A DNA stretch of 46,356 bases, taken from NCBI GenBank assembly GCA_020435995.1, contig JAGQYO010000028.1, positions 1-46,356 of the forward strand, written 5' to 3'. Below the pieces are notes generated by a model. The model had not been told where the DNA came from, searched no databases, and saw only the letters and a list, made by a program, of their open reading frames with translations. Position 1 is the stretch's first letter. Each line of letters starts with the position of its first letter. Origin of the DNA: Flavobacteriales bacterium. Its GTDB lineage: Bacteria > Bacteroidota > Bacteroidia > Flavobacteriales_G > Salibacteraceae. Positions 1 through 46,356 of the stretch are shown here, piece after piece. The translations under genes were made by a program, and so were the position numbers.

Positions 1-102
1 GCAATACAAAAGTGATGTAGGGATTTAAAATAAAACATGAGCAATGGAGTCGCCGTTGAAGTTTAGGCCACATTTCAAAGCTTGCGTTAGGTCGAATTCA
101 AT

Positions 103-525
103 ATGACTACCATGAAAGAGATTGAGTTTATTCTCTACGTAGGCGATCAAGAAAAAAGTAAAAATTTCTACCAACACGTTCTGGGAATTACTCCTCATTT
201 GCATGTGCCCGGAATGACGGAATTTGAATTGGCAGTAGGTGTAAAACTAGGCTTAATGCCAGAAAATGGAATTGCCAGAATCCTGTCTGACCACGTTCCG
301 CATCCAAGGCTAGGCAACGGAATTCCAAGATGTGAGTTGTATCTAAAGGTTGAAAACGCTGAGACTTATTTGGAAAGAGGATTTCGCGCTGGAGCTAAAA
401 AAATCAGTGCACTACAAAGCCGAGATTGGGGAGATCAAGTGGGTTATATAGCAGATTTGGACGGACACATTATCGCATTTGCTGAAAGCGAAAGACCAAC
501 AGATGAAATAGAGAGCAAAGAATAA
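103..525 (+). CDS. VOC superfamily (glyoxalase/bleomycin-resistance-like) protein
   Basis: This 140-residue protein has the size and pattern of a two-module VOC fold. It opens with the typical first beta-strand and helix (EIEFILYVGDQEKSKNFYQ, about residues 6-24), and its C-terminal strand GYIADLDGHIIAFAE is the usual VOC ending. VOC proteins are metal-dependent isomerases, dioxygenases or drug-binding proteins; the substrate cannot be read here. ATG 112 (MKEIEF...) is an equally good start. The gene stands alone, and small orphan VOC genes are common integron cassette cargo; integron-like core sequences lie at 86-92 upstream and 529-535 downstream. The family is confident, the function unknown. 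Confidence 0.8.
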   Translation: MTTMKEIEFILYVGDQEKSKNFYQHVLGITPHLHVPGMTEFELAVGVKLGLMPENGIARILSDHVPHPRLGNGIPRCELYLKVENAETYLERGFRAGAKKISALQSRDWGDQVGYIADLDGHIIAFAESERPTDEIESKE

Positions 526-528
526 TAA

Positions 529-600
529 GCCCAACGCCAGCGATGTAATCCGCTTTAGGCTCTTTATAAGTTGTTATAAACCAGCAACGTCAAGTTGGTC
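529..600 (+). other. possible attC-like (integron recombination) site, degenerate
   Basis: GCCCAAC at 529-535 fits the integron R'' core RYYYAAC and starts four bases after the VOC stop codon. GTTGGTC at 594-600 pairs with it and differs from the R' core GTTRRRY at one base. A perfect R'-type core, GTTAGGT, sits at 86-92 just before the VOC gene. The inner L''/L' arms are not convincing, and no integrase is in view. This may be a decayed cassette boundary or chance. Confidence 0.22.
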
Positions 601-758
601 AATCGCTATAGAGCAGAATTAAGAACCTACGAATCACAAAGGAGCTAGTTGGAAGTTGTTGTAAAATCCTCTATCTAAAAATCACTATCACATCATAAAT
701 TTGACAAAAAACGACATCGAAAACTTTATATTAATTCATGATTTAGCCTTCCTTAGTT

Positions 759-766
759 TAGATTTG
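759..766 (+). promoter_or_regulatory. candidate -7 box TAGATTTG for the antiporter gene
   Basis: TAGATTTG matches the Bacteroidota -7 consensus TAnnTTTG. No clear -33 TTTG is present at the usual spacing, and the box is 74 bases before ATG 841, so this is a weak call. Confidence 0.3.
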
Positions 767-840
767 CCAATGTCCTTTATTAAGGAAATTAGGGCGTCTA
801 GCTTCAATAAATTAAACAAACACTAAGACAGGAATAACTA

Positions 841-2823
841 ATGCATTTACCATTACTACAAGATGTACTCATTCTTTTAGGTTTTTCTGTCGTTATTGTT
901 TTTGTACTTCAACGACTCAAACTTCCTTCGATCATCGGCTTTTTGCTTACCGGCGTCATTATAGGCCCCTATGGACTAAGCCTTATCAAGGCAGTAGAAG
1001 AAGTTGAGATTTTATCTGAAATCGGGGTTATCCTTCTGCTATTTGTGATTGGGATGGAATTGTCGATCAAACAGCTCATCTCCATCAAAAAAACCGTATT
1101 TATCGGTGGTTTTTTGCAAGTAGGCTTAACTGTGGGAGTTGCAGGCCTCGTTTATTACTTCCTAGATCATTCGTGGAATGAGTCAGTATTTGTTGGTTTC
1201 CTTTTCTCCCTTTCGAGTACGGCCATTGTTTTGAAAACCCTTCAAGACCGACAGGAGATTTCTTCGCCCCATGCAAGAAATGCCTTGGCTATTCTAATTT
1301 TTCAAGACATCATAGTAGTACCTATGATGCTCATTACCCCAATGATAGCGGGCGAATCCGCGAATCTGGGAATGAATATTCTTTCTCTGCTGATTAAGTC
1401 TGCCATTGTAGTGGTCATCACTTATGTCAGCGCACGCTATATTGTGCCACGGCTCATGCATGCGGTTGCCAAAACCAACAGCAAGGAACTTTTTTTACTG
1501 GTGACTATTACGCTGTGTTTTGCTATCGCATTTCTTACATCAGAAGCAGGCTTGTCATTGGCTTTGGGCGCATTTATAGCTGGCTTAATTGTTTCCGAAT
1601 CGGAGTATAGTCACCAAGCCACAAGCATCATTCTCCCCTTTCGCGAGCTTTTCACCAGTTTTTTCTTTGTTTCCGTTGGGATGTTGCTGGATTTAAGTTT
1701 TTTTCTCAGCAATATTCCCGTAATCCTACTCTTGGTATTGGTAGTATTTGTTGTAAAATCGAGCATCGCAGCCGCCTCTGTAGCAATTCTTAAATACCCT
1801 ACCCGAACTATTTTATTGACTGGATTATCACTTTTTCAAGTTGGGGAATTTGCTTTTATTCTCTCTAAGGTAGGTATAGAGTATGATTTATTGACGCCAG
1901 AAACCAACCAATATTTTTTATCCGTTTCAATAGTATCCATGATTCTCACGCCTTTTGTTATCATTTTTTCGGAGGATATTGTCGGGCGATTTATAGGTAT
2001 TTCTAAAAAATTGGGGCTTGAAAAAGTCTTGATTTCAAACAATGGTCATGAGGAAATTACGGAACTTAAGTTAGAGAACCATTTGGTAATAATAGGATAT
2101 GGTGTAAACGGCAGTAACCTCGCAAAAGCGGCAGCGTCAAGCAATATTCCCTATATAGTAATTGAGATGAATGCTGCCACCGTTAAGCGCCAAAAAGAAA
2201 AGGGAGTACCCATTATTTTTGGCGATGCCACACAAGACCATATCCTTGAAACGGCACACCTTTCTTCCGCCAGAGCTGCTGTAATCGCAATTTCTGAAAA
2301 CTATGCGACCAAAAGCATTATTAAGAACATTCGCACACATTCCGATTCACTTTATTTGGTGGTGCGAACAAGATACGTGAAAGAAACCTCAGAGCTGTTG
2401 GCATTGGGTGCTGATGAAGTAATTCCAGAAGAGTTTGAAACTTCTGTTCAAATTTTTACCCACGTACTTCAAAACTTTCTTGTACCCGAAGACGATATTG
2501 ACCGCCTGATAGAAAAAGTTAGGGCCGACAACTATCAGCTGTTTCAAGGTGAACTAAAACTCCCCAAAACTTACCGCCCCAGCAACATAACAGACTTCAA
2601 CGTCACCTGCTTACGTATGACGGCTGACAGCAATAAATTTATCGGAAAGCCCTTAAAAGACTTAGATTTAAGAACAAAATACGGGATTAACGTATTGGTA
2701 ATCAAGAGAAAAGATAAAGTGCTGGAAAGCATTGAAGCAAACGAAATTTTAAAACAAGGCGACGTGATCTACGTTCAGGGCAACCAAAGTAAAATAGAGC
2801 AGTTCCGTAAAATGATAAAATAA
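841..2823 (+). CDS. CPA2-family cation:proton antiporter with RCK domains (KefB/KefC-like)
   Basis: The 660-residue protein has an N-terminal block of about a dozen hydrophobic segments (residues 1-385). It then has a cytoplasmic RCK_N/TrkA-N Rossmann domain with GYGVNGSNLA near residue 419, and an RCK_C/TrkA-C domain over roughly the last 75 residues. This is the architecture of monovalent cation:proton antiporters of the CPA2 family (K+ or Na+ against H+), gated by nucleotide binding to the RCK module. No KefF/KefG ancillary gene is adjacent, so glutathione-gated Kef function should not be assumed. The start follows AGGA eight bases upstream. The gene appears monocistronic. Confidence 0.9.
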   Translation: MHLPLLQDVLILLGFSVVIVFVLQRLKLPSIIGFLLTGVIIGPYGLSLIKAVEEVEILSEIGVILLLFVIGMELSIKQLISIKKTVFIGGFLQVGLTVGVAGLVYYFLDHSWNESVFVGFLFSLSSTAIVLKTLQDRQEISSPHARNALAILIFQDIIVVPMMLITPMIAGESANLGMNILSLLIKSAIVVVITYVSARYIVPRLMHAVAKTNSKELFLLVTITLCFAIAFLTSEAGLSLALGAFIAGLIVSESEYSHQATSIILPFRELFTSFFFVSVGMLLDLSFFLSNIPVILLLVLVVFVVKSSIAAASVAILKYPTRTILLTGLSLFQVGEFAFILSKVGIEYDLLTPETNQYFLSVSIVSMILTPFVIIFSEDIVGRFIGISKKLGLEKVLISNNGHEEITELKLENHLVIIGYGVNGSNLAKAAASSNIPYIVIEMNAATVKRQKEKGVPIIFGDATQDHILETAHLSSARAAVIAISENYATKSIIKNIRTHSDSLYLVVRTRYVKETSELLALGADEVIPEEFETSVQIFTHVLQNFLVPEDDIDRLIEKVRADNYQLFQGELKLPKTYRPSNITDFNVTCLRMTADSNKFIGKPLKDLDLRTKYGINVLVIKRKDKVLESIEANEILKQGDVIYVQGNQSKIEQFRKMIK

Positions 2824-2911
2824 GAAACCGATTCAAATACCACTTTCGAATAACAAATCAGCTACTTACCGCTTGGTAATGGTTTAAAAAGCTAGTCTCA
2901 ATTTTAGGGGC

Positions 2912-3280
2912 TTAAACTTGTGTATCTCCATAAACCGACTTTCTGTATTCAACTCCCCATTTGGCCAATTCATTGATGACTGGAGAGAGTGTTTCGCCAT
3001 ATTCAGTGAGCGAATATTCAACTGTAATTGGTTTTGTATTCATTACGGTTCGGCTTACCAAACGATTCATCTCTAAATCCTGAAGTTCTTTGGAAAGCAT
3101 CTTGGTCCCTATTCCATTCACTTCTCGCAACAAATCCATAAAACCTAATTTGTTACCTTCGATGAGCGTACCAAGAATGTGAAATTTCCACTTACCAGAT
3201 AATATGCTCATGGTATCACTTATGGCTTGCATTCTAACTTGACAAACGGCGGTATCGTTAACTACGGCTTTCTTTTTCAT
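2912..3280 (-). CDS. HxlR-family winged-helix transcriptional regulator
   Basis: This 122-residue protein has the HxlR signature: an N-terminal cysteine (C13), then LSGKWKFHILGTL at about residues 27-39, the recognition region IGTKMLSKELQDLE, and a C-terminal YSLTEYG wing. HxlR regulators such as YodB and HypR bind palindromic operators as dimers and often sense electrophiles or disulfide stress through the N-terminal cysteine. The gene diverges from an NTF2-like gene and a DsbA-like gene, and palindromes lie between them, so it probably controls that pair and itself. Redox sensing is inferred from C13 and the neighbours. Confidence 0.9.
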   Translation of the reverse strand: MKKKAVVNDTAVCQVRMQAISDTMSILSGKWKFHILGTLIEGNKLGFMDLLREVNGIGTKMLSKELQDLEMNRLVSRTVMNTKPITVEYSLTEYGETLSPVINELAKWGVEYRKSVYGDTQV

Positions 3281-3328
3281 TACTTTTTAAAGATGATAAA
3301 ATTACGCAACTCTATTTTCCCTTAGGCA

Positions 3329-3381
3329 GTTTCCTCTAGGAAACCACTTCCCAAAAGGAAATCCATGTCAAATGTACATTT
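3329..3381. promoter_or_regulatory. candidate HxlR operator region with three palindromes
   Basis: Three dyads lie in the divergent intergenic region: GTTTCC-N4-GGAAAC at 3329-3344; a related TTCC-N5-GGAA at 3348-3360; and the perfect 12-base palindrome AAATGTACATTT at 3370-3381, which sits just upstream of the -7 box at 3391. The first two share half-site sequence and are about 18 bases centre to centre. Binding by the adjacent regulator is inferred. Confidence 0.45.
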
Positions 3382-3390
3382 ATATAGGAG

Positions 3391-3398
3391 TACCTTTG
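3391..3398 (+). promoter_or_regulatory. candidate -7 box TACCTTTG for the NTF2/DsbA-like pair
   Basis: TACCTTTG fits TAnnTTTG and ends 29 bases before ATG 3428. No -33 TTTG is visible at the usual spacing; that position is instead occupied by the palindrome at 3370-3381. Repression or activator dependence would fit. Confidence 0.45.
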
Positions 3399-3427
3399 GT
3401 CGAGAAATAAAAACTTAAACAAACACA

Positions 3428-3808
3428 ATGAAAAATTCCGCAAAAACAACTGTAGAAAAAATGTTTTCCGCATTCACTAGCGGGGACGTTGATGCATTTG
3501 TTGCAACTGTTTCCAACGATACTCTCTGGATTTATCATGGCACACAAATCATCCCTGCAGGAATATTTGAAAAAAAAGAAGGCGTTCGTGCCTTTTTCAG
3601 TAACATCATAGAAAAAACTGAAATACTCAGCTTTGAGCCACAACAATATATTGTTGAAGGAAACATGGTGGTTGTGCTCGGGCAAGAACATCAAAGGGTG
3701 AAGAGATCAGGTAGAGAACTAAAACAAAAATGGGTTCAGATCTACACAGTGGAAAACGAATTAATTACAAGAATGGAGGAATTTGCAACCTCCGAAAGCA
3801 TAAACTAA
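3428..3808 (+). CDS. SnoaL-like / NTF2-like fold protein
   Basis: The 126-residue sequence follows the SnoaL/NTF2 pattern: a helical start (VEKMFSAFTSGDVDAFVATVSNDTLW cut across residues 9-34), a middle with GVRAFFSNI, and three C-terminal strands ending in an EEFATSE element. These cone-shaped folds bind small hydrophobic ligands or act as isomerases or cyclases; no catalytic residue set is identifiable. The stop lies 11 bases before the DsbA-like gene, so the two are probably cotranscribed and controlled by the divergent HxlR regulator. The function is unknown. Confidence 0.8.
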   Translation: MKNSAKTTVEKMFSAFTSGDVDAFVATVSNDTLWIYHGTQIIPAGIFEKKEGVRAFFSNIIEKTEILSFEPQQYIVEGNMVVVLGQEHQRVKRSGRELKQKWVQIYTVENELITRMEEFATSESIN

Positions 3809-3819
3809 ATTTCTACACA

Positions 3820-4824
3820 ATGATTAAAATAAATCTAATAATGCTATTAATTTCTTTGTCGAGCATCGCTGCTTGTCAAGGACAATCAAAAACAAAAAAC
3901 ATGAAAAAGGAAACAACACAAAACAATCCGCTGCTTTGCGATATTGAAACAGGAATGTGCGAAACGCCAGGTGAAGAAGGTACAGATGCTAAAGCTGAAC
4001 GTGTTCAGGCAAGTAATAAGCAGGTGAAGCTCGTTTATTTTACCGATCCTATTTGTTCATCTTGTTGGGGCATTGAGCCGCAATTGCGAAAACTCAAACT
4101 GGAATACGGGCAATTTATTGATATTGAATACAGAATGGGAGGCTTACTTCCCGATTGGAATTACAACAGTGGTGGAATTAGTAAACCGTCAGATGTTGCC
4201 CACCATTGGGATGAAGTAAGTGTGTATTACGATATGCCCATAGATGGAGATTTATGGTTGGAAGATCCCATGAGTTCATCTTATCCACCTTCTATCGCTT
4301 TTAAAGCGGCCCAATTGCAAAGTGACGAAAAAGCCACCTTGTTTATGAGGGAAATGCGGGAAATGATGTTTTTGAAGAAGAAAAACCTCGCGAAATGGGA
4401 GAACATGGCCATTGCTGCCAAAAATGTTGGCCTCAATGTAGAGCAATTAAAATCAGACTATGAGGGAAAGGCAAAAACATTATTTGAAGAGGATTTGAAC
4501 ATTGCTAGAAAATCAGGCGTAAGAGGTTTTCCAACTATTTTCTTTGTAGATGGTGATGGTAGGCAAGAAATGGTATATGGCTCTAAGCCTTATGCACTTT
4601 ACGAAGCCGCTATCTTAAAACTAAACCCATCGATTACCAAAAGTGAATACAGTAAAAAATGGGAAAACTTATTTTCTCAATACCACTCGCTTACAGCTAA
4701 AGAGTTTTCAGTTCTTTCTGGAATGCCCAGTGCTGAAAGTGAGGAAGAGTTGAACAAACTGTCGGATAGTGGGAAGCTAGAAAAATTAAGCACCAAAAAC
4801 GGCTCCATGTGGATCATTAAATAA
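3820..4824 (+). CDS. DsbA-family (FrnE/SpxH-like) thioredoxin-fold lipoprotein
   Basis: From ATG 3820 the product is 334 residues and begins with a lipoprotein signal ending in the lipobox LSSIAAC (C19). The DsbA-family active site follows beta-strand 1: YFTDPICSSCWG, with C79 and C82. A cis-proline-type segment GVRGFPTIFF comes later, and there is a long helical insertion as in FrnE/SpxH (YjbH) relatives. A second cysteine pair (C40 and C47, CDIETGMC) precedes the fold. A downstream in-frame ATG at 3901 would give a cytoplasmic form, so its location depends on which start is used; the clean lipobox favours 3820. It is probably cotranscribed with the NTF2-like gene and acts in thiol oxidation or isomerisation. 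Confidence 0.83.
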   Translation: MIKINLIMLLISLSSIAACQGQSKTKNMKKETTQNNPLLCDIETGMCETPGEEGTDAKAERVQASNKQVKLVYFTDPICSSCWGIEPQLRKLKLEYGQFIDIEYRMGGLLPDWNYNSGGISKPSDVAHHWDEVSVYYDMPIDGDLWLEDPMSSSYPPSIAFKAAQLQSDEKATLFMREMREMMFLKKKNLAKWENMAIAAKNVGLNVEQLKSDYEGKAKTLFEEDLNIARKSGVRGFPTIFFVDGDGRQEMVYGSKPYALYEAAILKLNPSITKSEYSKKWENLFSQYHSLTAKEFSVLSGMPSAESEEELNKLSDSGKLEKLSTKNGSMWIIK

Positions 4825-4916
4825 TGCTAAACCCCGCATAGAAATAGGGCTTTTCAGGCCTCAGACTCAATAACTTTATTAAATTTACGATAAACGAAAA
4901 TCATAAAATAATAAAC

Positions 4917-5384
4917 ATGAAAAATTTAATTGGAATAGACAAAAAAAAGGCAGAAAAGCTTAGTCATATTTTAAATCAACTACTAGCGGATTATGAAATA
5001 TTTTATCAAAACCTAAGAGGATTTCATTGGAACATTAAAGGAAAAGAATTCTTTGAATTACACCTAAAATTTGAAGAATTGTACGACGATGCCTTCATCA
5101 AAATCGATGAAATTGCCGAAAGAATATTAACCCTCGAAGGTGAGCCACTGCACACCTACACTGACTACTTAAAGGTTTCAAATATTAAAGAAGCTAAAAA
5201 CGTAACAAACGGTGTTGAAGGAGTGAAAATAATCGTCAAAAACTTCTCGGTAATCATTACCACCGAACGAGAAATTTTGGCTCTAGCAGAGGAGGCAAAT
5301 GACGAAGGAACTGTTAGCTTAATGAGCGATTATATTTCTCAAACTGAAAAAACGCTTTGGATGCTTAACTCCTACTTACATTAA
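4917..5384 (+). CDS. dps: Dps-family ferritin-like DNA-protection protein
   Basis: The 155-residue protein has the Dps four-helix pattern. The intersubunit ferroxidase ligands are visible: H37 (RGFHWNIKG), H49, D64 and E68 (KIDEIAERI). They match the spacing of the H-H-D-E set in Listeria Dps. Dps dodecamers oxidise Fe(II) with peroxide, store iron and protect DNA. The N-terminal tail is short, with four lysines among its first 14 residues. The gene stands alone between the DsbA-like gene and the DoxX operon, which fits an oxidative-stress block. Confidence 0.93.
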   Translation: MKNLIGIDKKKAEKLSHILNQLLADYEIFYQNLRGFHWNIKGKEFFELHLKFEELYDDAFIKIDEIAERILTLEGEPLHTYTDYLKVSNIKEAKNVTNGVEGVKIIVKNFSVIITTEREILALAEEANDEGTVSLMSDYISQTEKTLWMLNSYLH

Positions 5385-5467
5385 AAGACTACTGGGCTAC
5401 AAAAACAACTTTGTTTTATAAATGAAATTGGAACAGCCACTATTCTGGTGCTAGAAACTCAACGGGA

Positions 5468-5884
5468 ATGATTAAAAGTATCTTCAATTCAGGCATCTCT
5501 GCTCTTCAAATCGATGTGGCACTCTTAATACTCCGGCTTTCTGCTGGAGTATTTATGTTAACCCATGGGGTTGGAAAATTCGCCACTTTGTTTGATGGCG
5601 AGCCAATACAGTTTCCCGACCCGATCGGAGTTGGTGCAACAGCATCTTTGGCCCTTGCGGTTTTTTCCGAAGTGCTGTGTTCTATTTTGTTAATAATCGG
5701 CTTAGCTACGCGGTTTGCAGCTATCCCGTTACTTATCACCATGTTGGTAGCAGCTCTTATAGTTCATCAGAATGACGGATTTGGCAGACAAGAATTACCC
5801 CTACTCTATGCGGCGGTTTACGCTACCATAGCATTAGTTGGCGCAGGTAAATTTTCAATTGATTATTGGATATCAAACAAATAA
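5468..5884 (+). CDS. DoxX family membrane protein
   Basis: The 138-residue protein has four hydrophobic helices and the DoxX pattern: LLILRLSAGVFMLTHGVGK near the N-terminus, then a G-rich loop, EVLCSILLIIGLATR in helix 2-3, and a final helix ending in SIDYW. DoxX proteins are small inner-membrane proteins linked to quinone/thiosulfate redox or, in some bacteria, thiol-stress complexes. It is the first gene of a close run (gaps of 13, 12 and 5 bases) with the small CxxC protein, pirin and OsmC. DoxX with pirin and OsmC suggests handling of oxidised or electrophilic compounds. Confidence 0.9.
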   Translation: MIKSIFNSGISALQIDVALLILRLSAGVFMLTHGVGKFATLFDGEPIQFPDPIGVGATASLALAVFSEVLCSILLIIGLATRFAAIPLLITMLVAALIVHQNDGFGRQELPLLYAAVYATIALVGAGKFSIDYWISNK

Positions 5885-5897
5885 AATCTTAGGAAAA

Positions 5898-6200
5898 ATG
5901 GGCAAATACACTACATTATCGGAAGCGATCAACGACCTTACAAAACTAGGTTACACCTTCAACTTTAATATAAAAGGTGAATGTATTGAGTGTGGAGAAA
6001 TCAACACTCAACTCCAGCCTGAAGATTTTGAAATTGACCAAGTAATTCGCTTTCAAGAAATGTCGGATGTGGATAATGAAAGCATCTTGTACGCCATTTC
6101 AGCAAAAAAAAGTGATTTAAAAGGCCTGCTAGTAAATGCTTACGGAATTTATGCCGACAGCGCCTCGGCAAAACTGATTGCAAAATTAAACAAGCGTTAG
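5898..6200 (+). CDS. small conserved CxxC protein of unknown function (often mislabelled PRPP synthetase)
   Basis: This 100-residue cytoplasmic protein starts at ATG 5898, preceded by AGGAAA. It has one CxxC pair (CIECGE, C29 and C32) and a conserved LQPEDFEIDQVIRFQEMSD segment, followed by LYAISAKK and GLLVNAYGIYAD. From memory, related Bacteroidota proteins of this length are labelled phosphoribosylpyrophosphate synthetase, but no PRPP loop, catalytic flexible loop or fold-sized domain is present, so that name is unsafe. It is the second gene of the DoxX-pirin-OsmC operon. The CxxC could bind metal or do thiol chemistry; the role is unknown. Confidence 0.82.
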   Translation: MGKYTTLSEAINDLTKLGYTFNFNIKGECIECGEINTQLQPEDFEIDQVIRFQEMSDVDNESILYAISAKKSDLKGLLVNAYGIYADSASAKLIAKLNKR

Positions 6201-6212
6201 GCGCAATATCTT

Positions 6213-7097
6213 ATGTCTAATATCCACCTCATAATAGAAGAACGATCGGCAAGCATTGGGAAATTCATGGTAGGGCGCCTTCTACCATTCAGGCAAAAAC
6301 GAATGGTGGGGCCTTTTATCTACATCGACCACATGGGGCCAGTAAAACTCAATGAACGAGAAAATTTTGACGTACTACCCCACCCACACATTGGACTTGC
6401 TACCCTTACTTTCTTGTTTGAGGGAAGTATTATGCACCGAGATACACTGGGCAACGAGGTGGAAATAACACCCGGTGCTGTAAATTTAATGACTGCCGGA
6501 AAGGGAATTGTTCATTCTGAACGAACTCCTGAATATTTAAGAAACTCCAACCTCAAAATGCACGGCTTACAAATTTGGCTAGCTCTACCTCAAAAGCTAG
6601 AACAAATGGAACCCGAATTTTTTCACGTTGGAAAAGAAGAAATTCCCAACTGGCAATCCGATGGCCTTCAGATAAAACTCATAGCAGGCGAAGCTTTTGG
6701 ACGAAAGTCTCCCGTTCCTGTTCACAGCAAACTTTTTATGATAGAAATAAAAAGCACAGGCAAGCAAATGGTAAATATTGGTGGCGAATTATATGGCGAA
6801 GCAGGTTTGTATATACTCGAAGGGAGCATTGAGCATGATGGCAATACTTTTGAACCTAAACAACTGTTGGTAGCAAAAGACAGCAGGCTTTGTGAATTTA
6901 CGATTGGAGCGAACAGCACAGTTTACATATTTGGTGGTGAGCCTTTTCCAGAAAAACGGTTTATTGACTGGAATTTTGTTTCCTCAGACAAGGAATTAAT
7001 TGCGAAAGCCAAAGAGAAATGGATGGCGCAAGAGTTCCCTAAAATAAAAGGTGACTCGGCAGAATATATTCCCTATCCTACACCCAAAAAAAATTAA
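6213..7097 (+). CDS. pirin family bicupin protein
   Basis: The 294-residue length is normal for bacterial pirins. The metal ligands of the N-terminal cupin are intact: H57 and H59 (LPHPHIG), then H101 and E103 (GKGIVHSE). These correspond to the Fe-binding H-H-H-E set of human pirin. The C-terminal cupin ends with GGEPFPEKRFIDWNFVSS, a typical pirin motif. Pirins act as quercetinase-like dioxygenases or redox-sensing regulators. The gene is third in the operon, 12 bases after the CxxC gene and 5 bases before osmC, which supports a stress role. Confidence 0.93.
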   Translation: MSNIHLIIEERSASIGKFMVGRLLPFRQKRMVGPFIYIDHMGPVKLNERENFDVLPHPHIGLATLTFLFEGSIMHRDTLGNEVEITPGAVNLMTAGKGIVHSERTPEYLRNSNLKMHGLQIWLALPQKLEQMEPEFFHVGKEEIPNWQSDGLQIKLIAGEAFGRKSPVPVHSKLFMIEIKSTGKQMVNIGGELYGEAGLYILEGSIEHDGNTFEPKQLLVAKDSRLCEFTIGANSTVYIFGGEPFPEKRFIDWNFVSSDKELIAKAKEKWMAQEFPKIKGDSAEYIPYPTPKKN

Positions 7098-7102
7098 ATA
7101 TC

Positions 7103-7507
7103 ATGGCAAAAGTATCTTCTAGCATAAAAAATGAACTCTATAAAGTTGACATCAAATCACCTTCAGGAAATGTTCTCATAGCAGATGAGCCATTGGATAT
7201 GGGCGGTAAAGATTTAGGTTTTTCACCTAAAGAATTGTTGGTGGCCGCGCTTGCAGCTTGCACAAGTGCTACACTTCGCATGTATGCTGACCGCAAGGGT
7301 TGGGATTTGCAAGAGGTAAAACTCGAAATTGATTTGGATCGAGATTTAAAAGAAAATAAAACCACCATAAACACCAAACTAATGGTTTCGGGCGACCTTG
7401 ATGAAGCACAAAAGGCCAGGTTGCTCACCATTGCCAAAAGTTGTCCCGTACACAGAATGTTGACCAATCCAATTGAAATTAATACGAATTTAGAAGTTGG
7501 TTTATGA
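7103..7507 (+). CDS. OsmC family peroxiredoxin-like protein
   Basis: The 134-residue protein carries both OsmC/Ohr catalytic cysteines: C53 in ELLVAALAACTSATLR and C114 in IAKSCPVHRML. E44 lies before the first helix as in the family. OsmC/Ohr enzymes reduce organic hydroperoxides through the two cysteines. It is the last gene of the DoxX operon, convergent with lysA across an 83-base gap. That gap contains a 13-base near-palindrome (ACCCAA-A-TTGGGT, 7566-7578) but no U-tract. It could be an OsmC or an Ohr-like subtype; the precise substrate is not known. Confidence 0.93.
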   Translation: MAKVSSSIKNELYKVDIKSPSGNVLIADEPLDMGGKDLGFSPKELLVAALAACTSATLRMYADRKGWDLQEVKLEIDLDRDLKENKTTINTKLMVSGDLDEAQKARLLTIAKSCPVHRMLTNPIEINTNLEVGL

Positions 7508-7590
7508 GGTGAACGTAGCCAAATGGCAACGCACATAACTACTCATAATCTCCACAAATACTTTTACCCAAATTGGGTCAAATCTTGGGG

Positions 7591-8736
7591 TTATACCAGC
7601 AATACATCTGCTTTTTTCCGAAGGTTGTACGACGAAGCCATTACTTCAGCATAGGCCCCAGCCGAGCGTATGGCGATAATGTCGCCCCGTTCGGTGGTTG
7701 GTAAATCTACTGCTTTTCCAAAACTGTCTGACGACTCGCAAATCGGCCCCACTACGTCATATTTTTCCGAATTGGGCTCCGCCCATTTCGACCAATTTTC
7801 GATTTTATGGTAGGCTTGGTATAAAGCAGGTCTAATCAATTCGGTCATTCCAGCATCCAATATGGCAAAATTGGTTTTAACCCCTTTTTTTATGTAAAGA
7901 ACCCTACTCATTAAAGTTCCCATATTGCCCACAATAGATCTCCCCAATTCGAAGTGCAAACTTTGATTTGGCCTTAAGGTCAGGAATGAACGAAATACTT
8001 GAAAGTAAGCTTGATAATCAGGAATCTCCAAATCTGGCTGATGGTAATCTATACCTAAGCCTCCCCCAACGTTGATATGTTCGAGAATGATTTGATGATT
8101 GAAAAACCACTCTTGTATTTCATTCACACGGTTGCACAAATTTTTGAAAGGGGTGAGTTCCGTTATTTGCGACCCAATATGAAAGTGAAGTCCTTTTAAT
8201 TCGAGGTTTTTGGCCCTTTTCAGCACTCCCAACACCTTGTCCAGTTCCCAAATGTTAATTCCAAATTTATTCTCCTCCAACCCAGTGGTAATATACGAAT
8301 GAGTATATGCATTTACATTAGGGTTTAGCCGCAGTGCAATTCTTGCTTTTTTGTTTTTTTTATGAGCCAACCCGTCAATCACCTCCAATTCGGCAATGCT
8401 TTCGCAATTAAAACAAAAAATATCTAGGTCCAGCGCTTTGTTGATTTCCGCATCAGATTTGCCGACACCGGCAAAAACAACGTCTTTTGCGGCAAATCCA
8501 CAATCGATAGCCCGCTGGACCTCGTTGCCACTTACACAATCGGCACCTAATCCATAAGATTGGATAATGCCCATTATTTCCTTATTTGTGTTGGCCTTTA
8601 CCGCATAATGCACGTGGTAGCCAAGTGGTTGGAATGCCGATACCAAAGCATCTAGATTTCTTCTGAGCTTTTGTGTATCGTACACATATAGCGGGGTTTC
8701 GAGATTTTTTACTTTTTCAAGAACGGCAATCTTCAT
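7591..8736 (-). CDS. lysA: diaminopimelate decarboxylase
   Basis: The 381-residue protein is a fold-III PLP decarboxylase. It has the PLP lysine K48 in HYAVKANTN, the phosphate-binding GGGLGIDY segment, LDAGMTELIRPALY, and the active-site cysteine motif GPICESSD donated across the dimer. The C-terminal GAYAEVMASSYN motif also fits. It converts meso-diaminopimelate to L-lysine and CO2, the last step of lysine synthesis. It lies five bases downstream of lysC in the same direction, so first and last enzymes of the pathway are cotranscribed. The start is ATG. Confidence 0.96.
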   Translation of the reverse strand: MKIAVLEKVKNLETPLYVYDTQKLRRNLDALVSAFQPLGYHVHYAVKANTNKEIMGIIQSYGLGADCVSGNEVQRAIDCGFAAKDVVFAGVGKSDAEINKALDLDIFCFNCESIAELEVIDGLAHKKNKKARIALRLNPNVNAYTHSYITTGLEENKFGINIWELDKVLGVLKRAKNLELKGLHFHIGSQITELTPFKNLCNRVNEIQEWFFNHQIILEHINVGGGLGIDYHQPDLEIPDYQAYFQVFRSFLTLRPNQSLHFELGRSIVGNMGTLMSRVLYIKKGVKTNFAILDAGMTELIRPALYQAYHKIENWSKWAEPNSEKYDVVGPICESSDSFGKAVDLPTTERGDIIAIRSAGAYAEVMASSYNLRKKADVLLV

Positions 8737-8741
8737 TTCTT

Positions 8742-10058
8742 TTATAGCTTAAAAACCCCTTTGTTCAATGCAATAAGGGCGGCTTTTTTATCTCCACTTC
8801 GCACCAAGAGTGAAATGTTGTTGTTACTTCCACCGTAGGAAATCATACGAATTGGAATTTCTTTTAACGCTTCGAAAATGATGGCCGCATAGCCATGTCC
8901 ATCTTGTAAAAAATCCCCAACTACACACACGATGCTTAAATCTCTATCTACTTCTACTTGTCCGAAACCTTCTAGTTCCTTCAAGGTTTCTTCCAAATGT
9001 GTTTCGTCATCTATGGTCACCGAAACGGCCACTTCGGAAGTGGTTATCATATCAATGGGTGTTTTAAATCTTTCAAAAACCTCAAAAACACTTCTCAAAA
9101 AGCCATAAGCCATTAACATTCTACCCGATCTTATTTTAATGGCAGTAATGCCATCTTTGGCGGCTACAGCCTTAAATCCATGAGACTGGGTTGAATCGCT
9201 AATCAGGGTACCATAAGCTTCTGGTTTCATGGTGTTTTTTAGCCAAACTGGAATACCCTTTTCTTCGGCTGGTCGAATACTCGATGGATGTAATATTTTG
9301 GCCCCAAAATAGGCCAATTCTGCAGCTTCCTTAAAGGTGAGTTCCTTTATAGGTTTTGTATTGGGGACATATCGAGGATCATTGTTATGCATTCCGTCGA
9401 TGTCGGTCCATATCTGAATGTTACTCGCCTTGATGGCGGCGCCTATGAGGGAGGCCGTATAATCGCTCCCACCCCTTTTGAGGTTGTCGATTTCCCCATA
9501 AGCATTTCTACAAATGTAGCCTTGGGTAATAAATATTTCTTTGTTTGGGTATTTTGCTAATTCAAAATCTAAATTCTCAGCTATATACTTAGCATCGGGC
9601 TCCGCCGAATTGTCAATCCGCATAAAATCGAGTGCACTAAGCAGTACTGGTTTTTCACCTAAACTTCTCAAATAATGGTAGAAAATGTTGGTTGATATCA
9701 TCTCACCCTGAGCCAAAATTGACCTCTCCATAAAAAGGTTTATCAACTTTTTGGTATAAGCCCTTATTCCGTTGAGGTGCGCCGACACTGTTTCATGAGC
9801 AGCTTCTTTTTCTAACTCCGATTCAATCAGCGTATCTATAAATTGATTGTGCTTGCTTTCAAGCTGGTCGATGAGTTTATTAGCCTCTTCGCTATCCTTG
9901 ACATAAAGCGCCTTACATATTTTTTCTAAGGTATTCGTATCGCCCGAAAAGGCTGATAAAACCACAATCTTAGGGGTTTTGCTTTTGATGATTCGAGCAA
10001 TGTTACTCATGCCTTCGGGAGAGCCTACGGAGGTTCCTCCAAACTTTATTACTTCCAT
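8742..10058 (-). CDS. lysC: aspartate kinase with C-terminal ACT domains
   Basis: The protein starts MEVIKFGGTSVG, the canonical aspartokinase N-terminus, from ATG 10058; a longer GTG frame from 10079 would run into the promoter box and is rejected. The 438-residue monofunctional enzyme has the kinase domain to about residue 290 (RGGSDYTASLIGAA, and IWTDIDGMHNNDPR for aspartate binding). Two ACT domains follow, which usually bind lysine or threonine for feedback control. It phosphorylates L-aspartate as the committed step to lysine, methionine and threonine. It is cotranscribed with lysA. Confidence 0.95.
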   Translation of the reverse strand: MEVIKFGGTSVGSPEGMSNIARIIKSKTPKIVVLSAFSGDTNTLEKICKALYVKDSEEANKLIDQLESKHNQFIDTLIESELEKEAAHETVSAHLNGIRAYTKKLINLFMERSILAQGEMISTNIFYHYLRSLGEKPVLLSALDFMRIDNSAEPDAKYIAENLDFELAKYPNKEIFITQGYICRNAYGEIDNLKRGGSDYTASLIGAAIKASNIQIWTDIDGMHNNDPRYVPNTKPIKELTFKEAAELAYFGAKILHPSSIRPAEEKGIPVWLKNTMKPEAYGTLISDSTQSHGFKAVAAKDGITAIKIRSGRMLMAYGFLRSVFEVFERFKTPIDMITTSEVAVSVTIDDETHLEETLKELEGFGQVEVDRDLSIVCVVGDFLQDGHGYAAIIFEALKEIPIRMISYGGSNNNISLLVRSGDKKAALIALNKGVFKL

Positions 10059-10078
10059 GTGTATTTCTAAAAGGGGCA

Positions 10079-10086
10079 CAAATGTA
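10079..10086 (-). promoter_or_regulatory. candidate -7 box TACATTTG for lysC-lysA
   Basis: On the minus strand TACATTTG matches TAnnTTTG and ends 20 bases before the lysC ATG. It overlaps the longer alternative GTG start, which supports ATG 10058. No -33 TTTG is clear. Confidence 0.45.
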
Positions 10087-10190
10087 CATCAAGCCTTTGC
10101 TTTGATTGATTCTATTTTTCCTTCTATTCATTTAAACAAACCGCTGTATAACTAACATTTGATAACAACCAAGAAGCTTTCAATTTCGAT

Positions 10191-10198
10191 TATTTTTG
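10191..10198 (+). promoter_or_regulatory. candidate -7 box TATTTTTG for gldF
   Basis: TATTTTTG fits TAnnTTTG and ends 17 bases before ATG 10216. A promoter here would make the upstream TTG 10159 start impossible and implies a leader of only about a dozen bases. The -33 element is not clear. Confidence 0.4.
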
Positions 10199-10215
10199 GC
10201 CGCCTCAAACTAGGT

Positions 10216-10947
10216 ATGGGAACCCTCTTTTTAAAGGAAATAAATAGCTTCATTCACTCGCTCACGGGTTATATCGTGGTCATCATCTTTTTGGCTGCTA
10301 TAAGCTTGTTTTTGTGGGTTTTTCCGGGCACCTACAATATTCTTGAAGCGGGCTACGCCAACATTGATCCCCTTTTCGTTCTGGCGCCTTGGGTATTTAT
10401 GTTTTTGGCTCCAGCTATCACCATGAAAATGTTTGCTGAGGAAACCCGAACGGGAACCATAGAAATGCTTTTGACCAAACCAGTAAGTGAATGGCAAATT
10501 ATATTGTCGAAATACCTTGCTGGAGTAAGCCTTTTGCTAATGAGTTTGATTCCTACCCTGTTCTATTTCTACACGGTTTCTAATTTAGGCGCACCACCTA
10601 GCAATATCGACACAGGAGCCATGTGGGGGTCATATATAGGGCTTCTCTTTTTGGGTTCTGGATTTATTGCTATTGGCGTTTTTGCTTCTAGTCTAAGCTC
10701 CAACCAAATCATTGCCTTTATTCTAGCGGTATTTATATCGTTTATTGCCTATGTAGGTTTTGAATCGCTTAGCAGCCTCGAAATTTTTGGTTTGGCTGAT
10801 CATTTTATCCTTTCCCTGGGAATCAACGAGCATTACATAAGCCTTAGCCGTGGAGTTATCGATACACGTGATGTACTGTATTTTTTAGGATTGATATTTC
10901 TTTTTTTATTGCTAACTAAAACAAAGCTCGAGAGCAGAAAGTGGTAA
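10216..10947 (+). CDS. gldF: gliding motility ABC transporter permease GldF
   Basis: From ATG 10216 the 243-residue protein begins MGTLFLKEINSFIHSLTGY, matching the usual GldF N-terminus; the TTG 10159 frame adds 19 unrelated residues. It has six hydrophobic segments of the ABC-2 permease type and the characteristic WVFPGTYNILEAGYA and EETRTGTIEMLLTKPV segments, the latter facing the ATPase. GldF with GldG and the ATPase GldA forms an ABC transporter needed for gliding in several Flavobacteriia. gldA is not in this window. The stop overlaps the gldG ATG by one base (TAATG). Confidence 0.92.
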   Translation: MGTLFLKEINSFIHSLTGYIVVIIFLAAISLFLWVFPGTYNILEAGYANIDPLFVLAPWVFMFLAPAITMKMFAEETRTGTIEMLLTKPVSEWQIILSKYLAGVSLLLMSLIPTLFYFYTVSNLGAPPSNIDTGAMWGSYIGLLFLGSGFIAIGVFASSLSSNQIIAFILAVFISFIAYVGFESLSSLEIFGLADHFILSLGINEHYISLSRGVIDTRDVLYFLGLIFLFLLLTKTKLESRKW

Positions 10948-12641
10948 TGAAATTAAAAACAAGGAAATCGGTTTCGTTTATGTCGCTCGTTTATGGCTTG
11001 GGACTGATTGCTGCGCTCAATTATGTGGGTTCATTTGTTTTCGACCGGCTCGATTTAACCCAAGACAAACGCTACTCACTTTCAGACATCTCTATTCAAG
11101 AAGCCAAAAAATTAGAAGATGTCATTTTTGTTCGTGTTTATCTCGATGGAGACCTCTCGGCAGATTATAACCGACTCAAAACATCTACAAAAGAACTGCT
11201 AGACGAATACCGAAGCTGGGGAGGTGATAACATCCAATATGAATTTATCGACCCTTCGGCCAACCCAGATATCAAAGCACGTGAAAAGGTCTACGAAAAA
11301 CTCGTGAAGGAAGGACTTCAGCCTTCTACGATTGCAAAAAGATCAATGGAGGAAACCTCTGAAAAGGTTATATTTCCTGGGTCCATTGTGACGTATAGAG
11401 ACAAATCGCTTCCGTGGCAATTATTAAAAACACAAATGGGTGTGCCTGAGCCATTAATGATCAATAACAGCATTCAGCAGCTGGAATACCAGTTCATCAG
11501 CGTGGTAAAAAGCCTCCAATCCACCACCTTGAAAAAAATTGCATTTATCGATGGTCACGGAGAATTGCCCAAGTTTGAAGTAGCCGATATGACCCGCTCT
11601 TTAGAGGAGTTTTACTCCGTAGAACGAATTGCTATTAATGAACAAATAAACGCCTTAAAATTAGTTGATGCCATCATCATAGCTGGCCCAGATTCTGCTT
11701 TCACTGAGAAGGACAAATTCATTATAGATCAATTTGTTATGCGAGGCGGAAAAGTACTTTGGCTCGTAGAGAATGTGAGCGTAACCATGGATAGTTTAAA
11801 AAACACAACCACCACCATGGCCATACCCCGTGATTTGAATTTGGATGACCAATTATTTAGATATGGAGTTCGAGTAAATCGCAATCTCATTATGGATTTA
11901 CAAGCTCGACCGATACCTATTGTAACCTCACAAATTGGAAACACCCCCCGTCAGGAAATGCTTCCTTGGTTTTATTTTCCATTGGTAGTTTCACAAAAGG
12001 GCCATCCCATAGTTAAAAACCTTGATGCCATCATGACTGAATTCGCTTCTACTATTGATTTTGTAGGAAAAGATACGGCTATTAAGAAACACATTCTACT
12101 TACCTCTTCTGATTATACCAAACTGGCCACTACCCCAGCTCGGGTTAGTTTCAATATTCTTCGAGAGCCCCCCGACAAAAGACAATACAACGTAGGCCCC
12201 GAAAACATTGCAGTGTTGGTAGAAGGTACCTTTACTTCCAATTTCAAAAACAGAATTACCAGCAAAATAGCCGATAACAAAAACATTGCTTTTAAAGAAA
12301 CAAGTGTGCCTACTCGTCAAATTGTGATTTCTGATGCCGATATCATTCGAAACCAAATCAATCCTAAAACAGATGAGTTCTATACGCTTGGTTATGATCG
12401 ATTTACGAGAAGAATTTACGCAAACAAGGAGTTTATTCTCAATTGCATAAACTACTTAATGGATGATTCAGGGATGCTTGAAATAAGAGCGAAAGAGTAC
12501 AAAATGCGTTTGCTTGATAGACCGCGTATTGAAAAAGAAAAGACCAAGTGGCAAATAGCCAATACCACCTATCCTATCGGAATTGTGATAGTTCTCGGAA
12601 TTATTGCATTTATCATTCGAAGAAAAAAATACGGAGCATAA
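10947..12641 (+). CDS. gldG: gliding motility-associated ABC transporter substrate-binding protein GldG
   Basis: The product is 564 residues from ATG 10947. An N-terminal membrane helix spans about residues 14-32, followed by FDRLDLTQDKRYSLSD, the hallmark GldG entry. A large periplasmic GldG/ABC_transp_aux domain carries the IAFIDGHGELP motif near residue 200, and a C-terminal membrane helix ends in RRKKYGA. GldG is the large partner of GldF. Translation is coupled to gldF by the TAATG overlap and continues with one base of spacing into the DUF4340 gene. The alternative GTG at 10941 adds only two residues. Confidence 0.92.
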   Translation: MKLKTRKSVSFMSLVYGLGLIAALNYVGSFVFDRLDLTQDKRYSLSDISIQEAKKLEDVIFVRVYLDGDLSADYNRLKTSTKELLDEYRSWGGDNIQYEFIDPSANPDIKAREKVYEKLVKEGLQPSTIAKRSMEETSEKVIFPGSIVTYRDKSLPWQLLKTQMGVPEPLMINNSIQQLEYQFISVVKSLQSTTLKKIAFIDGHGELPKFEVADMTRSLEEFYSVERIAINEQINALKLVDAIIIAGPDSAFTEKDKFIIDQFVMRGGKVLWLVENVSVTMDSLKNTTTTMAIPRDLNLDDQLFRYGVRVNRNLIMDLQARPIPIVTSQIGNTPRQEMLPWFYFPLVVSQKGHPIVKNLDAIMTEFASTIDFVGKDTAIKKHILLTSSDYTKLATTPARVSFNILREPPDKRQYNVGPENIAVLVEGTFTSNFKNRITSKIADNKNIAFKETSVPTRQIVISDADIIRNQINPKTDEFYTLGYDRFTRRIYANKEFILNCINYLMDDSGMLEIRAKEYKMRLLDRPRIEKEKTKWQIANTTYPIGIVIVLGIIAFIIRRKKYGA

Positions 12642-12642
12642 T

Positions 12643-13659
12643 ATGAGATTAAAACATTGGCTTTATACTTTGCTTGGTGTAGCTGTGGCAGCTATCGCCA
12701 TCTATTTTGCTATGAACAACCAATCGAGCACCATTAAAACCCAGCTTCGCGACTTTGCGGTTGAAGATACCGCTTCAGTTACCAAGATATTCTTGGCAGA
12801 TAAGGCAGACAACACTATTTTACTGGAGCGACAAGATGATGGAACATGGAAGGTTAATGACACCTACCTCGTGCGACCCGATGTAATTAACAACCTTTTG
12901 GGAACCATAAACACCATCACACTAAGAGCACCAGTTTCTAAAGCCATGTTTGAAAGTGTTGTGAGAAGGCTAGCCGGAAATTCTACCAAAGTAGAGATTT
13001 ATCAAAATAATGAAGGTACACCTAGCAAGGTATATTTCGTTGGGAGCTCAAATCAAGATCATACTGGCACTTTTATGCTCATGGAAAATTCGAGCATACC
13101 GTTTGTGATGCATGTAGAAGGTCACTATGGCTTTTTGGGAAGTCGATATAGCACTCACTTAAATGACTGGCGCAGTAATACTTTGTGGTCTTTTCCGGGA
13201 GAAAAACTAAAAACCATCGCTTCCATAAAAGTTGACAAAAAGAGAGTCCCAAACATGTCTTTCGAAATTAAAGCTAACGAAACCAACGGCTTTGATCTAT
13301 ATGATTATCAAGGCAAAAAAGTCCAAGGTGCATCTGCTGATAAAATTATTTTCTATGTAAAGCAATATGAGTCTGTTAGCTACGAAGGTTTCGAAGAAAC
13401 TAAAAACGAAAGTTTCAAAGACTCTATAATTTCCAATATTCCAGTCAAGGAAGTATTTACCGTAACCACTAAAGATGGTAAGGTAATTTCTATCGAAACT
13501 TACGACAAACCCATCCAAGATGGAAAGGATTATGAAGACAACGATATTCTGTACGATATGGACAGGATGTACGGCTTAATTAACAAGGAGCATTTTGTAA
13601 TTATTCAATACTTCGTGTTTGATCCTCTAAACGTGGATATTACGTTTTTTAAGCCTTAA
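12643..13659 (+). CDS. DUF4340-type envelope protein linked to gldFG
   Basis: The 338-residue protein starts at ATG 12643, one base after gldG. It has an N-terminal membrane anchor (about residues 5-23, uncleaved-looking) and an extracytoplasmic region with repeated short modules such as ILLERQDDGTWKVND and SIKVDKKRVPNMSFEIKAN, typical of DUF4340. DUF4340 proteins are frequently the third gene after GldF/GldG-like ABC systems, so it is likely an accessory periplasmic subunit of that transporter. Its biochemical role is not established. Confidence 0.82.
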   Translation: MRLKHWLYTLLGVAVAAIAIYFAMNNQSSTIKTQLRDFAVEDTASVTKIFLADKADNTILLERQDDGTWKVNDTYLVRPDVINNLLGTINTITLRAPVSKAMFESVVRRLAGNSTKVEIYQNNEGTPSKVYFVGSSNQDHTGTFMLMENSSIPFVMHVEGHYGFLGSRYSTHLNDWRSNTLWSFPGEKLKTIASIKVDKKRVPNMSFEIKANETNGFDLYDYQGKKVQGASADKIIFYVKQYESVSYEGFEETKNESFKDSIISNIPVKEVFTVTTKDGKVISIETYDKPIQDGKDYEDNDILYDMDRMYGLINKEHFVIIQYFVFDPLNVDITFFKP

Positions 13660-13700
13660 TTTTTTTGTTGAAAAAATAAAAAGCATAGGGGCCTTATGTC

Positions 13701-13731
13701 TTTGACCCTCTTGAGCAATCCAATACTTTTG
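13701..13731 (+). promoter_or_regulatory. dnaN promoter, TTTG-N19-TACTTTTG
   Basis: TTTG at 13701-13704 and TACTTTTG at 13724-13731 match both halves of the Bacteroidota promoter consensus with 19-base spacing. The box ends 26 bases before the dnaN ATG. It is the best complete promoter in the window. Confidence 0.65.
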
Positions 13732-13757
13732 TTTCCCTTACAAAACAGGATATTATC

Positions 13758-14882
13758 ATGAAGTTTATCGTTTCTAGCTCGCACTTACTAAAAGAACTTA
13801 ATTCCATAGCTGGAGTTTTGAATTCAAGCAATACCCTCCCCATCCTCGACAATTTCCTTTTTGACATCAAGAAGGGTTCACTGGTGGTTTCTGCCTCAGA
13901 TTTAGAAAGCGTGATGACTACCCAAATAAAGCTTGACAAATCAGATAAGGATGGAAAGGTGGCCATTCCTGCCAAACTTCTTTTGGATACATTAAAAACG
14001 TTTGCGGAGCAACCACTTACTTTTACAATTGATACAACTACTCATGGCATAGAGTTGTCTAGTGACAACGGTAAATATAGACTGGCCGGCCAAAACGCCG
14101 AAGATTTTCCTAAAACACCAGAAATTGATTCTCCTGCTTCCATTACAATGGATGCAGATGTGCTTTATACTGCTATGAACAAAACCATTTTCGCAAGTGG
14201 AAATGATGAACTTCGACCAGTAATGTCAGGTGTATTCTTTGAATTAAATAAAGACAACGTGACTTTTGTAGCTACTGATGCACACAAACTTGTGCGTTAC
14301 AAAAGGCTAGATACCAAGGCAACAAAAGGAGCTGCATTTATCCTTCCCAAAAAGCCTGCTAATTTGCTCAAAGGACAATTGCAAAGTGTTGATGGCGATG
14401 TTAAAGTAGAATATACAGATACGAATGCTCACTTTACCTTTTCTAATGTGTCACTCATTTGTAGATTAATTGACGGTAAGTACCCTAACTATGAGGCGGT
14501 TATTCCAAAGGAAAACCCAAATAGAGTGACTGTAGAGCGAATTGCTTTTTTAACTTCGATCAAAAGGGTTTCCATCTTCTCTAATAAAACAACTCACCAA
14601 GTTCGGTTAAACATTAAAGGAAATGAGCTTACCATTTCAGCTGAGGACCTCGATTTTTCAAACGAAGCCAACGAGCGCTTAACCTGTGATCATCAAGGCG
14701 AAGATATCGAGATCGGATTCAACAGTAGATTTTTGGTTGAAATGCTGTCGAATATTGAGTCTGACATGGTAAACTTAGAAATGTCGGCACCTAACCGTGC
14801 AGGCATACTATCACCGGCGGATGGAGATGACGAAAACGAAAAGCTGCTGATGCTGGTTATGCCAGTCATGTTGAACAACTAG
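13758..14882 (+). CDS. dnaN: DNA polymerase III subunit beta (sliding clamp)
   Basis: The 374-residue length and the three-domain repeat are normal for DnaN. Recognisable motifs are NTLPILDNFLFDI (residues about 25-37), AGQNAEDFPKTP, FVATDAHKLVRYK in domain 2, LIDGKYPNYEAVIP at the domain 2/3 boundary, and the C-terminal LMLVMPVMLNN tail that forms part of the partner-binding pocket. The homodimeric ring tethers polymerases to DNA. dnaA and recF are not beside it, so this is not the classic dnaA-dnaN origin block. Its TAG stop overlaps the dapF stop on the other strand within a CTAG. Confidence 0.96.
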   Translation: MKFIVSSSHLLKELNSIAGVLNSSNTLPILDNFLFDIKKGSLVVSASDLESVMTTQIKLDKSDKDGKVAIPAKLLLDTLKTFAEQPLTFTIDTTTHGIELSSDNGKYRLAGQNAEDFPKTPEIDSPASITMDADVLYTAMNKTIFASGNDELRPVMSGVFFELNKDNVTFVATDAHKLVRYKRLDTKATKGAAFILPKKPANLLKGQLQSVDGDVKVEYTDTNAHFTFSNVSLICRLIDGKYPNYEAVIPKENPNRVTVERIAFLTSIKRVSIFSNKTTHQVRLNIKGNELTISAEDLDFSNEANERLTCDHQGEDIEIGFNSRFLVEMLSNIESDMVNLEMSAPNRAGILSPADGDDENEKLLMLVMPVMLNN

Positions 14883-15670
14883 AGTTCAATTACTCCTTCA
14901 AAGACTTTTTTGGCTGGGCCTTTCAACCAGACCTGGGTAAACTTTGAGTCGCTTAGTTGCTCATAACTGACTTCGAGTTCAGCTCCTAGGGTTTTTACTT
15001 TTGACATTTGATTACCTGTACTCTTGGCCAGGTGGGCCGCAAGAATGGCTACTGCGGTAACTCCTGTTCCACAAGCCAAAGTTTCATCCTCTACTCCTCT
15101 TTCAAATGTCCTCATGGCTATATGGTCCTTTTCGAAGGAAATGAAATTTACGTTGGTTCCACCTCTCGGCCCGAAAATATCACCATTCCTTATCGCTGCG
15201 CCAGTTGTTCTTACATCAAGCTGTTCAAGCTCCGTTATGCTATTCATTATTCGGATATAATGCGGGCTTCCCGTTTCAATAAAAAAATCTTTTCCGATTC
15301 GCGTTATCCCGCTCACATCAATCATTTTTAATTCTACCCAGTCTTTCCTTATTAAGGCTTCGTGGGTGCCATCAATGGCCAAAAACCGGCACGCATTCAC
15401 AATGAGTCCAATATCTCGAGCAAATGCAACAATACACCTTCCGCCATTTCCGCACATGGTAGACTCTCGCCCATCAGAATTGTAGTACACCATCTTAAAA
15501 TCATACTTCGAATCGGTTTCAAGTAAAATTAGCCCGTCGGCGCCTATACCAAAATGACGATTACATATCTTTTGGATTTCATTTTTGCTCCCTATAACAG
15601 GAAAATCACCCTTTCTGTTGTCTATTAAGACAAAATCATTCCCAGCACCTTGGTATTTTACAAACTTCAT
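14879..15670 (-). CDS. dapF: diaminopimelate epimerase
   Basis: From ATG 15670 the 263-residue enzyme begins MKFVKYQGAGNDFVLIDN, the standard DapF start. Both catalytic cysteines are present: C73 in MCGNGGRC and C200 in ETLACGTGVTA. DapF interconverts LL- and meso-diaminopimelate, feeding both peptidoglycan synthesis and lysA (7591-8736 in this window). A longer TTG frame from 15691 is rejected because it lies in the promoter box. Its 3' end overlaps dnaN by four bases, tail to tail. Confidence 0.95.
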   Translation of the reverse strand: MKFVKYQGAGNDFVLIDNRKGDFPVIGSKNEIQKICNRHFGIGADGLILLETDSKYDFKMVYYNSDGRESTMCGNGGRCIVAFARDIGLIVNACRFLAIDGTHEALIRKDWVELKMIDVSGITRIGKDFFIETGSPHYIRIMNSITELEQLDVRTTGAAIRNGDIFGPRGGTNVNFISFEKDHIAMRTFERGVEDETLACGTGVTAVAILAAHLAKSTGNQMSKVKTLGAELEVSYEQLSDSKFTQVWLKGPAKKVFEGVIEL

Positions 15671-15688
15671 GTAGCCAACTGTATGGCC

Positions 15689-15696
15689 CAAAAGTA
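15689..15696 (-). promoter_or_regulatory. candidate -7 box TACTTTTG for dapF
   Basis: Minus-strand TACTTTTG fits the consensus and ends 18 bases before the dapF ATG. A TTG lies 23 bases upstream of the box as a possible weak -33. An inverted repeat ATTGAC-N12-GTCAAT (15715-15738) lies just upstream, between the divergent dapF and htrA promoters. Confidence 0.45.
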
Positions 15697-15817
15697 CGTT
15701 TTTATAAGTAGTTGATTGACAATGAATAGATAGTCAATACGGGTATTAATTAAATTTATTTAACTGGATTTCAGAGTGTTAACAATCATTAACCAGCAAT
15801 AAAAAATGGAACTTATC

Positions 15818-15825
15818 TAATTTTG
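15818..15825 (+). promoter_or_regulatory. candidate -7 box TAATTTTG for the htrA-like gene
   Basis: TAATTTTG fits TAnnTTTG and ends 33 bases before ATG 15859. It overlaps the TTG of the longer alternative frame (15823), so translation from 15823 would start inside the promoter; ATG 15859 is preferred. Confidence 0.45.
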
Positions 15826-15858
15826 TTTGAAATTAATCAGATAAAAGAAGATAGACTT

Positions 15859-17304
15859 ATGAAGAAGATTGGAATTATAGTATTTAGTGCCTTTGTTGGT
15901 GGGTTATTTTCACTTGCAGCATTTCAGCTTATATCGCCAGATTCACAACCAAGCGAAACAGTCGTTATAAAAACAGCTTCGAACAACAACCAACTTGTTG
16001 GGTCGGCTTATATGAGTACCATGCCCAACTTTGTATCCGCTGCTGAAGTCTCATTAAACGCTGTGGTTCACGTACGCACAAAATACCAAGGACAAGAGTA
16101 TTACAGTGGCTCTCTTATAGATTTACTCAACGGGCGCACACAGTACTACCAGCCAGAGGGAACAGGCTCTGGAGTAATTATTTCGCCTGATGGATATATT
16201 GTAACCAACAACCATGTGGTTGCTAATGCTCAAGAAGTAAAAATAACGCTTTATGATAAAAAAGAGTTTGTAGCCAAGGTGATTGGAAAGGATCCTTCGA
16301 GTGATCTCGCCTTATTAAAAATTGAATCAGAAAACCTGCCCTTCTTGAATTATGGCAACTCCGACAACATAAAAGTTGGAGAATGGGTATTGGCTGTAGG
16401 AAATCCGTTTAACCTGAATTCAACTGTAACAGCGGGAATTATTAGTGCTAAAGGGAGAAACATTAATATTCTATCTGGCGATCCACAAAATGGGATTTCG
16501 CCAGTAGAATCTTTTATACAAACGGATGCAGCAGTTAATCCAGGTAACAGTGGTGGTGCTTTGGTGAATACCAATGGAGAACTCATCGGAATTAATGCCG
16601 CCATTAAATCCAATACGGGCTCATTTGCGGGATATTCTTTTGCCATTCCAAGCAATATCGCAAAGAAAGTGGTAGCCGATTTAATAGAATTTGGAACAGT
16701 TCAAAGGGCATTTCTCGGTGTGCGCATACAAAATTTAACACCTGAACTGGCTAAAGAGAAGAACATTTCAGTGCTTGACGGCGTATACATTGCTGGTTTG
16801 GCCGAAAACGGCTCTGCGGTGAAGGAGGGACTACAAAAGGGAGATGTAATTATTCAAATCTCGGATAAGGTAATTAATAATGTACCCGAGTTGCAAGAGC
16901 AAGTAAGTAGTTACCGACCTGGTGACAAAGTTGAAGTAACTGTATTGCGAGAAGGAAGTAAACATTCTTACACCCTAACCCTTCGAAATAAATATGGAAA
17001 CACCGAAATAGTTGAAAACAAAGACAACGATTTGGTAGAAGTATTAGGAGCTTCGTTCGAACCGTTGTCGGATAAATTAAAAAGTCGTTTGGGCTTAAGC
17101 TATGGTTTACAAGTGATAGAACTAAATTCTGGAAAGCTTATGAAAGCTGGTGTGAAAAAAGGGTTTATCATAGTAAAAGCCGACGGAAGGAGAGTTGCTT
17201 CTAATGAAGACTTAATGGCTTCGGTTAGAGGTAAAAAAGGAGGAGTACTGCTAGAAGGGATCTACCCTAATGGCAGACAAGCCTATTACGGAATAGGTAT
17301 GTAA
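15859..17304 (+). CDS. HtrA/DegP/DegQ-type periplasmic serine protease
   Basis: The 481-residue protease starts at ATG 15859 with an N-terminal signal or anchor (MKKIGIIVFSAFVGGLFSLAAF). The catalytic triad is H119 (TNNHVV), D149 (DPSSDLALLK) and S231 (NPGNSGGAL). Two PDZ domains follow, one at about 285-380 (RAFLGVRI...) and a shorter one in the last 90 residues. This is the Do-type architecture for degradation or refolding of misfolded envelope proteins, and often a partner of sigma-E-like stress control. It sits upstream of the primary sigma gene with a 54-base gap and diverges from dapF. Confidence 0.94.
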   Translation: MKKIGIIVFSAFVGGLFSLAAFQLISPDSQPSETVVIKTASNNNQLVGSAYMSTMPNFVSAAEVSLNAVVHVRTKYQGQEYYSGSLIDLLNGRTQYYQPEGTGSGVIISPDGYIVTNNHVVANAQEVKITLYDKKEFVAKVIGKDPSSDLALLKIESENLPFLNYGNSDNIKVGEWVLAVGNPFNLNSTVTAGIISAKGRNINILSGDPQNGISPVESFIQTDAAVNPGNSGGALVNTNGELIGINAAIKSNTGSFAGYSFAIPSNIAKKVVADLIEFGTVQRAFLGVRIQNLTPELAKEKNISVLDGVYIAGLAENGSAVKEGLQKGDVIIQISDKVINNVPELQEQVSSYRPGDKVEVTVLREGSKHSYTLTLRNKYGNTEIVENKDNDLVEVLGASFEPLSDKLKSRLGLSYGLQVIELNSGKLMKAGVKKGFIIVKADGRRVASNEDLMASVRGKKGGVLLEGIYPNGRQAYYGIGM

Positions 17305-17358
17305 ATTGTATTTAATGTTTCTGATTTAGCCAGGGTATGCTCACTAAAATGGTTTATT

Positions 17359-18222
17359 ATGAGACAATTAAAAATTACGAAGTCAATTACAAATCGAGAA
17401 GATAAATCTCTCGACAAGTACTTGCAAGACATTAGTAAAGAGGAAATGATCACGGCGGAGGAAGAAGTTCTTCTAGCTCAGAAAATCAAAGCCGGTGATC
17501 AAGGTGCGTTGGACAAGCTCGTAAAAGCGAATTTGCGTTTCGTGGTATCCGTTTCAAAACAGTATCAAAATCAAGGGCTTACGCTCCCTGATTTGATAAA
17601 TGAAGGAAACCTTGGGCTGATAAAAGCGGCGAGCAGATTTGATGAAACGAGGGGATTCAAATTTATTTCCTATGCAGTGTGGTGGATTCGGCAATCTATT
17701 TTACAGGCTTTGGCAGATCAAGCTCGAATAGTTCGCCTTCCCTTGAATCAAGTAGGTACACTTAACAAAATAAACAGAACTTTTTCCATGTTGGAGCAGG
17801 AATTCGAGCGAACGCCATCAGCAAGCGAAATTGCTTCTTCATTGGAAATGGACACCACAAGAGTACGCGACACCATGAAGGTTTCAGGTCGGCATGTATC
17901 TGTAGACGCGCCTTTTAGAGAAGGTGAAGACAATACCATGCTCGATTTAATGACGGCAGATGGTACACCAAAAACTGATTCCAACCTCATGCACGAATCT
18001 CTGATAACGGAAATCGAAAGATCCCTCACTACCCTATCAGAGAGAGAAAGAGAAGTTGTTCGTTTGTACTACGGTATTGGTATGACCCAGGGCTTGACAC
18101 TTGATGAAATCGGTGCTCGATATGATTTAACTCGTGAAAGGGTTCGTCAGCTCAAGGAGAAAGCCATTCGTAGGTTGAGGCATAATTCCCGTAGCAAACT
18201 TTTAAAGGCTTATTTAGGATAA
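17359..18222 (+). CDS. rpoD: RNA polymerase primary sigma factor (RpoD/SigA, Bacteroidota type)
   Basis: The 287-residue sigma factor lacks region 1.1 and a long spacer, as expected for the Bacteroidota primary sigma. Region 1.2 starts at [13 protein letters not shown]. Region 2 carries [38 protein letters not shown] and [11 protein letters not shown] for -10 recognition and melting. Region 4.2 carries [19 protein letters not shown], the -35 helix-turn-helix. It directs transcription from the TAnnTTTG promoters noted elsewhere in this window. A strong hairpin terminator follows 38 bases after the stop. Confidence 0.95.
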
Positions 18223-18251
18223 TTAATCCTTACCAAGCGGATTGAATATTA

Positions 18252-18259
18252 TATTTTTG
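18252..18259 (+). promoter_or_regulatory. candidate -7 box TATTTTTG for GAPDH gene
   Basis: TATTTTTG fits the consensus and lies directly before the rpoD terminator. The predicted transcription start falls inside the left arm of that hairpin, so transcripts from here would carry only a broken hairpin. The -33 element is not clear. Confidence 0.45.
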
Positions 18260-18260
18260 C

Positions 18261-18296
18261 AGCGCTTTTCAAGTAGGTTGAAAAGCGCTTTTTTTA
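18261..18296 (+). terminator. Rho-independent terminator after rpoD
   Basis: AGCGCTTTTC (18261-18270) and GAAAAGCGCT (18280-18289) form a perfect 10-base stem with a 9-base loop, followed by a run of T. It ends rpoD transcription and overlaps the start region of the GAPDH transcript. Confidence 0.85.
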
Positions 18297-18318
18297 TTGA
18301 CTTTTTAAGGCAAAACGA

Positions 18319-19776
18319 ATGAAAACTCGTAACGTAGAGAATTACAATGATGAACTAAAAAACTGGGTCGAAAAAGAAAAGGCGGCTGTAGAATTGATCG
18401 CAGCGGTGGGCGGTCTTATGAGTGAAAAGCAGGTGGAATTGGTTTTATTTCGAAACCACTTGTTGGATACCAACATGAGTGAAATTATGCGCTTGCACGA
18501 TTATGCTGCTCAAGTTGTAGGTAAGCCAATTAATGTGCACGACACAACAAAATTAGCCCAGCTCATTGGCGACATGGATTTAGCGCCTGCCAAAATCGAC
18601 ATAGGAAAATTATCTTATGAGTGGAGTACGGAAGGAAAGAACTTTGCGTCCCAATCCGATTTTCTTAACAAGAAATTGAGTTCTTATTCCTCTGCGGGTA
18701 ATGCGAAATTCAGCCCGAGGGATGTGGTTCTTTATGGATTTGGTCGTATTGGTCGTTTGGCCGCTCGCGAATTGATAAAACAAGCAGGAAAAGGCCAACA
18801 ATTAAGACTTAGAGCCATAGTTACTCGTTCAGTTACCGAATTAGATATTACCAAAAGGGCTGCACTATTGAGGTCCGATTCAGTACATGGTCCATTTAAT
18901 GGTACCGTGGTTGTGGATATGGATAACAAAGACTTGATTCTCAATGGTCAACGGATTCATTTGATTGAAGCCAAAAACCCTGAAGACGTTGATTATGAAG
19001 CGTATGGAATTAGCAATTGTCTGGTTATCGACAACACTGGTGTATTTAGCAACCGAGAAGCGCTAAGTCGCCACCTTAAGTCGAAAGGTGTGAACCGTGT
19101 GTTGTTAACGGCACCTGGAAAGGAAATTCCAAACATTGTTTATGCAATTAACCAAGGAACTGTGGACATTGACAATGAAAACATTTACTCAGCAGCTTCG
19201 TGCACTACTAATGCTATTAGTCCGATTCTGTATATCATGGAAAACGAGATTGGGGTAGAACGCGGACATATTGAAACAGTTCATGCATATACCAATGACC
19301 AAAATCTCTTGGACAACATGCATAAGAAACCAAGGAGAGGTCGATCAGCTGCGATCAATATGGTAATTACTTCAACGGGTGCTGGAAGCGCAGTAACTAA
19401 GGTAATTCCATCTTTCCAGAATAAATTGACAGCGAATGCCGTGAGGGTACCTACGCCAAATGGTTCTTTGGCCATATTAAGCCTCACCATGAAAAGAAAA
19501 ACTTCGTCCGATGAAGTTTTAGGACTTATAAAAAAGGCCGCATTAGAAGGTAACCTCGTTAATCAAATTCACTACTCAATTGACGAAGAGTTGGTTTCAA
19601 GCGACATTATTGGCAACAGCTGTTGCTCTGTATTTGACGCACCAGCAACAATTGTGAGCAACGACGGACTTAACATAGTGCTTTACGTTTGGTATGACAA
19701 TGAATTTGGATACACTAAGCAGGTTATTCGTTTGGCCAAGTATATATCTAAGGTTAGACGTTTACACTACTATTGA
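18319..19776 (+). CDS. glyceraldehyde-3-phosphate dehydrogenase, long form
   Basis: The C-terminal 350 residues are a canonical GAPDH. The NAD-binding GFGRIGR lies near residue 140, the catalytic cysteine C295 is in SAASCTTNAISP, and the end has WYDNEFGYTKQVIRLA. About 135 extra residues precede the Rossmann fold; they are helical and start VENYNDELKNWVEKEK, a form typical of Bacteroidota and some Proteobacteria. The reaction is NAD(P)-dependent oxidation of glyceraldehyde-3-phosphate with phosphate. The role of the extension is unknown; it may affect oligomerisation or direction of flux. A bidirectional terminator follows. Confidence 0.95.
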   Translation: MKTRNVENYNDELKNWVEKEKAAVELIAAVGGLMSEKQVELVLFRNHLLDTNMSEIMRLHDYAAQVVGKPINVHDTTKLAQLIGDMDLAPAKIDIGKLSYEWSTEGKNFASQSDFLNKKLSSYSSAGNAKFSPRDVVLYGFGRIGRLAARELIKQAGKGQQLRLRAIVTRSVTELDITKRAALLRSDSVHGPFNGTVVVDMDNKDLILNGQRIHLIEAKNPEDVDYEAYGISNCLVIDNTGVFSNREALSRHLKSKGVNRVLLTAPGKEIPNIVYAINQGTVDIDNENIYSAASCTTNAISPILYIMENEIGVERGHIETVHAYTNDQNLLDNMHKKPRRGRSAAINMVITSTGAGSAVTKVIPSFQNKLTANAVRVPTPNGSLAILSLTMKRKTSSDEVLGLIKKAALEGNLVNQIHYSIDEELVSSDIIGNSCCSVFDAPATIVSNDGLNIVLYVWYDNEFGYTKQVIRLAKYISKVRRLHYY

Positions 19777-19790
19777 TTAAACAATTAATT

Positions 19791-19815
19791 AAAAAGGGCT
19801 TCGGCCCTTTTTTTT
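19791..19815. terminator. bidirectional Rho-independent terminator
   Basis: AAAAAGGGC, a TTCG tetraloop, then GCCC and eight T residues make a strong hairpin with A and T tracts on either side. It ends the GAPDH transcript on the plus strand, and its mirror ends the six-gene glycosyltransferase operon on the minus strand. The last stop codon of that operon (19814-19816) is inside the T tract. Confidence 0.88.
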
Positions 19816-21283
19816 ATGCCCTAGAATGCCGAATTGAAAAGAATACGATGCTTCCAAACCCAAAAATGAGCATAAAATGAAAAAGGAACAATCCATAATC
19901 ATTTAACGCAAATCCCAGATAAACTGCATAAATGAAGTACAAAAACAATAATATTTCAGGAATAAGAGATCTTGACATTTTTGTAGCTCGGTAAATGTTT
20001 CCACGCAACGACTGGGTATTTTCGGTAATATTAAATTTTGGGGTACGAATAAACGGCGTTCTGTAACCAAAATACCCTTCTAAAACCGCCAAGCTGTTGT
20101 GGAACGACAAGCCCATATAAATAGAGAGAAACAACGGGAAACTCAAAAGAAACTTCCAAAGGGCATTTTTTTTATTCGGAATATTATCAGATGTAGCCAA
20201 CCAATAAAAATAGCCGATAAACAAAAAACTTATGGAAAGGAGTGCCCCAATTTTAAAGATAAAATTGTACTGAGGATGGGTTTGTTTGATCCATAACAAT
20301 GGTACGCTCATTATTCCCGTGAATAGAATACAGACAAAAACAAAGCTATTGAGGAGATGAAAAAACGAATGAATTTTAGTGCTCATTGGCAACCCTGATT
20401 GAAGTACTTGATTCAGGTTTTTAACGGCACATTCTGCCGCACCTTTGTTCCATCTGTACTGTTGTGTTTTAAGTGCGTTAATAGCTGCCGGCAATTCAGC
20501 TGGAGTGCCATTTTGCCGGTCAAATACAAATTTCCAACCCTTTAATTGGGCCCGGTAGCTTAAATCTAAATCTTCGGTAAGTGTGTCAGACTGCCAGTTT
20601 CCAGCATCTATAATGCAGGTTTTTCTCCAAATACCCGCGGTGCCATTAAAATTGATAAAATGACCTGAATAATTTCTACCGCTTTGCTCCACGGTAAAAT
20701 GAGCATCTAAACCAAAGGCTTGCAAGCGTGTAAGTAAATTGTACTTTGGGTTGAGGTGTTCCCACTTCGTTTGCACCATTCCAATATTGTGGGAAGTAAA
20801 AAGAGGAATAGACTTTTTAAGGAAATTCGGTTCGGGAATAAAATCGGCATCAAATATGGCTATAAACTCCCCGATAGCCGATTCAGTGGCTTTTTTGAGT
20901 GCTCCAGCTTTAAACCCTATCCTATTCTCCCTTTTGATGTGTTTTATAGAAATTCCGTCTTGCGAATAGTGTAAAATCGCTTTTGAAATAATATCGGAGG
21001 TATCATCTGTAGAATCGTCCAAAACCTGAACCTCGATTTTATCCTTCGGATAATCTATTTCAGCAACGGCTCTAATAAGTCGCTCTACAACGTAGCGCTC
21101 ATTGTATATGGGCAATTGAATGGTGACAAGAGGCCAATTTTCAGGCTCCTTTAAAGTGATTCTCTGTTGGCGTTTGCTACGTAAATAGCTAGCCGAAAGC
21201 GACAACTGAACCAGCGAGTACACGAATATAAAAAGCAGGAAAAAACCATAAGTAATAAGAATGATCCAAATGAGTACCTGCAT
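19814..21283 (-). CDS. processive membrane GT2 glycosyltransferase (cellulose synthase-like)
   Basis: The 489-residue protein has an N-terminal membrane segment (about 4-28) and a GT2 catalytic domain with the D,D,D,QxxRW signature: D89/D90, DAD at 145-147, TED at 236-238 and QQYRW at 274-278. About four further membrane helices follow (residues 305-485). This is the layout of cellulose/mannan synthase-like and ceramide glucosyltransferase-like enzymes that polymerise or transfer sugars at the inner membrane. It is last in the six-gene minus-strand operon and overlaps the DPM1-like gene by one base. No BcsB, PilZ domain or cellulase is nearby, so cellulose is not supported. Donor and acceptor are unknown. 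Confidence 0.9.
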   Translation of the reverse strand: MQVLIWIILITYGFFLLFIFVYSLVQLSLSASYLRSKRQQRITLKEPENWPLVTIQLPIYNERYVVERLIRAVAEIDYPKDKIEVQVLDDSTDDTSDIISKAILHYSQDGISIKHIKRENRIGFKAGALKKATESAIGEFIAIFDADFIPEPNFLKKSIPLFTSHNIGMVQTKWEHLNPKYNLLTRLQAFGLDAHFTVEQSGRNYSGHFINFNGTAGIWRKTCIIDAGNWQSDTLTEDLDLSYRAQLKGWKFVFDRQNGTPAELPAAINALKTQQYRWNKGAAECAVKNLNQVLQSGLPMSTKIHSFFHLLNSFVFVCILFTGIMSVPLLWIKQTHPQYNFIFKIGALLSISFLFIGYFYWLATSDNIPNKKNALWKFLLSFPLFLSIYMGLSFHNSLAVLEGYFGYRTPFIRTPKFNITENTQSLRGNIYRATKMSRSLIPEILLFLYFIYAVYLGFALNDYGLFLFHFMLIFGFGSIVFFSIRHSRA

Positions 21284-21978
21284 TATCTATATTTAAAAAT
21301 GGTAGTTATGATTTTATACCCCGCCAGCAGAGTTCCTTTAATTGTACCTGATATTTTTGAAACGCCGATCCGTTGGCGATAACTTACGGGCACATCCTTA
21401 ACCAACATGCCTAGTTTCGCGGCCTTCACTTGCATTTCTACAGTCCAACCGTAGGTTAGATCACACATCCCAAGCTTGACCAATGAACTCGTTTTTACAG
21501 CCCGAAAGGGGCCCAAATCGGTATACCGCACGCCATATATGAATCTTATCAATGAAGTTGCAAGCCAGTTTCCAAATACTTGGGGAAAGGTCATTGAACC
21601 CTTTTCCCTATTTCCTAGGGCTCTACTTCCAATAACCAAATCGAATTTATCTTGAAGGATGGGAGCTAACAAAGCGGGTAATTCATTTGGGTGATCAGAA
21701 TAATCTGCATCGAGAAATACGATAATATCTGGCGGCAGTTCCTGTTCCAAAAGATAGTTTATCCCCTTTAAGCAAGAGGCTCCATACCCCTGAAAGTGTT
21801 CCTTTAGAACGATTGCCCCTCCTTTTTGCGCTTCTTCTTGTGTTTTGTCGGAGGAATTGTTATCAACTACCACCACCTGAGAAAGTAGGTCCCACGGCAA
21901 ATCTCCAAGAACTTGACCTATGGCATTTTCTTCATTAAATGCCGGAATAACGACGGATACCCTATTCTCCAAGTTCAA
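21283..21978 (-). CDS. GT2 glycosyltransferase, dolichyl/undecaprenyl-phosphate mannosyltransferase-like
   Basis: The 231-residue protein is a compact GT-A enzyme of the DPM1/DPG-synthase type: VSVVIPAFNEENAIG at the N-terminus, D39 in VVDNNSSDKT, DAD at 90-92, and RFIYGVRYTDLGPFRAV plus GWTVEMQVKAAKLG in the acceptor region. It lacks the C-terminal membrane anchors of ArnC/GtrB. It likely moves a sugar from a nucleotide donor to a polyprenyl phosphate. The start is TTG 21978, because no ATG or GTG precedes the first strand; it overlaps the MORN gene by 17 bases, which implies coupled translation. It may supply lipid-linked sugar to the next enzyme. Confidence 0.87.
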   Translation of the reverse strand: MNLENRVSVVIPAFNEENAIGQVLGDLPWDLLSQVVVVDNNSSDKTQEEAQKGGAIVLKEHFQGYGASCLKGINYLLEQELPPDIIVFLDADYSDHPNELPALLAPILQDKFDLVIGSRALGNREKGSMTFPQVFGNWLATSLIRFIYGVRYTDLGPFRAVKTSSLVKLGMCDLTYGWTVEMQVKAAKLGMLVKDVPVSYRQRIGVSKISGTIKGTLLAGYKIITTIFKYR

Positions 21979-22867
21979 TTATTTCTCGCTTCGCGCCCTT
22001 TACTGAAGTCTTTTGCCAAGTGCCTACTTTCTTTCCCTCTTTGTAATTTCCTTCACTTTTTTCATCGCCAACTGATTCGCGCCAAAACCCAGATTTTTGT
22101 CCTCCAATCATTTCTCCTTCGCTTTCTAAAACTCCGTCAAGGTTATAATACTTCCACCAACCCGTCTCTTCATTTAAATAAAAATATCCCTCTTTTTGCA
22201 ATTTGCCCGATTCGTAGAAGAATTTCCAAAAGCCACTGCGCTCACCATTCTCATACTGACCTACCCTAGATGGGAAACCATTTAGATAATACCTCTTCCA
22301 CCAGCCGGTTTTTATTCCATTTTCAAAATGTCCTTCTTCGGCAACCGCGGCAGAATCATAATATGCTTGCCAAAAACCATTTTTTTCACCGAGCAAATAG
22401 TGACCTGCAGCCTCTAATTTTTTATCGCTTGAGTACAATTTCCAATATCCATTTCTTTTGCCGTCAACGAATTTCTCATTGTATTCTATCGCCCCATTGG
22501 TATGGTATTTAGACCAAATTCCAGATTTCTTTCCTTGTTTAAAGCAGCCCTTCTCGGCTATTTGTCCATTTGTGAAGTAAAAAACCCACTCCCCTTTTTC
22601 CAAGCCATTTTCATCAAACTCGCCAACGGATTTTAATTCTCCATTTTCGTAATACTCCTTCCACCACCCTACTGGATTCTGATTCAAATTTCGACCTTCC
22701 GAACTCAATGTCCCATCATTGAAATAAGTTTTTTGATATTTTGGGGTTGTGCTCCAATCTGTGGTGTCTATTCGAGATGCATCTAATATATCAGGTTTTA
22801 AAGCCATGTTGACCAACACAAGCGCCAATATCAATACCTGAATAACAGTCAACCATGACCTTTTCAT
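21962..22867 (-). CDS. MORN/YwqK-repeat protein with N-terminal membrane anchor
   Basis: The 301-residue protein has an N-terminal hydrophobic segment (residues 4-24) and then about ten repeats of roughly 23 residues. Each is built on GxW-x2-YY-x-NG-x-L-x4-G-x-F, for example GWWKEYYENGELKSVGEF and GWWKRYYLNGFPSRVGQY. These are MORN_2/YwqK-type beta-hairpin repeats. Annotation pipelines often call such proteins YwqK family antitoxins, but no toxin gene is present. The anchor places the repeat rod outside the cytoplasmic membrane or in the periplasm. It overlaps the polyferredoxin gene by four bases (ATGA) and could be a scaffold for the operon's other envelope products. Confidence 0.86.
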   Translation of the reverse strand: MKRSWLTVIQVLILALVLVNMALKPDILDASRIDTTDWSTTPKYQKTYFNDGTLSSEGRNLNQNPVGWWKEYYENGELKSVGEFDENGLEKGEWVFYFTNGQIAEKGCFKQGKKSGIWSKYHTNGAIEYNEKFVDGKRNGYWKLYSSDKKLEAAGHYLLGEKNGFWQAYYDSAAVAEEGHFENGIKTGWWKRYYLNGFPSRVGQYENGERSGFWKFFYESGKLQKEGYFYLNEETGWWKYYNLDGVLESEGEMIGGQKSGFWRESVGDEKSEGNYKEGKKVGTWQKTSVKGAKREIIELGE

Positions 22868-24417
22868 TTTAAATCTAAAAAAGCATGTTTTTGACCAATA
22901 ATTATTGGGTTGTCGTTGATTCTTCCTTTTTCAGGGCCGTTTTCTAAGTTTAAAACCCCTCTGGGGCAAACTGCCGAACAAATACCACAACCCACACAAG
23001 ATGATCGAACAATGTTTTGCCCTCTTTGGGCATACCATCTCACATCAATACCCATTTCACAGTAGGTAGAGCAATTGCCACATGAAATACATTGACCTCC
23101 ATTGGTTGTAATTCTAAACCGAGATTTAAATTTTTGAATCATGCCCATGTAGGCGGCCAGTGGACAGCCAAACCGGCACCAAACCCGGTTACCCATAATG
23201 GGATAAAAACCGGTTCCAACCACTCCCGAAAAAACAGCTCCAATTAAAAATCCATAGCTTTTTTGAACGTTATAGGTACTCACCCCAAACACTTCTGTAT
23301 CGCCACTAAAAAAAGAGTATAAGGTCATTCCTGTCATCAATACTGCAAAAACCAAAACTAGATGAACACTTATTCTTTCAAACTTCCAAGCTTTTAGCGA
23401 TTTATCTGACAATTGGCGGAATGGGTCGCCAAGCGTTTCGGCGAGGCCACCACAACCACATACCCAGCTACAATACCAACGCTTACCGTAGAAATATACC
23501 AGAATGGGAACGCTAACTGCGAAAAGAACAATACCCCAAACCAGCATAAACAATCCCAAACCACCAGAGGCTAGTAGATGATTCATATTCCAGTCGAAGA
23601 AAAAGTCGTAATCCAAGGGCCAAATATTTTTAAAATCATAATAAGGTTGGTTCAATCTCACAAGGATTTCAGGAAGTAAAAAAGCAAATGAAATTTGAAA
23701 AAAAATGACTGAAAATGTTCGAATCAGCTGGTATTTGTTGTGCCTATACTTCAAAATCATACGAATTCCCATGACCACCATGACCACACAATACAAAAAG
23801 CCATAGAGAAACCACTGCGACGCTTCATTGCCACTCAAGGCCAAACTAAGTGGGTCGAGAAGAATAACCCAATTGGTAATATACTCTGGATACCAATACA
23901 AGGCTATGTAAAAGAGAATAAGGCCAATACCAGTAATTATTCCCAGCCATCCCCTCGTTTTCATTGGATCCAAAAAGATGTCGTTGTGGTCAATTCCAGG
24001 AGGACGAGCCAGTTTCGACGCAAAAATGTATAGCAACGCACCTAGCACCACCATCAAAAACACAAGCCCAAATAACCCATAGTATTTATCAATAAGAATA
24101 CCCGTACTTGATTGTTTTACAACGTTAAATGTGTAGTCAGTCCAAATTACGCGGTCCCATTCTCCGGCTGATTTAAACTCACTGTTTATGGCATTAAATG
24201 CCTTTTGGTAGCCTCGAATAAACTCCGTTTTAGAAGTAAACCTTTGACCCAACATACCTTCAACCCTAGGTGATATAAGTTCTAAATGAGTTGGGTTGGT
24301 CACGGCCTTTGTTAAAGCCCTGTTGGTCAATTGGTACTCGCTCATAGAAAGCTCGGATACGAGCAGTCCAAAGCCAAGTCCGAACAAAAACAATCCTATA
24401 ATTCTGAGTTTACCCAT
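22864..24417 (-). CDS. membrane polyferredoxin (4Fe-4S, NapH/NosR/CcoG-like)
   Basis: The 517-residue protein has about six membrane helices and four cysteine groups. WYCSWVCGCGG near residue 312 and CRFGCPLAA near 414 are CxxxC pairs of the NapH/NosR/CcoG class. CISCGNCSTYC near 442 and CVGCGICSAVC near 472 are two classic 4Fe-4S ferredoxin motifs. The N-terminal region (about 30-120) is an extracytoplasmic loop between the first two helices and lacks the FMN-attachment motif of NosR. Family members pass electrons across or along the membrane. It lies between a beta-barrel gene (one-base overlap) and the MORN gene. The redox partner is probably the FAD protein two genes upstream. Confidence 0.9.
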   Translation of the reverse strand: MGKLRIIGLFLFGLGFGLLVSELSMSEYQLTNRALTKAVTNPTHLELISPRVEGMLGQRFTSKTEFIRGYQKAFNAINSEFKSAGEWDRVIWTDYTFNVVKQSSTGILIDKYYGLFGLVFLMVVLGALLYIFASKLARPPGIDHNDIFLDPMKTRGWLGIITGIGLILFYIALYWYPEYITNWVILLDPLSLALSGNEASQWFLYGFLYCVVMVVMGIRMILKYRHNKYQLIRTFSVIFFQISFAFLLPEILVRLNQPYYDFKNIWPLDYDFFFDWNMNHLLASGGLGLFMLVWGIVLFAVSVPILVYFYGKRWYCSWVCGCGGLAETLGDPFRQLSDKSLKAWKFERISVHLVLVFAVLMTGMTLYSFFSGDTEVFGVSTYNVQKSYGFLIGAVFSGVVGTGFYPIMGNRVWCRFGCPLAAYMGMIQKFKSRFRITTNGGQCISCGNCSTYCEMGIDVRWYAQRGQNIVRSSCVGCGICSAVCPRGVLNLENGPEKGRINDNPIIIGQKHAFLDLK

Positions 24418-25232
24418 TATTTAGAAACTGAGAATTTTTTAATGAAGCTAAGCGCTCCAGTATAGGCTTTACCTATGTTTCGTCCTCCCAAAACATACGA
24501 ACCACCTAGGGCAATTCCAGACTTTCCCCCTTTAAATGGTCGATAAAATGATGCGCCTATTTTGGCATAAGACACGCCGAATGTTCTAAAAGACGAGTTT
24601 GAACCATCCCTATAATCGCTTCCTCCAAACGCATGCTGAAAATCTACCCAAACATCAAAATAGTACTTTGATTTGGCCAAACCCATTTTCAAGGCGGCTG
24701 GTAAAGAAGATGTAACGGGGTCTACTCGTATTGTATATCCCGACTGGCCCATAACAAAAAAACCAGTTGTATGTTTAAATTGTACAATTCCTCGAATGTC
24801 AAAAGCCGTAGCTTGCTGACCAATAGCAAACAAACTTTCTGTTTCGTAGGCGGTCATAGGAGCTAAGAAACCAAGCGACGTAAACATGGTAAGAGAGCCT
24901 CCCCCACTTAAGTTTTTGTTGATAGCTCTTGCTTTTAAATAGCTTGAAAAATCTTGCAGCCCGCTATAACCAGGTTGTGTAATTACATAAGGCACACTCA
25001 TTTGAACATCGAGCCATTCGGCTAAGCCTGCGGCAGCATATAAGCTCACTCCCTGCGTTTTTCTGCCCAGAGAAACCATGTCGTAGCCAGCGTAATACTT
25101 GGAATATGATTCATACGAATAGGAAACAACGGCATCAATATTTCCCTTCCCCTTCGACCAACCATCAACTGGAGGCTGAGCCATGCCATGCGCGACTAAC
25201 AAACAAAATAAAAACGAGTGGAGTATTTTCAT
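24417..25232 (-). CDS. outer-membrane beta-barrel protein, unknown substrate
   Basis: The 271-residue protein has a cleavable signal peptide (MKILHSFLFCLLVAHGMAQ). Alternating amphipathic strands follow to the C-terminus, for example VVSYSYESYSKYYAGYD and GLAEWLDVQMSVPYVI. The pattern resembles the phenol-degradation/transporter-like barrel family (COG4313-like), but I cannot assign it firmly. It overlaps the FAD oxidoreductase by four bases and the polyferredoxin by one base, so it belongs to the same transcript. An outer-membrane pore or sensor in a redox operon is unusual. Confidence 0.78.
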   Translation of the reverse strand: MKILHSFLFCLLVAHGMAQPPVDGWSKGKGNIDAVVSYSYESYSKYYAGYDMVSLGRKTQGVSLYAAAGLAEWLDVQMSVPYVITQPGYSGLQDFSSYLKARAINKNLSGGGSLTMFTSLGFLAPMTAYETESLFAIGQQATAFDIRGIVQFKHTTGFFVMGQSGYTIRVDPVTSSLPAALKMGLAKSKYYFDVWVDFQHAFGGSDYRDGSNSSFRTFGVSYAKIGASFYRPFKGGKSGIALGGSYVLGGRNIGKAYTGALSFIKKFSVSK

Positions 25233-26578
25233 GATACCAAATTCAATATTGATTTCCAGTTCTTTGGTTTGATGTTAAAGGAAATTCCAAAGTGCTCAGC
25301 AAACTCATGAGCAATTTCTTTTTCGTATCGCTTAAAGAATTCTGGATCGAAATTAATGTTGTTCCATTCGCCTACCACTTCCTTTACCTTTTTTTTCTCG
25401 GTCAACCATCGGTCAATTACCTCATGGCGAAGGCGGATTCCAAATACATTAATGCCTATTACGGCCTCAGAATCCGAATTATAGACAATTCTTAGTGATT
25501 TATTACCATCTATATTTTCCCAATAAAAGTCAGACTCACCTTCATGAAGTTTGTTCCCAACTCGACCGTAAGTTTGATATTCAATATCAAAAAACTTTGC
25601 TGAATTAAACCAGTTTCCTGGTTGATACGCTGTTTTCGAAGTGGTTATAGTTTTGGCCAAGGTCTCCCCCATCATTCTTCCTGTGTACCACACCTGTTCT
25701 ATGTTTTTTCTACCGCTTGGTGCTTCTTTAAACTCAGCACAATCGCCCAAAGCGTACACATTGGGTTGATTGGTTTCTAGAAACTTGTTTACTACAACAC
25801 CTTTGTTTACTTCTAATCCAGAACCTCTCAAAAAATCAACATTTGGTCTCACGCCAATAGTGAGCCCCACAAACTCACAATTAATTACTTCTCCCGATTC
25901 TGTAAGAATAGAACCCACTCTATTGGCACCATTGCTTTTAATCTCCTTTAAAGAATGGTTTAATTTCAAATCGATTCCATGAGAAATTATATGGCGCTCA
26001 ATTAATTTAGATTCTTGTTCAGGCAAAATATTTCCCCAAAAACGAGCTTCCCTAACCAGCATGGTCGTTTTTATACCCCTCGAAGAGAGCATTTCGGCCA
26101 TTTCAATTCCAATTAAACCACCGCCTACTACCACCGCATGTTCGATTCCATCGGTGTTCGTTTCCATGAGCATCAAATCTTGACAACTATACAAGCCTTG
26201 TACGCCCTTTAAATCTTGTCCTGGCCAGCCAAATTTATTCGGGACCGAACCCAGGGCAAGAATGAGTTTATCGTACATTATTTCCTCATTGTTATCTATT
26301 TTCAAGATTTTTTTGCCAAAGTCTATTTGATTGACGTGGCCATATACCAAATCAATGCGATTTTTCGGCCAGAATGAGTCCTCGTAGGGTTTGGTGTGTT
26401 CAAATTTCATGTGGCCCATATACACATACATGAGGGCTGTTCTAGAAAAGAAGTATTTCGTTTCAGAGGATATTATGGTGATGATACAGCTTGAATTTCT
26501 CTTTCGAATATGGCGTGCAGCCGTAGTTCCCGAAATTCCATTTCCTATGATTACAATGTGTTCTGTTTTGTTCCCCAT
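25229..26578 (-). CDS. FAD/NAD(P)-dependent pyridine nucleotide-disulfide-type oxidoreductase
   Basis: From ATG 26578 (start MGNKTEHIVIIGNGISG) the 449-residue protein has an FAD Rossmann fold at the N-terminus. A second nucleotide motif VVVGGGLIGIEMAE lies near residue 150 for NAD(P)H, and YALGDCAE near 285 binds FAD. No redox CxxC is in the usual disulfide-reductase position, so it looks like NADH:rubredoxin/ferredoxin reductase or NirB-N-type enzymes that hand electrons to another protein. The C-terminal 90 residues are basic and unassigned. It is the first gene of the six-gene operon and probable electron source for the polyferredoxin. A longer TTG frame from 26653 is rejected. Confidence 0.9.
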   Translation of the reverse strand: MGNKTEHIVIIGNGISGTTAARHIRKRNSSCIITIISSETKYFFSRTALMYVYMGHMKFEHTKPYEDSFWPKNRIDLVYGHVNQIDFGKKILKIDNNEEIMYDKLILALGSVPNKFGWPGQDLKGVQGLYSCQDLMLMETNTDGIEHAVVVGGGLIGIEMAEMLSSRGIKTTMLVREARFWGNILPEQESKLIERHIISHGIDLKLNHSLKEIKSNGANRVGSILTESGEVINCEFVGLTIGVRPNVDFLRGSGLEVNKGVVVNKFLETNQPNVYALGDCAEFKEAPSGRKNIEQVWYTGRMMGETLAKTITTSKTAYQPGNWFNSAKFFDIEYQTYGRVGNKLHEGESDFYWENIDGNKSLRIVYNSDSEAVIGINVFGIRLRHEVIDRWLTEKKKVKEVVGEWNNINFDPEFFKRYEKEIAHEFAEHFGISFNIKPKNWKSILNLVS

Positions 26579-26704
26579 AAGCTCAGGCAAAGAAAGAAAA
26601 GGCTTCGTAGTAACAATGTCTTTATTTATACAAAGGCCAGCGCCAAAATACAATAAGCCGTTAACCCTTCGTTTTGTACATTCTCAAACAATAAAAGTAC
26701 AGTG

Positions 26705-26728
26705 TAAACACCACTTTTACGGTGTTTA
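26705..26728. promoter_or_regulatory. perfect inverted repeat between divergent genes, candidate operator
   Basis: TAAACACC (26705-26712) and GGTGTTTA (26721-26728) form a perfect 8-base inverted repeat with an 8-base spacer, ending 10 bases before ATG 26739. The intergenic space is 160 bases and separates the six-gene operon from the divergent barrel gene. The dyad is suitable for a dimeric regulator; none is encoded next to it. Confidence 0.45.
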
Positions 26729-26738
26729 ATATCGCCAA

Positions 26739-27677
26739 ATGATTCAAAGAAATTCAATTCTTGCACTCCTACTTTTTATGCTATTTAATTTAGCTCATAG
26801 CACTGAGGTGGCGCATAGTCAGTTAACCATTTATAGCGATGTGGTAAATAACGATAGCACCAAGAAAGTTGTAAATATTCAGAGCTACACGCCTTCTGTG
26901 CTGCTATCGAAGGGCCAATGGGAGTTCAAGAGTTTTCAAAATTTATACACCCAAATAGGAAGCTACGACAACAGCAACCAATATACCGACAACAATGGAA
27001 GAAGTAGTTTTTTCTCATCGATCAATCAATTCACATTTGGAATAAATAAGCGGGTAAACATAGGAGCCGATTTATGGTTCAAAAGTGTGCACTATGGCCC
27101 AAAAACTGACTCACCCTTAGCCGTGTTTCAATTCTCCAACACCGCTCAAAGCCGAAGTGCAATAACAGGGCTAGGTCCAAAAATCAGAATTTCTCCCATT
27201 AAAAAATTGCACCATTTTTCGATAAACAGCACTTTTTTAATTCCAACAGTAAGTGACCTTAACGGATCTGATGACCCCAATTTACCTTGGCTCAGCGCAG
27301 ACGCTTACCTCTGGATTACCCAATTTTATTATGATCTGCCGATAGGAACACAATTTCAATTGTTTTTTCAATTAGCTCCATGGTATTCGATCCCTAAAGT
27401 ACACGAACTAGAAAAACAAAAGTTAGATCTACCCATAGATGTGTTCTTTTCCTATTTTCCTTCTAAGAAACTCACCCTATATGTTCAAAATGAGATTTGG
27501 CCGACCCTAAACCATAACGGACAGTTTTCTAGCTATTTTATCCAAGGTGGTCTAGGAGTAAAATACCAATTAATTCAAGGATTGTTGGAGTTAGAAAGTT
27601 CGTACACGAACTTTTATTACGGCTGGAATTCAGGTGCTGGTCAGACCTTCAATGTAGGTCTACGAATTATTCGTTAG
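26739..27677 (+). CDS. outer-membrane beta-barrel protein (transporter-like)
   Basis: The 312-residue protein has a signal peptide (about residues 1-21) and a barrel-like strand pattern with frequent F, Y and G, such as FTFGINKRVNIGADLWFKSVHYG and an ending strand GQTFNVGLRIIR. The C-terminus on R rather than F is common in Bacteroidota barrels. It diverges from the FAD oxidoreductase operon, sharing the intergenic inverted repeat at 26705-26728, and converges on a JmjC-like gene with an 11-base overlap. The substrate is unknown. Coregulation with the operon is inferred from position only. Confidence 0.75.
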   Translation: MIQRNSILALLLFMLFNLAHSTEVAHSQLTIYSDVVNNDSTKKVVNIQSYTPSVLLSKGQWEFKSFQNLYTQIGSYDNSNQYTDNNGRSSFFSSINQFTFGINKRVNIGADLWFKSVHYGPKTDSPLAVFQFSNTAQSRSAITGLGPKIRISPIKKLHHFSINSTFLIPTVSDLNGSDDPNLPWLSADAYLWITQFYYDLPIGTQFQLFFQLAPWYSIPKVHELEKQKLDLPIDVFFSYFPSKKLTLYVQNEIWPTLNHNGQFSSYFIQGGLGVKYQLIQGLLELESSYTNFYYGWNSGAGQTFNVGLRIIR

Positions 27678-28554
27678 TTACTCGTGATTTACCCTTCTTC
27701 ATCATCCGTCTGGCTCTGGAATCTGCCATTTCAGTCTTTTTTTCAAACCACCAATTTCCAGTCGTTTTTCGCATAGTATCGTCTAATGTAGATACGAGTC
27801 CGACTTGAATCCAACCGTCTACCGTGTTGGATACGGTGCCCAAACTGCGAAACGACATGCCTATTCCGGTTGATAGATACCTGATGTGATGCCAATATTT
27901 GCAAGGCATAAAAAGCGTTTCACCTTTTTCAAGAATTGTGTGAGAGCCTTTTACAAAATTAAGCCCAGGATACTTTTCGTAATCGGGCTCCTCAATGTTT
28001 ACCCCAGTATGAGTAGTAAAGGGATACCTGTATAAGAGATCATCATATTCAGGGCCGAATAAAATGACCTTTTTCCTTCCCCAAAATTCGGTAAGAAACA
28101 CATTGGCATTGTCCATATCTCGGTGCATTCGAGCTACTGACCCCTCGCCTCCAAAAAATGTGAAAGGAAATCCTTTGACGATGTTATCCACTAGATGTTC
28201 AGGGTACTCAAAGTCATGTCTTAATTCTGGTTTATGCTTAAATACATTAAATAGGTGCAATCTGGCATCAGTAGGGCCTGAGGTGATTAAATCAAGGTAG
28301 TCGGCAAACTTCATTCTTACTGGCGCTTGCTTATAGGATCTGTCTAAATACGCGGGATCATTATCAAACACCCCAACTTCGATGTGGCCAAGTTCTTTTT
28401 TAAAATATTCGGGAGACCATTTCGAATTGGCTGTGGAGTCTCTGAGTAGATTTCTAAATTTAACAGGTTTCTGCGGCTTCATGTAGCGTTCGACGAACTC
28501 TTCATAATCAATACAGTCAACTACGTCAATTTCTTTGCTAAAATCTATTGCCAT
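27667..28554 (-). CDS. JmjC/cupin_8-like Fe(II)/2-oxoglutarate oxygenase-type protein
   Basis: The 295-residue protein has the double-stranded beta-helix layout of cupin_8/JmjC oxygenases. The metal motif is HxD at H144 and D146 (MHRDMDNANVFLTEFWG), and the distal ligand is H222 or H223 in KYWHHIRYL, spaced as in the family. Strand FWGRKKVILFGPE after HxD is typical. Bacterial members hydroxylate proteins (for example ribosomal proteins) or small molecules; the target is unknown. It has its own candidate promoter box at 28574-28581 and converges with the barrel gene. Confidence 0.85.
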   Translation of the reverse strand: MAIDFSKEIDVVDCIDYEEFVERYMKPQKPVKFRNLLRDSTANSKWSPEYFKKELGHIEVGVFDNDPAYLDRSYKQAPVRMKFADYLDLITSGPTDARLHLFNVFKHKPELRHDFEYPEHLVDNIVKGFPFTFFGGEGSVARMHRDMDNANVFLTEFWGRKKVILFGPEYDDLLYRYPFTTHTGVNIEEPDYEKYPGLNFVKGSHTILEKGETLFMPCKYWHHIRYLSTGIGMSFRSLGTVSNTVDGWIQVGLVSTLDDTMRKTTGNWWFEKKTEMADSRARRMMKKGKSRVTNE

Positions 28555-28573
28555 TTTACCCTAAATGCGGGTA

Positions 28574-28581
28574 CAAAGATA
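28574..28581 (-). promoter_or_regulatory. candidate -7 box TATCTTTG for the JmjC-like gene
   Basis: Minus-strand TATCTTTG matches TAnnTTTG and ends 19 bases before ATG 28554. No clear -33 TTTG was found. Confidence 0.4.
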
Positions 28582-28644
28582 CTTTATCAATTGCGAAAAG
28601 AATTATGGAATGGACTTTAATAATTCCTAATTTGAAAAGTAAAA

Positions 28645-29283
28645 TCAAGGAATGATTCCAGATCTAAATGCTTTTTCTGAAAATTTGAGCTTTGACTTTG
28701 GAATGTCAAACTCCTTTTCATTTAATTCTTGTGGTATTATTTCTGTCGCCAAATAGCTAACTCGTGGTGTTTCTAATTTCAATACCATGCCTGGAACAGA
28801 AAGATAACCAATGGGCGATATTCCGCCTTGTAACTGAGGAGTGTACCATGCCAAATAATTCTCCTTGTTCACATCGTCATAAATCAAAACTTTGTGGCAG
28901 GCGTACCCAAGGATTACTTCATGAAGCTTGGTGTGTTCTATGGAATATCGTGTTTTTAAGTTGCTGTACAACAAGCAGCAATTCGAATCCTTGAATTCGT
29001 GTTTATAAGCATATTTACCCTTTTTCCAAAAAAGCATTTTTTTACTCGGGGCAATTTGCGCTAATTCATTATCAGAAGATTGATGAACATACAAGCCTAC
29101 CTTATCCATAAAGTACATTCGATTAGACACTTCAATAAACTCGACTTTTTGGGTAAGAACATTTGCATCTCCTCTTCCGACCTCTATTTTGATTTTGTAA
29201 TCAACATATCCAGCATTAATTTTTTGGCCAATACTATTTAATTGAAAAGAAAAGAGAATGAATAGTAACTGTAGAAATTTCAT
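28645..29283 (-). CDS. GLPGLI-like family secreted protein
   Basis: The 212-residue protein has a signal peptide (MKFLQLLFILFSFQLNSIGQ). The GLPGLI-family pattern follows: INAGYVDYKIKI at the start of the mature protein, ILGYACHKVLIYD, AWYTPQLQGGISP, and a degenerate family motif SVPGMVLKLE in place of LPGLILE. GLPGLI proteins are Bacteroidota envelope proteins of unknown function. It is the last gene of a three-gene minus-strand run, nine bases after the second giant PKD gene, and so may assist its display or maturation. Confidence 0.78.
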   Translation of the reverse strand: MKFLQLLFILFSFQLNSIGQKINAGYVDYKIKIEVGRGDANVLTQKVEFIEVSNRMYFMDKVGLYVHQSSDNELAQIAPSKKMLFWKKGKYAYKHEFKDSNCCLLYSNLKTRYSIEHTKLHEVILGYACHKVLIYDDVNKENYLAWYTPQLQGGISPIGYLSVPGMVLKLETPRVSYLATEIIPQELNEKEFDIPKSKLKFSEKAFRSGIIP

Positions 29284-29292
29284 TTGGCGAAT

Positions 29293-32200
29293 CTAGCGTA
29301 GTAAGGTAATATAGCCTTCCTTGGTGTGTACTTCGTTATCAAATCCTTCGGCTCGCACGTAATAAATGTATGTATCCATATTCTGAAGTTCGCCTTTGTA
29401 GTAACCATCCCAACCTGGTACGGACGGAGAGGCCTCAAATACTAATTCACCCCATCTGTTGAAGATTTTAAATTCCAGTATTTCTTTCAACCCCCAACCA
29501 TTAGGAAAAATCAGATCGTTTTCTCCGTCTCCATTAGGAGTAAATGCATCTGGCACATCTACTGAAAACTTCTGTGAAACATTTACCAAAATACTTCCAG
29601 TGATACTAAAGCAACCCAATGAATCTGAAACAGTGAATTTGTAGCGCGTACCGATTAATGGTTGTGCAAATGGATTTTTGCAATCTGTGCAACTTAAACC
29701 ATCTGGAGGTGTCCAGAGCCACTTATGTGCCTTAGAAAAAATGGGCTTGAGAACAAATTCTTCCCCAATAATAACGGTTGTATCAGCCGGCATTGTTAAA
29801 ATTGGCTCTTGAATCACGCGGACCAAAACCGAATCTTTTGATGTACACCCATTCGTATCTGTGCCTAATACCCTGTATTCCTGATCAATTGGAGGAGCAA
29901 CTCCTGTTTTGGCCCTTGTTGGGTATTTGAGGTATTCCACGGGATTCCACAAATAAGAAAAAGCACCTGTTGCAAGCAAATGTGCGCTGTCATTTAAACA
30001 AATTATGGTGTCAGCACTGGCTTTAACCACAGGAAGTGGAAGCACTGTTAAAGACTTAAGCATGGTGTCTTTACATCCCAATGAGTTTTCATAAATTAAC
30101 CTAACCTGATGTTGTCTCGGCTCGGTAAACGTGGCATTGGGATTTTGACTCGAACTTGTTTTGCCATTTCCAAAGTCCCAATTCCATTTACTTCCTCTTT
30201 GGCTTTTATCTTCAAATGAAGTTTGAAACGGCGAACATCCTAAGGTATCCGGTTTTATGTTGAAATCTGCAACTAAATCCAATACAGTTAGAGGAATCGC
30301 ATCGAATTTCGTACAGGTTCTATTCGAATCACTAAATATTAAAACCGTCAGTAAGTTGGCTGCTGTGGTGTACGTTTCAATCAATGATTTGGTATTGGTG
30401 TCGGTGGAGTCCAGTCGCCCATTCGCAAAATCCCATTCCAAAAACTTGGTAAACTGATTGACTGTATCGACTCTCATTTCGGCCTTGCCAAATACACAAA
30501 TAGAATCGGGTTGTAAAGTGTACCTCGCATAAGGTCCTTTTACATTGATATAATGTACGCGCTCTGCGGAGTCTCTACATCCAAAAGCTGTTTCCACAAT
30601 GAGTTTTACCGTAAAGAGACCAGGCCCAAAATAAGTTTTAGTTAATGAATCTTTTGCAGGGCTTGTAATTGGTGCATTTCCATCGCCAAAATCCCATGTT
30701 CGGCTTCTGATAGAATCGCCTGAGCTTACATCCGAAAAGAAAGTAGTAGCTGGATAGCAAGAAGTATCAGTAAGGGTAGCCCAAAATCCAACAGAATCAA
30801 TGCCCTGCACATCGATTGGAATAAGCATAGAATCAACACATCCAGACCCACGAACTACGTATTTGGAAAGGTAATACCCCCCTTTTTTGTAGATATGTGA
30901 AATGGTATTGGCTAAAGCAGTGTCACCATCGCCAAAATAATAAACCGATTGCGTGCCAGCTACTATGCTCCTAGAATCTTGAAACTTTACTGAATCATTT
31001 TTACATAATGTCCTTTTGTCAACCGTATACTCAGCTTCAGGCCCTTCAACGGTTAGCCGTTTTGTTATGGTTGAAACACATCCAAAGCTATCCCTAACCG
31101 TCAACATTACATTGTAATTGGCACTCCTGTAATTCAATTTAGGAACACTTGTATTAGGCCCCAAATCAAATTTGTTTGTAAATATGGAATCGTTGCTAAA
31201 ATAAATCCCATTAATAACCCAAGAGCGAGAATTGATGGGCAATTGAGACTTAGAAGTATCAATCAATTGAACACTATCCAAATTACAAATAATTGCTGGA
31301 CTTGAATAAGCTGCCTCTGGCTTGTAAACATGAATTCGTTTATATGCTGTGTCGGTGCAGCTATCAACACTCATTACAACCAAACGAACCGTGTATTGAC
31401 CTGCGTTTGGAAATTGTGCATTATGAGAAACTTTAAAATCAGCCGTTGAGCCATTTCCGAAATCCCAGAAATACCGATTTCCTATGGCACCTACAGAATT
31501 GGACCCAGAATACAATCTACTTCCCGCGCATTGAATTAATGTATCGGCGGCAGGTGTAATTACCGCTTGAATAGGTGCCGGGTTGTGGCTTAATGCAACA
31601 GAATCCTTGCACCCAGTTGTGTCATTGATGGCCCAAAATTTAATTGCGTAGGTACCTGGTCCGCCATAAAGATGGGATGGCGACAGATTAACGGTATCGT
31701 TAGCGTTGGTATCACCAAAAGACCAATATTGTCTAGAATGACCTCCGTTAATGGTCCCTGTGAATTGAACTGCAAGTGGATTAACGCAATTAACACTCAT
31801 TCCGGCCTTTACCTCAGGGCCAGAAACCCAAAACCCATTAACCACTGTGGTATCTCTTTGACAACCATAACTATAAGCGGTAAGTTTTACACTGTTCCAG
31901 CCTAATTTAGTAAACGGTAGTTTCGGATTCTTTTTTGTTGAACTCACTCCACCAAATACCCATAAATAGCTTGTTATTTTAGTGGTATCGGTGGATAAGT
32001 TGGTAAACTGAATAGAATCCTTGCGGCAAATGGTATCTGGAAACCAAGAAAAATTAGGCTTGGGTATTTCACCTACTTGGTAGATAAACGAGGTTTCAAG
32101 CTTACATCCTGCCGAGTCAATTACAAGCAGACGACCTGTATATTTCCCCATACCAGTGAGTTGCAAAGAATCGGGAGTAGCTTTTGCAGAGGTATCAGCT

Positions 32201-33648
32201 GGGTTTCCTGTTCCAAAATTCCATGAGTAGCTTATCGGCTTAAATTTTAAACATTCGTTTTTTGTGAAATTCGCGAAAGTTGGCGCGCATGGATCGGTAA
32301 CTACAGCCGAAGCTTGAACCCTGCTATTCCATATAGGCCCAACCGTTTTTACAACAGTAGATTGACAGCCGTTGTACCCTGTTACCGTTAAGGTTACTTG
32401 GTAGGTAGTATTTGTACAAAAACTGGGGGGAAAACGATAGCTAAAATTTTTTGTGTTTTTAATGACCTGTGTGCCATTTACGGTAAAGGAATAACGATAG
32501 GTTTTTATGTTCCCGAAAGAGCTGTCTTTAAATGAAATAAACTCTGGAGAACAGATCGAATCTTGGCTAAAAGTAAAATTAGCGTGAACACTATCAACAT
32601 AAACCGTTTTCGAAATGCTATCCACACAGCCAACTCCAGCTTTAGAAACCAACTTGACTACATAACTTCCCCTAACTGGAAAGGTGAAAAATGGATCTTT
32701 TACTGTTGAACTTCCCAAGGTGCTAAAGGTCCATAGGTAGGTTGAAGCGCCTTGAGATAGATTGATAAAACTAGCGCTTGTACCAGTACATAGGGTGTCG
32801 TCTACTCGAAAATCGGCCTTAGTTTGTCCTAAATTCACATATCCTACCCTCGATAAGGTGTCCTTACATCCACTCGTGTCTGTTACCACTAATTTTACCG
32901 TGTACGACCCCGCTACTGTATAGGTGTGCGATGGATTGGAAGTGGTATCTGTTGCACCATCTCCAAATATCCATAGGTAGCTCAAGTTCCCTTTTCCGGT
33001 GCTGGTATTCGTAAAAGAGCTCGTTAGCGGCGGTTGACAGCCGGATAGATTTGTACCTGAGAACGCTGCAATTGGAGGTTTAACCGTTATGGCTCTTGAG
33101 TGAATAACCTCTGCGCTGCAACCATTGACATCAAATACTTTAAGAATTACTGAGTAGGTACCATTTAGGCTATAAGAATGGGTGGGATTTTTTACGCTTC
33201 CCTTGGTGGTTAGATCACCATAATCCCACTCCCAACGGTTAATTGGCGCATCACCTGCGGTGGATTTGTCACTAAACTGAACCAAAATAGGTTTACACTT
33301 GTCCAATTCCGTGAATGTAAATTTGGCCGTAGGGCTTTTAAAAATTTGCAAGTAGTTCGTTTTGGTTAATGAAGTTGTGTCTATACCATCTGAAACAGTG
33401 AGTGTAACGGTATAAAAACCACTATTGGGGTATGCCCGAGACGGATTTTTAAGCCCTGATTGTCCTCCATTGCCAAAATCCCATTTCCAATACACAATTG
33501 AACCGTTGGTACTTGTGCTGAGATCGAAAAAATTAATCTGAGCTGGAGCGCAGGCTTTGGTAGTATCTGCCCGAAATTGCACAGTGATGGTCGCATGCAC
33601 TGAGTACGTAACGACCAGAATAAATATGATTGAATAGAGTTTCTTCAT
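29293..33648 (-). CDS. giant PKD-repeat surface protein with T9SS type B sorting domain (copy 2)
   Basis: The 1451-residue secreted protein has a signal peptide (MKKLYSIIFILVVTYSVHA) and about 14 PKD-like immunoglobulin-fold repeats of roughly 85-100 residues, recognisable by WDFGNG/WDYGD/WIFGDG motifs and x-Y-x-V-x-L-x-V strands. Most repeats carry a cysteine pair (C..P at the start, GC at the end). The C-terminus is the gliding-associated T9SS type B domain: VPDAFTPNGDGENDLIFP, FNRWGELVFEA, WDGYYKG, GYITLLR. The repeats are suited to adhesion or surface filaments. It lies seven bases after its paralog and nine before the GLPGLI-like gene. Confidence 0.92.
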   Translation of the reverse strand: MKKLYSIIFILVVTYSVHATITVQFRADTTKACAPAQINFFDLSTSTNGSIVYWKWDFGNGGQSGLKNPSRAYPNSGFYTVTLTVSDGIDTTSLTKTNYLQIFKSPTAKFTFTELDKCKPILVQFSDKSTAGDAPINRWEWDYGDLTTKGSVKNPTHSYSLNGTYSVILKVFDVNGCSAEVIHSRAITVKPPIAAFSGTNLSGCQPPLTSSFTNTSTGKGNLSYLWIFGDGATDTTSNPSHTYTVAGSYTVKLVVTDTSGCKDTLSRVGYVNLGQTKADFRVDDTLCTGTSASFINLSQGASTYLWTFSTLGSSTVKDPFFTFPVRGSYVVKLVSKAGVGCVDSISKTVYVDSVHANFTFSQDSICSPEFISFKDSSFGNIKTYRYSFTVNGTQVIKNTKNFSYRFPPSFCTNTTYQVTLTVTGYNGCQSTVVKTVGPIWNSRVQASAVVTDPCAPTFANFTKNECLKFKPISYSWNFGTGNPADTSAKATPDSLQLTGMGKYTGRLLVIDSAGCKLETSFIYQVGEIPKPNFSWFPDTICRKDSIQFTNLSTDTTKITSYLWVFGGVSSTKKNPKLPFTKLGWNSVKLTAYSYGCQRDTTVVNGFWVSGPEVKAGMSVNCVNPLAVQFTGTINGGHSRQYWSFGDTNANDTVNLSPSHLYGGPGTYAIKFWAINDTTGCKDSVALSHNPAPIQAVITPAADTLIQCAGSRLYSGSNSVGAIGNRYFWDFGNGSTADFKVSHNAQFPNAGQYTVRLVVMSVDSCTDTAYKRIHVYKPEAAYSSPAIICNLDSVQLIDTSKSQLPINSRSWVINGIYFSNDSIFTNKFDLGPNTSVPKLNYRSANYNVMLTVRDSFGCVSTITKRLTVEGPEAEYTVDKRTLCKNDSVKFQDSRSIVAGTQSVYYFGDGDTALANTISHIYKKGGYYLSKYVVRGSGCVDSMLIPIDVQGIDSVGFWATLTDTSCYPATTFFSDVSSGDSIRSRTWDFGDGNAPITSPAKDSLTKTYFGPGLFTVKLIVETAFGCRDSAERVHYINVKGPYARYTLQPDSICVFGKAEMRVDTVNQFTKFLEWDFANGRLDSTDTNTKSLIETYTTAANLLTVLIFSDSNRTCTKFDAIPLTVLDLVADFNIKPDTLGCSPFQTSFEDKSQRGSKWNWDFGNGKTSSSQNPNATFTEPRQHQVRLIYENSLGCKDTMLKSLTVLPLPVVKASADTIICLNDSAHLLATGAFSYLWNPVEYLKYPTRAKTGVAPPIDQEYRVLGTDTNGCTSKDSVLVRVIQEPILTMPADTTVIIGEEFVLKPIFSKAHKWLWTPPDGLSCTDCKNPFAQPLIGTRYKFTVSDSLGCFSITGSILVNVSQKFSVDVPDAFTPNGDGENDLIFPNGWGLKEILEFKIFNRWGELVFEASPSVPGWDGYYKGELQNMDTYIYYVRAEGFDNEVHTKEGYITLLR

Positions 33649-33655
33649 TTTAATT

Positions 33656-36600
33656 TTAACGAAGCAAAGTTAGGTATCCTTCTTTAGTATAAGTTTCTCC
33701 ATCATAACCGGTAGCTTTTACGAAATAGATAAAAGTATCCATGTTTTGTAACTCATTTTTGTAATAACCATCCCATGCCGGAATACTTGGAGATGCTTCG
33801 AATACAAGTTCTCCCCATCTATTGAATATTTTAAACTCCAGAATATCCGCAATTCCCCAACCCGCAGGATAAATCAGGTCGTTTTCCCCATCCCCATTTG
33901 GGGTAAATGCATCGGGGACGTCGATTGAAAACTTTTGTTCAACATTGACTAAAAAATTTCTTTCTACCGTAAAACAACCTAGCGAATCAGAAACTAAAAC
34001 TTTATACCTAGTAGCTTCTAAGGGAAAGGCCAGAGGATTGGGGCAATCGGTACAACTCAAACCCGTACCTGGCGTCCACTTCCAAACCGAAGCATTGAAA
34101 AAATTTACGTTAACTTTAAACTCCTCCCCTATGATGATCGTTGTGTCTGCCTGAAGAAAAATTTGAGGTTCTTGAAGCACCCGAACCAATACAGAAGCTT
34201 CATTTACGCAACCATTAGTATCGGTGCCTAATACTTTATAAGTAACGTCCACTTCGGGGGCAGTCTTTGTATGCTGACGAAGTGGAAACCTAACAAACTG
34301 AGTTGGATTCCAAGAATAAGTAGCTCCACCGAAGGCACTCAGAGAGGCGCTATCTCCAAAACAGATAACAGTGTCCTTTTTAGCCGTAATATGGGGCAGC
34401 TGGTGAACAACAATTTGCTTAACAAGTGTGTCCTTGCAGGAGTTTTTTGTGTTTTCATACATCAATTCAACTTGGTAAGTACCTGCCTGCTTAAACTCGT
34501 TTTTTGGATTTGGAATGCTGCTTACATTTCCGTCGTTCATGTTCCACTTCCACAAATTCCCCCTTTGACCCTTGTCGGTAAAATCAACTTTGAAGGGCAT
34601 ACATCCTATCGTGTCAGGAGAGATGTTAAAATCCGCTATCACATTTTCCACCACGAGAGGAACCGACCTGAATTTTTTACAACTTCTGTTAGAATCACTG
34701 TAAACCAAAACCGTTAACAAATTTCCTGGAATGGAGTACTTGTGTGTTTTTATCGTTGTATGCACATCTGTTGAGTCTAGCCTACCGTCGGCAAAATCCC
34801 ATTCGAGGTAGTGGGTATAGCTGTTTAAAGAATCAACTTTGAACACAACTTCTTCGAAGGTGCACACCGAATCTGGTGAAACCTCAAAACGCGCATACGG
34901 GCCTTTTATGTTGACAAAACTATCTAGCCTCACTGAGTTCATACAGCCGTAACTGGTTTCAACCGTAAGGAGGACAGAAAACTTACCTGGCTTTAAAAAG
35001 GTTTTGGTTAGGTTGTTCTTAAGCGGAGATCGAATTGGAATCGTACCATCGCCAAAATCCCAAATTCGCCATTTAATGGAGTCTCCAATGGATACATCAT
35101 TAAAAAAAGTAGTCGCTGGATAACAAGTAGTGTCAGTTAGAGTTGCCCACATTCCTACTGAGTCAATTCCCTGAACGCTAATGGGTATAATTAACGAGTC
35201 TTTGCAACCATTACCTTCCACAATATATTTGGAATGATAAACTCCGCTATTGGCATAACCGTGTCTCGGATTTCTCATGGTAGTTGTATCTCCATCTCCA
35301 AAATGGTAAATAAACTTGGCCCCGGGCATTTGAAGGTTGGTATCAAGAAACTCTATTGTGTCTCTTCTGCATATTGTAGAATCATTGGTTTGGTAGTTCG
35401 CGACTATTTTGGTAAAGTATATCGGTTGTTCTAGTAAACCACCACATCCATACTTATCTCTTATTTGAAGCTCCAACAACATGGTGTCGAGCCACATATT
35501 CTTTTTTGGAAAAAGCGTATCTGTATACAAAAGGGTTTTTATTCCAATAACCTTATCGCTTGAGTAAAAACTGCCATCATAAAACCAATTTCGCCATGTA
35601 ACCGAGCTTTGAACGATGGAAGTGTCCGTAATAGTTAGGCTATCACCGTGGCAAATAACACTGGGTAGAAAAAAACGTGCTTGTGGTTTATTTACGTACA
35701 CATATTTATATGTAGTATCACTACAACTATCGACATTGAACACCACTAACATCACCCTTCGCAAACCCGCGGAATCATAAGTATGATCGGGTAGTTTATC
35801 AAAATCTTTGGTAAAACCATCACCAAAATCCCAATGATACCAGAGCCCATAAACACCAACAGATTTCGACCCGTCAAATTGAACTACTGTGCCAGAGCAA
35901 ACCCAAATGGTATCGGACATATCAATAACAGCCTTTAATGGAATCGGAGAGATTTTGAAGGACGCAGAGTCAACACATTTGGTGGTGTCGTTGATGGCCT
36001 TAAACTTATAGGTATATGTACCGGCAGTAGCGTAGGTATGGTTAAAAGTTAAGTTGTTTGAATCTACCTTCGATGTATCCCCTAGCCAAGTATAATGTCT
36101 GTTGTAGCCCCCTGTAATGTGGTTGGTGAATATGTATTTTAAAGGATTAATACAATCGTTAATGTAGGCGGTGCTTACTATCGGTCCGCTGACCCACACC
36201 ACTTTGTTTAGTGATGTGTCTGCCTTGCAACCGTATTGATACACGGTAAGTTTCACGTTGATTGCACCTAATTTTCTGGCTGGTAAATAGTAGTTTTTAC
36301 CCGTTCCTGGAACTCCGCTCGTTACTTCCCAAGTATAGCTGGTAATTTTGGTGGAATCGGTAGAAGTACTCTTGAAAACAACTAATTCATCATAACAAAC
36401 CGTATCCTTATTCCACACAAAACTTGGATGTTGTTTGGCTCCGACTGAATAGGAAATTGGCTGACGCACTTTGCAACCTGCCGAATCCCAAATAGTAAGC
36501 GACCCCACAAAGCTCCCAGGGGTAGTAATGGTAATAATGTTGGTCGGAGAGGCCAAATTAGAAGTGTCTGCCGGATTTCCAGTTCCAAAATTCCATGAAT

Positions 36601-38014
36601 ATCGAACGGGCTTAAATCTTAAACAATTGGATTGGCTAAACGCTGCAGTGGTAGGTACACAAAGCGCCGCATTAGTGGTTATGTTGATTTGTTCTTTATA
36701 AACCTCAATCGGTTTCGTAACCACACTCACACATCCAAATTTCGATACCACAGAGTCGGTAATAATGTATGTGGCCTTTGCACAACCAATTGTAGGGAAA
36801 AAGAAAGATGTGTCTCGGTCATAACTGTGGTAGTTGTTATAAGGTATCAACCATTTAAAAAAGTGTTTTCCAACATTCCCATAAGACTTGTCACGAAACA
36901 TAAAAAGTTGTGGTTTGCAAATAGAATCCATGGTGGCCGTAAAATCAGCTTTAACACTATCAACATATATACTTTTGGTAATGCTATCTATACAAGTAGG
37001 GCCAGAATTAGCTACCAATTTTACACTATGCCACCCCGATCGATAAAAGACATAAGTAGGGCTTTTGTTGGTTGACGTTCCCAAAGTACCAAAACTCCAA
37101 TTAAAATTTTTAGCCCCAATGGATTGGTTTGTAAAATGTACTGCTTTCGCGATACACACGGTATCTGGCCCACTAAAATCAGCTTTTGTTACGCCAATAG
37201 AAACATATCGTTTGCGGTTGAGGGTGTCTTTGCAATTATTGATATCTGTGGCAATCAGCATGACATCGTAGATTCCTGCCGTAGAATAAGTATGTGTAGG
37301 ATTAGCGCTTGTAGAATTGCTGCCATCACCAAAATACCATTGGTAGGTCAACGGTGGTTTACCTACACTTGAGTTTGTAAAAACCGATGTCAACGGCGCT
37401 TGACAGTCGGAGATATTTGCACCCGTAAACTGAGCTTTAGGTGGGTCCACTACTATTATATTTAAACGCTGCACCTCACCCTGACAACCGTTGGTATCAA
37501 TTACCTTAAGAATGACGGAATAGGTACCTCTGTTGGTGTATCCATGAGTCGAATTTTTGCTACTTCCTTTCGGAGAAAAATCGCCATAGTCCCACTCCCA
37601 CTTTGTGATTTTTCCATCACCAGCGGTAGAGTTATCGACAAACGCAACATTCACTGGGAGGCATTTGGTAAGTTCTGTAAAACTAAACAATGCTGTAGGG
37701 CCTCTAAAAATCCGAATGTAATTAGAGTAAATCTGTTGTACGGTGTCTATTCCGTCCGAAACGGTTAATTTAATGGTGAAACTTCCATTATTGGGATAAG
37801 CTCTCGCGGGATTTTTGAGCGTGCTTACACCGCCATTTCCAAAATCCCAGAGCCAATAAACTATTGGGCCATTGGTGCTGGTGCTCGAATCCATAAAATT
37901 AATCTGGGCTGGCGCACAAGCACGGGTTGTGTCCGATTTAATCTTAACAGTAATGGCTCCAAATACCGAGCTTTGGAGAAGTGCAAAAAGGAATAATAAA
38001 ATTGGCTTTTTCAC
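33656..38014 (-). CDS. giant PKD-repeat surface protein with T9SS type B sorting domain (copy 1)
   Basis: The preferred start is GTG 38014, giving a 1452-residue protein with a clean signal peptide (MKKPILLFLFALLQSSVFG); a longer TTG frame from 38065 would read through the promoter box at 38032-38039. The domain order matches the downstream copy closely, with about 14 PKD-like repeats, cysteine pairs in most repeats, and the same type B C-terminus (VPDAFTPNGDGENDLIYP, FNRWGELVFEA, GYLTLLR). The near-equal lengths and shared motifs show a tandem duplication. It is probably exported by T9SS and anchored on the surface. It diverges from the PorP/SprF and OmpA pair. Confidence 0.92.
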   Translation of the reverse strand: MKKPILLFLFALLQSSVFGAITVKIKSDTTRACAPAQINFMDSSTSTNGPIVYWLWDFGNGGVSTLKNPARAYPNNGSFTIKLTVSDGIDTVQQIYSNYIRIFRGPTALFSFTELTKCLPVNVAFVDNSTAGDGKITKWEWDYGDFSPKGSSKNSTHGYTNRGTYSVILKVIDTNGCQGEVQRLNIIVVDPPKAQFTGANISDCQAPLTSVFTNSSVGKPPLTYQWYFGDGSNSTSANPTHTYSTAGIYDVMLIATDINNCKDTLNRKRYVSIGVTKADFSGPDTVCIAKAVHFTNQSIGAKNFNWSFGTLGTSTNKSPTYVFYRSGWHSVKLVANSGPTCIDSITKSIYVDSVKADFTATMDSICKPQLFMFRDKSYGNVGKHFFKWLIPYNNYHSYDRDTSFFFPTIGCAKATYIITDSVVSKFGCVSVVTKPIEVYKEQINITTNAALCVPTTAAFSQSNCLRFKPVRYSWNFGTGNPADTSNLASPTNIITITTPGSFVGSLTIWDSAGCKVRQPISYSVGAKQHPSFVWNKDTVCYDELVVFKSTSTDSTKITSYTWEVTSGVPGTGKNYYLPARKLGAINVKLTVYQYGCKADTSLNKVVWVSGPIVSTAYINDCINPLKYIFTNHITGGYNRHYTWLGDTSKVDSNNLTFNHTYATAGTYTYKFKAINDTTKCVDSASFKISPIPLKAVIDMSDTIWVCSGTVVQFDGSKSVGVYGLWYHWDFGDGFTKDFDKLPDHTYDSAGLRRVMLVVFNVDSCSDTTYKYVYVNKPQARFFLPSVICHGDSLTITDTSIVQSSVTWRNWFYDGSFYSSDKVIGIKTLLYTDTLFPKKNMWLDTMLLELQIRDKYGCGGLLEQPIYFTKIVANYQTNDSTICRRDTIEFLDTNLQMPGAKFIYHFGDGDTTTMRNPRHGYANSGVYHSKYIVEGNGCKDSLIIPISVQGIDSVGMWATLTDTTCYPATTFFNDVSIGDSIKWRIWDFGDGTIPIRSPLKNNLTKTFLKPGKFSVLLTVETSYGCMNSVRLDSFVNIKGPYARFEVSPDSVCTFEEVVFKVDSLNSYTHYLEWDFADGRLDSTDVHTTIKTHKYSIPGNLLTVLVYSDSNRSCKKFRSVPLVVENVIADFNISPDTIGCMPFKVDFTDKGQRGNLWKWNMNDGNVSSIPNPKNEFKQAGTYQVELMYENTKNSCKDTLVKQIVVHQLPHITAKKDTVICFGDSASLSAFGGATYSWNPTQFVRFPLRQHTKTAPEVDVTYKVLGTDTNGCVNEASVLVRVLQEPQIFLQADTTIIIGEEFKVNVNFFNASVWKWTPGTGLSCTDCPNPLAFPLEATRYKVLVSDSLGCFTVERNFLVNVEQKFSIDVPDAFTPNGDGENDLIYPAGWGIADILEFKIFNRWGELVFEASPSIPAWDGYYKNELQNMDTFIYFVKATGYDGETYTKEGYLTLLR

Positions 38015-38031
38015 CTGCTTGACTAAACCTC

Positions 38032-38039
38032 CAAATGTA
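38032..38039 (-). promoter_or_regulatory. candidate -7 box TACATTTG for the PKD operon
   Basis: Minus-strand TACATTTG matches TAnnTTTG and ends 17 bases before GTG 38014. It supports that start over TTG 38065. The same 8-base box precedes lysC. No -33 TTTG at the usual spacing. Confidence 0.45.
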
Positions 38040-38148
38040 ACTTTTAAATCAAAATATGCTTTCAAGGATTTGTAAACCGATTCTTTTGATTTATTAAAAA
38101 GGATAGATTTATATTCACTAATTAAACTTTCTTTGCTTAATTCGAAAA

Positions 38149-39165
38149 GTGAAATTTATCAAAGACCATATTCTTCTTCTATCCATCATTTTGACGGTTG
38201 GAATGAGTAACGCTCAAGACGTACACTATAGCCAATTTTATTTAAGCCCACTGACAACAAACCCAGCAAACACGGGCAACATAGATGGTGATTGGCGTTT
38301 TGCAGGCAACTTCAGAAACCAATGGAGGAGCCTTGGTAGACCCTTTATTAGCACCTCCTTTAGCTACGATCAAAATTTCTTTGTTTACAACGAACATTTA
38401 AGCGGTGGACTCATGTTTATGCACGATGAGTCGGGATTGGTAAATCTTCGTCTTGAAAAAATAATGGCGTCTTTGGCTTACCACAAGAGTTTTGATATTC
38501 ATAGTTTTCATATCGGATTTCAACCGGGATACGCCATTAAAGCTGCTGATTTGAATGGCACTTCCCTACCCGATCAGTACGACCGAAATACCGGCGGGTT
38601 CAATAGCAATCTGCCCACAAGCGACCCTTATATACAAGCGCAGCTCAGCTACTTCGACTTCAATGCAGGCCTTGCCTATGGCATCGACTTGGGAAAAGCG
38701 CACCCAGAAGTGGGATTTGCGATGTTTCACCTAACAAAACCTCAGGAAACTTTTTATAACAACGACAACCGGTTGCCAGTAAGGTATATTTTTAATGCCA
38801 AAAGTGAAATTGAAGTTTTGGATGTGCTCAGCGTAATGCCCTACGGAATGTATATGATGCACAATAAAGCGTCGGAATTGGTCATTGGCGCCAACGCCAT
38901 TTTTCATTTACCAGAGAATAATTCTAAAGCCACCGGAATATATGGCGGACTTATGTTTAGAAATGGTTTTAATAGAAATACCGATGCAGCCATAGCCGTT
39001 GCGGGAATCCGATACACTCACCTTGAAATTGGCGTAAACTACGATATAAACGTATCCGAACTAAAATTGGCTACCGACAACAAAGGCGCTTTCGAAATTT
39101 CATTGGTTTATACCAGTTTGAGTACCTTATTGAAAAAAACAGCTATTCCTTGTGATCGATATTAA
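38149..39165 (+). CDS. PorP/SprF family T9SS-associated outer-membrane protein
   Basis: The 338-residue protein starts at GTG 38149 with a signal peptide ending in SNAQ. It has the PorP/SprF opening DVHYSQFYLSPLTTNPANTG, then NFRNQWRSLG and repeated barrel strands. PorP/SprF proteins are outer-membrane barrels that act with T9SS in export or anchoring of type B cargo such as SprB. It is divergent from the two giant type B proteins and overlaps an OmpA-type gene by 14 bases. This is the classic SprF-like partner arrangement, so it is likely the dedicated partner of that cargo. Confidence 0.93.
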   Translation: MKFIKDHILLLSIILTVGMSNAQDVHYSQFYLSPLTTNPANTGNIDGDWRFAGNFRNQWRSLGRPFISTSFSYDQNFFVYNEHLSGGLMFMHDESGLVNLRLEKIMASLAYHKSFDIHSFHIGFQPGYAIKAADLNGTSLPDQYDRNTGGFNSNLPTSDPYIQAQLSYFDFNAGLAYGIDLGKAHPEVGFAMFHLTKPQETFYNNDNRLPVRYIFNAKSEIEVLDVLSVMPYGMYMMHNKASELVIGANAIFHLPENNSKATGIYGGLMFRNGFNRNTDAAIAVAGIRYTHLEIGVNYDINVSELKLATDNKGAFEISLVYTSLSTLLKKTAIPCDRY

Positions 39166-41209
39166 ATTCATTCTTAAGAGTTCATTTGTATCTGTAATGA
39201 CCTTGTTGATGGTATTGTCTCTTGGCGCACAAGAAAACGTCACCGACATCAAAACGCCCCATCTCAAAAAGTATTTTAAAAGTGCCAAAAGAGCCAAAGA
39301 TCATTATTCGCAAATTGATTTTTTGGAAGAACTCACCAAGAGAAAACCTGAAAAACTTCAATACAAATACGATCTAGCAAGAGCCTATGATAATTCGAGG
39401 AATTTTCAACGGGCTTTAGAGGAGTACTCTAAAGTTTATTACGCCGACCAAGAAGCCTACGCAGTTTGTTTGTTCCACATGGGCCGAATTATGAAAACCC
39501 GTGAGCAGTACGATATGGCTAAGGTGTATTTCGAGAAGTTTGTGAAGGGTTATAGCGATAAAAACAACGGAAAATATTACAAGAGCTTAGTAAAAGCTGA
39601 AATAGCAGGATGCGATTTTGCCCTCGCCGAAGACACCGCTACCCAATTTGCCCGCGTGAAGCACACAGAGGGTTATGTCAATTTCGCCAACATAGAATTC
39701 TCACCGCAGATAATTGATTCCAATACATTCTGGTACATAAGCTTGCCCAGTGATTCAGTCGTTTTTATCAAAGAAGATGTAGTTGATGAAACCACCCTAC
39801 TTAAAAGGAAAATATATGAAGCCAAAAAAGTTAATGGTGAGTGGAAAAACAATGGTGAAGCCGAAATATTTGTAAATAAATCGAAGAATAACATAGGAAG
39901 TTTTTGTTTTTCTCATGACCAGCAACGTATATACTACACCGTGTGCAAGCCCAACTGGCAAAACAGAATTATGTGTAAAATATACATGGCCGAAAAAGAA
40001 GATGGTGAATGGGGAAAACCCATCCTTTTGCCCGGAGACATTAACCTTTCAAAATATACAAGCACCCATCCTGCAGTAGGTCTTTCTTCCAAGCCTGACC
40101 GCGAAATCTTATATTTTGTTTCTGACCGACCTGATGGAAAAGGCCACATGGACATTTGGTACACCCGGTATCGCATATCCAAGGGCACATTTGAAAAGGC
40201 CAGAAACTGCGGTACAAAGGTGAACTCTATTGGAAATGAAATGTCACCCGTTTATGATAACAAAGCACATCGCTTGTATTACAGCAGCGATGGTCAGCCT
40301 GGCATCGGAGGATACGATATTTTTTACACCTCGGGCGAAAGAAGCAGATGGACCGGAAAAGGTGTGAACATTGGAAAATCTATCAACTCCCCTGTTGATG
40401 ACATGTATTATATGTTGTTTGACGATAGAGAAACTGGACTGCTTATTTCGAATAGAGAAGGAAGTATCTCGCTCAAACACGAACATTGTTGCGATGATAT
40501 TTTTCAATTTAAATGGTATAACTCCATTCACATTAACCTAAAAGGGGGGATAAAAAATGACTCCGACAAAACACCCATTAACGATGCGCAACTCATTGTC
40601 TTTTTAATTAATGAAGAAGACAAAGAAGAAATTGAGGTAGATCGCATTCTTTCAAAAGAAGATGGAACATTCGATTTGGAATTATTTGAAGAGAACAAAT
40701 ACCGCATTGTTGTTCACAAAGAAGGTCTTTTCAATGAAACTTTTGATGTAAGCACGAAGGGAATTGTAAAAACAACTGTTATCACAAAGAACGTTTTAAT
40801 GAGGCCAATTCCTGATGCTGAAATTATTATTCCAAATATTTACTACGATTTTGACGATGCTGGGCTGACGCCACTGGCTCGTACTGCTATCGATACTTCT
40901 ATTTTTGTATTGCTTACCCAAAACCCAACGCTCATAGTCGAAATTGCATCACATACCGACAGCAAAGGTTCAAATCCTTATAATTTAAATTTGAGTCAGC
41001 GACGGGCCGAATCAGTGGTTAATTATTTAAGAAAGCAAGGAATTCCCAAAGACCGAGTGAAACCCAAAGGCTATGGTGAAACCCAGCCCATTGCACCAAA
41101 TGAAAACCCTGATGGCACTGATAATCCTGAGGGACGCGCCCGAAATAGAAGAACAAGTTTTAGGGTCATTGGTGAATTACCCGTTCAAATCAATTACGAA
41201 GAGCCATAA
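39152..41209 (+). CDS. OmpA-family protein with PD40 propeller and peptidoglycan-binding domain
   Basis: The 685-residue protein starts at GTG 39152 inside the preceding gene, with a signal peptide ending near LSLGAQ. In order it has a TPR-like helical region (about 30-135), a PD40/WD40-like beta-propeller (about 160-440, with VSDRPDGKGHMDIWY and YSSDGQPGIGGYDIFYTS), a carboxypeptidase-regulatory-like fold (about 465-545), and an OmpA_C domain (about 555-680) with HTDSKGSNPYNLNLSQRRA and the RARNRRTSF binding arginines. The set resembles PorE/SprE-type anchors of T9SS. Overlap with the PorP/SprF gene implies coupled translation. Confidence 0.92.
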   Translation: MIDIKFILKSSFVSVMTLLMVLSLGAQENVTDIKTPHLKKYFKSAKRAKDHYSQIDFLEELTKRKPEKLQYKYDLARAYDNSRNFQRALEEYSKVYYADQEAYAVCLFHMGRIMKTREQYDMAKVYFEKFVKGYSDKNNGKYYKSLVKAEIAGCDFALAEDTATQFARVKHTEGYVNFANIEFSPQIIDSNTFWYISLPSDSVVFIKEDVVDETTLLKRKIYEAKKVNGEWKNNGEAEIFVNKSKNNIGSFCFSHDQQRIYYTVCKPNWQNRIMCKIYMAEKEDGEWGKPILLPGDINLSKYTSTHPAVGLSSKPDREILYFVSDRPDGKGHMDIWYTRYRISKGTFEKARNCGTKVNSIGNEMSPVYDNKAHRLYYSSDGQPGIGGYDIFYTSGERSRWTGKGVNIGKSINSPVDDMYYMLFDDRETGLLISNREGSISLKHEHCCDDIFQFKWYNSIHINLKGGIKNDSDKTPINDAQLIVFLINEEDKEEIEVDRILSKEDGTFDLELFEENKYRIVVHKEGLFNETFDVSTKGIVKTTVITKNVLMRPIPDAEIIIPNIYYDFDDAGLTPLARTAIDTSIFVLLTQNPTLIVEIASHTDSKGSNPYNLNLSQRRAESVVNYLRKQGIPKDRVKPKGYGETQPIAPNENPDGTDNPEGRARNRRTSFRVIGELPVQINYEEP

Positions 41210-41219
41210 AATGATATTG

Positions 41220-41238
41220 CGCAAATTCTAAATTTGCG
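41220..41238 (+). promoter_or_regulatory. perfect inverted repeat overlapping a candidate -7 box
   Basis: CGCAAATT (41220-41227) and AATTTGCG (41231-41238) form a perfect 8-base inverted repeat around CTA. The candidate -7 box TAAATTTG (41229-41236) is embedded in the right arm and ends 17 bases before ATG 41254. A dimeric protein bound here would cover the promoter; a short hairpin is the alternative. No T tract follows, so it is not a terminator. Confidence 0.45.
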
Positions 41239-41253
41239 TATAACTCCATAATT

Positions 41254-42207
41254 ATGCGCTATTTACTTTTCCTCTGTTGTTGTTTCAGCTTTTCCACTTC
41301 CTGCTACTCCCAATCCAAATTGGAAAACGATGAATTTATTGATTGGATAAAATTTTCAGAAGTGGTAATTTCTGGTGTATCGTATCCAGAGTTTTGGGAG
41401 CCTCGACCCGGTAACTTTTGGACAACCAGCAACCAAGGTACACGAACCATCTCCTTCGCTCCTACCTGTTTGAGAACTGAAGATGCCATTGATAATACTG
41501 CCGTGTTGCTGCGTTCCGCTACGTTCCCATTTGGTATTGCTGCTGGAAGTTTAGTTTCTGGAACGTATCTAGGCGGCACCGATCCAGCAAAAGCTATAAA
41601 AAGTGGGAGACCTTGGACAGGAAAGCCAGAGAGATTTGTGGGATATTATAAATACCTGCCCAAAAATGGAGACTATTGTATCATAGACGCTATACTCACC
41701 AAGTGGAATGGAAGCAGCTCGGATACAATTGGCAGAGCCCAAATTCCTGCCTCTGATGTTTCTAAAACGGTAAGTACTTACACCAAATTCGATTTCCCTT
41801 TTAATTATAACTACGCCAATAAAGGAGAGCCTGACTCGATTCGCATTGTATTTACCGCAAGCGGAAACGGTATCAATTTTAAAGGGGGAAATGGTACAGA
41901 ATTATACCTCGATCATATCAAGCTTTTGTATCCCGGAGAAACAGGCTTGCCCGAATTAGAGGAGAACAACCTGCTTCGCATATTTCCCAATCCAGCTTCG
42001 CACACCGTTTTTATCCGACTAAAAGAAATAAAAAAAGAGGTGGAATTCTCCATTTACAACAGCGCTGGAAGTCTTGTACTATCTGAAACCATTGTTGACA
42101 GCTTTAACCCAATTGATATATCGAACCTTAGCAGTGGTTTGTATTTCTACCGCGCAACCCAAAAAGGATTGAAAGAAATCCAAGGAAAAATTCTCATAGA
42201 ACAATGA
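41254..42207 (+). CDS. T9SS type A sorting-domain protein with PCMD-like domain
   Basis: The 317-residue protein has a signal peptide (residues 1-19, ending CYSQ). Its main domain (about 25-225) resembles the putative carbohydrate metabolism domain, PCMD: PEFWEPRPGNFWTTSNQGT, RPWTGKPERFVGYYKYLP, and LYLDHIKLLYPGE. The last 75 residues are a T9SS type A sorting domain (LLRIFPNPASHTVFI ... ISNLSSGLYFYRA ... GKILIEQ). It is therefore exported and attached to the surface or released. Its stop overlaps the following barrel gene by four bases (ATGA). PCMD assignment is by pattern and the substrate is unknown. Confidence 0.85.
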   Translation: MRYLLFLCCCFSFSTSCYSQSKLENDEFIDWIKFSEVVISGVSYPEFWEPRPGNFWTTSNQGTRTISFAPTCLRTEDAIDNTAVLLRSATFPFGIAAGSLVSGTYLGGTDPAKAIKSGRPWTGKPERFVGYYKYLPKNGDYCIIDAILTKWNGSSSDTIGRAQIPASDVSKTVSTYTKFDFPFNYNYANKGEPDSIRIVFTASGNGINFKGGNGTELYLDHIKLLYPGETGLPELEENNLLRIFPNPASHTVFIRLKEIKKEVEFSIYNSAGSLVLSETIVDSFNPIDISNLSSGLYFYRATQKGLKEIQGKILIEQ

Positions 42208-42947
42208 AAGGTGTAGTTTTTTTTCTTTCACTTTTTGTTACCTCGCATCTAATAGCACAAAATCAGAGAGTTTCGTTTGGTCCAAAGGTGGGAATGATGA
42301 TTGGGGCTCCTGTTCCACATGGTAACGCGCCAGAAGATGCTACCGGAAAGCCTTTGCTAGGACCAAATTTGGGCTTGCTCTTTGGCTACCACTTCACAGA
42401 TAAATGGGCTGTGTTTTCCGAATTATCCTTTCACGAAAAAGGCGCCAAGTTCGAATCGAAATTGGTTAATCAGGAATACATAGATGAGGTCGTGTTGGTA
42501 ACACCAGACGGAACCGTACATCGCGCAGAAATAAAAACCATTTTTAATGGTAAATCAAATGGCGAGCTAGATAATTGGTATCTTTCAGTTCCTGTTTTGG
42601 CTAGGTATTCCTTCAGTCCAAAGTTTCATTTAATTGGCGGAGGGTACTACGCTACCCTTGTTATGAGTAATTCGAAAACGCTTGCCGAAGGATTTGTTGG
42701 AGCCAGTACCATACTCACTGTTGAAGAAAAAGACCTAAGCTCAGAAATGAACGAAACGGATTATGGCGCAATTTGCGGTGTTCAATACCAATTCAAACCA
42801 CTTGTAATCGACTTCAGGTTGAGTTATGGTTTCAATTCTATTTTTAGGTCAGATTATAAGACCATAAACTACCCTGTAAGAAACGTTTATACCGAGCTAT
42901 CGCTTGCCTACTTGTTTCTAAAACCGAGAGGCCCCTCCAATGAGTGA
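42204..42947 (+). CDS. PorT-like outer-membrane beta-barrel protein
   Basis: The 247-residue protein has a signal peptide (to about residue 19, LIAQ). The barrel pattern of the Bacteroidota outer-membrane beta-barrel family follows: VSFGPKVGMMIG at the start, LGLLFGYHFTDKWAVFSELSFHEKGAKF, and a final strand VYTELSLAYLF. It is translationally coupled to the T9SS type A gene upstream and the MATE gene downstream (4 and 8 base overlaps). It could present or import ligands of the PCMD-like protein, but this is inferred from the operon alone. Confidence 0.83.
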   Translation: MKGVVFFLSLFVTSHLIAQNQRVSFGPKVGMMIGAPVPHGNAPEDATGKPLLGPNLGLLFGYHFTDKWAVFSELSFHEKGAKFESKLVNQEYIDEVVLVTPDGTVHRAEIKTIFNGKSNGELDNWYLSVPVLARYSFSPKFHLIGGGYYATLVMSNSKTLAEGFVGASTILTVEEKDLSSEMNETDYGAICGVQYQFKPLVIDFRLSYGFNSIFRSDYKTINYPVRNVYTELSLAYLFLKPRGPSNE

Positions 42948-44283
42948 CATTAACCGAGCTCAAATAGGTTTCATAAGTTTATTAAAAATCTCTGTTCCCA
43001 TCATGGTTGGTGGGCTTTCAATGACGTTGGTTAACCTCACCGACACAGCTTTTCTCGCCCGTCTTGGTGAGTCCGAACTCGGTGGAGCTGGCAATGCTGG
43101 CTTGCTGTTTTTTCTTTTGGTGGTAATCGGAATGGGATTCGCCACGGGTTCTCAAATTTTAATCGGTAGACGAAACGGCGAGCGCAAATATGAACTCATT
43201 GGGCACTTGGTGCAGCATTGCCTTTTGTTTTTATTGGTTTATGGCACCCTGCTCTATCTCATCCTGAGGTTTGTAATTGGCTATTTGGTTCCACATTTAG
43301 TGGACTCTGAAGATGTAGGAATTGTAATTGTCCAGTTTTTGGAAACACGCTCATGGGGTATTTATTTCAACTACATCAACTTGGCATTTATGATATTTTA
43401 TGTGGGCATCACCAAAACCCGCATTATTGGAATTGTAACACCTCTCATCTCCATCCTGAATATAGTACTTGATTACGGACTTATTTTCGGTAATTTGGGT
43501 ATGCCACAAATGGGCGTTGAAGGAGCTGCCCTTGCTTCAAACATTAGCGAAATGGCCGGAAGTATCTTGCTGCTCGCTTATACTTTCATCTTTTTCAAGA
43601 ACAGTGAATATCAATTGTTTCGAAAACATCCGATATCCATAGCCAGATACAAATCGATTTTTCAGCTTAGTGTGCCGATCATGATCCAAAATTTTCTGTC
43701 TATTACATCTTGGTTTGTGTTCTTTTCCATTATAGAGCACATGGGTGAAGCAGAATTAGCGGCGTCACATATAGTTAGAAGCCTTTATATGGTACTCATT
43801 ATCCCGGTATTTGCTATGGGCGATACTTCTAATTCCCTTACAAGCAACCTTATTGGACAAAAAAATGTCGGTTTGGTACTACCCATGCTCCGCAATATTT
43901 CCATTTTGGCCTTTGCTACCATGGCCTTGCTCCAACCTATATACTACGTTTTTGGAAAAAGTCTATTCCTGCCATTTACCTCAAGCGAGCAAATCATAGA
44001 ACTTGGCGATCCTGTAATGCAGGTTGTTTTTACTGCTCTATTTCCATTTGCCATCGCCATTATGGGATTTAGAATGATATCTGGCGCTGGTAAAACCTTA
44101 GTCGCGCTGCTAATCGAAGTGTTTGTGGTGTCTATTTATCTTTGTTTGGCTTGGTTCATTTCTACCCTACCTGGCATTCAGTTGTATCAAGTATGGTTGA
44201 TGGAATTCGTTTATTTTGGTTTGTTTTGCCTTCTTGTTTATGCCTATATCTGGAAGGGAAATTGGCGAGAATCTAATATTTAA
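42940..44283 (+). CDS. MATE family efflux transporter
   Basis: The 447-residue protein has 12 hydrophobic helices in two similar halves, with NLTDTAFLARLGESELGGAGNAG in helix 1-2 and SVPIMIQNFLS at the start of the second half. These are typical of NorM/DinF-type MATE antiporters that export cationic drugs or metabolites using Na+ or H+. The subfamily and substrate cannot be read. It overlaps the barrel gene by eight bases and is followed after seven bases by fmt, so all three are on one transcript. Confidence 0.92.
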   Translation: MSDINRAQIGFISLLKISVPIMVGGLSMTLVNLTDTAFLARLGESELGGAGNAGLLFFLLVVIGMGFATGSQILIGRRNGERKYELIGHLVQHCLLFLLVYGTLLYLILRFVIGYLVPHLVDSEDVGIVIVQFLETRSWGIYFNYINLAFMIFYVGITKTRIIGIVTPLISILNIVLDYGLIFGNLGMPQMGVEGAALASNISEMAGSILLLAYTFIFFKNSEYQLFRKHPISIARYKSIFQLSVPIMIQNFLSITSWFVFFSIIEHMGEAELAASHIVRSLYMVLIIPVFAMGDTSNSLTSNLIGQKNVGLVLPMLRNISILAFATMALLQPIYYVFGKSLFLPFTSSEQIIELGDPVMQVVFTALFPFAIAIMGFRMISGAGKTLVALLIEVFVVSIYLCLAWFISTLPGIQLYQVWLMEFVYFGLFCLLVYAYIWKGNWRESNI

Positions 44284-44290
44284 GTACATT

Positions 44291-45235
44291 TTGAGAATCA
44301 TATACATAGGAACCCCCGATTTTGCAGTTGCATCGTTGAAAAAACTGGTTGATGCTGGAAAAAACATTGTTGGGGTCATTACGGCTCCCGACAAGCCTGC
44401 GGGTAGAAATCAAAAATTGAAATACTCTCCAATCAAAGAATATGCGCTTAAAGAAGACCTTCATCTCCTACAACCTAGCAACCTAAAAGATGAAGCTTTT
44501 TTAGCAGAACTCAAATCCCTCAAGGCTGATTTGCAAATAGTGGTTGCTTTTCGTATGCTTCCCGAAGTGGTTTGGAATATGCCTCCTTTGGGCACATTTA
44601 ATTTACACGCCTCCCTCCTTCCCAATTACAGAGGTGCAGCACCCATTCATCATGCTATTATCAATGGAGAAACCGAAACTGGGGTAAGTACCTTTTTTCT
44701 TAAACATGAAATTGATACGGGAAACATCTTGCTTCAAGAAAAAGTTGACATTGCGCCAAGCGATAACGTGGGTATTTTGCATGACAAGTTGATGAACACT
44801 GGCGCCGACCTATTGCTAAAAACGGTGAACATGATCGAATCTGGCGATGTAAAACCCATACCGCAAGAAGAACTGGCCCACGGTGAGGAATTGAAACATG
44901 CGCCCAAAATATTCAAGCCGTTTTGCGAAATAAATTGGAATGCAGATGCTTCCAGCATTCACAACAAAATAAGAGGCCTTAGCCCATACCCATGCGCCTA
45001 TTGTACGGTAGAAATAAGCGGTGAAATACTCCAACTCAAGGTGTATACTTCTGAATTGGATCCAGAGAATACTTCCAATACAACCGTTCAAGTAGGAAAT
45101 ACCAAAAACCAACTTGGGGTAAGCAACAATGGAGGGACCGTTTGGCTCAAGGAAGTTCAAATACAAGGTAAAAAGCAAATGTGCATTGCCGATTTGTTGA
45201 ATGGCATTCGAGGTAACATTAAAATCATCTTATGA
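44291..45235 (+). CDS. fmt: methionyl-tRNA formyltransferase
   Basis: The best start is TTG 44291, giving MRIIYIGTPDFAVASLKKL, the standard Fmt N-terminus; no in-frame ATG lies close, and the longer frame starts inside the MATE gene. The 314-residue length is normal. Catalytic residues are N104 and H106 in FNLHASLLPNYRGAAPI and D142 in HEIDTGN, and a C-terminal OB-like tRNA-binding domain begins near residue 205. The enzyme formylates Met-tRNAfMet using 10-formyl-THF. It lies in an otherwise envelope-related operon. Confidence 0.94.
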   Translation: MRIIYIGTPDFAVASLKKLVDAGKNIVGVITAPDKPAGRNQKLKYSPIKEYALKEDLHLLQPSNLKDEAFLAELKSLKADLQIVVAFRMLPEVVWNMPPLGTFNLHASLLPNYRGAAPIHHAIINGETETGVSTFFLKHEIDTGNILLQEKVDIAPSDNVGILHDKLMNTGADLLLKTVNMIESGDVKPIPQEELAHGEELKHAPKIFKPFCEINWNADASSIHNKIRGLSPYPCAYCTVEISGEILQLKVYTSELDPENTSNTTVQVGNTKNQLGVSNNGGTVWLKEVQIQGKKQMCIADLLNGIRGNIKIIL

Positions 45236-45648
45236 AAGCACGGAACACTTTTTTAATATGTATCATATTTCTAGGTTTAGCGAACACTAGCTTCGCTCAA
45301 AATTTATTTGACGCCGCCAACTTTACACCTGATAGCCTCAACGAAAATGTAACTGTACATCAAATGTGCTCTGATCGGCATGAAACGAGTTATCTCATTT
45401 GGGTGAAAGATTCAGTGAAACCACACTACCATGCGAAACACACCGAATTGATTTATGTGCTTCAGGGAGAGGGACTGTTTTATCTAGGTTCTGAAACAAT
45501 GGTCATAAAAAAAGGAGATTATTTAAGAATTCCAGAAGGCCAAATTCATTCCTTCAAAACGACTTCTCAGGCAGAAGTGAAGGTGATTTCGGTACAAACA
45601 CCCGAATTTTTAGGTCAAGATCGCATTTGGGTAGACCACCAAAAGTGA
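45232..45648 (+). CDS. secreted single-domain cupin protein
   Basis: The 138-residue protein has a signal peptide (to residue 22, SFAQ) and one cupin barrel. The metal ligands are H65, H67 and E72 (PHYHAKHTELIYVLQG) and H106 (IPEGQIHSFK), a complete cupin motif pair. It is therefore a periplasmic or secreted metal cupin, which is less usual than the cytoplasmic sugar-isomerase kind. It overlaps fmt by four bases (ATGA) and ends the operon that began at 41254. The function is unknown. Confidence 0.87.
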   Translation: MKARNTFLICIIFLGLANTSFAQNLFDAANFTPDSLNENVTVHQMCSDRHETSYLIWVKDSVKPHYHAKHTELIYVLQGEGLFYLGSETMVIKKGDYLRIPEGQIHSFKTTSQAEVKVISVQTPEFLGQDRIWVDHQK

Positions 45649-45704
45649 GTTTTTGGGCGAAAACCTCGCTGAAATGCCCGTCAGGCCTGCAAAAGATGGC
45701 TAGG

Positions 45705-45736
45705 TTATCAACAAATGGCCATTTTTATTAACAAAT
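45705..45736 (+). promoter_or_regulatory. direct repeat TTATYAACAAAT pair upstream of the HU gene
   Basis: TTATCAACAAAT (45705-45716) and TTATTAACAAAT (45725-45736) match at 11 of 12 bases and are 20 bases apart start to start, two helical turns. A perfect palindrome AAATGGCCATTT (45713-45724) sits between and overlaps the first copy. This looks like a protein-binding site, roughly 100 bases upstream of the HU start. Confidence 0.35.
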
Positions 45737-45829
45737 AGGGGCTTTTCGGGCTGCATGCCTTTATCCGTGTGGTTTTTTCAGTTTAATTTGATTCACGAAT
45801 TAATTATTAACTATAAACAATTACTCACA

Positions 45830-46102
45830 ATGAACAAGTCGGAATTAATTGACGCGATGGCTGATGGAGCCGGAATTTCTAAAGCTGATGCTAAAAGAGC
45901 TCTTGATGCTTTTATCGGTGCTACATCTGCATCTTTGAAAAAAGGTGGTAGAGTTGCTCTAGTAGGTTTTGGATCTTTCTCTATTTCTAAGAGATCTGCT
46001 CGTACAGGTAGAAACCCACAAACTGGTAAAGAAATCAAAATTGCTGCTAAAAATGTAGTAAAGTTCAAAGCAGGTGCTGAGCTTTCTAGTGCAGTGAACT
46101 AA
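45830..46102 (+). CDS. HU-family DNA-binding protein
   Basis: The 90-residue length from ATG 45830 is exact for HU. The N-terminal helices are [28 protein letters not shown] cut over residues 1-28. The beta-arm bears the signature [21 protein letters not shown] (about 46-66) with the tip proline P63. HU dimers bend and constrain DNA and organise the nucleoid. A longer frame from 45755 adds 25 residues with no family match and is rejected. The gene appears monocistronic and ends at a strong terminator. It could be any HU/IHF paralog; a specific symbol is not given. Confidence 0.94.
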
Positions 46103-46126
46103 GAATTTCTTACTTCAAAAAAATGA

Positions 46127-46161
46127 GGCCCTCTATCACAAGTGATAGGGGGTTTTTTTTT
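46127..46161 (+). terminator. Rho-independent terminator after HU
   Basis: CCCTCTATCAC, loop AA, then GTGATAGGGGG form an 11-base stem with one imperfect pair, followed by nine T residues. It lies about 25 bases after the HU stop codon. Confidence 0.88.
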
Positions 46162-46253
46162 ACCCTAAATTCTAATCATATCTTATTTTGAACCGTCGCT
46201 TAAAATCTTTACTTTGGTTGCCCTTAATATGATAATAAACAATTCGACAATTT

Positions 46254-46356
46254 ATGGGTAAAGGAGATAGAAAATCTGGGAAAGGAAAACGATTCAAGGG
46301 ATCATACGGCAACACAAGAAGACCTAGCAGAGAAAATAAAACCCAAGAAGAGTTAA
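46254..46356 (+). CDS. THX-like small ribosomal protein (bTHX), 3' end outside window
   Basis: From ATG 46254, 34 codons are open to the end of the window with no stop. The N-terminus MGKGDRKSGKGKRFKGSYGN is typical of the THX family: GKGD at residues 2-5, then basic residues, then (K/R)GSYG and RRPSRE. THX is a tiny basic peptide bound in the 30S head. Family members run to about 25-50 residues, so only a few codons should be missing. It follows the HU terminator by about 90 bases, so it has its own promoter. Confidence 0.7.
   Translation, partial: MGKGDRKSGKGKRFKGSYGNTRRPSRENKTQEEL

Follow-up and report, generated by a model that had tools for sequence, protein, structure and literature searches.

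The window (the whole 46,356-nucleotide stretch analyzed here) contains two adjacent genes for PKD-repeat proteins of almost the same length, whose ends resemble each other more than their middles do. This raises the question of what the two proteins are, how the pair arose, and whether the conserved ends record gene conversion between the copies. Our favored reading, which we consider probable, is that the proteins, P1 and P2, are paralogous surface rods exported by the T9SS and statically held on a neighboring PorP barrel via a PorE-like protein, and that tandem duplication within this lineage gave rise to the pair, with a separate duplication in a relative and no detectable conversion. The genes and their sorting domains are as follows:

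29293..33648, minus strand: P1, the downstream copy, 1451 aa, ATG start (ORF translation, Pfam, TIGR04131)
33656..38014, minus strand: P2, the upstream copy, 1452 aa, GTG start (ORF translation, Pfam, TIGR04131)
29296..29559, minus strand: type B C-terminal sorting domain (CTD) of P1 (TIGR04131, whole-genome search)
33659..33925, minus strand: type B CTD of P2 (TIGR04131, whole-genome search)

Translation of the ORFs confirmed the two adjacent reading frames of 1452 and 1451 residues, separated by 7 bases, that were reported in the initial annotation; an alternative TTG start at 38065 would extend P2 to 1469 aa (ORF 33656-38065). In both proteins, a signal peptide is followed by 14 PKD-like repeats, after which come two C-terminal modules and then a type B CTD; the earlier count of about 14 PKD-like repeats stands, refined by the two further modules that precede the CTD. 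The N-terminal Sec signal peptides of the two copies, read from the sequence letters alone, are MKKLYSIIFILVVTYSVHA and (V/M)KKPILLFLFALLQSSVFG, and the predicted model places a helix at residues 2-15, in the signal peptide region. Pfam matches include PKD_4, PKD, and CHU_C in P2 and PKD_4/PKD in P1 as well, with PF18911 covering 8 and 7 stretches in the two copies and PF00801 five in each (above the Pfam cut-off). The TIGR04131 matches run to the last residue (51.8 bits in P1 and 46.0 bits in P2; cut-off 35). A match of P2 to the NCBIfam model TIGR00864, "polycystin cation channel" (87 bits against a cut-off of 1861), was rejected as a PKD-repeat cross-match. AlphaFold2 models of both halves of P1 are essentially all-beta, with pLDDT of 90.1 and 89.2.

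The two copies are 51% identical (746/1455 residues, 7 gap columns) and colinear end to end by BLASTP. The partner match scores 1659 bits; the next-best PKD proteins of the same genome match only locally, with at most 43% identity and at most about 103 bits. When the repeats were aligned individually, the best match of every module (16/16) was the module at the same position in the other copy, and these same-position pairs are 30-68% identical, compared with an off-diagonal mean of 27%. This agreement in position rejects the idea of unrelated PKD arrays that are alike by chance. The copies are far closer to each other than to other PKD proteins, supporting the earlier proposal that a type B cargo gene with PKD repeats was duplicated in tandem.

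P1 and P2 belong to a family found in 22/42 genomes of the order as well as in other Bacteroidota, with a fixed length of about 1440-1510 aa; both fall within this range, are colinear over the full family model, and carry its 32 cysteines. A profile trained only on relatives of P1/P2 found by genome search retrieved 14 complete ORFs in other lineages, each matching as one uninterrupted stretch and 1446-1486 aa long. Most of the 14 PKD-like modules contain two invariant cysteines; 30 of the 32 cysteine positions are kept in all 41 sequences and the remaining two in 98%, and both module number and cysteines persist even where identity drops to about 25-30%. The common view of PKD-repeat surface proteins in Bacteroidota is that their repeat arrays grow and contract freely; here, the constant module count and cysteines suggest that rod length is functionally fixed. 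Among the Pfam and NCBIfam searches made, no model specific to the family appeared, and annotation would therefore give its members no more than the label "PKD domain protein"; our literature search found no experiment on any of them. The family, unnamed and well conserved, is unusually uniform in length.

Identity between the copies varies along their length, from 61-78% per 100-aa window at the ends to 25-50% in most middle windows, which bears out the observation that the middle repeats have diverged while the ends stayed closer. The C-termini, previously described as near-identical, are similar, with 78% identity across their final 100 aa, but fall short of that description, the last block being about 70% identical at the DNA level. 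Repeats 1, 2, and 12 are 60-68% identical between P1 and P2 in the per-repeat alignment, in which the two most diverged repeats are:

31045..31326, minus strand: repeat 10 of P1 (residues 775-868), the most diverged, 30% identical between copies
32329..32592, minus strand: repeat 5 of P1 (residues 353-440), 32% identical between copies

Such a spread between repeats is what would be seen if the copies had come to bind different ligands by way of the middle repeats that have diverged. We regard this ligand specialization as possible but doubtful, as the between-copy differences fall in the repeats that relatives as a whole conserve least: repeats 5 and 10 are poorly conserved in relatives too, including single-copy ones. 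Moreover, the branches leading to the two copies are equally long (0.60 and 0.61), giving no sign that one copy has specially diversified. Because dS between P1 and P2 is saturated or undefined, neither dN/dS along the length nor positive selection can be estimated.

The profile of similarity had also been attributed to ongoing gene conversion at the ends. Ends closer than the middle are indeed what conversion would leave, but synonymous codon identity there is at chance level: among identical residues, codon agreement is 0.43 in the first 150 residues (0.40 expected), 0.43 in the last block (0.41 expected), and 0.42 over the whole pair (0.39 expected), so that the search for recent conversion at the ends found nothing beyond the expectation from codon usage. 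There is no long DNA tract shared by P1 and P2, the longest exact aligned run being 17 bases, and a search for long repeats returned only one of at least 60 bases (66 nt at 80%). Of all 20-codon stretches, the strongest is found mid-protein (344-379) rather than at an end. Residues 341-380, where 18/23 identical residues have identical codons (9.6 expected), were considered as a conversion scar and rejected: simulated independent codons, scored as the maximum over all windows, reached this level in 24/500 runs, and the tract is absent from the tandem pair of a relative, G011, described below. Finally, the same profile is seen between genomes, where conversion cannot act. Conversion that continues to keep the ends alike is thus barely credible, and that suggestion was abandoned.

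What the profile reflects, as read from the alignments, is a family-wide constraint, because the same profile separates copies in different species. Identity between P1 and P2 per 100 aa correlates with identity between species (rho 0.65-0.85 for single pairs and 0.89 for their mean). The question posed above is corrected accordingly: conserved ends and diverged middle repeats need no gene conversion.

The relative G011 carries a tandem pair at the same syntenic locus, while four others (G002, G009, G017, and G022) have a single gene there. In the tree, P1 and P2 group together with an SH-aLRT support of 100, and G011a and G011b with 99. Because the syntenic pair of G011 forms its own clade, tandem duplication probably occurred more than once. 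An alternative is that one ancestral duplication preceded the split of the genera and that old gene conversion (concerted evolution) within each genome then made the copies alike. It would account for the presence of both pairs at one syntenic locus, for their nearly equal internal divergence (51.5% and 52.0%), and for the smaller within-genome excess of identity in the middle. In AU tests, pairing each copy with an orthologue in the other genome was rejected over the full length and in 5/7 blocks; such pairing stands unrejected in blocks 201-400 and 401-600, as a single duplication would allow, but none of the seven blocks positively favors it. Together with the codon-level tests, which gave no signal of conversion in the P1-P2 or the G011 pair, and the single-copy state of the locus in the four other relatives, this makes a single ancestral duplication unlikely. 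The P1-P2 duplication is old.

The genes surrounding the pair suggest how its products may be exported and held:

27667..28554, minus strand: Cupin_8 protein (PF13621, 2.4e-25; synteny), last gene of a probable cluster of co-directional genes
28645..29283, minus strand: GLPGLI-like protein, 9 bases downstream of the pair (TIGR01200, 42.8 bits, just under the cut-off of 50)
38149..39165, plus strand: PorP/SprF-family outer-membrane shuttle/anchor, divergent from the pair (PF11751, 3.4e-36; TIGR03519, 156.9 bits, over the cut-off)
39152..41209, plus strand: PorE-like OmpA-family protein (OmpA and PD40; NF052230 T9SS_PorE, 314 bits against a cut-off of 600)

The Cupin_8 protein is a conserved neighbor in relatives, and a GLPGLI-like homologue also lies downstream in two of them (L139 and L140). 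A PorP/SprF gene lies close to most of the relatives examined, in many cases together with a PorE-like gene. A PorP homologue occurs at 22/38 family loci examined, 13 of which also have a PorE-like gene; the examined stretch at the other 16 contains no PorP homologue, some loci being cut by contig ends. The NF052230 match spans 636 residues and, given its score, we call the protein only PorE-like; it is probably the peptidoglycan-binding partner of PorP. Elsewhere in the genome, a SprA profile match (TIGR04189, 1070 bits) on C152, cut by the contig end, represents a fragment of the T9SS translocon, and the searches count nine PorP-family genes as well as 19 type B CTDs that pass the cut-off.

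Based on published work on homologues, we propose that P1 and P2 are exported by Sec and that the type B CTD then takes them across the outer membrane via the T9SS translocon; this CTD would also keep each rod attached to the neighboring PorP-family barrel. The PorE-like protein probably ties this barrel to peptidoglycan, and the rods would therefore be held in place statically. Both P1 and P2 are probably exported and held by the single PorP-PorE pair that diverges from them. The tandem pair facing one PorP also offers natural paralogues with which the specificity of cargo-shuttle pairing is directly testable. The 14 PKD-like modules could serve as a stiff spacer of fixed length, with cysteines likely paired inside each module, and the N-terminal modules would face outward, probably with an adhesive or capping function. 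The pair would have been born by tandem duplication within the lineage, with an independent duplication of that gene at the corresponding locus in the relative, and both copies would since have been kept under the same family-wide constraint.

Several observations weigh against this reading: the PorE-like score is far under the cut-off of the PorE model, 16 of the 38 family loci lack a PorP homologue in the stretch examined, a conserved cysteine is present in the PorP tail, and the genome contains a GldJ-like gene. The tail of the PorP of the pair reads ...LLKKTAIPCDRY, with one cysteine, and ends in TAIPCDRY; a single conserved cysteine likewise closes the tail of nearly every partner PorP (PCDRY, PCERY, CPKF, or CPRF). 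P1 and P2 might be gliding adhesins that travel along the cell on a PorP joined to the GldK track by a disulfide at its one tail cysteine, much as SprF is joined by its CXC tail. Both SprF and PorG are attached to GldK by tail cysteines, and PorG of P. gingivalis has a single one, which is essential (PMC12635249); the GldJ-like gene, beside another PorP, is just below cut-off (438.5 against 458.2 bits). However, the tail comparison found no CXC motif in the PorP of the pair, and the PorE-like gene directly follows PorP, while the porE-linked type B cargo examined in F. johnsoniae behaves statically (PMC12618676). We judge a gliding role distinctly unlikely. In a bolder reading, which we consider improbable, the whole family is a phylum-level surface rod of fixed length in which a conserved cysteine ladder clamps the 14 PKD modules; each rod is paired with its own PorP, coupled covalently through one tail cysteine to the GldK/PorK track or some other part of the envelope, and tandem duplication is recurrent. 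If true, recurrent duplication would allow two rod variants to be shown on a single type of carrier.

By fold, the closest solved structure to both halves of P1 is grappling hook protein A (GhpA), a giant surface protein of the Bacteroidota, from Aureispira sp. CCB-QB1 (PDB 9flp, 9fly, and 9flw, among others), for which a multimer has been deposited and fragments of which are the best PDB matches of the predicted structures (Foldseek E 5.5e-25 and 2.2e-30). GhpA is also the closest by profile (E 1.4e-200, 17 stretches), and the cysteines line up in the alignment displayed. However, GhpA is 5898 aa long compared with 1451, and its repeats match out of strict order. The likeness is one of shared module type, not orthology; orthology to GhpA was rejected on length and repeat order, and comparison of P1/P2 with GhpA gave no sign of hook formation.

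Like the P1/P2 locus, SprB-SprF of F. johnsoniae combines a large type B CTD surface protein with a PorP-like barrel, to which it binds (PMC9143113), that has cysteine in its tail. Unlike the P1/P2 locus, with its single tail cysteine and PorE-like neighbor, SprF has no porE neighbor and is linked through its CXC cysteine pair to the moving GldK gliding track (PMC12635249). The gene set at the P1/P2 locus matches the PorE-PorP-PG1035 complex of P. gingivalis (PMC9143113), a trio of type B CTD protein, PorP barrel, and PorE OmpA-family protein. PG1035, however, is one non-essential cargo, whereas here two tandem 1450-aa PKD-repeat cargoes accompany one PorP-PorE-like pair, whose PorE-like member is under the model cut-off. 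Type B export requires cognate PorP/SprF shuttles, and in the Fjoh_3952-3951-3950 adhesin operon of F. johnsoniae such a shuttle, its type B cargo, and a PorE homologue form an apparently statically anchored system (PMC12618676). Fjoh_1677 provides a precedent for one shuttle serving several cargoes, three in its case (PMC12618676); these are orphans encoded elsewhere in the genome, whereas P1 and P2 are tandem paralogues divergent from their putative shared shuttle.

Two adjacent minus-strand genes, spaced by 7 bases, encode the PKD-repeat cargoes P1 (downstream copy) and P2 (upstream copy), and a PorP/SprF gene faces the pair across a 134-base gap.

27667-28554, minus strand: Cupin_8 protein, downstream of the pair beyond the GLPGLI-like gene
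28645-29283, minus strand: GLPGLI-like protein, downstream of the pair
29293-33648, minus strand: P1, an ORF of 1451 aa
33656-38014, minus strand: P2, an ORF of 1452 aa read from a GTG start
38149-39165, plus strand: PorP/SprF gene
39152-41209, plus strand: OmpA-family PorE-like gene, overlapping the PorP/SprF gene; best model T9SS_PorE, below cut-off

An alternative TTG start at 38065 would lengthen P2 by 17 residues. Both proteins contain PKD_4/PKD and CHU_C domains as well as a TIGR04131 type B sorting domain (CTD) above cut-off. With boundaries set by cysteine spacing, P1 comprises 14 PKD-like modules of 79–94 residues, a 15th of 103, a short SCxxC module, and the CTD. The tandem duplication proposed in the initial annotation is real and far beyond chance: P1 and P2 align over their full length (51% identity, 7 gap columns), all 16 P1 modules find their best match in the P2 module at the same position (30–68% identity; off-diagonal mean 27%), and P1 scores 1659 bits against P2 versus about 103 against the best other PKD protein in the genome. 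The pair is well conserved and ordinary in kind, consisting of tandem type B cargoes with anchor genes.

More interesting than the pair itself are the fixed-length family to which it belongs and the way cysteines are placed in both cargo and carrier. A profile search found 30 matches in 22 of 42 genomes of the order, with reading frames of 1441–1540 aa, leaving aside broken copies and those cut at contig ends; strong matches occur in 7 of 148 phylum-level genomes, a thin sample. To guard against selection by length, a control profile was trained only on genome-search members and run on ORFs of other lineages; it matched 14 complete ORFs, each 1446–1486 aa long and aligned to at least 97% of the model in a single stretch. 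Sister classes of about 1570–1630 and 1840–1890 aa mostly share only the first ~1100–1220 model positions. Thirty of 32 cysteines are conserved in all 41 sequences and the remaining two in 98%. Modules 2–15 each contain one pair, 51–69 residues apart, likely forming a disulfide; outside this pattern are C33, alone in module 1, and three cysteines at 1320, 1323, and 1346.

Among the nearest relatives, genome G011 carries two tandem copies at the corresponding locus (PorE-like, PorP, two PKD genes and, further on, GLPGLI and Cupin_8 homologues), while G002, G009, G017, and G022 have one gene only. The reading frames of the G011 copies appear broken towards the 3' end, possibly through sequencing error. 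In the full-length tree, P1 groups with P2 (support 100) and the G011 copies with each other (99). AU tests reject both orthologue pairings for the whole protein (p about 2e-6) and for five of seven blocks, leaving 201–400 and 401–600 undecided. The simplest reading of these sequences is separate tandem duplications in the two lineages; saturation of the synonymous sites leaves room for a single older duplication followed by ancient homogenisation. Tandem copies are also present in G006 and G073, and probably in G005, where the second gene is apparently split across two contigs. In a Segetibacter MAG (L035, 1–14611), three genes of the sister class of about 1600 aa stand in tandem; thus tandem expansion is recurrent in the wider family.

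The pattern of conserved ends and diverged middle is present, but gene conversion, previously suggested as one of two possible causes, is not supported. Homogenised ends predict synonymous agreement, and codon agreement at identical P1/P2 residues is near expectation at positions 1–150 (0.43 versus 0.40), in the last block (0.43 versus 0.41), and over the whole length (0.42 versus 0.39); the longest exact run in the DNA alignment is 17 bases. The strongest local excess, at residues 344–379, was matched by 24 of 500 simulations; residues 341–380 (32509–32628) share 18 of 23 codons versus 9.6 expected, which is not significant counting the search over windows. The pattern is instead a family property, because the identity profile is the same between species: windowed P1–P2 identity correlates with that of P1 or P2 against G011, G002, and G009 (rho 0.65–0.85; 0.89 with their mean) and with distant relatives (0.85).

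Besides a SprA fragment, the genome encodes nine PorP-family genes and 19 type B CTDs that score above cut-off, and is therefore a type B-rich T9SS genome. Within the stretch examined per locus, a PorP homologue occurs at 22 of 38 family loci, 13 of which also contain a PorE-like gene. Homologues of the GLPGLI-like and Cupin_8 genes are found at relatives' loci L139 and L140, and a Cupin_8 homologue also adjoins a dispersed family copy in L145. A PCMD-domain protein with a type A T9SS tail (41254–42207) adjoins the PorE-like gene, as in L139.

Type B cargoes require a cognate PorP/SprF shuttle, three cargoes can share a single shuttle, and a cargo that is co-encoded with a PorE homologue seems to be static (PMC12618676). 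We propose that the T9SS would export P1 and P2, the divergent PorP would hold them, and the PorE-like protein would tie this PorP to the cell wall, giving two parallel sorts of surface rod, possibly adhesive judging from protein class. Alternatively, the rods could ride the moving gliding track through the PorP tail cysteine: the window PorP has a single one (PCDRY), which almost every partner PorP in the family retains. However, a PorE-like gene lies beside this PorP, and we therefore consider static anchoring more probable than the gliding track. The tail comparison covered 38149–39165 and loci L161, L162, L165, L166, L139, L140, L143, L144, and L031–L053; the cysteine lies 3–5 residues from the C-terminus (PCDRY, PCERY, CPKF, or CPRF). 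In the window's own genome, it is absent from three PorPs, that of L163 among them, and a GldJ-like gene in L162 (C185:34500–38500; 438.5 bits, cut-off 458.2) directly follows a PorP-family gene ending in ACPKF. SprF, which forms a disulfide with GldK (PMC12635249), does so via a CXC tail, unlike the single cysteine of these PorPs.

AlphaFold2, run on two halves with 41 aligned sequences as input, predicts confident all-beta modules of uncertain relative placement (mean pLDDT 90.1 and 89.2; pTM low, 0.48 and 0.45). Against the PDB, each half finds its best matches among fragments of the Aureispira grappling-hook protein GhpA (9flp, 9fly, 9flw; E values as low as 2e-30). The family profile also matches GhpA (1.4e-200), in 17 stretches that are out of order and keep the same cysteine register. 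These matches indicate that GhpA and the P1/P2 family share a kind of module rather than orthology.
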